Positions 1 to 52,095 of a stretch of DNA of 52,095 nt are shown here, one piece after another (position 1 is the first letter of the stretch; each line of letters starts with the position of its first letter). The DNA is from Octadecabacter sp. (GTDB lineage: Bacteria > Pseudomonadota > Alphaproteobacteria > Rhodobacterales > Rhodobacteraceae): positions 1 to 52,095 of the forward strand of contig JAPKAD010000014.1 in the NCBI GenBank assembly GCA_028825445.1. Direction: 5' to 3'. A program made the translations under genes and the position numbers. Below the pieces are notes generated by a model. That model was not told where the DNA came from and ran no database searches. It was given only the letters and a program-made list of their open reading frames with translations.

Positions 1-220
1 CGTCTTCCAAAGCTCTCAGCCGCTTCGCGTCAGAAGGTTCCATCCCGCCATACTTTGATTTGTATTTGTAAAACGTCGCTGAACTGATCCCGTGGCGCCG
101 ACATACATCAGCAGTCTTCTCGCCATATTCTTGTTCCTTGATCATCCACTGCCCAGCAGGCGATTGCAAAGCAATCACCGAAAGGGCAATAATCTGTTCG
201 TCCGTAAATCTTGCCTTCAT
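1..220 (-). CDS. IS3-family transposase OrfA, truncated by window edge
   Basis: The reading frame starts at an ATG at 218-220 and runs off the left edge, giving about 73 residues. It begins MKARFTDEQIIAL and later has KTADVCRRHGIS, TFYKYKSKYGGM and AKRLRALED, the typical helix-turn-helix pattern of IS3-family OrfA proteins. OrfA binds the element ends and is normally joined to OrfB by a frameshift; OrfB would lie beyond the window. Compared with the usual QIIAMIKEQE pattern as I recall it, about 13 extra in-frame residues sit between QIIA and MIKEQE, so this copy may be a divergent or damaged variant. The stretch 221-283 is probably the element end. Confidence 0.85.
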   Translation of the reverse strand, partial: MKARFTDEQIIALSVIALQSPAGQWMIKEQEYGEKTADVCRRHGISSATFYKYKSKYGGMEPSDAKRLRALED

Positions 221-283
221 TTGTCCGTCCTTTTGTTGGGCGGACTCTACACAAATTTGGAGGAATTTTAGAGGCTCAGGTCA
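221..283. repeat. Probable terminal region of the IS3-family element
   Basis: The 60 bases upstream of the orfA start include a segment that, read on the minus strand, begins TGACCTGAGCCTC, similar to IS3-family ends that start TGA. The matching end lies outside the window, so the inverted repeat cannot be confirmed and the boundary is approximate. Confidence 0.35.
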
Positions 284-642
284 AACTCGACATGGTTGAT
301 ACTATCATTTTTCTAAGCTGATCTCTAAATACGGATGACACTAAATAGTGGGAATCATGTCCTCTTACTTCGCTGACTCATCTAAACGGTGTCACAACAA
401 TCACATCAATATCGACACATTAATAAATTGCTGCTTTGACAAGAGACTGGTCATAAGGCTCGTAGCCTGAAAGCAGTAGGTTCAAATTATACTCTCAAAA
501 GTAATTATTACATTGTCAAATCAATGCATTATAGCAAATATGGAAAATTCGACCGCGCCTAAGTCATTATGCATTCACACTGTTGAGACTGGCTGAGGCC
601 ACTATGAACTATCAAAGTGACCTAAGCTTTTTTGTGACAGAG
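284..642. other. Gene-free stretch, AT-rich
   Basis: No reading frame with a ribosome binding site, no RNA gene and no strong hairpin is seen here. It separates the insertion-sequence end from the 3' end of the minus-strand oxidoreductase. Confidence 0.5.
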
Positions 643-1572
643 TCAGCTTGCCTTCATGTCGATAACAATCTTGCCGACTGCATGCCCTTCATCCAACTTG
701 GCGTAGGCTTTAGGAACTTCGGCAAACGAAAACGTGCTATCGATCACCGGCTTTAATGTGACGTTGGCAATCATATCCGCCAGTTTGGTCAGCTGTATCC
801 CATCTGGCGTCATAAAGAACCAATCAAATGACACACCATATTTTGTAGCTAGGTCATCGGCGTCTTGCCCCTTAATCGACACCAAATGTCCGCCTTTTTT
901 CAGAACTTTAAACGAGTTCTGCAGAACTTCGCCACCGGACATGTCAAACACCACGTCATAATCAGCAACGACTTCTTTAAAATCTTGTTGCTTGTAGTCG
1001 ATCACCAGATCAGCCCCCAACGACGTCACTAAGTCCACGTTTCGCGCACTTACGGTCGTTGCCACAAAGGCACCAATATTTTTGGCAATCTGAATGGCCA
1101 ATGTGCCAACACCGCCCGATCCGGCATGGATCAAAACCCGCTGTCCCTCTTTAAGCCCTGCTTTGTCTACTAGTGCCTGCCAAGCGGTCAGACCAGCCAA
1201 CGGGATTGATGCTGCCTCAAGATGGTTAATGCTCTCAGGCTTATGCGCCAATGCGCTGGCCTGTACCCGAGCCACACTCGCCAATGAGCCAGCGTCCTCT
1301 TGATGGGCGCGGGCAAACACTGCCTCGCCCACTTTGAAACCTATCACATCATCCCCAACAGCTGTGATGATGCCACTGACATCATAACCCATCACATGGG
1401 GAAATGTCAGTGGCATCAAGTCTTTGATGTATCCAGCTCGCAGGATGTTATCTATCGGGTTCAAGCTGGCAGCATGCACATCAATGATTACAGAGTTCGC
1501 AGTCAGCTTTGGGATCGACACATCAGAAATTTCAATAGGGCCTTCATAGTTGTTAAAAATAGCAGCTTTCAT
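643..1572 (-). CDS. NAD(P)H:quinone oxidoreductase-like MDR protein
   Basis: A 309-residue medium-chain dehydrogenase/reductase. The N-terminal GroES-like domain shows SLNPIDNILRAGY and GYDVSGIITAVG, and the Rossmann domain has the nucleotide-binding motif HAGSGGVGTLAIQIAK followed by SLGADLVIDY. The zinc-binding cysteines of classical alcohol dehydrogenases are missing, so this belongs to the zinc-free quinone oxidoreductase branch that reduces quinones or enones with NADPH. The ATG at 1572 is chosen because GAAGGA lies 8 bases upstream; a TTG two codons earlier would overlap that site. It stands alone between insertion-sequence remnants, so it may be cargo of the accessory region. The substrate cannot be told from sequence. 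Confidence 0.88.
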   Translation of the reverse strand: MKAAIFNNYEGPIEISDVSIPKLTANSVIIDVHAASLNPIDNILRAGYIKDLMPLTFPHVMGYDVSGIITAVGDDVIGFKVGEAVFARAHQEDAGSLASVARVQASALAHKPESINHLEAASIPLAGLTAWQALVDKAGLKEGQRVLIHAGSGGVGTLAIQIAKNIGAFVATTVSARNVDLVTSLGADLVIDYKQQDFKEVVADYDVVFDMSGGEVLQNSFKVLKKGGHLVSIKGQDADDLATKYGVSFDWFFMTPDGIQLTKLADMIANVTLKPVIDSTFSFAEVPKAYAKLDEGHAVGKIVIDMKAS

Positions 1573-2109
1573 ATTCAATATCCTTCAAGTTGAATCGTGA
1601 CGCGCGGCGCACACCATATTATTACTGCATGTGGCCCCTCCAACTGAGAATACGATCCCAAAACGTTCCTACCGTCGGGTAAGTGCAAAATTAGCCTTTG
1701 GGGCAGCAACAACTCGACAACCACCTTTGCTAGGTGATGAAACAATGTCTAGTAAGCAGCATTCCCAAAAAATTACTCCGAAAAAAATCAGAATAAAGTA
1801 TTTTTATATCATAAGGTATCAAAAGATATTTTAGTTACCCAAGTGTCAAATGTCTTTGACACTTGGGAGTGCTCTATATCTATTAATATGAAATTCATCG
1901 TAAATCTTTCATCGCTAATGTCCGTGCCTGTTCTTTGGCAATTTGCCATTTTATATGGTTACTTAGAAAATCCACCGCAAACACGAGGTTAGTTTTTCTT
2001 ATGTATAGGCCTGACCGCCATGGGCTTCCTAATATTATCTATAATTTTAGCCTCAATCCGTTAAAAAATATCTGGTGATATTGATATTTTCATATTTTGA
2101 CCCTTGTGC
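1573..2109. other. Gene-free stretch containing a perfect palindrome
   Basis: No supported gene. The only structure seen is the 13-bp-arm inverted repeat at 1838-1867, annotated separately. Base composition falls to strongly AT-rich toward the IS5 remnant that begins near 2110. Confidence 0.5.
1838..1867. promoter_or_regulatory. Perfect inverted repeat, 13-bp arms, 4-base loop
   Basis: CCCAAGTGTCAAA is followed by TGTC and then the exact complement TTTGACACTTGGG. The arms pair without mismatch. There is no run of T after it on either strand, so it is not a standard terminator. It sits about 265 bases upstream of the minus-strand oxidoreductase start. It could be an operator, the terminator of a lost gene, or an element end. 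Confidence 0.6.
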
Positions 2110-2895
2110 GGGCTTTGTTGCACAAATGAGCTGATGGGTGTCACTGTATGAATCCAGCGTGATAGCTGAGGGCGATGAGCAGTTGGGCCGCTACGAAGTA
2201 CAAGACCAAGAATTGGTCATCTTACAATGACAGCTTGAAGCAGCGTGGATCGTTGTCGATCTGGTTTGATCCAAAGATGGTTTGGACGCCACCGCCAAGC
2301 GGCAAGTGAGGTGGCAACAGCAATTCAGTGATGCCGCCATTCAGACCTGCTTGACGCTGAAAGTCCTGTTTGGCCTGCCGCTTCGGCAGACAACTGGGTT
2401 CGTCCAAAGCCTGCTGCGACTGGTCGGGCTGGATTGGGCAGCACCGGATTTCAGCACCTTATGTCGACGTCAGAAAACACTGAACGTGAGCCTACCGTAT
2501 CGCGGCTCCAAGGGGCCACTAAATCTCCTCATCGACAGCACGGGGATCAAAGCCGAGGGTGAAGGCGAGTGGAACGCGCGCAAGCACGGAGGCTCCAAAC
2601 GCCGCGTCTGGCGTAAGATACACATTGGCATCGACGAGGAAACGCTTGAAGTGCGGGCGGTCGAAGTCACGGGTAGCAACATCAGTGACGCACCCATGTT
2701 ACCCGAACTTCTTAACCAAATCCCATCCGGTCAGGACATCGGCAGCGTTACTGCGAATGGGGCGTATGACACCCATAAATGTCATTAGGCGATTGCTGCC
2801 AGAGGTGCCCACGCGGTGATCCCACCAAGTAAGAATGCAAAATCCTAGAAGCCGATGAGCAACAGAGCGATCGCCCGTAACGATGCAGTTTCTGA
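2110..2895 (+). mobile_element. IS5-family insertion sequence remnant
   Basis: The left end carries GGGCTTTGTTGCACAAA at 2110-2126, the characteristic terminal sequence of many IS5-family elements. The transposase frame follows and loses similarity around 2890 where another sequence takes over, so the right end appears to be gone. The element is inactive: its transposase has a frameshift and stops. Confidence 0.8.
2175..2890 (+). pseudogene. IS5-family DDE transposase, frameshifted and interrupted
   Basis: The frame opens at ATG 2175 (MSSWAATKYKTKNW) and reads to PPPSGK, then meets TGA at about 2306. The homologous protein continues one base out of register from QQQFSDAAIQTCL, consistent with a one-base deletion. 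The middle is well preserved, including IDSTGIK, GEWNARKHG and WRKIHIGID around the first catalytic Asp. At TAG 2786-2788 a stop replaces the residue after KCH; the same frame continues as AIAARGAHAVIPP and meets a second TAG near 2848. Similarity ends after ARNDAV. At least three disabling changes mean no active transposase is made. The continuous piece at 2282-2788 encodes up to 168 residues. Confidence 0.85.
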
Positions 2896-3106
2896 CATAA
2901 CGACAGCCCTATCTAAAATTGAGCAACAACACTCACGCCAGCAGCCGTACCGCGCGCACCTGCTCAGGCATCACCAGCCTCAATGTGATCACGTCCTCAA
3001 ACTGTCGATTGGTTATATGACGGCACATGGGATGGCGCTCATGGATTCAGCTGGCGAGCCGGGTACGGCCTTTGGCTTCAACCTCACAAGCCTTTTCGCG
3101 GTCGGC

Positions 3107-3646
3107 CTATATCTGAGCAAGCCCCTTCTCCCACCGACGCATCTTGACCCAATTGTCCGAGAAACAGATCTTACTGCGCGTGTAACCTTCGGTCTCTGCA
3201 GCATGGGTTTTGACTGCCTTTAGCAGAACATCGGGCGCAACGCCTGCCTTCCCCACAGTCTGCTCTGTGATTTTGGCAATTCGCCCGGAAAAATAGTTTG
3301 GGGTATATGGAACTCCGCGGTCCCCCACCCAAAACCAGTCATGGTCTTCACTCGCTTTAGCCAACAGTTTCGGACGAACGTCTTCAACATAATCCCGCAT
3401 AAGCTGTGCGATGCAGTCTGGCACCGTGGTCTCCCAAGGCAAACCCGTTTTTGTCATATCCCTGGACAGGGTGATGTGGATGCGGTCAGGCAGAAAGCAA
3501 ATGGAGTCATCAATCAGTAAACTGGCCAAAGCACGGCACCTGATCGGCATGAGAGCCAGAAAGGCGATGAGGGTTTCGTCACGACGCCGCTTCAACATTT
3601 TCGGTAGTGTCTCGCCTGTCTCGGGCTCTACAGTCGCAAAGCGCAT
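3107..3646 (-). pseudogene. Tyrosine recombinase (integrase) fragment, box I region only
   Basis: A 179-residue frame. The first 110 residues match the start of the catalytic domain of a tyrosine recombinase: ALMPIRCRALASLLI holds the first conserved Arg, then SRDMTKTGLPWE, DHDWFWVGDRG and YFSGRIAKITEQTVGK. The C-terminal part with HxxR, the second His and the Tyr nucleophile is missing; after TVGK the sequence becomes unrelated and stops at 3107. Upstream a stop lies three codons before the Met, so the N-terminal DNA-binding domain is gone too. I read it as a broken integrase fused to foreign sequence. It faces away from the second integrase remnant at 3719-4195. Confidence 0.7.
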
Positions 3647-3697
3647 GGCCGGCCCCTAACAGATCAACAAATCCATCAGATTATTGAAAACTGCTGA

Positions 3698-4195
3698 GCC
3701 CCGCACGTTCGGCTGGCCGTGATTATGCTTTTGACGACAGGCGGGTGCGTTGGCACGATACTCGACCAGACTTGGGACAAGATCGACTTTGACCGCGGCG
3801 TTATTGATTTGAGGCTAACGGATGGCGTGACCCGCAAGGGCCGTGCAGTCGTGCCAATGAACCACCTGGCACGCACCACACTGCAAGCTGCATATTCAGC
3901 ACGCCAGACGGAATGGGTTGTGGAATACAACGGGGGTCCGATCAAATCGATACGGACGGGGTATTATGCCGCCCTGCGCCACGCTGGACTCACCGGCGTG
4001 CACATTCATCAAATCAAACACACCGTTGCTGTGCGTATGCTTGCTGCGGGCCAGCCTATTGAAAAGGTATCACAATATCTTGGGCACGCAAATGTTTTGA
4101 TAACGTCCAAGACCTACGCCAGATTTGCACCCGATCAAATGGAGGACGCCACGGCGGTTTTGAACTTTGGAATGGTGGGCCCAGAAGGGTCTTAG
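3698..4195 (+). pseudogene. Tyrosine recombinase C-terminal remnant with lost catalytic arginines
   Basis: A stop at 3695 precedes an open frame (first usable start GTG 3719, 158 residues) that matches the catalytic domain of a site-specific recombinase: HVRLAVIMLLTTGG, DLRLTDGVTRKGRAVVPMN, MLAAGQPIEKVSQYLGHAN and TSKTYARFAPD. The Tyr nucleophile (KTYARF) is kept. The first conserved Arg after TTGG is Cys (TGC, one change from CGC). In the HxLRH box the sequence is HQIKH, so the second Arg is Lys. The N-terminal half is missing. Recombination activity is not expected. It ends 53 bases from the 3' end of tRNA-Val, the classic position of an integrase gene of an island inserted in a tRNA. Confidence 0.75.
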
Positions 4196-4248
4196 GTTTT
4201 TTGAAAAAGTAAACACTTAATAAAAATTACTTAAGTGGCTTGTTTATA

Positions 4249-4324
<76 letters not shown>

Positions 4325-4376
4325 TATTAATAAGCACCTAGCGCCAGAGCGCAGGACGTGCAAGCCCAAGAATTAA

Positions 4377-4937
4377 CTATGTTAGCAAGTTTTGCACTCC
4401 ACCTTTTAAATGGTACACACAGCCCTGTCCGCCATGAATGCTTGGGTTGGCTAAAGCACTCGGCCCAATAACAATTTTGCGTATCATGCGGCTAGTAATT
4501 CCGTGGGTAATCAAGACTGCTGGTCCATCCAAATCAGCCAAAAACGCGAAACACCGTGCGGACAAAACCTCTATGCCTTCGCCATTTGGTGCCATTTCGT
4601 ATTGCGCCATATAAGGATCATCACCTTTCCCTTGAGGCAGTTCATCACGCAACCGACCTGCCCAATCGCCAACTCCTATCTCGCGCAAACGTATATCGGT
4701 GTGCACCGCCTCAGCGATCTGCGCACATGCGATGCCTGCAGTCTGTATAGTACGCCCCGAAGGACTGCACCTATACGTAAACCCATTTAAATTATGACTT
4801 ATTAAAATCGCACCTTGGCGTGCAGCATCAGCCTCCCCCTTTGGAGTCAGTGGTGAATTCAGCCAACCTTGCATGCGGTTTTCTACATTCCACGTCGTCT
4901 CTCCATGGCGTAAGATATATAGCTCTGGATAAGTCAT
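4377..4937 (-). CDS. Histidine phosphatase family protein (phosphoglycerate mutase-like)
   Basis: A 186-residue protein starting MTYPELYILRHGETTWN, with the catalytic RHG at residues 10-12 and the second conserved His in LITHGITSRM near the C terminus. These are the marks of the branch-2 histidine phosphatases that go through a phospho-histidine. Its size fits the GpmB/CobC-like small phosphatases, whose substrates vary from 3-phosphoglycerate to nucleotides and alpha-ribazole phosphate, so I do not assign one. The frame is open 28 codons further upstream, but that extension is poor in family features; the ATG at 4937 puts the RHG where it normally lies and has GAGGAA about 12 bases upstream. 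It diverges from the glycine-riboswitch gene. Confidence 0.88.
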   Translation of the reverse strand: MTYPELYILRHGETTWNVENRMQGWLNSPLTPKGEADAARQGAILISHNLNGFTYRCSPSGRTIQTAGIACAQIAEAVHTDIRLREIGVGDWAGRLRDELPQGKGDDPYMAQYEMAPNGEGIEVLSARCFAFLADLDGPAVLITHGITSRMIRKIVIGPSALANPSIHGGQGCVYHLKGGVQNLLT

Positions 4938-5059
4938 ACAAACTACATATTCCTCGTAGTCATTATTGCAAAGCCAAAATAAAAATGCACTTATTGCACT
5001 TCTTGAAAAAACCCATTGCACCGAAGCGCATTTCCCCCCATATCAGAGTTGCATTTCTC

Positions 5060-5230
5060 GCCCGCGGGAGAGATCGGGATTTCCCGGCGCCGAAGGAGCA
5101 ACGACCCGGAAACTCTCAGGCAAACGGACCGCGGATCGTAAGCAATCTGGAGAGTGGTGTTAAAAAACACCCACCGAAGGAGAAGTCATTGTCATATCAA
5201 TGGCGAAACTCTCAGGTACAATGACAGATG
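5060..5230 (+). ncRNA. Tandem glycine riboswitch (two gcvT-type aptamers)
   Basis: Two consecutive aptamers are visible. Aptamer I spans about 5062-5134, closed by CCGCGG/CCGCGG, with the signatures GCCGAAGGAGCAA and GGAAACTCTCAGGCAAA. Aptamer II spans about 5145-5230, closed by ATCTG/CAGAT, with ACCGAAGGAGAA and CGAAACTCTCAGGTACA. A short linker of about 10 bases joins them. This is the standard tandem glycine aptamer layout that usually turns on glycine cleavage genes when glycine is abundant. Here it precedes a single FAD-dependent amino-acid oxidoreductase gene starting at 5286. Confidence 0.95.
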
Positions 5231-5267
5231 GGTTCACTGCTGGCACTAGCCAGCCCGTAACTGAACC
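5231..5267 (+). promoter_or_regulatory. Expression-platform hairpin of the glycine riboswitch
   Basis: Directly after aptamer II, GGTTCA (5231-5236) can pair with TGAACC (5262-5267), with an inner stem CTGGC/GCCAG. No T run follows, and the ribosome binding site AAGGA lies just after it at 5272-5276, so control at translation start is more likely than termination. The exact switching fold is inferred. Confidence 0.5.
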
Positions 5268-5285
5268 AGTTTAAGGACTAACTTA

Positions 5286-6539
5286 ATGAAATCAATTGCC
5301 ATTATTGGTGCCGGAATTACCGGAATTACCACTGCTTATGCTCTGCTTGAACGTGGCTTTGACGTCACTGTCTTTGACCGCAATCGCTATGCTGCAATGG
5401 AAACATCTTTCGCCAACGGCGGGCAACTGAGCGCCTCGAACGCTGAAGTCTGGACACAGTGGGCCACAATAATAAAGGGTATCAAATGGATGGCGTCGCG
5501 CAACGCGCCGTTGCTGGTGAACCCAAGGCCATCTTGGCACAAATATAGCTGGATGGCAGAATTTATGTCCAACATCCCCAACTACCGGAGTAATACGATC
5601 GAATCTGTGCGACTTGCGATCGATGCGCGCCAACACCTGATAAGTCACGCCCAGAAAGAGGGTTTCACATTCGATTGCGAACACCGCGGCATCCTGCACG
5701 TTTATAACTGTAAGGCGGACTTTGATAAAGCTGCCAAAGTCAACGAAATGCTGGCAGAGGGCGGACTTGAACGTCATGCTGTAACCCCAGACGAAATGAA
5801 AGTCATTGAACCAGCTCTAAAAGGTAAATTATATGGCGGCTACTTTACTGAGTCAGATTTCACTGGGGACATTCACAGCTATGCCAAAGGTCTTGGCAAT
5901 GCCTGCAAAAAACGCGGCGTTATTTTTAAATATGGCCGAGATGTTGAAAGCCTGACTACACGAAAAAGTGGTGGAGTTGACGTAGGCTGGACAAACCCAG
6001 AAAATAGCAACGTGTCCGACCACTTCGATGGCATCGTCATTTGTGCAGGCGTGCGCAGCCGCGCCTTGGCCGCACAAGTTGGAGATCGAGTCAACATCTA
6101 CCCCGTCAAAGGCTATTCTATTACTGTTCAACTTGACGATGAAGAAAGCCGCGCGGCAACCCCATGGGTGTCCTTACTCGATGACAAAGCCAAGATCGTC
6201 ACTTCACGCCTCGGTAAGAACCGCTTTCGCGTAGCCGGGACTGCAGAGTTTAACGGTTATAATAAAGACATCCGAGATGATCGGATCGCACCACTGACAA
6301 AATGGGTTGAAAACCTGTTTCCAGATGTCAGTACAGAACACGCTATTCCTTGGGCAGGCCTTCGCCCAATGATGCCCAATATGATGCCACGTGTTGGGCC
6401 GGGCAAAGCCTCGGGTGTGTTTTACAACACTGGCCACGGACACTTAGGCTTTACTTTGGCAGCGGCAACGGCAGAACTTGCAGCCGATAGCGTACTAAAA
6501 GCCTCTCAAAGCAATTCTGTAGGCTCAACAGCGGCTTGA
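5286..6539 (+). CDS. FAD-dependent D-amino-acid dehydrogenase/glycine oxidase-like protein
   Basis: A 417-residue DAO-fold flavoenzyme related to DadA. The N terminus has the dinucleotide-binding motif IIGAGITGITTAYALLERG followed by VFDRN; the FAD domain shows FANGGQLSASN, typical of DadA proteins; the C terminus has PWAGLRPMMPNMMPRVG and NTGHGHLGFTLA, the conserved FAD and substrate segments. DadA oxidises D-amino acids to 2-oxo acids and passes electrons to the membrane quinone pool. The tandem glycine riboswitch suggests the true substrate is glycine, or that the enzyme clears D-amino acids feeding glycine metabolism. The start ATG has AAGGA about 9 bases upstream. It appears monocistronic, followed by a hairpin at 6557 and then a gene-free kilobase. 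Confidence 0.92.
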   Translation: MKSIAIIGAGITGITTAYALLERGFDVTVFDRNRYAAMETSFANGGQLSASNAEVWTQWATIIKGIKWMASRNAPLLVNPRPSWHKYSWMAEFMSNIPNYRSNTIESVRLAIDARQHLISHAQKEGFTFDCEHRGILHVYNCKADFDKAAKVNEMLAEGGLERHAVTPDEMKVIEPALKGKLYGGYFTESDFTGDIHSYAKGLGNACKKRGVIFKYGRDVESLTTRKSGGVDVGWTNPENSNVSDHFDGIVICAGVRSRALAAQVGDRVNIYPVKGYSITVQLDDEESRAATPWVSLLDDKAKIVTSRLGKNRFRVAGTAEFNGYNKDIRDDRIAPLTKWVENLFPDVSTEHAIPWAGLRPMMPNMMPRVGPGKASGVFYNTGHGHLGFTLAAATAELAADSVLKASQSNSVGSTAA

Positions 6540-6556
6540 AGTTTTAAAATTGAAAA

Positions 6557-6582
6557 GGGCGTGGCAGTTACTGGCTACGCCC
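6557..6582 (+). terminator. Possible terminator hairpin after the dadA-like gene
   Basis: GGGCGT (6557-6562) pairs with ACGCCC (6577-6582), and the stem can extend by a few weaker pairs. It lies 17 bases after the stop codon. The T run after it is poor, so termination efficiency is uncertain. Confidence 0.5.
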
Positions 6583-7570
6583 ATCTTCTGAGCCTTAGCT
6601 AAATTAATAACTTTTTAACATCGCCGCAGTCGCATCAGTGCCTCAGAATTATTTATAATTCTATTGACTTGGAATAACGCAACTCAAATTTAACAATTGT
6701 TTTATCTTACACCCCTTTTAGTGTTTTTCATAACTAATCCCCCAAATATCAATAAATTTAATTCTTTTCCACTATTCAACGCGCTGCCTAAAATCATCAG
6801 CATTGCTTCCTTAACAGGTTTAACTTCTTTCTTCGTTAAACCCTGTATCAGCCAGCACATTTTCAATCAATGAAAGCATTTGGATGTGTGAAGCACCGAA
6901 TAATGCCTTCCCTATTTGAACGAAGACAGTCTTTGGCATTACGATCGATGATGTATCTACAACTGCTTTCCATACACAAATGACCACAACATATGTTTTA
7001 TGAAAATATGTACTTATAGAAATGGTTAGTACAATAACACTGATTGTTGACCAATATTAATCTTGGCTGTGGTAAGAATTATTTAAATTTGATTGGTATT
7101 ATTAATTTTATACTAGAAGAAAATTTCTAAAAACTTATAAAATTGAGAATTCAAGAAAATTCTGAATAATTTCTATGGGCAACATTTGTTTTTTATGTTG
7201 ACAGAAATGTTGTGGCTCAGAACAATATCTACGGTGTGAAATCAACAATATAATGCTTTAAAAAACTTAATTTTAAACATTCTTTATTTGATAAAGTGCA
7301 TTCTTGACGCTCGGTTGAGAATAAAGAAAGTCAGTAATAATATTAATATCAGTAAAGGTGATATTAAATTTGATATAGTCATCATCCTAATAACACTGAT
7401 CATGAAATTACTCATAATCATTCTAATTCTGCAATCTTTAGTCCAGTGGATGGTAATAATAGAAACTTCACAGATAGCAAATAGTGCTAAAAAAGACAGT
7501 TTGTAAGTTAAATTACTACAATTATCCTGCCGATCTAACAGTATAGTTACTGCAGCAAAGGCATTATTTT
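6583..7570. other. AT-rich gene-free kilobase
   Basis: No reading frame has both a recognisable family and a ribosome binding site. The only open frame of note, at 7288-7506 on the plus strand (72 codons, very rich in Ile, Leu and Lys), has the composition of AT-rich noncoding DNA. No RNA gene is recognised. It may be residue of lost genes. Confidence 0.5.
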
Positions 7571-7602
7571 AAAAAGCGCCGCGGTTTCCCACGGCGCTTT
7601 TT
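7571..7602. terminator. Rho-independent terminator of lon (works on both strands)
   Basis: AAAAAGCGCCG (7571-7581) and CGGCGCTTTTT (7592-7602) are exact complements, giving an 11-bp stem with a 10-base loop and a T run on each strand. It lies 22 bases beyond the lon stop codon on the minus strand. Confidence 0.9.
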
Positions 7603-7624
7603 CAATAGAGACTTAGTCTTAATC

Positions 7625-10048
7625 CTAATGAGCAACAGGCTGATTCCCCGCATCACGCGCACGCAATGCAGCATCAGCGGCGGCAGCGTCTTCCGCTTCT
7701 TGGTCCCACTCAACCGGATTAGGCGTGCGAGTCAGTGCATGCTTTAGAACTTCGGACACGTGGGTAACAGGGATGATCTCGAGCCCATCTTTGACGTTAT
7801 CAGGGATATCAGCCAAGTCTTTTACGTTCTCATCAGGAATCAAAACAGTTGTAATTCCACCCCGCAGTGCTGCCAGCAATTTTTCCTTCAAACCACCAAT
7901 TGGCATCGCGTTACCGCGCAATGAAACTTCACCTGTCATCGCAATATCTTTACGCACTGGAATTTTGGTTAGCACCGATACAATCGACGTTACCATCGCA
8001 AGACCTGCACTCGGGCCATCTTTTGGCGTCGCACCGTCTGGAACGTGAACGTGAATGTCTAGCTTATCAAACTCAGGTGGTTTTACCCCAATTTGTGGAG
8101 AGATGGAACGAACATAGGAAGCAGCCGCATCAATACTTTCCTTCATCACATCACCAAGCTTACCAGTCGTCTTCATACGGCCCTTACCATGAAGACGAAG
8201 CGCTTCGATATTCAACAACTCGCCTCCAACGGAGGTGTAAGCAAGACCTGTCACAACGCCTACCTGATCTTGATCTTCTGCCAATCCAAAACTGTGTTTT
8301 TTAATACCGAGATAATCGTCAATGTTGTTCTCATTTATTACAACACTTTCAACTTCTTTCTTAACAATTTTGGTAACTGCTTTACGTGCAATCTTAGCAA
8401 TCTCACGCTCAAGGCTCCGAACACCGGCTTCGCGGGTATAATAGCGGATAATCGACGTCAGAGCTGAATCTTCAAGTTTAAACTCTTTTGCCTTTAACCC
8501 ATGATTTTTTATCACTTTTTCAAGTAAATGTTGCTTTGCGATCTCACGCTTTTCATCTTCGGTATAACCGGACAGCGGAATAATCTCCATCCTGTCCAAA
8601 AGAGGACCTGGCATATTGTAACTGTTTGATGTCGTCAAAAACATCACATTAGAAAGGTCATATTCGACTTCCAAATAGTGATCGACGAAAGTGCTGTTCT
8701 GTTCCGGGTCTAATACCTCAAGCATTGCTGACGCAGGATCACCACGCATATCATTACCCATCTTGTCGATTTCATCAAGCAAAATAAGGGGATTTGTTGT
8801 CTTCGCTTTTTTAAGAGCCTGAATAATCTTGCCAGGCATTGACCCAATATAAGTACGGCGATGACCACGAATTTCGGACTCGTCCCGTACACCACCAAGA
8901 GAAATTCGAATAAACTCACGCCCAGTTGCCTTGGCAACAGATTTTCCAAGTGACGTTTTTCCCACACCGGGTGGTCCAACGAGGCACATAATTGGCCCCT
9001 TCAATTTTTTACTACGCTGCTGGACAGCCAGATATTCTACGATGCGTTCTTTGACCTTCTCAAGCCCGTAGTGATCGCCATCTAAAACCGCCTCAGCCGC
9101 TGAGAGATCTTTTTTGACACGTGATTTTTTACCCCATGGGATTGATAAAATCCAATCCAGATAATTACGCACAACGGTGGCTTCCGCAGACATGGGCGAC
9201 ATATTCTTGAGCTTCTTGAGTTCTGCATCGACCTTTTCTTTAGCCTCTTTGGATAGCTTGGTGTTAGCAATTTTGGCCTCTAGCTCAGCAACTTCACCTT
9301 CGCCCTCTTCGCCATCCCCTAGTTCACGCTGAATCGCTTTCATCTGTTCGTTGAGATAATATTCACGCTGGGTGCGTTCCATTTGTGTCTTAACGCGGGT
9401 TTTGATCTTCTTTTCGACCTGCAGTACAGACATTTCTCCCTGCATCAGCCCATAAACCTTCTCTAACCGCTCAGACACGCTCAGTGTCTCAAGTAACTCT
9501 TGGCGTTGGCTAACCTCAATTCCAAGGTGTCCAGCAACCAAATCAGCTAATTTAGCAGGCTCAGACGCCTCAGACACTGCACCCAAAGCTTCTTCAGGAA
9601 TATTTTTCTTAATCTTAGAATAACGTTCAAATTCCTTGGCCACTGTGCGTGTCAACGCCTCAATCGTGGTCATATCGCCGGGCATTTCAACTAAATATTC
9701 TGCTGATGCTTCAAAATGTTTGTCATTTTCAATAAAACCAGTGATGCGAACCCTTGCTATACCTTCAACCAGTACCTTAACGGTGCCATCTGGCAATTTT
9801 AGCAACTGCAAAACATTTGCCAACACGCCAGCATTATAGATCCCGTCTTTATCGGGGTCATCCACACCGGGGTCGATCTGACTAGACAGCAAAATTTGCT
9901 TGTCGTCGTTCATCACCTCTTCAAGAGCAGAAACAGATTTTTCACGTCCCACAAAAAGTGGAACAATCATATGTGGAAACACCACAATGTCGCGCAAAGG
10001 CAATACTGGGTAGGACGCACTTAGGGGATCACGGATAGTGTTAGACAT
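7625..10048 (-). CDS. lon: ATP-dependent endopeptidase Lon
   Basis: An 807-residue soluble AAA+ protease that unfolds and degrades damaged and regulatory proteins as a hexamer. Domains in order: LonN substrate-binding domain from YPVLPLRDIVVFP, a coiled-coil section near residues 190-290 (rich in Glu and Lys), the AAA+ module with Walker A GPPGVGKTS around residue 360 and Walker B ILLDEIDKM, and the C-terminal serine protease with the catalytic Ser in DGPSAGLAM and Lys in LKEKLLAA. Length is normal. The ATG at 10048 is chosen over one seven codons upstream because AAGGA precedes it at good spacing. The gene stands alone, followed by a strong terminator and preceded by a candidate heat-shock promoter. 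Confidence 0.98.
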   Translation of the reverse strand: MSNTIRDPLSASYPVLPLRDIVVFPHMIVPLFVGREKSVSALEEVMNDDKQILLSSQIDPGVDDPDKDGIYNAGVLANVLQLLKLPDGTVKVLVEGIARVRITGFIENDKHFEASAEYLVEMPGDMTTIEALTRTVAKEFERYSKIKKNIPEEALGAVSEASEPAKLADLVAGHLGIEVSQRQELLETLSVSERLEKVYGLMQGEMSVLQVEKKIKTRVKTQMERTQREYYLNEQMKAIQRELGDGEEGEGEVAELEAKIANTKLSKEAKEKVDAELKKLKNMSPMSAEATVVRNYLDWILSIPWGKKSRVKKDLSAAEAVLDGDHYGLEKVKERIVEYLAVQQRSKKLKGPIMCLVGPPGVGKTSLGKSVAKATGREFIRISLGGVRDESEIRGHRRTYIGSMPGKIIQALKKAKTTNPLILLDEIDKMGNDMRGDPASAMLEVLDPEQNSTFVDHYLEVEYDLSNVMFLTTSNSYNMPGPLLDRMEIIPLSGYTEDEKREIAKQHLLEKVIKNHGLKAKEFKLEDSALTSIIRYYTREAGVRSLEREIAKIARKAVTKIVKKEVESVVINENNIDDYLGIKKHSFGLAEDQDQVGVVTGLAYTSVGGELLNIEALRLHGKGRMKTTGKLGDVMKESIDAAASYVRSISPQIGVKPPEFDKLDIHVHVPDGATPKDGPSAGLAMVTSIVSVLTKIPVRKDIAMTGEVSLRGNAMPIGGLKEKLLAALRGGITTVLIPDENVKDLADIPDNVKDGLEIIPVTHVSEVLKHALTRTPNPVEWDQEAEDAAAADAALRARDAGNQPVAH

Positions 10049-10120
10049 GCTCTTTTCCTTTGTTAGCAAAACGACACGTCCCTTTAAAAGGCAACAGCGC
10101 CGCTTCCGGTCTCGAATAGT

Positions 10121-10148
10121 AATGTGGGTGTCTTGCGCCCGCTTTCAA
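10121..10148 (-). promoter_or_regulatory. Candidate heat-shock (RpoH) promoter of lon
   Basis: Read on the minus strand, TTGAAA (10148-10143) and CCCACATT (10128-10121) lie 14 bases apart, resembling the sigma-32 pattern (TTGAAA and CCCCAT-like). It would give a leader of about 65 bases before the lon start. The match to the -10 part is imperfect. Confidence 0.4.
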
Positions 10149-10628
10149 CCAATAACCGTCTCAATCCCCCTATGGTGCCTGTCGACACAACCACCTGCAA
10201 GCCAACAATCAGTTAAAACAAGTGTTAGTACCCAAAGGTTGGGACATTTTGCACACTACAAGCGATTTTGGATAACTTATTTAATCTTTAGCTGGCAGCA
10301 GCTTAATTTCAAAAATTATTAACTTTAAACAACAGCGGATCCAGTTTTAATCATCATCAACACCACCATTTTAAAACTTAAATACGCAATATTTTAACAC
10401 ACAATATTTATTTTTATTCACGAAGAATTTAATCTCATCTGTTAAAATATGTAAAATAAAAATGGTTCGTCAAAGCTGCATTAGGGATTCACTTTTTCTT
10501 AACGTATTTAAGCCTGTCAAAGCCTGATTATTTTATCAATTACCAAAAACGTGGCTTCTTTGTCCAAACTGCACAAGCCAAGGCCTGAGCTGTTGATACT
10601 ATAAATATTAATTTAATCGGTGCAAACT
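10149..10628. other. Gene-free stretch between lon and tgt
   Basis: AT-rich, about 480 bases, with no supported gene. It holds whatever promoter elements lon uses beyond the candidate site at 10121-10148 and the 3' flank of tgt. No clear terminator for tgt was seen. Confidence 0.45.
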
Positions 10629-11771
<1,143 letters not shown>

Positions 11772-11939
11772 TTATTCAATACCAGACTTGTCGCTAGCGG
11801 AAATAATGCGCAAACCCAATAGCTTTTGCACAAAGACACAAATTTCTATAATTATTTTATCCAACCAACAGCATCGATTTTTATTTCAGCCAACATATGA
11901 TAGGCAGATTACCTATAACCCTCCGAAGGAACGCGGACC

Positions 11940-13346
11940 ATGAATGATAGCACAACAATCAAACTTGGCTGGGAAGAATGGTTCGGTCTGCCAGACCTCG
12001 GTTTACCAACTATCAAGGCCAAAGTCGACACAGGCGCGCGTACGTCTGCCTTACACGCATTTGACATTGAAACTTTTGGGCCTGCATCCAAGCCTAAGGT
12101 GCGCTTTGCAATTCATCCAGTACCAGATCGCGAGGATCTGACAATCCCTTGTTCCGCTCTGGTTGTAGATCGCCGAGAGGTAACCTCGTCAAACGGCGAA
12201 ACCGAAATGAGATATGTGATAGAAACCATGCTCGACGCTGGCAATGGCAACAGCTGGCCTATAGAAGTCACATTGACACACCGCGGCGGGATGTCCAGCC
12301 GCATGTTGCTGGGCCGCCAAGCATTGAGCGATGATGTGATCGTTATGCCAACCGACCGGTTTTTGCTGCCTGAACGGTCATTTGATGTGTATTCTGCCAA
12401 ACGCATCAAATCAGTTACCCCAAATCGCGCATTACGTATCTGTGTATTGTCGCGTGAACCCAACAGCTATTCCACCAAACGCATTGTTCACGAAGGCGAA
12501 GAGCGCGGCCACACAGTGGAAATTATCGATACAACACGTTGCTACATGGCTATTAACGCGTTGGCGCCAGAAATACATTATGATGGCAAACGCCTGCCTC
12601 GATATGACGCTATTATACCACGCATCGGCTCGACGGTCACGTCTTATGGCACCGCCGTACTGCGCCAGTTCGAAACTTTAGGCGTCTATTGCGTTAACGG
12701 ATCGGCAGGCATCACCGCCAGCCGCGACAAACTGCACGCGCACCAAGTTCTCGCAGGCCACAAGATCGGGATGCCAACAACGGCGTTTGCCGCGTCGCCA
12801 AAAGACACTTCCAACTTAATTGGGCTTGTTGGAACTGCGCCTTTGATTGTTAAACTGCTTGAATCAACACAAGGTAAAGGCGTTGTCCTCGCCGAAACAA
12901 AAAAAGCCGCAGAGTCAGTGATTGATGCTTTTCGTGGATTGAAGGCGAATTTCTTGGTTCAGGATTTCGTCAAAGAAGCCAGCGGCGAAGACATCCGATG
13001 CTTCGTTGTAGCTGGCAAAGTTGTTGCCTCCATGCGTCGCAAATCAACGGGTGATGACTTCCGTTCCAACCTGCACCGTGGCGGCACAGCAGAAAGCTGT
13101 AAAATATCAGCCGAAGAACGCCGCATGGCGGTGAAATCCGCCAAGGCCTTTAACCTTGGGCTGGCAGGAGTTGACTTGTTGCGCTCCAACGACGGTCCCA
13201 AAATACTCGAAGTTAATTCATCACCTGGCTTTGAAGGCATCGAAACCGCCAGCAAGAAGAACCTCGCTGGCCAACTATTTAATCATATTGAAGATCAGGT
13301 ACGCCCTACACCGCTGAAGGCAACACGAAAAAAAAACTTTAATTGA
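11940..13346 (+). CDS. Retropepsin-like (RimB-type) protease fused to RimK-type ATP-grasp glutamate ligase
   Basis: A 468-residue two-domain protein. Residues about 5-145 match the ATP-dependent zinc protease/RimB family (PF05618), with WEEWFGLPDLGLPTIKAKVDTGA; the DTGA at residues 30-33 is the aspartic-protease-like motif. Residues about 160-455 match the RimK alpha-L-glutamate ligase: RIGSTVTSYGTAVLRQFE, KLLESTQGKGVVLAE for ATP binding, and VDLLRSNDGPKILEVNSSPG for metal binding. RimK adds glutamates to the C terminus of ribosomal protein S6, and RimB is thought to trim such tails, so the fusion would join a tail maker and a tail remover. The start is supported by CCGAAGGA 9 bases upstream. 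The S6 gene is not nearby, so the target is inferred. Confidence 0.9.
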   Translation: MNDSTTIKLGWEEWFGLPDLGLPTIKAKVDTGARTSALHAFDIETFGPASKPKVRFAIHPVPDREDLTIPCSALVVDRREVTSSNGETEMRYVIETMLDAGNGNSWPIEVTLTHRGGMSSRMLLGRQALSDDVIVMPTDRFLLPERSFDVYSAKRIKSVTPNRALRICVLSREPNSYSTKRIVHEGEERGHTVEIIDTTRCYMAINALAPEIHYDGKRLPRYDAIIPRIGSTVTSYGTAVLRQFETLGVYCVNGSAGITASRDKLHAHQVLAGHKIGMPTTAFAASPKDTSNLIGLVGTAPLIVKLLESTQGKGVVLAETKKAAESVIDAFRGLKANFLVQDFVKEASGEDIRCFVVAGKVVASMRRKSTGDDFRSNLHRGGTAESCKISAEERRMAVKSAKAFNLGLAGVDLLRSNDGPKILEVNSSPGFEGIETASKKNLAGQLFNHIEDQVRPTPLKATRKKNFN

Positions 13347-13475
13347 TTTCGTAAAAGTAATGCAATGTGGGTCCAAGTTTGTTAAGAAAATGTATTGGCA
13401 TACAGCTTGGCCAGCCCTTTACGTCAACGGCTATAAATACTATATAAATAGTCAGGAATTACAAGGATGACTAAC

Positions 13476-13838
13476 ATGTCCGACGCAACGACTCCACTGG
13501 AAGGCACGCCGCTGATCCAGCCTTCAACCACAGAACATCCGCTTTACGATAATGTTCTTGAGGCATGCCGTACAGTTTATGATCCTGAAATTCCTGTTAA
13601 TATTCAAGATCTTGGACTAATATATACTATAAATATTAACGATGAAAATGAAGTTAAAGTTCTAATGTCACTGACCGCACCTGGATGTCCTGTTGCAGGC
13701 GAAATGCCCGGCTGGGTAGCAGACGCGATTGAACCTTTGGCAGGTGTTAAGACCGTCGATGTGGAGCTAGTTTGGGAACCTCAATGGGGCATGGACATGA
13801 TGTCTGACGAAGCTCGCCTTGAACTTGGTTTCATGTAG
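13476..13838 (+). CDS. sufT: SUF-associated DUF59 protein SufT
   Basis: A 120-residue MIP18/DUF59 protein. It has the family blocks VYDPEIPVNIQDLGLIY and SLTAPGCPVAGEMP, with the conserved Cys at residue 71, and ends WEPQWGMDMMSDEARLELG. SufT-type proteins help in iron-sulfur cluster maturation or delivery and normally sit at the end of suf operons beside sufA. The ATG at 13476 is preferred over the one at 13467, because AAGGA overlaps the first ATG but is well spaced for the second. Here the rest of the suf operon is missing: sufA follows only after 1.1 kb of gene-poor DNA, and sufE lies 34 kb away. Confidence 0.92.
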   Translation: MSDATTPLEGTPLIQPSTTEHPLYDNVLEACRTVYDPEIPVNIQDLGLIYTININDENEVKVLMSLTAPGCPVAGEMPGWVADAIEPLAGVKTVDVELVWEPQWGMDMMSDEARLELGFM

Positions 13839-14982
13839 AGCAAACCGTTATATTTTTTTGTAGATTGCAAAGTAGAATTGTTCGCTCAAGTCACTAAATA
13901 TTATAATTCCATGAGTTACTTCAGCTAAAATTGTTTGCTCGATCAAACTAATCAAGATTAGGCTATTTTAGTATCATTAGACACTCGCTTTTGCAGACAA
14001 ATCCTGTGTACCAAATACAGTACAAAAATATTCGAACTTGATCGAGGCAGTATATGGAAATTTTATTTCCAAATTTCTGCAACTTACTTTTGAACTGCAC
14101 TACTTTTACGAAACAATATTAAAAAAAAGAAAATAATTATTTCGCGCATTCTTTCAGTTTAATGCATGGGCGCTGACTGAAGAACTATTAATAGTAGCGT
14201 AAATATTAACTTTTTATATAAATATACACTTAAGCAAGTGCGCGAATTTTTCCATGACCGCCGCGTTAACCGCGCTGGATTTACAAATTTTGAGCTGCAA
14301 ACCAACATAGTGTTAAAGTAACACAAAGCCTTGTACGTGGTTACCCTGAAATCACCTACCTATTTAAACACAATCCAGGTCACCACAGGTGTAAACGCCA
14401 CACTGGAACCAATTTTCCGAACAACCAAACACCTGATCATAGATTTTGTAAAAAATTTACTAGCGGTTTCACAACTTTTTTCAGATCACCCAATCAAACT
14501 ACTTATCAACGTCAAAAATTACCGAAGAATTTGTCTACTATGCGCAAATACTTTGGGACACAGGCGCATTGGCCATGCACTCTTGGTTTCCATCAGTAAC
14601 TTTACCTATCATGTGCCTCACCGTCATACTAACAATAAGCAACCATACCATCTCCTTACTGATGTAACGACAGGCCATCAAAAATTAAAAATGACTTTAG
14701 CGATGGTACCACCAAATTTAATTACCTAAAAAAGAGCTGAAAATTAATTTAATTTACTAAGTTATCAATTGCCTTGGGGTTCCTTATCGGGACTAAATTA
14801 GCTATACATTTGGGCGTAACGACGCTTGATCAGCACCCCCACTAATTTATCATCATCGACACACTCATTCCATCAGACTAGGCCAAACTAGTCGTACTTG
14901 AAGCGCGAGTTACACTCTACCAACCTCCCCCCTTGAGATTGTCACACCAGCACCTTAAATTGTTTCTAAAGGAGATCTCATC
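13839..14982. other. 1.1-kb gene-poor gap between sufT and sufA
   Basis: Very AT-rich. A 132-codon open frame at 14331-14729 starts at TTG without a ribosome binding site and has no recognisable domain, so I do not call it. A short richer patch around 14239-14330 (GCGCGAATTTTTCC and CCGCGTTAACCGCG) looks like coding-type DNA, perhaps the stub of a lost gene. No RNA gene or IS end is recognised. Confidence 0.5.
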
Positions 14983-15342
14983 ATGTTCGGTATTACCGGT
15001 AAACAGGCTGTATCCATCACAGATAAAGCTGCGATTCAAATTGCAAAACTAATGGCCAAAGAAGGCAACCAAGGTTTGCGCATTGGTATCAAAAAAGGCG
15101 GCTGCGCCGGCATGGAATATACCATGGATTACGTCGCTGAAGTTGATCCACTAGATGAAATTGTTGAACAAAATGGAGCGCGTGTAATGATCGCGCCGAT
15201 GGCGCAAATGTTCCTGTTTGGTACCGAAATTGATTACGAAGTATCTCTACTAGAATCTGGCTTTAAATTCCGAAATCCCAATGTCACAGAATCTTGTGGT
15301 TGCGGTGAGTCCATAAAATTTGATGAAAAAATTACTACCTAA
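14983..15342 (+). CDS. sufA: Iron-sulfur cluster assembly A-type carrier SufA/IscA
   Basis: A 119-residue HesB/IscA-family carrier that takes assembled iron-sulfur clusters from the SUF scaffold to client enzymes. The three conserved cysteines are present: Cys41 in KKGGCAGMEY and Cys105 and Cys107 in TESCGCGES. Length and order are normal. It has a strong ribosome binding site AAAGGAGAT ahead of the ATG. Since it lies 1.1 kb downstream of sufT, with only gene-poor DNA between, it may be transcribed separately. Confidence 0.95.
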   Translation: MFGITGKQAVSITDKAAIQIAKLMAKEGNQGLRIGIKKGGCAGMEYTMDYVAEVDPLDEIVEQNGARVMIAPMAQMFLFGTEIDYEVSLLESGFKFRNPNVTESCGCGESIKFDEKITT

Positions 15343-16855
15343 ATATCACCTTAAAAAATTAATTTCACGGCTAATCTATGTTTTACGAGCCATTTAAATT
15401 CTGTAAAAACTTGTAATATCAGCCCATATTCAGACTAAACTACTTTTCAATTGTGCACTTTGGCTTTGGCTCAATGATAGTATAATTTAGCGTATTTGAA
15501 ATCAAAATCTATGAATTGCTCCAGTACCATTTAATTTATCAGCCCCGCATCAATACCAAGGTGAAGCAATGCTAAAGATAAGCAAAAAATTTCCAAATCA
15601 AGTTTTAATTCTAGAGCATTTTCGTTATATCATCTAAAATCCAAACTTAAACGTCCGTGCTATGAAGTCGGTCGTTAACTGCAAGGCGGCAGATGCCACA
15701 TTAAGCCGCGCAAATTTAACGATATCTCATGCTGATTAATACATACAGATTTTGCCAATCCACCGCTTTTTGCGGCGTAATTAAACTTAGCCAAAGTCTT
15801 TGCCTGCTAGTTCGCAAGACAGATCATCACAGCAACGTTATGCCTCAACGGCAACCATCGCGTACCAGTCGATCAGCACAATTTTGACTACTCTTACCAA
15901 ATCATCAGTGTCCGAAAAGCCAAATATGTTCATATGCACAAACTCAAACTGCACCAAACTTGGCATCAGTAATATTACGTTAATTGTCACAGCCCCAACT
16001 TCCCTAGTCCAAGCGCAATTTAGGGAGTCATCAGACATTATTTAATTTAAGTCAGACAATTGGGCTCCGAACGTTGCCACATTAAGATCAGCTACGCAGA
16101 GCATGAACATATTGTATCATTCAAATGCAGGCAATTTTTATCAAACCGTTTTTACCAATAATCAAAATTTTAGCTAATGTTGCCAAAGCCAATTGGTGAA
16201 AAAATGGGAAAACAATCTAGATTTTAAAAATACAATTAAAATTACAATATAGACATGCTTTAAATGCCCCCACCAACAACATGGCGCAATGTCACAACCC
16301 AAATCCAGTGCCTGCACACTTTTAACTCGGGTGTGCCACCCATGGCGTTTAATGGTTCATAGCCAAAATTTGTATATATCGCGATACCAAAATATTTGGC
16401 CCCAATCCCAGAAGAACGATATGGATAATTACATAGAAGAAGCGCGGTGGTCTGGACTAAGTGAGTACCAAAATACGTAACTTCCTTACCTATTCAAATC
16501 AAAATTATAGCCAGTACATCATCAGAAAGTTAAACTGCAAGAGTATTGTAATTTTTTATCAATACGCAAATATGATATTAGAATTTTGGCCATTGATTTA
16601 GTTCATAGACAGATAGATCAGACACTTTCACCTTAAACTTACATAGAAAGCCTATCAAAATTTGCATTTGGGTCGACATGTTAAACGCGAACCAAATTCA
16701 ATTTGTATCCAATCCCCGCCATGGGCCATATATATTTAACGATCACTTTATCACTTGCTAACCATATCTGTTCATCACATCGCAATATCATAACCGACCC
16801 TTTCGCTTATACTTAGTGCTTGCTACATCATGATGAATCAAATGAGGAGAGTAAG
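15343..16855. other. 1.5-kb gene-poor gap between sufA and tpiA
   Basis: AT-rich with no supported gene. Open frames at 15800-16045 and 16289-16480 (plus) and 15838-16038 (minus) are short, lack good ribosome binding sites and show no known family. The minus-strand frame at 15838-16038 has a rather protein-like composition and could be a remnant. No strong inverted repeat or RNA gene is recognised. Confidence 0.5.
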
Positions 16856-17590
16856 ATGCGCAAACTGATCGCAGGCAATTGGAAAATGAACGGTACGCAA
16901 GCAGATATTTTTGAGCTGGATAGACTAGCAATAGCCCATGGCGCTGGAGAAGTAGATGTCGTGATTTGCGGTCCTGCAACCCTGCTGAGCCAAATGGTAA
17001 GGGTGGGTTTGAACATTGGTGGCCAAGACTGTCATACTAATATCTCCGGCGCCAACACGGGTGATATTTCAGCTATGATGATCGCGGACACAGGAGCCAG
17101 ATACGTAATAACGGGTCATTCAGAACGGCGCAACGATCACAACGAAAACGACGCATTAATTTCAGCCAAAACAAAAGCTGGATGGGACGCAGGACTGCAT
17201 GTAATCCTGTGTATCGGTGAAACCGAGGCCCAATACCACAAAGATGAAACTCTTGATGTTTTGCGTGCGCAAATGGATCACTCCATCCCTGATGGGGCCT
17301 CGGAAGAAAATACAACTATCGCTTATGAGCCAATTTGGGCCATCGGTACTGGATTGACACCTACTACCAAAGAAATTTCTGCAGTTCACGCTGCCCTGCG
17401 GGCTCATCTTGTAACACGCTTTGGCGCGTCCGGAACTGCAATACGCCTGGTCTATGGTGGCTCCGTCAAGGCCAGCAATGCTAATGATATATTTGCTCTG
17501 CCAAATGTCGATGGCGCATTAGTTGGAGGGGCGTCTCTCAAAGCCACAGACTTTTCACCTATTATTTTGGCTCTTCAACAAAGCGTATAA
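16856..17590 (+). CDS. tpiA: Triosephosphate isomerase
   Basis: A 244-residue TIM-barrel enzyme converting dihydroxyacetone phosphate and glyceraldehyde 3-phosphate. Active-site residues are in place: Asn8 and Lys10 in AGNWKMNG, His88 in TGHSERR and Glu158 in AYEPIWAIGTG. The phosphate loop (RLVYGGSVK and GGASLKA) is also intact. The ATG at 16856 is preferred to one 12 codons upstream because GAGGAGAG precedes it and the protein then starts as the family does. It stands alone and converges on the TRAP transporter genes. Confidence 0.97.
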   Translation: MRKLIAGNWKMNGTQADIFELDRLAIAHGAGEVDVVICGPATLLSQMVRVGLNIGGQDCHTNISGANTGDISAMMIADTGARYVITGHSERRNDHNENDALISAKTKAGWDAGLHVILCIGETEAQYHKDETLDVLRAQMDHSIPDGASEENTTIAYEPIWAIGTGLTPTTKEISAVHAALRAHLVTRFGASGTAIRLVYGGSVKASNANDIFALPNVDGALVGGASLKATDFSPIILALQQSV

Positions 17591-17707
17591 TCTTTCACTT
17601 TACGACGGCCAATAGTCGATCTCCAAAAACATTAAAAGATGCATTTGTATGGGAGGATAGCTTTAAATTGTAATATCTAGAAAATGCAGAAACAACCCTT
17701 TGATATC

Positions 17708-19519
17708 CTAATTGGTTATGATCTCCGGGCCCATATAAGCGGTAGGCAGTACTGTTGATAGCCAAGGAATATAAGTGATTAAGATCAAAAATACGAACAA
17801 TACCGCCAAGAATGGCAACGCAGCGCGAACAACCCGCATCATCGACATATTAGCGACGCCAGATGTAACGAACAGATTCAAACCCACAGGCGGTGTGATC
17901 ATCCCAATTTCCATGTTAACGACCATGATAATGCCGAGGTGAATGGGATCAATGCCAAGAGTGATAGCGATCGGAAACACCAGTGGTGCAACTATCACAA
18001 TCAAACCAGAAGGTTCCATAAACTGACCACCGATTAGCAAAATTACGTTGACAATAATTAGAAACGTAATCGGCCCCAGACCAGCAGCCAACATAACTTC
18101 AGTGATGTGCTGTGGAATCTGTTCGTCTGTAAGAACGTGCTTCAGGATAAGTGCGTTAGCAATAATAAACATCAACATTATTGTAAGCTTGCCAGCATCA
18201 AGAAGGGTCGCTTTAGTGTCACGATGAAAAAAAGCTGGAACCGCAAAGATCACATTCTCAACGTTCGCCCGAATTATATTTTTGCCTCCAACCATCATCG
18301 ACTGCCCAAACCCACCGCCAGCAATCGCCAAACGCTGCGCCCCACGCACCAATGAAAAAGTGAACACCGCTGGTGGGAGTAGAACAATAAAAATTGTGCC
18401 TATAATCTTGATAATCGCAAACAGTGTCGTAGCGTCACCAGAAACAATCATAACTATAAAATATAACGTCGGTATCACGCCAAAAATCACAACTGCCACG
18501 GTGGCCAAATGCAAACCTTTACCTGCAGGCACCGCTTTGGACATTAGCAACGCAAGTACTAAGGCCACAAAAAAGAAAGCGCCAGCGGCTACTAAGGCAA
18601 TCCACATAGGCTGATCCATCATGAAACAACCAGCTAAATATAAAATAAACGTTACTAACGTGAAACCCCAAACACGCAAGCCTAACAGACCAAGATCTGC
18701 TTCTCCTTCTGGTAACCAAGACCTACCTTTAAGTGGCCCCATATCACGGTAAATAAATATTGACACTATAAAGGCGTAGATAGATGCGATTGCTGCTGCT
18801 TCAGTTGGTGTAAAAACGCCGCCATAGATGCCACCCAGTATAACAACCATCAGGAACAATCCCCATGACGCATCTAGGATTGATGAGAAAACTTGCTCCC
18901 ACCCCTGCCATTCACCTTTGGGCAGGTTTTTGATACGAGCGATTACATAAATCGTTATCATCAACATGGCCCCAGCCAACAGGCCAGGGATCACACCTGC
19001 AAGAAACATCCGACCCACAGAAACGTCGGTCGCAGAGGCGTAAACAACCATTACTATTGACGGTGGAATCAATATACCAAGCGTACCCGCGTTACAAATC
19101 ACACCTGCTGCGAAATCTTTTGAGTAGCCAGATTTTACCATGCCCGCAATTACGATGGACCCAACAGCCACCACTGTTGCTGGTGAGGATCCAGACAAAG
19201 CCGCAAACAACATGCAGGCCAAAACGCCTGCAATTGCTAAACCGCCACGTACGTGCCCAATCACCGAGATCGCAAAATCAATAATCCGCCGCGCGACTCC
19301 GCCCGTCGACATGAAGGACGAAGCAAGAATGAAGAAAGGGATCGCAAGCAGCGTATAATGTCCAGCCATAGCCTGATACATTGATTGCGCAACTGATGCT
19401 AATGAGCTGTCTGACAATACTAGTAAAAACAACGTTGATGACAGGCCAAGCGAAACCGCAATCGGCACACCAATGGCAAGCAGGGCAATTACCATCCCAA
19501 ATAAGATTGCTACATCCAT
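17708..19519 (-). CDS. dctM: TRAP transporter large permease (DctM family), extended form
   Basis: A 603-residue integral membrane protein, the translocating subunit of a tripartite sodium-coupled transporter. The N-terminal half has family patterns SLGLSSTLFLL, AIPFFILASSFM, ALSGSSPATVVAVGSI and GTLGILIPPSIVMVVYA; the C-terminal part has GIIMVVNMEIGMITPPVGLNLFV. The usual length is about 430 residues. The extra 170 or so lie between about residues 255 and 440 and add hydrophobic helices (for example LVTFILYLAGCFMMDQ). It starts 2 bases after the dctQ stop, so the two are coupled. Substrate, probably a carboxylate, cannot be read from this subunit. Confidence 0.93.
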   Translation of the reverse strand: MDVAILFGMVIALLAIGVPIAVSLGLSSTLFLLVLSDSSLASVAQSMYQAMAGHYTLLAIPFFILASSFMSTGGVARRIIDFAISVIGHVRGGLAIAGVLACMLFAALSGSSPATVVAVGSIVIAGMVKSGYSKDFAAGVICNAGTLGILIPPSIVMVVYASATDVSVGRMFLAGVIPGLLAGAMLMITIYVIARIKNLPKGEWQGWEQVFSSILDASWGLFLMVVILGGIYGGVFTPTEAAAIASIYAFIVSIFIYRDMGPLKGRSWLPEGEADLGLLGLRVWGFTLVTFILYLAGCFMMDQPMWIALVAAGAFFFVALVLALLMSKAVPAGKGLHLATVAVVIFGVIPTLYFIVMIVSGDATTLFAIIKIIGTIFIVLLPPAVFTFSLVRGAQRLAIAGGGFGQSMMVGGKNIIRANVENVIFAVPAFFHRDTKATLLDAGKLTIMLMFIIANALILKHVLTDEQIPQHITEVMLAAGLGPITFLIIVNVILLIGGQFMEPSGLIVIVAPLVFPIAITLGIDPIHLGIIMVVNMEIGMITPPVGLNLFVTSGVANMSMMRVVRAALPFLAVLFVFLILITYIPWLSTVLPTAYMGPEIITN

Positions 19520-19521
19520 TT

Positions 19522-20256
19522 TTAAGTGTCCTCGCTCAGGGCATTACCCGCGTCTTCAACCGCGTCTTCAGCTTCGTGGGTAACTATAATTGTATCAATT
19601 TCACCGCGCAAAATACGGACCAACGATTGTACCAAACGATACAACATTAATGTCATTGCAAATGGAACGATCAGATATGGGACAAAGCGAGGCATCTTTT
19701 CATAAGGCTCACCTAAATTAAATCTATTTTCTAGCCAAATTTGACCAAATGGGATAGGCAATTGCTCTGTTTCGTACCAACCCTGATCTCGGGAATTTTC
19801 GAAAATTCCACCCAGAGTAAACCCAAAGAAACCAGCACCATCTTCAGCCCGAATAATTCCAGGAATAACACGTCCTGTGGTGGCATCCAATCCGGCGAAC
19901 GGCGCCCAATAGTCCCAACCACCTTTTAACAATAGCAAGGCATAAATTATACAAACTATTGCTGCTAAAATTCCCATGCGTTTGCGAGATTTCGAACCAA
20001 CTAAATTTAAAACCGCATCCACCCCAAGATGGCTCACCACTTTGAAACCATACGAAATGCCAAACAATACCAACCACGCAAACAGAACGAGCGTAAGCTC
20101 AAGCCCCCAAATCAACTGACTGTTAAATCCATAACGCATTACGACATTGATGAACGTGACAACTGTCATCAGCCCCAGCAACACTGCAATAATACTCTCC
20201 TCAAGCGTGTGAACAATCGCCCCTATGCGACTGTTCGGACTGTAGGCACCAGACAT
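19522..20256 (-). CDS. dctQ: TRAP transporter small permease (DctQ family)
   Basis: A 244-residue membrane protein with four predicted helices, including VLLGLMTVVTFINVVMRYGF and LTLVLFAWLVLFGISYGF, the conserved DctQ core. It supports the large permease and contacts the binding protein. It is somewhat long; an insertion of about 60 residues (roughly 115-180, with WDYWAPFAGLDATTGR) lies between the third and fourth helices. It is located between dctP and dctM on the same strand; the start follows a hairpin in the 76-base dctP-dctQ gap. Confidence 0.92.
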   Translation of the reverse strand: MSGAYSPNSRIGAIVHTLEESIIAVLLGLMTVVTFINVVMRYGFNSQLIWGLELTLVLFAWLVLFGISYGFKVVSHLGVDAVLNLVGSKSRKRMGILAAIVCIIYALLLLKGGWDYWAPFAGLDATTGRVIPGIIRAEDGAGFFGFTLGGIFENSRDQGWYETEQLPIPFGQIWLENRFNLGEPYEKMPRFVPYLIVPFAMTLMLYRLVQSLVRILRGEIDTIIVTHEAEDAVEDAGNALSEDT

Positions 20257-20285
20257 TTTCTTTCCCCTGCACGACTAATACAGAC

Positions 20286-20304
20286 CGGCCACATATGGTG
20301 GCCG
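20286..20304 (-). promoter_or_regulatory. Intercistronic hairpin between dctP and dctQ
   Basis: CGGCCAC (20286-20292) and GTGGCCG (20298-20304) form a 7-bp GC-rich stem with a 5-base loop in the gap between dctP and dctQ. Hairpins at this place commonly protect or attenuate transcripts so that the binding protein is made in excess over the permeases; that role is inferred here. Confidence 0.6.
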
Positions 20305-20332
20305 ATCCGATTTTTATAATCAAAATAATGGT

Positions 20333-21346
20333 TTATAATGCGGCGTTGATAGCCTGTGCTGCGTCAATATTATCTTGACCTACGTCGTCGACAAACTGTC
20401 CCCAGACAGGTTTCATAGTATCAACCCAAACTGCGCGCTGCTCAGATGTCAGCTCAAGAATGGTGCCGCCTGCGTCGATAATAGACTGCTTGGCGATTTC
20501 ATTTACCGCAAAGGCTTCAGCGTTACGTGTTGATGTAACTTCATCCAGTATGGTCATGAACTGATCACGCACATCGACGTCCAGTGAGTCGAGAAAATCA
20601 ACTGACGTAACGACGAGATAATCAATAATGCCATGGTTGGTTTCTGTCGTACCATCTTGAACTTCAAAGAATTTCTGACCCCAAACGTTGGACCATGTGT
20701 TTTCTTGACCGTCAACAACACCTGTTTGTAAGGCGCCGTAAACCTCAGAAAATGCCATTGGCTGCGGGGATGCACCCATGGCTTCCATTTGTGCAACCAG
20801 GACATCAGATGCCTGAACACGGAACTTTAGGCCTTCTGCGTCAGTTGGCGAAGCAAGTGGAACATTGGCCGACATCTGCTTCATGCCATTGTGCCAATAC
20901 GACAGACCTTGAAGACCACGACGCTGCATGGAATTCAACATATCCTGACCTGTTTCAGAGGCTTGGAATTGATCTACAGCATCAATATTGGTAAACATGA
21001 ACGGCAAATCGAAAATGCGAAACTGACGAGTGAATGCTTCAAACTTTGACAGCGAAGGTGCAGCCAACTGAACGTCACCCTGAAGCATCGCTTCAAGAAC
21101 TTGGTCATCGTTATAAAGCGACGACTGTGGGAAAACTTCCATGCACATCACGCCGTTCATCTCGGCGTTTACACGTTCTTGCAGCAGCGTAGCTGCGATG
21201 CCCTTTGGGTGACGGTCCGTGTTTGTCACGTGGCTGAATTTGACGACTATCTCGCTGCTGTCACAACCTTCATGACCGTCTGCAAATGCCGCACCAGCGG
21301 ACACTGTCAAAGCAGCAATAGATACTGCGTTCATAAGAAACTTCAT
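20333..21346 (-). CDS. dctP: TRAP transporter substrate-binding protein (DctP family)
   Basis: A 337-residue periplasmic binding protein. Residues 1-22 are a signal peptide (AALTVSAGAAFA, cleavage before Asp). The mature part shows VVKFSHVTNTDRHPKGIAA, FDLPFMFTN, GLSYWHNGMKQM, the conserved Arg in GLKFRVQASDVLVAQM and GVVDGQENTWSN, all typical of DctP proteins that bind the substrate carboxylate through that Arg. It is the first gene of the dctPQM set and has GGAGGAAAC upstream of the ATG. The dctB-dctD pair directly upstream on the same strand is the likely regulator. Confidence 0.95.
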   Translation of the reverse strand: MKFLMNAVSIAALTVSAGAAFADGHEGCDSSEIVVKFSHVTNTDRHPKGIAATLLQERVNAEMNGVMCMEVFPQSSLYNDDQVLEAMLQGDVQLAAPSLSKFEAFTRQFRIFDLPFMFTNIDAVDQFQASETGQDMLNSMQRRGLQGLSYWHNGMKQMSANVPLASPTDAEGLKFRVQASDVLVAQMEAMGASPQPMAFSEVYGALQTGVVDGQENTWSNVWGQKFFEVQDGTTETNHGIIDYLVVTSVDFLDSLDVDVRDQFMTILDEVTSTRNAEAFAVNEIAKQSIIDAGGTILELTSEQRAVWVDTMKPVWGQFVDDVGQDNIDAAQAINAAL

Positions 21347-21538
21347 GTGTTTCCTCCTAGGAAATTTTAATCAGTCCGATCCCTCCCGGACCGAACACAC
21401 TATCATAGAAGGCTAAATATCAAATAAGGGAAAGTGATGTTTTGTGAGTCTATTAAGGCATTGAATTAGAGATATAAAGCGGGGTTGAAGCTATCTCTTA
21501 TTTGGAATCAACGCGAACTATCACACGCAAGTTACCGC

Positions 21539-21564
21539 TAACTGTGCGAAATGCCGCACAGTTA
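21539..21564. promoter_or_regulatory. Perfect palindrome at the end of dctD: candidate DctD operator
   Basis: TAACTGTGCG, six bases, then CGCACAGTTA: 10-bp perfect arms. Its core TGTGCG-N-CGCACA resembles the DctD activator sites known upstream of rhizobial dctA. It overlaps the dctD stop codon and lies about 195 bases upstream of dctP, a usual distance for an upstream activating site. It might also act as a weak terminator for dctD, though no T run follows. Confidence 0.6.
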
Positions 21565-22824
21565 ACCTCGAAAGTCTTCAGGTTTTATGCCATGGCGAGT
21601 TAGCTTATCATAGAATGTTTTGCGCGCCAGTTTTAGAGATTCAGCGGCTTCGCCTGATCGACCCTCACAGCGCTGCAAGGCTTCAATCAACAACGATCGT
21701 TCAACCTGCGCCAATTGTTCCACCAACCCTAGATCAATGCTTTCAACGTCATTTTGGCCAAATATCAAGCCGTCCTCACAGAAGCCACCCGAAATCCGCA
21801 AAGCAAATCGCATTGCAGTGTTCATTAGTCCACGTGTATTACCAGGCCAGTCCTTGGCCATCAGTGCTGCAATTACATCCTGAGTAATTTGCGGTTCAAC
21901 AAGATTTGCCTGCTCACAGGCTTGGGCAACATAATGGCGAAACAGGGCTGGAATATCTTCAGGACGTTCACGTAATGCTGGCACATGCACACGCATCAAA
22001 TCAAGACGGTAAAACAAATCCGTGCTAAACCGCCCCTGCGCCACCTCATCAACAATATCACGCGAAGTACTAGACAAAACCCGTACTGTGCCACCTATTT
22101 CTAATGTCTCTAAAAGTGCAAATTGAACAGCTGGCGCCAACGCTGTGACCTCGTCCAGATAAAGTGTGCCGGACGCGGCATCATTTAACGCAACCGCTAG
22201 GTCAATTGCCGACAGTTGCGCAGCAGGGCGTTTAACAAAGGGGCGGCTGGCAGCGCCTGATAACAAATGAATTACTTCTGCAATTTTTGGCATTCCAGTC
22301 CCTGGCTCACCTGTAATCAAGACCTCAGCGTTGGTGCGGGCTACTGCACGTACCCGCCCACGCAAAGCATCAGATATAGTGGATACACCAACCAACATCC
22401 GCGCGGCCGCATCGCCACGATCCAATTCCAACTTAAGGCGGCGGTTTTCTATAATTAATGTTCGCGCTTTTAGCGCTTTGTCAACAACTGCTAGTAACTC
22501 TTTGGCACCACAAGGTTTTTCCAAGAACGCAAAAGCGCCGTCTGATATTGCTTTGACTGCCATAGGTATATCGCCCTCGCCCGTTAGCAAAATGACGGGT
22601 AAATCCGGATCAATTTTTCGCACATAGTCTAGCAGATAGAACCCATCCCGCCCAGGCATCCGTATATCCGTAACTATCACACCATCAAAACTTCGCGAAA
22701 TGTGATCCTTGGCTTCGACAAAAGACCCAACGCGCACAGGTAGAAAATCAGCCAATTCAATTGTTTGTCCCAACGCTTCACGGACGTCACGTTCATCATC
22801 AACGATCAAAACATAGGTACTCAT
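21562..22824 (-). CDS. dctD: DctD-like response regulator without GAFTGA motif
   Basis: A 420-residue response regulator. Receiver domain (1-120): acidic DDE near residue 10, phospho-acceptor in VTDIRMPG, Lys in LEKPCG. The middle AAA+ domain is damaged as a sigma-54 activator: Walker A reads GEPGTGMP with Met where Lys is expected, and the loop that should carry GAFTGA is absent, the chain going from QLSAIDLAVAL straight to ASGTLYLDEV. The rest (FYRLDLMRVHVPALRERPEDIP, PGNTRGLMN) is kept. A Fis-type helix-turn-helix ends the protein (EAAESLKLARKTFYDKLTRHGI). It probably binds DNA and acts with sigma-70. It overlaps dctB by 4 bases and lies just upstream of dctPQM. Confidence 0.9.
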   Translation of the reverse strand: MSTYVLIVDDERDVREALGQTIELADFLPVRVGSFVEAKDHISRSFDGVIVTDIRMPGRDGFYLLDYVRKIDPDLPVILLTGEGDIPMAVKAISDGAFAFLEKPCGAKELLAVVDKALKARTLIIENRRLKLELDRGDAAARMLVGVSTISDALRGRVRAVARTNAEVLITGEPGTGMPKIAEVIHLLSGAASRPFVKRPAAQLSAIDLAVALNDAASGTLYLDEVTALAPAVQFALLETLEIGGTVRVLSSTSRDIVDEVAQGRFSTDLFYRLDLMRVHVPALRERPEDIPALFRHYVAQACEQANLVEPQITQDVIAALMAKDWPGNTRGLMNTAMRFALRISGGFCEDGLIFGQNDVESIDLGLVEQLAQVERSLLIEALQRCEGRSGEAAESLKLARKTFYDKLTRHGIKPEDFRG

Positions 22825-24626
22825 GTCGAAACCTCGCCAGATAAAGATGCGTCCAAGGTAACAGTGAAAATCGCACCACCCCTAGGGTGATTACGACCAC
22901 GGATCATGCCGCCAAAGCTTTGCACCAATCCATAGGAAATCGACAACCCTAAACCCATGCCATTTTGGCCAACACCATCGTGATTAATCGCGCCCTGATT
23001 GATCTGCTTAGTTGTGTAAAACGGATCGAAAATACGGTCAGGTTCATCTAGGCCAGGTCCGGTATCACGAACGGAAAGATTAACACGGGCATCAATTTTT
23101 TCAATTTTTATTTCGATATGCTGCAGGTCACTTTGGCCTTCCATTGCATCCATCGCATTGGTCACAAGGTTAAGCACAACCTGTTGTAATCGCACTTCTC
23201 CACCACGTACAATCAACGGCGTTTTAGGGGCAGTCCACACGATTTGAACGCAACTTGATTTCGCTCGCGCCTGCGTCATTTCCAACACGGCTACCATAAC
23301 AGAACGCAAATCCACATCGGTCAGACCCTCACTTTCTTGTTTTGCAAAGCTGCGGAGGTTGCGAATAATGCGCCCCATTCGGCGCGATAGGTCCGCGATA
23401 CGGCCAAGATTTTGGCCCACTACGTCAATATTTCCACGTTCCAGATAGCTTTCGGCATTTTCGGCGTAGCTGCGAATGGCCATCAATGGCTGGTTTAATT
23501 CATGGCTAATTCCTGCGGACATTTGTCCGAGTGCAGACAGTTTCCCAGCCTGAACGAGGTCACTTTGGACTTTTTTCAACTGTGCCTCAGTTGCTGTGCG
23601 CTCACCCACTTCATGGCGCAATTCGGCATTGGCATGCGACAATTCTGCAGTGCGGGTTTGAACAGCACCTTCAAGCTTGGCATTGGCATCCGCTAAGGTA
23701 CGGCGACGTTCAGTGGCTAAAAACAGCATTGCGCCAAATGCCAAACAAATAGCGGCTACCACCCCCGCCTGCAATCGTGCCAAAAGCTGCGCGGGCGCGA
23801 CATCTAACAACGCTTCACCTGTCATCTGGATTACAGGAAGCGGCAGTGACAAATGAAGAGCCGCTCGGGGTACATAGCGTTGACCCAAAACAGTCCAAAT
23901 CGCAAGTCCACCACGATCTTTAATTGAGTGGGTCATAAATGGACGCAGTAAGTCAGGTGCATATTCAGCCGTCGCACTCCGATTCGTAAGGCCAACTTCA
24001 CGGGCCATGAAAACCATTTCAGATCGATTAGAGATAAACGTTACCCCTAGCTCATCAGTAAAAAAAACTGTTGGTCGTGCACCGCGCCAGACGGCCTCTA
24101 CCGCATTTACATCAACCACCACGATAACTGCTCCAATAACTGGCCCAGCGTCTGAAAACAGTGGCGATGCAAATAGGAAAGTGCGTTGGTCGTAGCGCCG
24201 CTGCACAAGGTGAAATACTCCCAGCGCACCATCCATAGCACGGGTAAAATAAGGTTGTTTCGCATGGTTCTCCGCGCCATTGCCCGATGCAGACGCTAGT
24301 TCGCGCCCCGCGACAGACACCACCAAGATATCTAGACTCCCCGTTTTATCCGCCGTTACGCGCAGCAATTCAGCCACTCCATTTCCATCGCCGTCTACAG
24401 TGGCCGCAACAGTCGGATGATCCGCCATTAACACAGCCAATTCACGGTAGCGGAGCAATTCGCCTGTGAGCCGGTCCGCGGCCAATGCCAGATCAGACCG
24501 ACCTCGTAGTTCCAATTGATCAAGCGCAGACATATAACCAAGCCACCCCCCCCCGGCTGACAACACCACAACCATGACCAGAAAAGTCACGACTGCAATT
24601 ATGTGTGTATGAAGAGCGTTCAACAT
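22821..24626 (-). CDS. dctB: DctB-like sensor histidine kinase
   Basis: A membrane sensor of about 601 residues. A transmembrane helix near the start (VVTFLVMVVVLSAGGGW) is followed by a periplasmic region of about 250 residues of the double-Cache type seen in DctB, a second helix (GVVAAICLAFGAMLFLA) and a cytoplasmic kinase core: H box SAGISHELNQPLMAIRSY, N box NLVTNAMDAMEG, and G boxes VRDTGPGLDEPDRIFDPF and GMGLGLSISYGL. DctB proteins sense dicarboxylates and phosphorylate DctD. The frame is open to a GTG at 24707, but I prefer ATG 24626, just before the first helix. A translational overlap couples it to dctD. It is divergent from the P450 gene. Confidence 0.9.
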   Translation of the reverse strand: MLNALHTHIIAVVTFLVMVVVLSAGGGWLGYMSALDQLELRGRSDLALAADRLTGELLRYRELAVLMADHPTVAATVDGDGNGVAELLRVTADKTGSLDILVVSVAGRELASASGNGAENHAKQPYFTRAMDGALGVFHLVQRRYDQRTFLFASPLFSDAGPVIGAVIVVVDVNAVEAVWRGARPTVFFTDELGVTFISNRSEMVFMAREVGLTNRSATAEYAPDLLRPFMTHSIKDRGGLAIWTVLGQRYVPRAALHLSLPLPVIQMTGEALLDVAPAQLLARLQAGVVAAICLAFGAMLFLATERRRTLADANAKLEGAVQTRTAELSHANAELRHEVGERTATEAQLKKVQSDLVQAGKLSALGQMSAGISHELNQPLMAIRSYAENAESYLERGNIDVVGQNLGRIADLSRRMGRIIRNLRSFAKQESEGLTDVDLRSVMVAVLEMTQARAKSSCVQIVWTAPKTPLIVRGGEVRLQQVVLNLVTNAMDAMEGQSDLQHIEIKIEKIDARVNLSVRDTGPGLDEPDRIFDPFYTTKQINQGAINHDGVGQNGMGLGLSISYGLVQSFGGMIRGRNHPRGGAIFTVTLDASLSGEVST

Positions 24627-24711
24627 GTGAGCGAGACTAGAAACCAAGGAGTCCAAAGGCCAGAGCCGTAGCGTACTTGCAAACAACATTTTTGGCTGGC
24701 ATGACACTTTA

Positions 24712-25890
24712 ATGCAAAACTTTACGCAATCACCTAACGAACCGACCTTCGTGCAAAATCCTTATCCATTCTATGAACGTGCCCGAGCGACCGGAGATTT
24801 TTTTTATTGGTCAGACTACGGCTCAATCTGTGCTGTATCTCATGCGGCAGTGTCTGCCTGCCTGAAGAACAAACGCATGGGGCGCGAAATTCCAGTAGAA
24901 TTTGCGCCAAATATTCCAGTTCATGTAGCGCCATTTTACGCAGTCGAAGCCCATTCTATGTTGGAGCTGAATCCCCCACGACACACTCGGCTGCGGGGTT
25001 TGGTTTTGCGCGCCTTTACATCGCGCCGTATTGCTGAACTTGAGCCCGAGATAACGGCGCTATGTCACCAATTGATTGACCAGTTTCCCAGTACTGAATT
25101 CGATCTGCTTGACGCCTACGCTCGCACCGTCCCTGTAATCATCATTGCACGCCTTCTTGGGGTGCCTGAGACTCGTTCCGATGATTTGCTTGCTTGGTCC
25201 AATGCCATGGTTGCGATGTACGTAAGCGGTCGAACCCGCGCGGCTGAGGATAAAGCTGTAGCTGCAACAGAAAGCTTCGTCGCTTTTTTGCACAGATACG
25301 TCAACGAAAAACGCCAATTTCCTACTGATGACTTATTGTCGCATTTAATTAGCGCTGAAGAAGATGGTGAAAAACTGACAACTGACGAATTGATTACAAC
25401 TTGCATCTTACTGCTAAATGCTGGCCACGAGGCCACGGTGCATACCTTGGGAAACACAGTAAAAACTCTGTTGGACCAAAATATTTATCCAATCAATGAT
25501 GCAAAATATAATGCGCAAATCGTTGAGGAAGCCCTGCGGTTCGACCCGCCGCTGCACATGTTTGACCGTTTCGTAATCGAGGAATGTGAGGTTTTAGGCC
25601 ATGCGTTTAAACGCGGCGACACAGTAAAATGTCTTTTAGGGGCCGCAAACAGAGACCCCATCACCTATCCTGATCCGAATACGTTTAATCCCAGTCGAAA
25701 AGGTCCTGTAAATACGGCCTTTGGTGGCGGTATTCATTTTTGCGTTGGCGCACCACTTGCACGTTTAGAATTACGGGTCGCATTGCAAGTTTTATTTGAA
25801 CGCTGCCCCAATTTGGCGCTATCCGAACCTGCCCACTACGGTAACACCTATCATTTCCATGGTCTAGAAGCCCTGCGAGTCTCGACTTGA
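24712..25890 (+). CDS. Cytochrome P450, soluble bacterial class I type
   Basis: A 392-residue haem monooxygenase. The I-helix motif is LLLNAGHEATVHTLG with the acid-alcohol pair E and T, the ExxR is in EEALRFDPP, and the haem loop is FGGGIHFCVGAPLARLE with the axial Cys at about residue 344. There is no membrane anchor, so it is cytosolic and would need ferredoxin and a reductase, none of which is adjacent. Substrate unknown; the family includes hydroxylases of terpenes, alkanes and fatty acids. The ATG at 24712 has no clear ribosome binding site. It is divergent from dctB with little space between, so promoters may overlap. Confidence 0.92.
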   Translation: MQNFTQSPNEPTFVQNPYPFYERARATGDFFYWSDYGSICAVSHAAVSACLKNKRMGREIPVEFAPNIPVHVAPFYAVEAHSMLELNPPRHTRLRGLVLRAFTSRRIAELEPEITALCHQLIDQFPSTEFDLLDAYARTVPVIIIARLLGVPETRSDDLLAWSNAMVAMYVSGRTRAAEDKAVAATESFVAFLHRYVNEKRQFPTDDLLSHLISAEEDGEKLTTDELITTCILLLNAGHEATVHTLGNTVKTLLDQNIYPINDAKYNAQIVEEALRFDPPLHMFDRFVIEECEVLGHAFKRGDTVKCLLGAANRDPITYPDPNTFNPSRKGPVNTAFGGGIHFCVGAPLARLELRVALQVLFERCPNLALSEPAHYGNTYHFHGLEALRVST

Positions 25891-26284
25891 ACTCTGTCCC
25901 ATTAGCATACAAGAGAATTTATTTTGCAAATACCCTCATAAAATCCCGCCACTTAAAATTAGGACCAAAAGTTTACGTTTTCTTCAAAATGGAGCATGTG
26001 CTTTGTTTGCCCAGAAAAAACCTGAAAGTAACTGTTTAATTGAATAAAATGTCTGTCTGTTAAATGTTTGTCGATATATCAATAAATTTATATTATTTTA
26101 TAGATCAGTTTCAAATCCTGAGTTTATTACGCCATCCTTACACTAATTTTTACGGCTCAATTACACATCTTGCTTCATGACTCATAAACAAATCATTAAA
26201 CCAAAACGGTGTCCAATACCTACCCTATATGGACACGACGTTAATGAGCTATGTTTAGAGAGTGGCATTAATGGTTGGCGCTAA
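25891..26284. other. Gene-free stretch
   Basis: About 390 AT-rich bases after the P450 stop; no RNA gene, terminator or palindrome is clear. Promoters for the downstream chrA transcript may lie here. Confidence 0.4.
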
Positions 26285-26782
26285 ATGCCTAATACTCCTC
26301 AAATTTTTCTTAGCGCCTTGCCAGCAACAAACCTCCAGTTCATGCCGCATAGCCTTAAGTTTGACCACACCGCCTGGCCTTTGCGAATCTATTGTTTTAT
26401 CGATGCAGGGGATGACTTTATGTTTGTAAGTTTAAAATGGGTAACGAGAGTTGCATATCATTACATGTTCGCACAAATTAATACTAAAAATGCAGCTTCA
26501 ACACAAAAAAACTATTTGAGCAGATTTGTTAAAATTCTCAACCTGCTAGATGTGCGCACCAACGTGATGGATATTGGTCCTGTTATCTTTCACAACGCTG
26601 AAAATGATGCTGGAAATAATTCGCACACTATTAAAATAGTGCCTTTTTCCGTTAAGATTATGGATGCTCACCATGACAATTACAATTTAAGAAAGATTGT
26701 TATTCCACTTTTTGAAGCGCTGTGCCGCTGGGACAGTAATATTGCAACAGAAACTCACTCAAACCTGCCGAACGCATCATGA
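26285..26782 (+). CDS. Hypothetical protein overlapping chrA
   Basis: A 165-codon frame that I do not recognise. No signal peptide, clear membrane helix or motif is seen; the protein is rich in Asn, His, Ile and Lys, like AT-rich DNA in general. In favour of it being real: its TGA overlaps the chrA ATG (ATGA, 4 bases), chrA has no ribosome binding site of its own, and the frame stays open for nearly 500 bases of AT-rich sequence. Against it: no ribosome binding site before ATG 26285 and no family match. If real, it would couple translation to the chromate transporter. Confidence 0.3.
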   Translation: MPNTPQIFLSALPATNLQFMPHSLKFDHTAWPLRIYCFIDAGDDFMFVSLKWVTRVAYHYMFAQINTKNAASTQKNYLSRFVKILNLLDVRTNVMDIGPVIFHNAENDAGNNSHTIKIVPFSVKIMDAHHDNYNLRKIVIPLFEALCRWDSNIATETHSNLPNAS

Positions 26783-28017
26783 CAAATCAAGACATGGTTT
26801 GGATTTTTGGCCGGATTGGCTGCTTATCTTTTGGTGGGCCAGCCGCACAAATAGCCTTGATGCAAAAAGAATTGGTCGATGACCGGCCACTGTTAAGCCA
26901 AGCAGATTTTCTGAAGGCGTTGTCGTTTTGCATGATGTTGCCTGGTCCAGAAGCCATGCAACTGGCAACCTACGCGGGCTGGAAATTAAACGGGCTTTCT
27001 GGTGGTTTAATCGCGGGCGGTCTGTTCATCCTTCCGGGTACGCTGCTGATTGGCGTGCTAGCTTTTACCTACGCCACCTTCGGTGCATTGCCGCTAGTGC
27101 AAGCTGCATTCTTAGGCATCAAAGCAGCAGTCATTATCATTGTTGTGCAAGCAATTATGAAATTGTTCAGCCGGACCTTGCAACGTACAGACCACTACAT
27201 TATTGCCGTCCTCGCGTTTACGGCTTTGTTTTTGTTTAACATACCATTTCCTGCGGTAATTTTGTTGGCAGCATCTTATGGTGCTTGGGCGTGCAGTGAT
27301 CATTCTACGGTCAAAACTATCTTGCCTTGGCAACAATCAATCGCACCAACCGTGGTAGGTGGAATCCTATGGGTGACACCACTTGTTCTGGCTTGGATCA
27401 CAGGCGCTACATTTCTTCTGACAATCGGGTTATTTTTCTCGAAACTCGCGCTGGTGACATTTGGCGGTGCTTACGCTGTACTAGCCTATATGACACAAAC
27501 GGTGGTCACTGATTACGGCTGGCTGACAACGTCACAAATGGTTGACGCACTTGGTCTGGCAGAAACTACACCCGGACCTCTTATCTTGATCACCGCATTT
27601 GTCGCCATGCTGGTGGGCACCGCAGAGGGTGGCTGGACAGTGAGTTTACTAGCCGGGTTAATGGCAGTATGGGTAACCTTCGTACCCTGTTTCATTTGGA
27701 TATTCGCGGGCGCCCCATTAATTGATTGGCTAGATGGTTACCCACGCATTCGAGCTGGATTGGCTACAATCACTGCAGCCGTTGTCGGTGTCATTGCCAA
27801 TCTGTCGCTCTGGTTTGTCGCCCACATAATGTTTACTGAGGTAGGCACAACAAATGGTCCACTGTTCATTATTGCACCTGTCTGGTCATCGTTCAATACT
27901 TCCGCCGCTTTGCTGACGCTACTTGCGGCAGCGCTTCTATTGTGGCGCAAATGGGGGATAACCCAAACACTGGCTGTAATGGCCGTTAGTGGCCTGGTTA
28001 TAGTGCAATTGACCTAA
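26779..28017 (+). CDS. chrA: Chromate transporter ChrA (CHR family)
   Basis: A 412-residue membrane protein with two homologous CHR halves. The N-terminal half starts GRIGCLSFGGPAAQIALMQ and has FCMMLPGPEAMQLATYAG; the C-terminal half repeats the pattern as KLALVTFGGAYAVLAYM and ALGLAETTPGPLILITAFVA. These GG and PGP motifs define the long-chain ChrA transporters, which export chromate using the proton gradient and give resistance; some may move sulfate-like oxyanions. The start overlaps the preceding frame (ATGA). No chrB regulator is present, so the physiological role is uncertain. sspB follows 66 bases downstream. Confidence 0.93.
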   Translation: MTNQDMVWIFGRIGCLSFGGPAAQIALMQKELVDDRPLLSQADFLKALSFCMMLPGPEAMQLATYAGWKLNGLSGGLIAGGLFILPGTLLIGVLAFTYATFGALPLVQAAFLGIKAAVIIIVVQAIMKLFSRTLQRTDHYIIAVLAFTALFLFNIPFPAVILLAASYGAWACSDHSTVKTILPWQQSIAPTVVGGILWVTPLVLAWITGATFLLTIGLFFSKLALVTFGGAYAVLAYMTQTVVTDYGWLTTSQMVDALGLAETTPGPLILITAFVAMLVGTAEGGWTVSLLAGLMAVWVTFVPCFIWIFAGAPLIDWLDGYPRIRAGLATITAAVVGVIANLSLWFVAHIMFTEVGTTNGPLFIIAPVWSSFNTSAALLTLLAAALLLWRKWGITQTLAVMAVSGLVIVQLT

Positions 28018-28083
28018 TCCACCTTTTTATCCCGCCCAGAACACCGTATGATGAACAAAATTACAAATTCGGAGCTGTCCCCC

Positions 28084-28557
28084 GTGTCCATAACAAACCA
28101 ATCCATCGATTACGGCAACTTGATGCACAAGGCGATGCGTGGTCTGATCCTTGAAGTTTTGACTGATGTCTGCAGCAAAGGCTTACCAGGAAACCATCAT
28201 TTCTTCATCACGTTTGACACCATGCATCCAGACGTCGAAATCGCTGACTGGCTGTCAGACCGTTACCCAGGTGAAATGACAATTGTAATTCAGCACCAGT
28301 ACGAAAGCCTAAAAGTTACCAATCAAGGATTTTCAATCACGCTAAGCTTTGGTGACAAGTTTGAACCTTTGTATGTACCATATAACGCAATTAAAACTTT
28401 CGTTGACCCATCAGTCGAATTTGGTTTGCGGTTTGAAGCCCAAGAAAAAGAAGATGGCAGCGCACCAGAAGCCCCAATGGATGTTATGGTCGAACCAAAA
28501 AAAGAGATGCACAAAAAAGATGCTGATATCGTTTCATTGGATCAGTTTCGCAAGTAA
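28084..28557 (+). CDS. sspB: SspB-family ClpXP adaptor, alpha type
   Basis: A 157-residue protein starting (GTG) with SITNQSIDYGNLMHKAMRG and continuing as GLPGNHHFFITFDT, EMTIVIQHQYE and FVDPSVEFGLRF, the pattern of alphaproteobacterial SspB. It delivers ssrA-tagged peptides and other clients to ClpXP. The last residues (ADIVSLDQFRK) form the ClpX-binding tail, joined to the core by a charged flexible linker. The GTG at 28084 is chosen because GGAG lies 9 bases before it and family members start just there; an ATG at 28048 is possible but has no ribosome binding site. Confidence 0.9.
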   Translation: MSITNQSIDYGNLMHKAMRGLILEVLTDVCSKGLPGNHHFFITFDTMHPDVEIADWLSDRYPGEMTIVIQHQYESLKVTNQGFSITLSFGDKFEPLYVPYNAIKTFVDPSVEFGLRFEAQEKEDGSAPEAPMDVMVEPKKEMHKKDADIVSLDQFRK

Positions 28558-28653
28558 TTTGCGTTTATAGTGCAGTTGCGAGGCACAAGACTTACCCCTA
28601 AACAGAATGCGATTTTATACAGAACCACATTCCCCCTACGTGAGGACGTTTGC

Positions 28654-30045
28654 ATGAACAACACTCGTACTGAAACCGACAGCTTTGGCCCACTCGAGGT
28701 GCAAAGTGACCGCTATTGGGGTGCGCAAACACAAAGATCTTTGATGAACTTCCCTATCGGTTGGGAAAAGCAGCCCGTAGCAATTGTACGTGCGTTAGGG
28801 GTCATTAAAAAGGCATGCGCGATGGCTAACAAAGCGTCGGGCAAACTGGATGGATCCTTAGCAGACGCTATAATTGCTGCCGCTAGCGAAGTCATCGAAG
28901 GTAAACTTGATGGCCACTTCCCGTTGGTAGTCTGGCAGACAGGGTCCGGTACGCAATCCAACATGAACGCCAACGAAGTCATCTCAAACCGTGCTATCGA
29001 AATGTTGGGAGGCACAATTGGCTCAAAAACCCCTGTTCACCCCAACGATCACTGCAACATGGGCCAGTCGTCTAACGACACATTCCCAACCGCCATGCAC
29101 ATAGCCGCGGCCATGACCACACGCGACGTCATGTTACCGGGCTTAGAAAAGCTGGCCGATGAATTGGAAAGTAAAGCCAAAAAATTCAAAGATATAATCA
29201 AGATTGGGCGCACTCATACACAAGATGCAACACCCTTAACCTTAGGGCAGGAATTTTCTGGCTACGCCAAGCAAATTCGCAACGGCATAACCCGAATTGG
29301 ACTGGCCATGCCCGGAATTTATGAATTGGCACAAGGTGGCACAGCTGTTGGCACCGGCCTGAACACAGCTAAAGGCTGGGACACTACCGTCGCTGCACAC
29401 ATAGCCGATATTGTTGAAATGCCTTTCATCACCGCTCCTAATAAATTTGAAGCGTTGGCTGCCCATGATGCAATAGTATTCATGTCTGGTGCAATCAAAT
29501 CAGTGGCGATGGCATGCTATAAAATCGCCAACGACTTACGTTTCCTTGGATCTGGACCACGATCCGGATTGGGTGAATTAATTTTACCCGAAAATGAACC
29601 TGGTAGTTCCATTATGCCAGGCAAAGTTAACCCAACGCAAGCCGAAGCCATGACACAGGTATGTGCACACATTCTTGGTAATGACGCAGCAATCGGGTTT
29701 GCAGGATCACAGGGTCACTTTGAACTCAACGTCTATAACCCTATGATGTCGTACAACCTATTACAATCTATGCAACTTCTAGGTGATGCGACAGATAGCT
29801 TCACTCTTCGGATGCTTGCAGGTACTGAGGCTAATGAAGCAAGAATTGATAAGTTGATGAAAGAGTCATTGATGCTAGTTACAGCACTCGCCCCCGAGAT
29901 TGGCTACGACAACGCTACAAAGGTCGCCAAGACCGCTCATAAGAATGGCACAACATTAAGGATCGAAGCAGTGGCTCTTGGTTTTGTTGACGAAGAAACT
30001 TTTGACCGCGTGGTACGACCCGAGGACATGATTGGCCCAAAATGA
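28654..30045 (+). CDS. fumC: Class II fumarate hydratase
   Basis: A 463-residue enzyme of the tricarboxylic acid cycle interconverting fumarate and malate; iron-independent homotetramer. Signatures: [51 protein letters not shown] with the catalytic His, and [17 protein letters not shown]. Length is normal. The ATG at 28654 is preceded by TGAGGA; earlier in-frame starts would add a tail not seen in the family. The stop overlaps the start of the DUF4169 gene, suggesting an operon of three coupled genes. Confidence 0.97.
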
Positions 30046-30221
30046 CCCAAATTATTAACCTTAACAAAACAAAAAAAGACCGTGAAAGGACTGCTAAAAA
30101 GGCAGATGCGGACATGAATGCCAGAAAATTCGGCCGTACCAAAGCTGAACGTCTGGCAGAAGCCGCCCGCCAAGGCTTTGCGAAGCAGCAGCTGGATCAG
30201 TTGAAGTTTGAAGACGAATGA
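30042..30221 (+). CDS. DUF4169 small protein
   Basis: A 59-residue basic, helical protein ([20 protein letters not shown], then [15 protein letters not shown]) matching DUF4169, found beside fumC in many Rhodobacterales. Function unknown. It starts in the ATGA overlap with the fumC stop and ends in another ATGA overlap with the ribbon-helix-helix gene, so all three are translated as a coupled unit. Confidence 0.85.
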
Positions 30222-30463
30222 CAGCTGTTCCACAGCAGCGCCCTGCTAAACATTCAGTCACACTACGCGGACATCGAACTTCCATTTCGCTAGAACCAGA
30301 ATTTTGGCAAGAATTACGGAATATCGCCACAATGCGGAAACAAACAATTAACGGATTGGTGATTGAAATTGATGAGGCCCGCATCGACATTGGCCTTGCG
30401 TCGGCAATCCGAGTTTTCGTGCTGAACACTTTAAAAAGCGAACGCATCAATTCCGTTCTGTGA
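30218..30463 (+). CDS. Ribbon-helix-helix domain protein (RHH_4)
   Basis: An 81-residue protein with the RHH_4 pattern: KHSVTLRGHRTSISLEPEFW, then NGLVIEIDEAR and LASAIRVFVLNTL. Such proteins can bind DNA as beta-sheet dimers, but this subfamily has no assigned target and may be a conserved companion of fumC in Rhodobacterales. The start overlaps the stop of DUF4169. Its 3' end overlaps the 3' end of the minus-strand P450 gene by 17 bases, so the two convergent transcripts share an end. Confidence 0.85.
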   Translation: MTAVPQQRPAKHSVTLRGHRTSISLEPEFWQELRNIATMRKQTINGLVIEIDEARIDIGLASAIRVFVLNTLKSERINSVL

Positions 30464-31790
30464 CATTAAGCCATATTCCATCTTTCGCACGCACTGTGAG
30501 ATGAGCCACTGGAACGGGGACACGAACTGTCAATTCAAAGCGAAATCGATATAACAACATCGATAATAATAATGGCCCTTCGACCATTGCAAACCCTGCG
30601 CCAATACAGACGCGAGGTCCGGCAGAAAAAGGTATATAGGCATTACGTTGGCATGATCTACCATTTTTAGTGCTCCATCGCGACGGGTCGAAACCGTCAG
30701 GATTGTCCCATAGACGTTCATGGCGATGTAGGTGCCAAGGTGACAACACGACTTGCGCTCCTTTAGGGGCAACTCGTCCACGCATTTCTTCAGGGCATTT
30801 AGTCTCACGAACCATCATCGGTACCGGAGGATACAGACGTAAACTTTCGCGAAACACGTCGTGACATAGACGCAATTTTGAAACACTCGAAAAATCTGAT
30901 GTAAGTACCGCAGCCTCAACCGCCAATCTGTCTTGCCAATCAGGATGCATCGCCAACAGATACAGCGTCCACGCCAACGCAGACGCACTCGTTTCATGTC
31001 CAGCAAGGAAGAAAATCGCTACTTGGTCAACCACTTCTTCTGTACTGAACGTCTGACCCGAGATTGGGTCAGCTGTTGTCATGATTTTGGTCAATAGATC
31101 ATCGGGCGCTGTTCCAGCATCAATTTCAAGCATCCGCTGTTGAATCAAATCAGTGATCAGACAGCGAATATCGTGCGCGGTATCTTTTGCCGTACGGCTG
31201 AAAAACTGTGGCATCCATCGTGGGCCAGAAATAAAAGCCCGTAGATTTAAAATTGGCTGCGTGCGCTGATGGTTACGAAATTTATCAAACACGACCGTCG
31301 CAGTTTGGTTCTCAATCGGGATTGAAAAGAGGGTGCGAAAAATTACGTCAGCAGCAACATGAGACATTATGGGTTCAATATCATGCACGCCTGTGTTTGC
31401 CGCCATCCGCAAAACTGCAGCCTCCCCTGCAGCATACATTGCACCATAACTGTCACGCAAACGACCACCTTCAAATGCAGGATCTATAATGCGGCGCTGA
31501 CGTTTCCAAGTTTCACCATTCGTAAGAAAGACCGAATTCCCCAACAACGGGCGCAGCCCTGCGCTAACGCGATCAGATTTCGGAAAATCATCAGGGCGTT
31601 CTTTCAAGACCCGCTTCACCAGCGCCGGATCGTTAACCAAATAACTGCGGAAAAACAGCGTTCGGAATTCCGCCATCCATGCACGGTAAAGCTTAGAAGG
31701 TTGCGCCGAAAGGATGTCTTGACGGAATAATTTAAGGTAGCGCCAAAGAGAGGTTTTGTCAGGACGTGAGGGAGGTTTTGGCGGGATCAT
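30447..31790 (-). CDS. Cytochrome P450, eukaryote-like type
   Basis: A 447-residue haem monooxygenase unlike the other P450 of this window. The I helix is FFLAGHETSASALAWTLYLL, the ExxR is in FRESLRLYPPVPMMVRE, and the haem loop is FSAGPRVCIGAGFAMVEG with the Cys at about residue 395. The FxxGxRxCxG form and the LYPPVP stretch resemble the CYP4/CYP102-like branch acting on fatty acids or large hydrophobic substrates. No N-terminal anchor is seen. The start ATG lies 32 bases inside the 3' end of the hydrolase gene, and has no ribosome binding site, so translation is probably coupled. No redox partner is adjacent. Confidence 0.92.
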   Translation of the reverse strand: MIPPKPPSRPDKTSLWRYLKLFRQDILSAQPSKLYRAWMAEFRTLFFRSYLVNDPALVKRVLKERPDDFPKSDRVSAGLRPLLGNSVFLTNGETWKRQRRIIDPAFEGGRLRDSYGAMYAAGEAAVLRMAANTGVHDIEPIMSHVAADVIFRTLFSIPIENQTATVVFDKFRNHQRTQPILNLRAFISGPRWMPQFFSRTAKDTAHDIRCLITDLIQQRMLEIDAGTAPDDLLTKIMTTADPISGQTFSTEEVVDQVAIFFLAGHETSASALAWTLYLLAMHPDWQDRLAVEAAVLTSDFSSVSKLRLCHDVFRESLRLYPPVPMMVRETKCPEEMRGRVAPKGAQVVLSPWHLHRHERLWDNPDGFDPSRWSTKNGRSCQRNAYIPFSAGPRVCIGAGFAMVEGPLLLSMLLYRFRFELTVRVPVPVAHLTVRAKDGIWLNVTERN

Positions 31791-33087
31791 AATTCATACT
31801 GGTAAACTTGGACGCGGGAACGTCAATGCGAGATTTGGAATGGGCGCGACCTTCAAAGCGTTCTGCTAGTGTTTGCGGCCCTGCAGTAATCCTAAAGTAA
31901 TCGTAATCGCGCACTTGGTCAAATGCACAAAGATACTGAAAATGCCGACGAAAAAATTTCCAGCGTAGCTCTTTCCAACGTTTAGCACTTAGGCTTTGTG
32001 TAAAGGCTGCTGAAATCACCAAAGGCCATTTTTGCTTATTTGGGGCCACGCCAGATACCGCAACCGGATCACACAACGCAAACGCGCAACCGTCCCCTGG
32101 AGCTGTGACGTCAATCCAAACCAATTCATCACGAGTGGACAGATAATGCAGATCTGCTCGCAAACGATCCGCTTTTGGTAGGAAACTGACCATGGGGACT
32201 ACCTGCCCAAGACTTAGAAAACTAAGCGCAGGAACGCTTTTCCGTGCCCCGCCATCGCGGATTAAATCCGCTAGGATCGAAACAGCCAAATGTGCACCAG
32301 AAGAATGGCCTACGATCAAAACTTCGTCCACATTTTTTTCAAGAGCACAAGTGATAGTACTGCGAAACTCAGCCATCCGGACTTCTAGATCGGGCAGGTT
32401 TGCGCCTTCTGCTTGGCAAGAATAGGCAAAATCGTGCATCAAATAATATGCTAAAAACTTACCATCTTTTTTTTTGAACCACTGCAAAGTCAAAACCGCA
32501 ATCCATACACCTATCGTCCACTGCACCACTGTGCAGCCAACACTTATCCATGTTAAAATAAAACCTGACCATTCATTGCTTATCAAAGTCATCATTGCGC
32601 GCGAGCAAATCGTTGACGTCCAGCCCAACAAACTGCCTGCAAAAAAACCAAGTAAAACGGCGACCAACAGTTGAAAGCTTAACATTCCAACAGGGTACAA
32701 AGCAGCAATAACAGGCCCTTTGCGCAACCACATCAATCGGCGCAGAGTACCTGATCCAATATAGATAATAGCCGTTCGCACTAACTGCAGGTAGGTTGCA
32801 GGAATCGTAGACATCATCGAATTGCGCACAATATCAGACCACACCAGTACCTCAAACTTCACATCAATGGATTGTCCATCCATTTGCGATTTCACCCACC
32901 AGCCGTAATGCTTACCCTTTTTAGGCGCAATCCCAATATTATAGCCAGAAATGGAAGATTGTGCAGCAGATTCAGTTCGATACAATTCACGATAGCGACG
33001 TGGATGAACTGGATCATAGCCCGGAATAAAGAATACCTTTCGATTTCTGACGATCCGTTTATGGGGTAATTGTGATGTTTGTGCCAT
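31759..33087 (-). CDS. Membrane-embedded alpha/beta hydrolase-like protein
   Basis: A 442-residue protein, not assigned to a named family. Near the N terminus KVFFIPGYDPVHPRRY looks like the third strand and oxyanion loop of an alpha/beta hydrolase, then two to three hydrophobic helices occur around residues 125-155 and 175-205, and then VLIVGHSSGAHLAVSIL, a nucleophile elbow with Ser at about residue 262. The hydrolase fold therefore seems split by a membrane insert. The ATG at 33087 is preferred; a GTG 8 codons earlier is possible. It overlaps the P450 by 32 bases, suggesting joint work on a lipid-like substrate. The histidine and acid of a triad cannot be fixed by eye. Confidence 0.75.
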   Translation of the reverse strand: MAQTSQLPHKRIVRNRKVFFIPGYDPVHPRRYRELYRTESAAQSSISGYNIGIAPKKGKHYGWWVKSQMDGQSIDVKFEVLVWSDIVRNSMMSTIPATYLQLVRTAIIYIGSGTLRRLMWLRKGPVIAALYPVGMLSFQLLVAVLLGFFAGSLLGWTSTICSRAMMTLISNEWSGFILTWISVGCTVVQWTIGVWIAVLTLQWFKKKDGKFLAYYLMHDFAYSCQAEGANLPDLEVRMAEFRSTITCALEKNVDEVLIVGHSSGAHLAVSILADLIRDGGARKSVPALSFLSLGQVVPMVSFLPKADRLRADLHYLSTRDELVWIDVTAPGDGCAFALCDPVAVSGVAPNKQKWPLVISAAFTQSLSAKRWKELRWKFFRRHFQYLCAFDQVRDYDYFRITAGPQTLAERFEGRAHSKSRIDVPASKFTSMNYDPAKTSLTS

Positions 33088-33150
33088 CGTGATTCGGTCC
33101 CTGGTTATCACACAGTATAAACATGAATTTTGACAGAATTAAAAAAATCA

Positions 33151-33906
33151 CTAACCAAAAAACGCAAGAAACGGCAGCGCCTCAAGCATCCAGAATGCAA
33201 AAATCGACATGAAACCGGTAGCCATCGCCAGCCCAACAATTATCAATAACACACCAGAGGTTTTCTCGATCAATTCCATATTGCGTTTCATCCAGGCCAT
33301 TGGTCCTTTCATTTGCGGAAAAAATGCAGCGACCAACACAAACGGCACACCAAGTCCAAAAGCATAAACACTTAGCAGCAGCACGCCCTTGCTGACGTCC
33401 GCATGGCTCCCTGCGAGGCTAAGGATCGCGCTCAGAATTGGACCAAGACACGGCGTCCATCCAAAAGCAAATGCAAGCCCTAGAAAGTAGGCACCAAAAG
33501 CTGACCCGCCCTGATCACCCGCTTCCATACGAATTTCACGGTCAAGGAATTTCAAACGGAACAGACCAAAAAAATGCAGACCAAAGATGATCACAACAAC
33601 GCCTGCCCCAACCTCAAGAAGCGGACGGAAAGACGCAAACGCGCGACCAATTGCAGAGGCCCCCGCACCAAGGATCAAAAATACCGTCGATAGGCCTAGG
33701 ACAAAAAACAAAGACGCCACAACCACGCGCAGACGCACGGCACGATTATCTTCCATGTCAGTGACACTGACACCACCCATATAGGCGAGATAGGGCGGCA
33801 CAATTGGCAACACACAGGGGCTTAAGAAAGACAAAATGCCTGCCAAAAATGCTATTAAAAGCGCAGGAAAAAGTGACGCTACTAAGAAAGTTTCAGTTTC
33901 AAACAT
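33151..33906 (-). CDS. ccdA: Cytochrome c biogenesis protein CcdA
   Basis: A 251-residue, six-helix membrane protein carrying reducing power from cytoplasmic thioredoxin to periplasmic thiol proteins, needed for cytochrome c maturation. The paired redox cysteines are in LSFLSPCVLPIVPPYLAY (Cys31, helix 1) and FGWTPCLGPILSAILS (helix 4). Length is normal. The ATG is preceded by AAGGAAGG. It sits upstream of the hydrolase on the same strand with a 63-base gap; co-transcription is possible. Electron-transfer P450s nearby may be coincidental. Confidence 0.95.
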   Translation of the reverse strand: MFETETFLVASLFPALLIAFLAGILSFLSPCVLPIVPPYLAYMGGVSVTDMEDNRAVRLRVVVASLFFVLGLSTVFLILGAGASAIGRAFASFRPLLEVGAGVVVIIFGLHFFGLFRLKFLDREIRMEAGDQGGSAFGAYFLGLAFAFGWTPCLGPILSAILSLAGSHADVSKGVLLLSVYAFGLGVPFVLVAAFFPQMKGPMAWMKRNMELIEKTSGVLLIIVGLAMATGFMSIFAFWMLEALPFLAFFG

Positions 33907-34250
33907 AAGCCTTCCTTAACTGTCTCAACCACCCACGTCACGGTGCAGATAGTCACATCACCGTTGAAATGTGTTTCAATACTTTCACAATATACTTCAA
34001 AGCTATGGGCATTTGTGTCTATGCGGCGCACATTTAGAACTTGGCTAATATTGTTAATACGCAGAAATGAAGCCTCACTTAGCCGTTTTGAAAGTCAAAA
34101 TATAATCTGCAATACCACCAAACCTAACTGTTAATGTTTGGGCAGATAATCCAATCATGATAAAAAATGTCACGCTCGTTTGCGTATAAGCGGAACACAA
34201 TTTGGCACTTGAAATAAACAATAATTTTACAACATCAAGCAAACGATAAA
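33907..34250. other. Gene-free stretch between ccdA and the rne terminator
   Basis: AT-rich, with no supported gene. It should contain the ccdA promoter on the minus strand. A 72-codon open frame on the minus strand at 34075-34293 overlaps the rne terminator and is not called. Confidence 0.45.
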
Positions 34251-34291
34251 GAAAAAAGAAACCCCGCCATTGGTAAACGAAGCGGAGTTTC
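34251..34291 (-). terminator. Rho-independent terminator of rne
   Basis: On the minus strand GAAACTCCGC pairs with GCGGGGTTTC (10 bp, one T-G wobble), followed by TTTTTTC. It lies 38 bases after the rne stop. Confidence 0.85.
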
Positions 34292-34328
34292 ATTACAGCG
34301 TTTTAGCTAGAATTGTTTATTATAAACA

Positions 34329-37181
34329 TTAGCGACCCAAAGACCACCAGCCGCGTTTCTTGGGCGCGTCATCAACAACTTGTGGTTCCTCGACAATAGC
34401 AACGACAGGTAATGGTGAAACTTCATGATCAGGCTTCAATTTAGACGTTGTTTTACGCACACGTTTAGGTTTTTTGACAACTACTGGTTCCAGATTTTCG
34501 ACAGAAACAGAGACCACGGGCTCAATCTGCGTTTCAAAAGCGGGCTGAGCGACATCGACCTCTGTCACGGAAGCAATGGACTTCGTGCGACTGCGCGGCG
34601 CGCGTTTAGGCTTTGTAATAGGTGCATCAACTAATACAGATTCAGCAATTGGTGCAGCTTGAATTTCAATTATTTCGGCGCTAGGCGAAGCAACAGTTTT
34701 CTTGCGCGGTGTACGTGTCCGTTTTGGCTTAGGCTTAGGCTTAGGCGCATCTTTAGTTTCAAGCTCTTTAAGTGAAGGCTCAACCAAAGCCGCCTCAACA
34801 ATCTCTATCACTTCAGCATTTTTGAATTGTATATCTGTTTTCTTTCGGCGAGTGCGTGTGCGCTTTGGCTTATCTTCAGATGCGACTGCCTCAATAGCAG
34901 GTGTCACAGCCTGTGTGCTTGGCAAAACATCAACCTGTTTATCTGATAAGACGGTGGCTTCGGTCTCATTATTATTTTCCAAGATCGTATCATCATTGAC
35001 CTCAGCGTATTCACCGCTGCCACGACGACGACGACGACGGCGACGGCGTTTTTTAGTGGGTGCTTCGCCATCCAACTGTTCAGGTGCTGCGCTTTGAGCC
35101 TCGGTCTTGGTCTCAGCCGATTCAATCGTTTCAGCAGTCTCCACCTTTTTTGTCGAGATATCATCTACCTCAGCCATCACAGCCGTATCAGATGAAATCA
35201 CTGAAACCATTTCAGCCTCAGCAACGACACGGCTCGCAGTTTTAAATTTCTCAAACACGAAATCAGGCGACACCAGATGCGGATCACATTCGATGCGAAC
35301 AGACAGGCCATAGCGGGATTCAATCTGTGCGATATGTTCACGCTTCTGATTCATTAAAAAGTTAGCAATCACGATTGGCGCCTTGATCAAAGCCTCCTTG
35401 GAACGACCGCGCACGCCTTCCTCTTCCAACTGGCGCAGGATGCCTAAAGCCACGTTATCGTCAGAGCGCAACAAGCCTGTTCCATGACAATGTGAACATG
35501 GCTGGGTTGTTGATTCTAACATGCCTGGACGCAGACGCTGACGCGACATCTCCATCAGGCCAAAACCAGATATACGGCCCACTTGGATACGGGCTCGGTC
35601 AGTCTTAAGCTTATCTTTCATCAGCTTCTCGACGGCAGCGTTATTTTTGCGCTCATCCATATCGATGAAATCAATTACTATCAAACCCGCAAGATCACGC
35701 AGACGCAGCTGACGTGCAACTTCTGAAGCAGCCTCAAGATTAGTCTTTGTTGCGGTTTGTTCGATCGAACCTTCTTTAGTGGCGCGACCAGAATTCACAT
35801 CTACGGCAACTAATGCTTCGGTTGTGTCGATCACGATGTAGCCACCCGATGGTAATTGCACGGTTGGATTGAACATACCCGACAAGTAGCTTTCAATCTG
35901 ATGACGTGCAAACAGCGGCATCTGTTCTTTGTAGTTTGTAACGTTCTTAGCGTGAGACGGCATTATCATTTTCATGAAATCCTTAGCAGTACGGTAACCG
36001 CTGTCACCTTCAACTATCACTTCATCAATTTCTTTTGAATATAGATCACGGATAGAGCGCTTGATTAGATTACCTTCTTCATAAATCTGCGCCGGTGCGG
36101 AAGACCGTAAAGTTAGTTCACGTATCTGTTCCCACAATCGCTGCAGGTATTCGTAATCGCGCTTGATCTCAGTCTTGGTGCGTTGGCTGCCTGCTGTGCG
36201 AATGATAAGACCTGCACCTTCAGGCACAGCCATTTCATTGGCAATTGCTTTAAGTTTCTTACGATCAGCCGCAATAGTAATCTTGCGGGAAATGCCTCCA
36301 CCACGTGCTGTATTAGGCATCAGCACACAATAGCGACCTGCCAGTGACAGATACGTAGTCAGGGCAGCACCCTTGTTGCCACGCTCCTCCTTAACCACTT
36401 GGATCAACAAGATTTGGCGAACTTTGATAACTTCTTGAATTTTGTAACGTTTCGGGCGTGGCTTACGAACAGGTCGAACATCTTCGTGATCATCTTCGTC
36501 CGCAACACTTTCGATAGTTTCGTCTTTGTAGGTTGCATCCGTGCCAGCTACAGAAACGTCGTAATCCGTGTCGATGTCAGCTGCATCAACAACAATGGAA
36601 TTGATGTCTGCCAGATCGCCTCTATCGCCCGCATCCTGTTCAGGAGTGTCGTCAGGTGTATCAGGCAAAATTTCTTTATGCAAAGATCCTTCATCCGAAT
36701 AATCGATTGTCTCCATGCCCGCTATATCACTGGAAGTTACCTCTATCAGAATTTCTTGCTCGGACGTTTCTAAAGGAACAGCCGTTGCAACAAAATCCTG
36801 ACTATCAACGTCTGCAGCTTTTGGCTTTCGCCGGATGCGCGTGCGTTTCGGCTTTTCGGCTTCAGCTTCGGCTTCAGCCTTTTGGCTGTCAGCATAAGCT
36901 TTTTCTTCGGCGATTAGTGCAAGTCGATCTGCCACCGGTATCTGATAGTAATCAGGGTGGATTTCGTTGAACGCCAAGAAACCATGGCGGTTGCCGCCAT
37001 AGTCAATAAACGCTGCCTGCAACGAAGGTTCTACCCGTGTTACTTTTGCAAGGTAAATATTACCAGCTAGCTGGCGGCGGGATTGGGTTTCAAAGTCGAA
37101 TTCTTCGACCTTGTTTCCGTCAACCACCACAACACGGGTCTCTTCCGCATGGGTGGCATCGATAAGCATTTTCTTGGCCAT
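34329..37181 (-). CDS. rne: Ribonuclease E
   Basis: A 950-residue endonuclease that starts decay of most mRNAs and matures tRNA and rRNA. The N-terminal catalytic half holds an S1 domain (NIYLAKVTRVEPSLQAAFIDYGGNRHGF in pieces), interrupted between about residues 100 and 255 by an acidic, low-complexity insert typical of alphaproteobacterial RNase E; then the 5'-sensor region, DNase I-like catalytic residues in GGYIVIDTTEALVAVDVNSGR, and the zinc link CSHCHGTG. The C-terminal 300 residues are unstructured with repeated Arg/Lys patches (KRTRTRRKK, KRTRTPRKK, eight or more consecutive Arg), likely RNA-binding. ATG 37181 gives the family start MAKKMLIDA. Confidence 0.97.
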   Translation of the reverse strand: MAKKMLIDATHAEETRVVVVDGNKVEEFDFETQSRRQLAGNIYLAKVTRVEPSLQAAFIDYGGNRHGFLAFNEIHPDYYQIPVADRLALIAEEKAYADSQKAEAEAEAEKPKRTRIRRKPKAADVDSQDFVATAVPLETSEQEILIEVTSSDIAGMETIDYSDEGSLHKEILPDTPDDTPEQDAGDRGDLADINSIVVDAADIDTDYDVSVAGTDATYKDETIESVADEDDHEDVRPVRKPRPKRYKIQEVIKVRQILLIQVVKEERGNKGAALTTYLSLAGRYCVLMPNTARGGGISRKITIAADRKKLKAIANEMAVPEGAGLIIRTAGSQRTKTEIKRDYEYLQRLWEQIRELTLRSSAPAQIYEEGNLIKRSIRDLYSKEIDEVIVEGDSGYRTAKDFMKMIMPSHAKNVTNYKEQMPLFARHQIESYLSGMFNPTVQLPSGGYIVIDTTEALVAVDVNSGRATKEGSIEQTATKTNLEAASEVARQLRLRDLAGLIVIDFIDMDERKNNAAVEKLMKDKLKTDRARIQVGRISGFGLMEMSRQRLRPGMLESTTQPCSHCHGTGLLRSDDNVALGILRQLEEEGVRGRSKEALIKAPIVIANFLMNQKREHIAQIESRYGLSVRIECDPHLVSPDFVFEKFKTASRVVAEAEMVSVISSDTAVMAEVDDISTKKVETAETIESAETKTEAQSAAPEQLDGEAPTKKRRRRRRRRRGSGEYAEVNDDTILENNNETEATVLSDKQVDVLPSTQAVTPAIEAVASEDKPKRTRTRRKKTDIQFKNAEVIEIVEAALVEPSLKELETKDAPKPKPKPKRTRTPRKKTVASPSAEIIEIQAAPIAESVLVDAPITKPKRAPRSRTKSIASVTEVDVAQPAFETQIEPVVSVSVENLEPVVVKKPKRVRKTTSKLKPDHEVSPLPVVAIVEEPQVVDDAPKKRGWWSLGR

Positions 37182-38135
37182 TGTGTCCTGTTCCACGCAC
37201 AGCCTTGCGACGCTTCCAATGATATAAGGGAAGAGGTCGCGTTATCTGTTGCGTGTTCAATTATGGCGAGGCGCGCAACAGCGGAATAAGCGGCCAAGTG
37301 GCCGCCTGCTCTCTCGCTAGTTAATGTCGCGCGTTCCATCGCATTGGTCTCCGACTACCAAATAGGTAGCCCATTCAAGGCCCCTGCGATTAAGGATGTC
37401 TATCATCGCCGGGAACTGTTCATCTAATCCCGCCCAAAATAAATCAAAGGGGACCACATTCTTTCGGTCTGTCTTTGGGTATGACCAGATTACTTGATCT
37501 CGTCACTGCAACCAAAGGCAGAAAAACTAACCGAGATTTCGCGCAATTCATATCGGCAAACTCTCGTCCATTACACATAGTGGACGAAGGGGTCACTTTA
37601 CAACGTCAAAGTGTTACAACGCGTTGACTTATGCCATTTAATGGCATGGCAGTAGACTATGACTAAAAGTAACAGACAAAGCCTAAAAAAAAGAGCGCAA
37701 TTATACCAACATAGTTACACTATGCACTTAAAATATTCACAGCAACAACGGTTAAAACTTTAACTGAGTTTTGACACAATTCAGTATTATAACCTGTGAC
37801 AACAAATTTGGGACAACTTTGACTTAGACCTAAAAAATAGGTGTGTCTCATGCAAAATCATATAATATGATGCTAGAGGGCTGACAACAGGGTGTGACAG
37901 AGTCTATGCACATACCTTCAGTTCGAAACGCACCTTAAACAATATTATCTTTTAAAATTACTAAACTTTGCGCATGTCCTTGGCAAAGATAATGTTAGTG
38001 TTGAAGCATTATGCTACCTATATCAGAAAAAAATCTAACAGAGGCCAATACAAATGGGCCTAATGGGTCTGACAGCATCACTGAACAAGTCCAAATGTTG
38101 TTTCAAGTTGCAATGAGTGTAGGGTGCACCACTAA
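37182..38135. other. Gene-free 950 bases upstream of rne
   Basis: This covers the likely long leader and promoter of rne and the 3' flank of dctD2. Inverted repeats seen: GCGGCC-AAGT-GGCCGC at 37290-37305 and ATGCCAT-TTA-ATGGCAT at 37631-37647. Since rne is known to regulate itself through leader hairpins in other bacteria, the first may be relevant. A 48-codon frame at 37479-37625 (plus) has no ribosome binding site and is not called. Confidence 0.5.
37631..37647. promoter_or_regulatory. Operator-like palindrome upstream of rne
   Basis: ATGCCAT, three bases, ATGGCAT: perfect 7-bp arms in the rne upstream region. A TTGACT hexamer lies just before it on the plus strand. Binding protein unknown. 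Confidence 0.4.
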
Positions 38136-39470
38136 TCAGCCAAGGTAGTCAGACCGTTGCAAGCCATATTTTGCCATCTTTTCATTTAAAGTCCGGCGTG
38201 GCAGGCACAATTCATCCATGACATTCACAATAGAACCCTTGTGGCGTCGCATGGTGTTGTCAATCAACATGCGCTCGAACGCCTCAACGAATTCTTTAAG
38301 CGGCTTACCTTCGGTGGTAATAGCAGGATGATTTTCGTCGTCTTCTGTCATCAACAACGACGCAATGGATCCCGTGCCCCGACGATTTTGCAGAACCGCA
38401 CGTTCGGCAACATTGTACAGTTGGCGCACGTTGCCAGGCCAAGGAGCCTGCAACAATTGCGCAGCTTCTTGGGCCGATACTTTTGGCGCATCACAACCGT
38501 ATTCTTCTGCAAACCCTTCGCTTAATCGTGTAAACAACGTCAAAATGTCTTCGCCACGCGTGCGCAAGGGCGGAACAGTAATGCGCAACGCCGCAAGGCG
38601 GTAAAACAGATCAGTGCGCAAAACGCTTTCGCAGGTTTTACCCTCGTCCTGCAGATTACAAATTGCAACAATACGGGTTTCAGATGGCATAACCTGTTCG
38701 TTAATCGCCGTTAGGAGACGGGCCTGGTTTGTTTCTGATAAAGCCTCAACATCCTCTAGAGCCATTGTCCCACCGCGGGCTTCTTCTATTGCCGGGATAG
38801 GGTCATCCTGTCCAGCAGGTCCAAACAAACGTTTGGACAAGACGTCATCTTCATAAGCCGCACATGAAATCAGCACGAATTTTTTATTTGCACGAGCCCC
38901 CACTGCATGTAGTGCATGCGCTGCCAAAGTTTTACCAGTCCCCGTTTCGCCTTCAATCAGAACATGACCGTCAGCCTGCCCGAGATCGAGGATGTCTTCC
39001 TTCAACCGCTCCATCACAGGGGATGCGCCAATAAGTTTCTTAATCAACGCCCCACCATCACTTAACTCACGGCGCAACATGCGGTTGTCCAACGTCAGTC
39101 GCCGCGCAATAGTGGCTTTCTTAGCCAGATCTGTCATTCGGTCTGGATTAAACGGTTTTTCAAGAAAATCAAACGCGCCAATACGCATCGCTTCGACTGC
39201 CATTGGCACATCACCATGACCGGTTATCATAATAACAGGGAGCGAACTATCAATACCTTTCAGCTTCTTAAGAAACTGCATCCCGTCCATACCTGGCATT
39301 TTGATATCACTAATCACGATACCAGGATAATCTTGACTAACACCTTTTAGTGCTTCTTCAGCACTGGCGAAAGTTTCAGTGTCATAGCCAGACAGCGCCA
39401 GCCATTGACTGATAGATTGCCGCATGTCCTGTTCATCGTCCACAATTGCGATTTTCATGGCTTTGGCCAT
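38136..39470 (-). CDS. Second DctD-like response regulator without GAFTGA
   Basis: A 444-residue response regulator. Receiver: DDEQDMR, phospho-acceptor in VISDIKMPGMDGM, conserved Lys in LEKPFNP. AAA+ domain: Walker A GETGTGKT is intact, but at the sigma-54 contact loop the chain reads LFGPAGQDDPIPAIEEARGG instead of a GAFTGA form, and Walker B reads TMALEDVEAL with the D-E order altered. A Fis-type helix-turn-helix closes the protein (MDELCLPRRTLNEKMAKYGL). Like its paralogue at 21562-22824 it is not expected to activate sigma-54 promoters, while ATP binding may remain. It lies 4 bases after the dctB2 stop. The target is unknown, as no transporter is next to it. Confidence 0.9.
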   Translation of the reverse strand: MAKAMKIAIVDDEQDMRQSISQWLALSGYDTETFASAEEALKGVSQDYPGIVISDIKMPGMDGMQFLKKLKGIDSSLPVIMITGHGDVPMAVEAMRIGAFDFLEKPFNPDRMTDLAKKATIARRLTLDNRMLRRELSDGGALIKKLIGASPVMERLKEDILDLGQADGHVLIEGETGTGKTLAAHALHAVGARANKKFVLISCAAYEDDVLSKRLFGPAGQDDPIPAIEEARGGTMALEDVEALSETNQARLLTAINEQVMPSETRIVAICNLQDEGKTCESVLRTDLFYRLAALRITVPPLRTRGEDILTLFTRLSEGFAEEYGCDAPKVSAQEAAQLLQAPWPGNVRQLYNVAERAVLQNRRGTGSIASLLMTEDDENHPAITTEGKPLKEFVEAFERMLIDNTMRRHKGSIVNVMDELCLPRRTLNEKMAKYGLQRSDYLG

Positions 39471-39474
39471 TTAG

Positions 39475-41208
39475 CTACTCCACTGCTTCTATGTTCTGAT
39501 CTGTGTCTGAGTCTAAAATCGGGAGCTCAACTTCAAATACCGCCCCACCCTTAACCGAATTGCGCGCAGTAAGGCGCCCTCCCAAATCGTTTACGATGCC
39601 AGAAGATATTGCAAGCCCCAACCCGGTTCCGTCCCCTGCCTGTTTTGTGGTGTAAAACGGCTCAAACAATTCTTCGAGATTTTCAATGCCTGACCCGTTA
39701 TCACGTACTGACAATCGTGCGACATCTCCCTGAACAAGCAGGATTTCAACACTAGGTTCTAACGACATTTTAGTAGCATCTAGTGCGTTACGCAGCAGAT
39801 TAATAATAACCTGTTCTAGTCGCATTTTATCGCCATAAATTATCACTGGTTGATCGGGCAAGGTACGTGTAATGGCGACCTGCCGTTGGCGTAATTGTGG
39901 TTCCATCATAGATAATGAGGAAAGCACCGCATCTTTAATATCAACAGGTTCAAGGCTTTTTTTGCCTTTGCGAGCATATGATTTTAGCTGCTTGGTAATC
40001 GCCGCCATACGTTCGATTAAACTATCGATGCGCTGAACAGCAACGACCGCCTCATCGGGCCGCTCACGCGCAATCAAAAGTCGGATACCTGCGAGGTAAG
40101 TTTTCATCGCCGCAAGCGGTTGGTTAAGCTCATGCGAAACAGCTGCTGACATCTCGCCAAGTGCTGCGAGTTTAGATGTCTGAGCTACAGTAAGCTCCGC
40201 AACCTCAAGGTCTTTTTCAGCCTTTATACGTTCAGCAATTTCCCGCTGTAAACGTTGATTTAATTGGCGAAGCTCCACCGATTCCATCTGAAACATCCGC
40301 GCTGCAACATTTGATCTGTGTGACAACATCCAGAACATACCTGCTAACAGAATCGCAAAACCCATAATTTCTAGCGCAAGAATGGAGTTGACCCGCTCAC
40401 GCACGGACTGGAATGTAGTAAAACTAACGATGCGCCAACCTTGAAACGGCACACGCATTTCTTGGCGTATTACACCGTCACCACGCAAATATGCATCAAT
40501 CGGCAATGCGGACCAACTGGGGGTGCCACGCAGTGAGCGTTCGATAGCAGTTTGCGGTTCAAGCAAAGCAAGCGCGTCAACTTCAAGGTGACCACGCCAA
40601 CGCGGTTCAGTCGCTAGAATGGCGTGACCTTTACTATCCAGCACCATGATCGCATCTGAAATACCAGCCCAAGATCGTTCCAACTTTGCGAGGTCGACTT
40701 CAACCGCCACAACACCAACACCAAGCCCGCTGTCATCGATTCGACGTGAATAAGTAAACGAAAACCCACCCTCGTTACGTTCATCAACAGTAAAAACGGT
40801 AATATTTGATCGCAACGCATCCACTAACAACAGCTGGTTGCGCATATTCTCGCCAAGCCGTTCACGGTTAGTTGCCGCTACTATACGCCCGTCCGTGTCC
40901 ATCAATACTAGGGACGCAGCACCAATTTCATCTACAAAAGACAAGAGTCGCGCGGATGATTGGGCAAAATCACCAGAATTCAGCGCGCCAATCAAAGAAG
41001 GATCACGTGCCAGAAGTTGTGGTACAATAGAATTTCTCTGTAATTCACTGATAAGGTTAGCAGAATACAACGCTAATCTCAAATCCGCTGCGCCACGCGT
41101 TCGTTCAGTAAAGCGTTCGGTCAAAAGCCGGTTAGATGTGAAGACGACAACGCAGCCTAATAATATTAGCACGATCACAAGAATGCGCGTCCACCAAACC
41201 GCTAACAT
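39475..41208 (-). CDS. Second DctB-like sensor histidine kinase
   Basis: A sensor of about 577 residues: first transmembrane helix TRILVIVLILLGCVVVF, a periplasmic double-Cache-like region (DTDGRIVAATNRERLGE, FSFTYSRRIDDSGLGVG), a second helix near residue 280 (ILALEIMGFAILLAGMFW), a coiled coil, and the kinase core with H box AVSHELNQPLAAMKTY, N box INLLRNALDATKM and G boxes VRDNGSGIENLEELFEPF and GTGLGLAISSGI. It forms a two-component pair with the dctD2 gene. The frame is open to a TTG at 41247; ATG 41208 is chosen because no clear ribosome binding site favours the earlier one. It lies downstream of purQ on the same strand. Confidence 0.88.
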   Translation of the reverse strand: MLAVWWTRILVIVLILLGCVVVFTSNRLLTERFTERTRGAADLRLALYSANLISELQRNSIVPQLLARDPSLIGALNSGDFAQSSARLLSFVDEIGAASLVLMDTDGRIVAATNRERLGENMRNQLLLVDALRSNITVFTVDERNEGGFSFTYSRRIDDSGLGVGVVAVEVDLAKLERSWAGISDAIMVLDSKGHAILATEPRWRGHLEVDALALLEPQTAIERSLRGTPSWSALPIDAYLRGDGVIRQEMRVPFQGWRIVSFTTFQSVRERVNSILALEIMGFAILLAGMFWMLSHRSNVAARMFQMESVELRQLNQRLQREIAERIKAEKDLEVAELTVAQTSKLAALGEMSAAVSHELNQPLAAMKTYLAGIRLLIARERPDEAVVAVQRIDSLIERMAAITKQLKSYARKGKKSLEPVDIKDAVLSSLSMMEPQLRQRQVAITRTLPDQPVIIYGDKMRLEQVIINLLRNALDATKMSLEPSVEILLVQGDVARLSVRDNGSGIENLEELFEPFYTTKQAGDGTGLGLAISSGIVNDLGGRLTARNSVKGGAVFEVELPILDSDTDQNIEAVE

Positions 41209-41284
41209 ACGGCGAATTTTCAAATCATTGCCCAAAACATTGTGCAATCTTACCGAGTCACTCTTGCATCGTCCATATTAGTGT

Positions 41285-41953
41285 TCAGGCAGACGACAAC
41301 TGGGCCATCAAACCGGCGAAAAGGCGCTGGCCGTCAGTGTTGCCGTGCGCAACCTCAAAGGCACGCTCAGGATGCGGCATCATCCCAAGAACGCGACGAT
41401 TCTGAGACAAAATACCAGCAATTTTTGAATGGCTACCGTTTGGGTTGTCAATATAGGTAAATGCCACTCGATCATCGCCAATAAGTCGTGCAATTGTAGT
41501 GTCATCAGCAAAGTAACTGCCGTCGTGGTGTGCAATAGGCACCATGATTTCGGCGCCCGCACCATAATTTTCAGTATAAGCTGAATTGACGGTTTCAACC
41601 TTCAAACCCACAGTGCGACAAATGTATTTCAGCCCCGAATTGCGCAATAGTGCACCCGGTAACAAACCTGTTTCAGTTAAAACCTGAAATCCATTACAAA
41701 CACCTAGAACATATCCACCAATATTGGCGTGATCAACAACTGCACGACAAATCGGAGAATTTGCAGCGATTGCACCACAACGTAAGTAATCACCGAACGA
41801 AAAGCCGCCAGGAATCGCAACCAGATCGACACCCTTTGGGAGCACCAGTTCTTTATGCCAAACAATCTGTACATCCGCACCAGACTTTTCCAGAGCAACA
41901 GCCATATCGCGGTCACAGTTGGATCCCGGAAACTGGATCACTGCAGCCTTCAT
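41285..41953 (-). CDS. purQ: Phosphoribosylformylglycinamidine synthase subunit PurQ
   Basis: A 222-residue class I glutamine amidotransferase that supplies ammonia to PurL in the fourth step of purine synthesis. The nucleophile is Cys86 in [10 protein letters not shown], with the oxyanion region [15 protein letters not shown] and the catalytic His and Glu in [10 protein letters not shown]. Length is normal. The start overlaps the purS stop by 4 bases. PurL is not in this window. Confidence 0.97.
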
Positions 41954-42180
41954 AAAAGGTCAATCCGGTAGCTTTCGATAACCATGTTGGCGAGAAGTTT
42001 TTCACACATTTCACCAATTTGAGCCTCGGTTGTCCCATTAGCCAAATCAAGTTCAAGTACTTTGCCTTGGCGCACATTATTAATGCCCGAAAAACCGAGC
42101 GCGCTCAGTGCGTATTTCACTGCCGCACCCTGTGGGTCCAAAACGCCTTCTTTCAACATTACGTGCACGCGGGCTTTCAT
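41950..42180 (-). CDS. purS: Phosphoribosylformylglycinamidine synthase subunit PurS
   Basis: A 76-residue protein starting [18 protein letters not shown] and ending [11 protein letters not shown], typical of PurS, which links PurQ and PurL in the FGAM synthase complex. The frame is open another 39 codons upstream, but ATG 42180 fits the family start and has GAGGGA before it. It lies between purC and purQ on the same strand. Confidence 0.95.
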
Positions 42181-42202
42181 GGCTACTATCCCTCTGATTT
42201 GT

Positions 42203-42964
42203 TTAGTTAATGAGTGTTGGTTTTGGCATATGCGTTGCGTTTGATGGCAAAACGCCGAGGCGTTTGGCAACTTCGGTGTAGGCATCAGCCAAATCACCTA
42301 GATCTTGACGGAATACATCTTTGTCTAACTTGCGGCCAGATTCTATATCCCACAGACGGCAGCTGTCAGGGCTAATTTCATCAGCAACAATTAGGCGCAT
42401 GAAATCATTGTCCCAAACGCGGCCCACCTCGATTTTAAAATCGATCAACTTAATGCCAACGCCATGCATCACCCCTGCCATAAAATCGTTCACCCGTAAC
42501 GCCAGCGCTATAATGTCATCTAAATCTTGCTGGGAAGCCCAGCCAAACGCTATAATGTATTCTTCTGGCACCAAAGGATCACCAAGAGCATCGTCTTTGT
42601 AAGAGAACTCAACAATTGGGCGCGGCAGTGGTGTACCTTCTTCCATACCCAAACGCTTGGCCATAGTTCCAGCAGCAAAGTTGCGAACGATAACTTCTAG
42701 CGGGATAATCTCAACTTGACGAATTAGTTGTTCGCGCATGTTAAGGCGGCGAATAAAATGCGTCGGCACTCCAATGCGTGCAAGGCCCATCATGAAGAAT
42801 TCCGACAATCGGTTGTTTAGTACACCTTTACCGTCAATAATTTCTTTTTTTTGGGCGTTAAAAGCAGTTGCGTCATCCTTAAAATACTGAACAAGCGTTC
42901 CCGGCTCTGTACCCTCATAAAGGATCTTCGCCTTGCCTTCATACACCAGTTTACGACGTGCCAT
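42203..42964 (-). CDS. purC: Phosphoribosylaminoimidazole-succinocarboxamide synthase
   Basis: A 253-residue SAICAR synthetase joining aspartate to CAIR in purine synthesis. The N terminus ([15 protein letters not shown]) is the ATP-binding signature; [41 protein letters not shown] and [10 protein letters not shown] are family motifs. Ribosome binding site AGGAGG lies close to the ATG. It heads a probable purC-purS-purQ transcript that may continue into dctB2-dctD2. Its upstream region faces a decayed DUF1476 gene, the gene usually divergent from purC in Rhodobacterales. Confidence 0.97.
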
Positions 42965-43055
42965 GCTGCCTCCTGCGGGACCTAGTGTTCATCATGAAAC
43001 TTTGAAGCTCAAAGCTGTCAAAAGGTCACCTATAATGGCGTCATAAGCCAAGCCC

Positions 43056-43071
43056 CGCTTGCGGGCAAGCG
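43056..43071. promoter_or_regulatory. Short palindrome between purC and the DUF1476 remnant
   Basis: CGCTTGC, two bases, GCAAGCG: perfect 7-bp arms in the divergent promoter region upstream of purC. It might be an operator. Nothing more specific can be said. Confidence 0.35.
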
Positions 43072-43136
43072 CGGACATAGTCACATATGATCCAAGCATA
43101 GCAAGTTCACTTTTTTGGAATAATAAATGTCCGATT

Positions 43137-43448
43137 TAAATAATGACTATAACCTTTTCGAAGACAAGGTTACCCATTACGCAGACGTATAGTTCAAGGC
43201 AGTGGCTCACCCTAATAATCTTGTTGGCCTTAATGCTTTCAGTTTGATGTGCAAAAAAGGTTATGATGCCTGGCCTACGCTAAAAAAATATTGAAGCTGA
43301 CTTTGAAGAGGCGAGCGGCAAGGAAGTCTACAGTAAGATTTTCTAAGATTTATCCTACTTATCTGATGAATTCACAATCCGCACAAAGATGGTGAAGTGT
43401 ATGAGAAAAGCAAAAAGCCAATTAATCGCGGAGGTTAGATTTGGTTAG
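43137..43448 (+). pseudogene. DUF1476 family gene, decayed
   Basis: From ATG 43137 the frame reads MSDLNNDYNLFEDKVTHYADV, then TAG, then FKAVAHPNNLVGLNAFSLM and CKKGYDAWPTLKK. After a one-base shift the similarity resumes as ADFEEASGKEVYSKIF, another stop (TAA), then DLSYLSDEFTIRTKMV and ends KAKSQLIAEVRFG with TAG at 43446. These pieces align in order with DUF1476 proteins (FKAxARRNKLxGLWAAELxGKTGxDAEAYAKEV, ADFEEAG, IRAKM in pieces). At least two stops and one frameshift mean it is dead. In Alphaproteobacteria DUF1476 includes the zeta subunit that inhibits the F1-ATPase, but not every copy has that role. Confidence 0.85.
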
Positions 43449-43902
43449 CCATCCGGCAAGGTTAATTTTTTATTTTGATAAATTTCCAAGTTAACCTGAC
43501 AAAAATATGTTCAGCTTTAAATTATAAATTTTTTTACTCATTATTTATTTAATTGCGGATTACTGTTTAAAAAATTGATATGAAACGACAGTATCAATAA
43601 CAAAGATGCTGCAGCGAAGTCATCACTAAATGTGACTTCGATAATTACGCAATGCGGTATATTATTTATACCTATAATAAAAATTTACCGCTCAAATATT
43701 AACAATCAAACAAAAAAATTCTAAGCCTAGTTTATTTTAGGATACACACCGCTTCAAGAAGTCGCATTTACGCTCACACTTTCAAAGAACCCGCTGCCGC
43801 TAACGAACTACAATCACATTCAGCAAAATGATGAAGATTATTCATTTGCGCGCATGTCATCTCCATGCGAAGCGATTGTATTCTATACTGGAGAAGTCTG
43901 CG
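43449..43902. other. AT-rich leader region upstream of bmt
   Basis: No supported gene. The hairpin CGCATG-TCATCTC-CATGCG at 43851-43869 is the only clear structure. I looked for SAM-II, SAH and cobalamin riboswitch signatures and saw none. Confidence 0.5.
43851..43869 (+). promoter_or_regulatory. Leader hairpin before bmt
   Basis: CGCATG (43851-43856) pairs with CATGCG (43864-43869), 7-base loop, ending 33 bases before the bmt ATG. Possible leader regulation; no known motif is recognised. Confidence 0.35.
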
Positions 43903-44940
43903 ATGTCGTCCACACAAATTAACATCAAGCCAAATATCTTGTCTGAACTGCTTGCAACTCGTGATTGGCTGCTAGCCGATGGTGCAACCGGAACGACATT
44001 GTTCAACATGGGGCTACAATCAGGCGACGCGCCTGAACTTTGGAACCTCGAACATCGTGATCAGATTATAGCACTATACAAAGGCGCAGTAGACGCCGGA
44101 TCAGATATATTTTTAACAAATACATTCGGTGCCAACGCATCACGCCTAAAACTTCATAATATTGAAAATAAAGTACATGAAATCAACAAAGTGGCTGCTG
44201 AAATCGCCCGCGATGTTGCTGATCAATCTGGCCGCAAGGTGGCCGTTGCCGGATGCGTGGGTCCGACAGGTGAGATTATGGCACCATTGGGAGCGCTAGA
44301 CTATACCCGCGCGGTCGAAATGTTTCACGAACAGGCAGAAGGCCTGAAAGTAGGCGGTGCGGACGTGCTATGGTGTGAAACAATTTCAGCAGGCGAGGAA
44401 TTCAAAGCGGCTGCTGAAGCCTTTGCATTGGCAGATATGCCATGGTGCGGCACGATGAGTTTTGACACCGCAGGACGCACGATGATGGGTCTGACCAGCG
44501 CAGAGTTAACTAAACTGGTTAGCAAACTACCAAATCAACCAATTGCGTTTGGCGCAAATTGCGGCGTTGGCGCGTCAGATCTGTTGCGCACCATTCTTGG
44601 ATTTAGGGCTACAGTTCCAAAAAAGCCAATAATTGCCAAAGGAAACGCCGGCATTCCAAAATATGTTGAAGGTCAAATCCACTATGACGGCACACCAGAC
44701 CTGATGGCGGATTACGCCTGTCTGGCACGTAATAGTGGGGCCACAATCATCGGCGGTTGCTGTGGTACGACACCAGAACATTTGCGAGCCATGCGCGTCG
44801 CGCTTGAAACCCGCTCAAGAGACTTAGCGCCAACGTTGGAAACTATTACCTCAGCACTTGGAGGGTTTTCGTCATTATCAGACGGCACAGACGGTGCGGG
44901 ACCTGTGCGCGCACCAAGACACGGGCGCATACGAAGCTAA
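43903..44940 (+). CDS. bmt: Homocysteine S-methyltransferase domain protein (Bmt)
   Basis: A 345-residue homocysteine S-methyltransferase-family protein with the zinc-binding Cys in FGANCGVGASDLL and the Cys pair in IGGCCGTTPEH, plus DGATGTTLFNMGLQSGD at the N terminus. The family is annotated as betaine-homocysteine methyltransferase, but its neighbours are a separate corrinoid protein and DUF1638. In roseobacters a MetH split into homocysteine-binding, corrinoid and pterin-binding proteins has been reported from mutant fitness data, as far as I recall, and this layout matches. So it is either the homocysteine module of a split methionine synthase or a betaine methyltransferase. ATG 43903 is preferred over ATG 43828: GGAG lies before it. 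Confidence 0.88.
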   Translation: MSSTQINIKPNILSELLATRDWLLADGATGTTLFNMGLQSGDAPELWNLEHRDQIIALYKGAVDAGSDIFLTNTFGANASRLKLHNIENKVHEINKVAAEIARDVADQSGRKVAVAGCVGPTGEIMAPLGALDYTRAVEMFHEQAEGLKVGGADVLWCETISAGEEFKAAAEAFALADMPWCGTMSFDTAGRTMMGLTSAELTKLVSKLPNQPIAFGANCGVGASDLLRTILGFRATVPKKPIIAKGNAGIPKYVEGQIHYDGTPDLMADYACLARNSGATIIGGCCGTTPEHLRAMRVALETRSRDLAPTLETITSALGGFSSLSDGTDGAGPVRAPRHGRIRS

Positions 44941-45152
44941 ATATTTATAGTTTCAACATTTTTTTTGATGGCTTAGCAACTTCAAAACAATAGTACCTTG
45001 CAAGCACTATCTCGTCAGATCGCCACATAATGATCAACCGACGTATTCATTTGCAGTCCCGTCGCTGCACGAGCACGCTGTGTCGCAATCGTTCAAGACC
45101 AAATGTACCATTTCGGAGCAAATCAGGGAACATCATATCAAAGGGTTCTGAC

Positions 45153-45857
45153 ATGTCCGACGATCAAGGCGACATCATCCTAAGCGAACTAAACGACGAG
45201 GATCTCGTCGCACAAATGTTTGACGACCTCTACGATGGCTTAAAAGAAGAAATTGAAGAAGCTGTTAATATTCTGTTGTCACGCAAATGGACGCCCTACG
45301 ACATTTTAACCAAAGCACTTGTTGGCGGAATGACGATAGTTGGCCACGATTTCCGGGATGGTATATTGTTTGTCCCAGAAGTCTTGCTTGCAGCTAATGC
45401 GATGAAGGGCGGTATGTTCATCCTAAAACCACTGCTGGCTGAAACTGGCGCGCCCCGTGTTGGCAAAATGGTCATTGGCACAGTCAAGGGAGACATTCAT
45501 GACATCGGCAAAAACCTTGTTTCAATGATGATGGAAGGCGCAGGTTTCGAGGTTGTGGACCTTGGTATTAATAACTCAGTTGAAAAATACCTTGAGGCAA
45601 TCGCGACTGAAGAACCTGACATCCTCGGCATGTCAGCCCTACTCACCACGACAATGCCCTACATGAAGGTCGTTATCGACACGATGATAGAACAAGGCAT
45701 ACGTGACGATTATGTGGTGTTGGTTGGCGGTGCACCCTTAAATGAAGAGTTTGGAAAGGCTATTGGCGCAGACGCGTACTGTCGCGACGCAGCCGTTGCT
45801 GTGGAAACAGCCAAGACATTTATGGCCCGCAAACACAACCAAGGTGCGACTGCATAA
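45153..45857 (+). CDS. Stand-alone corrinoid (B12-binding) methyltransferase protein
   Basis: A 234-residue cobalamin carrier. Residues about 15-95 form the helical cap (LLSRKWTPYDILTKALVGGM, FVPEVLLAANAMKGGM); the Rossmann-like cobalamin domain follows with GTVKGDIHDIGKN, where His116 is the lower axial ligand, then SALLTTTMPYMK and VLVGGAPLNEEFG. It equals the cobalamin modules of MetH and the MtbC/MttC carriers, and shuttles a methyl group between a donor and an acceptor methyltransferase. ATG 45153 (AAAGGG upstream) is chosen over an earlier open start. It follows bmt by 212 bases on the same strand. The methyl-donor protein (pterin-binding) is not in this window. Confidence 0.93.
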   Translation: MSDDQGDIILSELNDEDLVAQMFDDLYDGLKEEIEEAVNILLSRKWTPYDILTKALVGGMTIVGHDFRDGILFVPEVLLAANAMKGGMFILKPLLAETGAPRVGKMVIGTVKGDIHDIGKNLVSMMMEGAGFEVVDLGINNSVEKYLEAIATEEPDILGMSALLTTTMPYMKVVIDTMIEQGIRDDYVVLVGGAPLNEEFGKAIGADAYCRDAAVAVETAKTFMARKHNQGATA

Positions 45858-46699
45858 AACAACTTTTAAAAATTTGATTTTCACTGTGAATGCGAAGATA
45901 TAAACATATACAAATATCTACTATATCGGGTCAAAATTTGTTTATTAGACATAGGTGACGTTGACATTCGCTATGTGTCGCAAAAAGAAGTTGTTTATTA
46001 CTTGGCCGTTTGGCTATCACTTAGTAAAGTTCCATAATACTAAGTAAATTTTATTGTTTGTTTGTTAATAGACCTGGGCCAAACTATTTGATCCAGAACT
46101 TGCGTTAAAACATTGGCCATATAGCTCTGAATAACTTCATTAGCATTGTATTAATATACAAAATGTAACCCTAAAATTTAACAGTACACAATAATCACAT
46201 AAGTTAAAAATGTCTATATCTGTGCGAAACTTAAAAATAAAATTTTACTGAAAAATAATGTTACAAATAAAATAGTTTAGCATATATATCTAAATTTTTA
46301 AATAATTCTTAACTCTTTTAAATTAAAAAATACAACTATCCACAAATCTTGCATTTGCAACTAAGCTCACGAGTAACTCATAATGAATGAAAGACTTTTG
46401 CAGATTTAACAGCGTAAGATCAAAGCCAAGAATAAAATTCTTTTAGAATCTTAACAAGTCAAAAATCCTGATAGCATACTTTCGAAATATTCCCTAGCAA
46501 AACTATTGCGCTTGCCTAAATCGCGATTAAAACCTAGCGCTCACAGTCCAATTTTTTCGATAAGGTACATTGCAGACATTATATTAAAACAACCAAAATG
46601 TCCTGTATAGTATTCATCAAGTCGCCAATCTTCATAAATAATACGAAAATAACCTATACAACTAATATTATAGAAAATGCAAAGCATCGAAGGTCTCCA
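45858..46699. other. AT-rich gap before the DUF1638 gene
   Basis: About 840 bases with no reading frame worth naming, no known RNA and only short T and A runs. The DUF1638 frame is open from 46598, but 46700 is the likely start. Confidence 0.5.
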
Positions 46700-47347
46700 A
46701 TGCCAGATGATAATAACAGCCCAATTACAAATGTGAAACTAACTACCAATGGCTCTGCGAACAAAGGAAAGGGTCAAATTTTACTATTAGCGTGCGGCGC
46801 ATTAGCACGAGAAATTCTTGATCTGATAAAAGCCAACGGCTGGTCACATATGGATTTGCATTGCCTGCCCGCTATTCTACATGTGGATCCAAGAAAAATT
46901 CCAAATGCTGTCGAACAAGCAGTCCTAAAATACCGCGATAACTATGATGAAGTATTTGTTGTTTATGCCGATTGTGGGACTGGCGGTGTGCTACAGCAAC
47001 TTTGTGAAAAGCTTGGTGTCGAAATGGTACAAGGCCCACACTGCTATTCATTCTTTGAAGGCAATGAGGCCTTTGCAGCGCAAGACGAAATTTTCAGTTT
47101 TTACCTTACCGACTTTCTGGTCCGTCAGTTTGATGCCTTTGTGGTCAAACCGTTAGGGTTAGATCGACACCCCGAACTGCGCAAAACGTATTTTGGAAAC
47201 TATAAATCACTTGTTTATCAGGCTCAAACAGATGATCCGGAGCTTACATATTTAGCCAAAAAACATGCAGAACGCCTTGGTTTGGCGTTTGAGCGCCGTC
47301 TAACTGGTTATGGAGATTTAGAGACGACACTTTCTGCAAAGGCGTAA
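46700..47347 (+). CDS. DUF1638 protein
   Basis: A 215-residue protein of the DUF1638 family: ILLLACGALAREILDLIK, LHCLPAILHVDPRKIPNAVE, VYADCGTGGVLQQLCEKLG and VQGPHCYSFFEGNEAF. Conserved Cys residues and a FLVRQFDAFVVKPLGLDRHPELR stretch suggest a metal or corrinoid-linked role. The family is found beside corrinoid methyltransferases in methanogens and roseobacters, so it is probably an accessory factor for the bmt-corrinoid pair, for instance in reactivation or assembly; the reaction is unknown. Start ATG 46700 is chosen because GAAGG precedes it. Confidence 0.88.
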   Translation: MPDDNNSPITNVKLTTNGSANKGKGQILLLACGALAREILDLIKANGWSHMDLHCLPAILHVDPRKIPNAVEQAVLKYRDNYDEVFVVYADCGTGGVLQQLCEKLGVEMVQGPHCYSFFEGNEAFAAQDEIFSFYLTDFLVRQFDAFVVKPLGLDRHPELRKTYFGNYKSLVYQAQTDDPELTYLAKKHAERLGLAFERRLTGYGDLETTLSAKA

Positions 47348-47357
47348 ATACTAAAAT

Positions 47358-47404
47358 GGGCTTAGCATTAAATTTTACACGTGAGTAAATGAGTTACTAA
47401 GCCC
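47358..47404. terminator. Shared hairpin terminator between DUF1638 and sufE
   Basis: GGGCTTAG (47358-47365) pairs with CTAAGCCC (47397-47404), with further weak pairing inside. It lies in the 69-base gap between convergent genes. The T run is weak on the plus strand. Confidence 0.55.
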
Positions 47405-47416
47405 TTCATACACGCC

Positions 47417-47818
47417 TTAAGCCGTTACTGACCTAATTCTTTCAATCATAGCTCGCAAACCGTTGGAGCGCTGAGACGAAAGATGGTCGTTGAGCCCCAA
47501 ACGCTCAAACTCGGCACGTGCATCAATAGCAGCGACGTCAACTAAAGATAAATCATTATATAAAGCATGCAAAATCGCAATCAATCCACTGACAATCATC
47601 GCGTCGCTCGCGCCCTGAAATGTGAACATGCCATCCTCTATCTTGGGAACCAACCAAACTTGCGAAGCGCACCCGTCCACTTTAGTTGCGGACACTTTAA
47701 ACGCGTCGTCCAATGGTGTCATTTCGCGGCCCATATCGATAACGTGGGCGTATCTGTCTTCCCAATCGTCCAAAAATTCAAATGTTTCGGCGATATCTTC
47801 AAATGCTTGCGTAGCCAT
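47417..47818 (-). CDS. sufE: Cysteine desulfuration protein SufE
   Basis: A 133-residue sulfur carrier that accepts persulfide from the cysteine desulfurase SufS and passes it to SufB for iron-sulfur cluster assembly. The active Cys is Cys50 in KVDGCASQVWLVP. The remaining pattern (LDDWEDRYAHVIDMGREM, HLSSQRSNGLRAMIERI) and length are those of SufE. AGGGGAA precedes the ATG. It is far from the sufT/sufA pair at 13.5-15.3 kb, and no sufS is present in the window. Confidence 0.95.
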   Translation of the reverse strand: MATQAFEDIAETFEFLDDWEDRYAHVIDMGREMTPLDDAFKVSATKVDGCASQVWLVPKIEDGMFTFQGASDAMIVSGLIAILHALYNDLSLVDVAAIDARAEFERLGLNDHLSSQRSNGLRAMIERIRSVTA

Positions 47819-47955
47819 ACTATTCCCCTATCATACTTCTGACTTAGGCCGCACCCCCACGAACGTCCAGTGGCCGCCTTTTACAGAGTCTGCTTTTCAC
47901 CAAGGCAGCTTTGAGCTAGCTAGATACTACCAATTAAGACTAAAGGGTTTAATTC

Positions 47956-48441
47956 ATGTTGCGCGCAAAACTTCTCGGTATTGCTGTTCTACTTACGCTG
48001 ACAGGATGTGCACACATTGACGACAGTGGTTTCAACCCTACTAACTGGTTTAGCAGAAATACCTTGGTTATATTGGACACGAACAACGAGCCCCCCTCCT
48101 TAATACCTAAAAACCGCCGTACTGTCGTAATCGATAACCGTTCAATGGTAACGAGCATCATTTCACTTAAAATTGATCGTTCGCCCAATGGTGTTATAGT
48201 TAGAGCTATAGGCATTACCCAAACGCAAGGCTATTTTAACGCTGAACTAGTGATCAGCAGCATCTCGAACGGTGTGCTTGACCTTGAATTCCGCGCCCAA
48301 AAACCGACTGCACTACAAGTACCAAGCACTATACAATCGCGCCAAATAAATGTTGCCTATTTTATTAATCAAGCTGATCTTTTCGCCATTAATAGCGTTC
48401 GGGTGACCACAGCAACGAACGCGCAGACTTCAAATTGGTAG
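47956..48441 (+). CDS. Putative lipoprotein of unknown function
   Basis: A 161-residue protein with a lipoprotein signal peptide (LLGIAVLLTLTGCAH, Cys at residue 18, lipobox LTGC) followed by a mature part containing GFNPTNWFSRN. Conserved short lipoproteins of this layout (NP-NWF after the lipobox) are common in Rhodobacteraceae; their role is unknown. AAAGGG lies before the ATG. It converges on rnd with only 18 bases between stop codons, and is divergent from sufE. Confidence 0.8.
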   Translation: MLRAKLLGIAVLLTLTGCAHIDDSGFNPTNWFSRNTLVILDTNNEPPSLIPKNRRTVVIDNRSMVTSIISLKIDRSPNGVIVRAIGITQTQGYFNAELVISSISNGVLDLEFRAQKPTALQVPSTIQSRQINVAYFINQADLFAINSVRVTTATNAQTSNW

Positions 48442-48459
48442 GAAAGTGTTAAAACATAA

Positions 48460-49617
48460 TCACAACGTAAAAGTTACAACTTTTTCGCCCTTGACAGCCA
48501 AGCCGATTTTGCCTTCACACAATCGCAATGCATCCGCTCCAAAAACTTCTTTGCGCCACCCACTGAGGGCTTCAACGTCGCGTAATCCGCCTGCTATCGC
48601 ATCCAGATCAGCGCTATTTGCGATTAACTTTTGTGCGACGCCTTCATTGTCAGCAGCCGATTTTACTAAAACACGTAACATATCTGCCAGTGCAGGATTC
48701 ACTTGTAGCTTTTCACGGCTTGTATCGATACGTGGTGCATCCTCGGACTTGGTGTTCAGACCAACCTGCACTGCAGTCAATATACCGTTCGCAATTTCCC
48801 CTCGCCGCGCTTCACGCAAAAGTAATCGTGACCGACTAAGGTCGTCTTCAGACGTCGGTTTTGTTGATGCGATTTCAACCAATGCATCGTCTTTGAATAC
48901 ACGATTACGCGGGATGTTGAGTGTTTTTGCGTGAATCTCACGAAAGCGAGCTAGTTCGCGCAAGATTGACAAGAATTTACCCGAACTTGTCCTAGTTTTG
49001 ATCCTTTTCCATGCGTTATCTGGATCTGCCTGATAGGTAGCAGGATCGTTCAAAACTGCCATTTCCTCGGCCACCCACTTTTTTCGACCAGATTTTTCCA
49101 ATTCAGCAGATAGATACTCATAAATCACTCGTAGGTGCGTCACGTCGGCTAGCGCGTAGGTCTTTTGGGCATCAGTCAAAGGGCGACGCGACCAATCAGT
49201 GAAGCGTGAAGATTTATCAACGTTATCCTTAGCAATTTTTCGCACCAAGGTCTCATAACCCGCTTGTTCACCAAATCCACACACCATCGCAGCGACCTGC
49301 GTATCAAACAGCGGTTTCGGTATAATGGTTTGATCTACGTAAAAAATCTCAAGATCCTGGCGAGCGGCATGAAAGACTTTGACCACGTTCTCATCTATGA
49401 AAAGTTCATACAGCGGCGCTAAATCCAATCCGTCTGCTAGTGGATCCACAAGAACCGCGTCATCTCCGCCTTCGCCCATGTAGGCCAGCTGGATGAGACA
49501 GAGCTTTGAATAATAAGTCCGTTCGCGCAAGAATTCTGTGTCTACGGTCACGTAAGGATATTTGGCGGCCTGCGCACAATACGTCGCAAGCTCGGCTGTA
49601 GTTGTGATGGTCTTCAT
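48460..49617 (-). CDS. rnd: Ribonuclease D
   Basis: A 385-residue DEDD 3'-5' exoribonuclease trimming tRNA and other stable RNAs. Catalytic acids are in VTVDTEFLRER (Asp26, Glu28), VFHAARQDLEIFY and YALADVTHLRVIYEYL; an HRDC-type domain follows in the C-terminal half (RELARFREIHAKTLNIPRN). AAGGCGC lies before the ATG. Length is normal. It sits between the lipoprotein and purN. Confidence 0.95.
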   Translation of the reverse strand: MKTITTTAELATYCAQAAKYPYVTVDTEFLRERTYYSKLCLIQLAYMGEGGDDAVLVDPLADGLDLAPLYELFIDENVVKVFHAARQDLEIFYVDQTIIPKPLFDTQVAAMVCGFGEQAGYETLVRKIAKDNVDKSSRFTDWSRRPLTDAQKTYALADVTHLRVIYEYLSAELEKSGRKKWVAEEMAVLNDPATYQADPDNAWKRIKTRTSSGKFLSILRELARFREIHAKTLNIPRNRVFKDDALVEIASTKPTSEDDLSRSRLLLREARRGEIANGILTAVQVGLNTKSEDAPRIDTSREKLQVNPALADMLRVLVKSAADNEGVAQKLIANSADLDAIAGGLRDVEALSGWRKEVFGADALRLCEGKIGLAVKGEKVVTFTL

Positions 49618-49689
49618 CTGCGCCTTTTCATATTCTTGGGCTCACATTTAGCTGGGGCCCGCTTGTTTCAATAAACCATATGTTATTGA

Positions 49690-50289
49690 TTAGGTGATGG
49701 GAAGATGCACAGCACTACGATCTAGCTCCACAAACTGGCGCAAGACGCTAGCATAAAGTTTGTGTTCAACTGGCAACAACCTCTTGGCTAGGGATTCTGG
49801 CGTGTCTGCTGACAAAACCGCTATACTCGCTTGACCAAGGATCGGTCCACCGTCAAGCGCCGCTGTCACTTCATGCACGCTACATCCATGTTGACTGTCG
49901 CCTGCTTCTAGTACTCGGGAATGGGTATGCAGTCCTTTATATTTTGGCAAAAGCGAAGGATGAATATTAATTATTCGACCTGCATAGTATTCTATAAAGT
50001 CACTTGTGAGGATCCGCATAAACCCTGCGAGGCAAATAATATCTGGTGTATAACGTTCAAGAGTTTGATGAAGTTCATCCTCGAATGCTTTACGATCATT
50101 AGAAAATTCACGATGGTCTACGACTGCTGTAGCAATGCCCAGATCTCGTGCCTTGGCAAGACCGCCTGAGTTTGGATTGTTCGTCAGAACCAAAACAGGA
50201 CGCGCTAGATGATTGCCAACCATACTGTTTGCTAAGGCCACCATGTTTGAACCACCTCCAGAAATAAGGATAGCGACCCGCTTGATCAC
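49690..50289 (-). CDS. purN: Phosphoribosylglycinamide formyltransferase
   Basis: A 199-residue enzyme using 10-formyl-tetrahydrofolate to formylate GAR in purine synthesis. Motifs: [10 protein letters not shown] for phosphate binding, [26 protein letters not shown] with the catalytic Asn and His, and [14 protein letters not shown] with the catalytic Asp. The start overlaps the purM stop by 4 bases (ATGA), so the pair is translationally coupled. Confidence 0.97.
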
Positions 50290-51338
50290 AGAAGTTTGCC
50301 TGTGTATCGAACGCCTTCACCCACAACAACTTTGCCAATCTTATAGACATCATGGCCAGCCCTTTCAAACACTGAGATCGCCAAGTCAGCTTTGTCAGGC
50401 GCGATGGCCACGACCATACCGATGCCGCAATTAAAAGTCTTAAGCATTTCGGCCTGATTTAAATTGCCATGTTCAGCCAACCATTTAAACACAGGTAAAA
50501 GACTCCATAAATCGAGATTAATTTCAGCCCCTAAACCATCAGGCAACACACGTGGCAGATTTTCGGTCAACCCACCACCAGTGATGTGTGCAAAGGCATG
50601 CACCATTTCAGATACAGAAATTGCCGCAATCGCACCTTTGACATACAGAGTTGTCGGCGCAAGCAATGCTTCGCCCAAAGTACCGTCACTAAATGGGCTT
50701 GCGTCGGCCCAACCTAGACCAGAAAGTTCAACAATCTTTCGCACAAGACTATAGCCATTGGAATGGACACCGTTTGATGCCAGCCCCAATAAAATATCAT
50801 TTTCAGCTACACCGTGCGGAAGGTCTGCACCACGCTCCATGGCACCGACACTAAACCCTGCAAGGTCAAAGTCTCCAGCTGGATACATACCTGGCATCTC
50901 CGCTGTCTCACCACCTATCAGCGCGCAACCTGACAGTTCACAGCCCTTGGCAATCCCACTTATTATGCGTGATGCTTGGTCCAATTCCAGCTTGCCAGTC
51001 GCAAAGTAATCAAGAAAAAACAGAGGCTCAGCGCCTTGGCACACTAAATCGTTTACGCACATTGCCACAAGATCGATACCAACACCATCAACGTTTCCAG
51101 TGTCAATGGCGATGCGCAATTTGGTGCCAACACCGTCTGTGGCCGCAACCAATATCGGATCTTTAAAACCAGCGCCTTTAAGGTCAAACATCGCACCAAA
51201 ACCGCCTAATCCAGCCATAACACCAGATCGATTTGTGCGCTTGGCGGCAGGTTTAATCCGCTCTACTAATGTGTTGCCCGCATCAATATCTACGCCCGAA
51301 TCCGCATAGCTCAGACTATCTTTACCCATTGTTGTCAT
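50286..51338 (-). CDS. purM: Phosphoribosylformylglycinamidine cyclo-ligase
   Basis: A 350-residue AIR synthetase closing the imidazole ring in purine synthesis, dimeric. The N terminus ([20 protein letters not shown]) is the family signature, followed by [39 protein letters not shown] and [22 protein letters not shown] 51338 is chosen over one 11 codons earlier since AGGGA precedes it with good spacing. It heads the purM-purN pair; other purine genes are at 41-43 kb. Confidence 0.96.
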
Positions 51339-51478
51339 CGCCAGATCCCTAAAATTTGATACACGGTTCAATATCGTAAAGCGATGCGCCCTTCAACCGG
51401 ATGCTTAACGCGATCCTAAGAAAAAAACTGAGATCTATATGAAGGATTTATTTCGTAAAGTTTCATGATAAATTTAAG

Positions 51479-51508
51479 GTGGGCAAGGTCTGGTCACCAC
51501 TGGCCCAC
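51479..51508. promoter_or_regulatory. Hairpin upstream of purM
   Basis: The outer arms GTGGGC and GCCCAC are perfect complements; the inner GGTCACC is itself a palindrome. It has no adjacent gene on the plus strand, so a role for purM-purN is possible. Not a known riboswitch. Confidence 0.4.
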
Positions 51509-51980
51509 TAGCATTTTCAAATTGACATGGCTGGCGTGGTTAGCACATTGAAAAAGATTTAAATCTTTTAATAAAAAATATTTTCCGCGCAAATTTTTAT
51601 GCACAAAATTAAAATCAAAATGTCTAAATATTTTCAATGAGAATCTGTTATTTATTTCAGAATTTTTATGTTATTTTAATTATAATAGTTACTTAGTTGG
51701 CATAGTTTTTAGTGAAACCGACAAAAGCAATGCTCAATGAGCAATTTTAGGCTTTGTCGATCAAGCCAGTTGTTTGGTTTTTAAAATTTCACTTTGTTTG
51801 GCCCATTTATAAATATCAGAATCCAAATCAACAAAGTGCAATCTGCCAACTCAAGCTTTAAACTGATGATTGATGAAAAACCTTCAAAAATAAAATCTGG
51901 TTAAAATAACACTTTTAAAACACTACAGTCACAATTGTGAAAATAATTACAAAAAAATATAAATCAAAAACCCTCAACGC

Positions 51981-52008
51981 TTGACGATCCGCTCCGCTCT
52001 GATACGAG
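51981..52008 (+). promoter_or_regulatory. Candidate promoter of the tRNA gene
   Basis: TTGACG (51981-51986) and TACGAG (52003-52008) are 16 bases apart, a reasonable sigma-70 type pair for alphaproteobacteria, ending 10 bases before the tRNA. Confidence 0.4.
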
Positions 52009-52018
52009 ACAGTTAAGT

Positions 52019-52095
52019 GGGCCTGTAGCTCAACTGGTTAGAGCAGAGCGCTCATAACGCTTTGGTTGCGGGTTCAAGTCCTGCCGGGCCTACCA
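52019..52095 (+). tRNA. tRNA with anticodon CAT (Met or lysidine-Ile2)
   Basis: A 77-base cloverleaf ending in an encoded CCA. Acceptor GGGCCTG/CGGGCCT has a G-U at its first pair; the D arm is GCTC-AACTGGTTA-GAGC; the anticodon stem GAGCG/CGCTT has loop CTCATAA with anticodon CAT; the T stem is GCGGG/CCTGC. It lacks the initiator features (C1-A72 mismatch, three GC pairs of the anticodon stem), so it is either elongator Met or Ile2, whose C34 is converted to lysidine. The variable region TGGTT is closer to Ile2 forms as I recall them. The gene reaches the window end. Confidence 0.93.

Follow-up and report, generated by a model that had tools for sequence, protein, structure and literature searches.

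The window, that is, the whole stretch of DNA analysed here (52,095 nucleotides), carries near its beginning a leader with two consecutive glycine riboswitch aptamers, a gene for an FAD-dependent amino-acid oxidoreductase and a hairpin. The features of this locus are as follows.

5055-5141, + strand: glycine riboswitch aptamer 1 (RF00504, 68.9 bits, E 2.4e-12, full model 1-94)
5143-5231, + strand: glycine riboswitch aptamer 2 (RF00504, 55.8 bits, E 7e-9, model 7-88)
5231-5267, + strand: candidate expression-platform stem, GGUUC at 5231-5235 with GAACC at 5263-5267, and an inner hairpin at 5239-5254
5286-6539, + strand: gene for an FAD-dependent amino-acid oxidoreductase of family NF009074, 417 aa, probable orthologue of the Cupriavidus necator glycine oxidase DadA6
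about 6557-6582, + strand: hairpin 3' of the oxidase gene, read in the sequence

The original prediction, made from the sequence alone, had placed two glycine aptamers before a DadA-like gene. This was confirmed with the covariance model of the Rfam glycine family (RF00504), since both aptamers scored above its curated gathering score of 32 bits. One base separates the two aptamers, and 54 nt lie between the end of aptamer 2 and the start of the oxidase gene. A chance match for the riboswitch and the gene was ruled out by the E-values and by the conservation in relatives. The hairpin that had been claimed behind the gene is present, but it has no T run and is not among the terminator-like sites listed. 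Elsewhere in the window, an IS5-family transposase fragment and a tyrosine-recombinase-like fragment lie near a tRNA-Val (2282-4195), and three consecutive genes at 43828-47347 comprise a betaine-homocysteine methyltransferase-like gene (561 bits), a gene for a corrinoid protein near MtgC (below the cut-off) and a third one that matches no NCBIfam model.

No terminator-like site was found between aptamer 2 and the start codon (5232-5285), so that the control is likely to be translational. The candidate stem at 5231-5267 is located just 5' of a purine-rich AAGGA (5273-5277). Of the two predicted leader folds, the centroid one contains the outer stem, and the minimum-energy one has only the inner hairpin. 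Both native aptamers together were displayed by neither of these two folds, and the folding stability of the whole leader was ordinary (z -1.07; 31 of 200 shuffles were as stable or more so). Upstream of the aptamers (4900-5055), the listing of promoter-like sites has no entry on the + strand.

The protein encoded at 5286-6539 is a DAO-fold flavoprotein (Pfam DAO PF01266, 225 bits). It passes NCBIfam NF009074 (PRK12409) with 701.2 bits against a cut-off of 494, over residues 1-407, and the curated NCBIfam name of this family is D-amino acid dehydrogenase. Two other memberships were considered and rejected: the score for the ThiO glycine oxidase TIGR02352 was 127.8 bits (cut-off 250.8), and that for DadA PRK00711 (NF001933) was 328.5 bits (cut-off 383). 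The solved structures that best match the protein by sequence are glycine oxidases, all of them distant, and the DAO fold also takes in sarcosine and dimethylglycine oxidases. The closest protein found, with 95% identity, comes from an Octadecabacter MAG.

The genome from which the window derives (3.2 Mb assembly, 88% complete) has four glycine aptamers, arranged as two tandems. The second tandem is found on contig C48, directly before gcvT-gcvH-gcvP. The earlier remark that glycine cleavage genes are missing thus applies to the neighbourhood of the oxidase gene but not to the genome, and the notion of an organism without glycine cleavage was rejected. Since gcvTHP stands behind a riboswitch of its own, glycine cleavage is separately controlled, and the window unit is additional to it. 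The window gene is the sole NF009074 member over the cut-off found in this genome, which also has a malate synthase, a possible user of glyoxylate.

The conservation of the riboswitch-gene pair was monitored in several samples. The 80 nearest relatives of the gene came from Rhodobacterales (35), Hyphomicrobiales (20), Chromatiales (14), Burkholderiales (6) and other or unplaced groups (5). By the model R1, which was built partly from the 80 loci it scored, an aptamer was detected upstream of the gene in 76 of them, in one case (L022) only weakly; the aptamer alignment left out L012 and one second aptamer. Rfam itself, run on 45 of the 80 loci, detected the aptamer in 41. The aptamer was missed by both R1 and Rfam at L041, L048, L057 and L083, although part of aptamer 2 can still be made out by eye at L041. 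Furthermore, 12 of 100 genomes of the same family (its own included) carry an NF009074 gene over the cut-off, and an aptamer is present directly upstream in all 12. The same held for 200 genomes sampled across the phylum, where 12 genomes, the window included, had a gene over the cut-off and 12 of 12 had an aptamer upstream; in the other 11 of these carriers, Rfam also detected the aptamer in every case. The lower-scoring relatives in the phylum sample had an aptamer in only 1 of 18 cases (L131), and the lesser relatives within the window's own genome in none of seven. Similarly, the aptamer was upstream of the NF009074 member in all five Cupriavidus genomes searched and upstream of none of the seven Cupriavidus paralogues. 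The aptamer association is therefore tied to the NF009074 family, and the riboswitch and the gene form a unit with wide conservation. The conservation in related genomes for which the original prediction had called was thus observed, and the description of the unit as a lone and unusual one is correct within the window only.

Two loci deserve separate mention. In genome G291, a DadA-type gene that scores 318 bits and so misses the NF009074 cut-off is accompanied by an Rfam glycine riboswitch of 55.3 bits (L131/L177:8878-8988, - strand), and it may represent a second subfamily under glycine control. At L022, the oxidase gene is separated from the weak aptamer (Rfam 32.8 bits) by a gcvP-like remnant (L022:3432-4000), as if it had landed behind a decayed gcv leader.

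The form of the riboswitch varied among the relatives. By a motif scan, the core of a second aptamer was found at 54 of the 76 loci with aptamer 1. Twenty of the other 22 loci have by eye a reduced aptamer 2 with little beyond P1, hereafter a ghost aptamer (L017, L021, L025, L026, L028-L038, L043, L046, L049, L054 and L061), and these loci are centred on the Rhodobacterales. The remaining two were L040, whose second aptamer was missed by the scan and detected by Rfam, and the aberrant L022.

Glycine-cleavage genes are turned on by glycine. Glycine riboswitches in general may be ON or OFF switches, and the retention of aptamer 1 beside a ghost aptamer 2 has been tied to the glycine-cleavage context, as stated in passages of PMC6944388. 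Taken together, the form of the ghost-aptamer leaders and the induction of the cleavage genes make it plausible that the oxidase is made only when glycine is high. We also searched 61 leaders for a conserved alternative pairing between the 3' strand of the aptamer 2 P1 and the sequence preceding the ribosome site. The tendency obtained was weak (mean z -0.6), and in 6 of the 61 leaders no more than 5 of 100 shuffles did as well. As this tendency is weak, the ON logic is one that we infer by analogy. Aptamer-1 sequences of oxidase leaders (30 of those known) were compared with those of gcv leaders (21). The nearest neighbour was of the same class for 27/30 and 19/21, respectively; the two classes are loosely separated, with mean identities of 0.73 and 0.77 within classes vs 0.72 between them.

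A link to an enzyme with a name was sought in Cupriavidus necator. In passages of PMC12421819, the C. necator enzyme DadA6 is called a glycine oxidase and an orthologue of ThiO. In PMC11879842, the 'glycine oxidase (delta dadA6)' was deleted in C. necator, which according to its text gave no added growth or yield gain, and the PCR primers are printed. The primers were matched to Cupriavidus genomes, among which C. necator H16 was not identified. The dadA6-rev primer matched at 19 of 20 positions at L162:330 (genome G298), which is upstream of the NF009074 gene by about 1.15 kb, and in two more genomes it matched at 18 of 20, again upstream of the gene but at about 1.2 kb; in the remaining two of the five genomes, no match with five or fewer mismatches was found. 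The dadA6-for primer matched at 20 of 20 positions on contig C166 of G298, which is separate from the gene-bearing contig C170, and C170 ends some 260-310 bases past the gene. No gene-bearing stretch from Cupriavidus had a dadA6-for site with fewer than five mismatches. With two mismatches or fewer, this primer matched in 7 of 60 genomes of the genus, against 2 of 60 for a reversed control. The window protein shares 65% identity over 404 aa with the protein at L162. Since the dadA6-rev site lies beside the orthologue in three of the five Cupriavidus genomes, DadA6 is very probably the NF009074 gene with the riboswitch.

The distribution of gcvP was then related to that of the oxidase gene in the 100-genome family sample. 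A gcvP over the cut-off was present in 4 of the 12 carriers, compared to 85 of the 88 non-carriers (Fisher p 3.9e-7, ignoring relatedness). The genomes without gcvP were accordingly 8 of 12 carriers and 3 of 88 non-carriers; among the eight carriers, completeness was at least 99% in six, and 82% and 84% in the other two. In these eight, all glycine aptamers found under stricter filters precede the oxidase gene. The proposal that the enzyme serves as an alternative to the cleavage system fits these eight genomes, but in the window's own genome both are present. In a poorly resolved Lon tree, for which the 12 carriers and 15 further genomes of the family were chosen (27 in all), the well supported branches forced at least three changes for the gcvP-less carriers and allowed three independent pairs, in which the expected direction occurred 2.5 times and the opposite one 0.1 times on average. 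A sign test on the association was not significant, nor could it be with three pairs, and the number of independent changes behind the gcvP association is small. As a separate observation, the family genomes G019, G077 and G090 have neither gcvP nor NF009074 over the cut-off.

The genes behind the oxidase gene were informative at some loci. The Bhc enzymes convert glyoxylate and glycine into beta-hydroxyaspartate and then into aspartate. In 7 of the 80 loci (L017, L021, L025, L032, L033, L036 and L037), the oxidase gene is followed by bhcB, bhcC and bhcD. At L025, the only one of these loci scanned with the models, bhcB, bhcC and bhcD scored 577.8, 732.8 and 578.7 bits against equivalog cut-offs of 550, 690 and 500, respectively. 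Two further loci have an incomplete bhcB: the sequence of L031 ends within it, and that of L028 is truncated. In all nine loci with any bhcB, the junction is TGATG, in which the stop codon of the oxidase gene overlaps the start of bhcB, and because of this overlap one riboswitch could set the levels of both products. Inspection by eye of the ORFs of L025 and of the 10 kb downstream in L266 revealed neither bhcA nor bhcR. The window itself contained no bhcB, bhcC or bhcD (tblastn with the L025 proteins as queries, 1e-10).

The simplest sense of the bhcBCD operons would be that the oxidase turns glycine into glyoxylate, and that glyoxylate is then joined with glycine to yield aspartate. In the eight gcvP-less carriers, bhcB, bhcC and bhcD were found near the gene in none within the 17.9-20 kb read, and in genome G099 bhcBCD stand beside the gene while gcvP is also present. 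The operons and the absence of gcvP hence do not coincide where both were examined, and they constitute two separate lines of evidence rather than one.

Based on these observations, we consider it probable that the tandem glycine riboswitch drives the oxidation of glycine to glyoxylate, as a route that runs beside glycine cleavage and at times replaces it. Glycine would be bound by the tandem riboswitch in the 5' leader, most likely a translational ON switch, and its binding would permit production of a DadA6-type protein (NF009074), an FAD-dependent oxidase or dehydrogenase acting on glycine. This protein would turn glycine into iminoacetate and further into glyoxylate and ammonia, and the glyoxylate would enter central metabolism, in the window's own genome possibly via malate synthase. 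Such a route would serve both the disposal and the assimilation of glycine beside the glycine cleavage system, and in the many related genomes without gcvP oxidation may be the main route. In the Rhodobacterales-centred subset whose oxidase gene overlaps bhcB and is followed by bhcC and bhcD, glyoxylate would react with a second glycine to give beta-hydroxyaspartate, then iminosuccinate and finally aspartate, a glycine-to-aspartate route in which no CO2 is lost. The oxidation of glycine had been proposed as the job of the enzyme in the original prediction, and this is well supported, albeit indirectly, by the probable orthology with DadA6, the seven bhcBCD operons and the eight of 12 carriers without gcvP.

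If the enzyme were instead a D-amino acid dehydrogenase, acting for example on D-alanine, glycine would not be its main substrate but would signal an amino-acid surplus or cell-wall stress. The NCBIfam name of NF009074 is in line with this, as are the kinship to the PRK00711 DadA (the 328.5 bits above) and the glycine riboswitch before the DadA-type gene of L131/L177 below the NF009074 cut-off. Nevertheless, the coupling with bhcBCD and the absence of gcvP indicate glycine and glyoxylate, and the probable orthologue DadA6 has been named a glycine oxidase, so that we regard a D-amino acid dehydrogenase as improbable. A production of glycine from sarcosine or another N-substituted glycine, with the riboswitch as an OFF switch responding to the product, appears more doubtful still and in our view very improbable. 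Before bhcBCD, such an enzyme would supply the glycine that BhcA usually provides, and in fact the oxidase gene holds the place that bhcA has in the bhc cluster of P. denitrificans (PMC11323563); moreover, sarcosine and dimethylglycine oxidases have the DAO fold as well, and the sign of a glycine riboswitch is compatible with either ON or OFF. However, the best solved sequence relatives are glycine oxidases, the lack of gcvP in most carriers of the family sample would be left unexplained, the kept aptamer 1 resembles that of the glycine-cleavage context (PMC6944388), and what is written of DadA6 in PMC11879842 and PMC12421819 also speaks for glycine as the substrate.

Glycine oxidation could also have a narrower role in the window's own genome, where the unit might mainly clear excess glycine and contribute little carbon. 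This is compatible with the riboswitch-driven oxidation preferred here, and the presence of gcvTHP behind the second tandem riboswitch points in its direction; since it leaves the carriers without gcvP and the bhcBCD operons unexplained, we hold it to be possible but rather unlikely.

In a broader form, riboswitch-controlled glycine oxidation would be widespread in Proteobacteria and independent of cleavage, and would on several occasions have taken over from gcvTHP. Combined with bhcBCD, and with the oxidase standing where bhcA otherwise stands, it would make up a complete pathway that conserves carbon, leads from two glycines to aspartate and is directly controlled by glycine. We put the chance of this wider proposal at slightly better than even. 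If true, a family annotated as D-amino acid dehydrogenase gains a specific job, and glycine oxidation joins the short list of functions under glycine riboswitches. It would also suggest how several Rhodobacteraceae cope with glycine without gcvP, and it predicts a glycine-to-aspartate pathway that may be useful for one- and two-carbon engineering, a field that already knows DadA6 as a side reaction.

The riboswitch class, the C. necator enzyme and the Bhc enzymes are each already known, and their combination was absent from the parts of the literature searched. No report naming the pair of a glycine riboswitch and an NF009074 gene was found in titles, abstract openings and text passages; supplements, such as those of PMC3766115, PMC2211319 and PMC12452182, may list the pair. 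Among the known systems, the RF00504 riboswitch before gcvT(H)P resembles that of the window in its tandem aptamers above the gathering score, its short linker and its leader position, but in the window the gene behind the riboswitch encodes a flavin oxidase and not a component of the cleavage system. In marine Pelagibacter, a glycine riboswitch is described before the malate synthase gene glcB in passages of PMC2211319 and PMC2704228. Both cases concern marine alphaproteobacteria and a step linked to glyoxylate; the gene controlled is a glyoxylate user there and a probable glyoxylate maker here. ThiO shares the DAO fold and probably the reaction with the window protein, which nonetheless lies below the TIGR02352 cut-off (127.8 vs 250.8 bits), and in an excerpt of PMC12452182 thiO of Bacillota is listed under TPP riboswitches. 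C. necator DadA6 is very probably of the same NF009074 family, with the aptamer upstream in five of five Cupriavidus genomes, whereas the passages on it in PMC11879842 and PMC12421819 mention no riboswitch. Finally, according to passages of PMC11323563, BhcR controls the beta-hydroxyaspartate cycle, and the bhc cluster of P. denitrificans begins with bhcA. The seven relatives with bhcB, bhcC and bhcD behind the oxidase gene share these three genes with the bhcABCD/BhcR system; they differ from it in that the oxidase gene occupies the published place of bhcA and a glycine riboswitch heads the operon, and the window differs further in having the riboswitch and the oxidase gene without bhcB, bhcC and bhcD.
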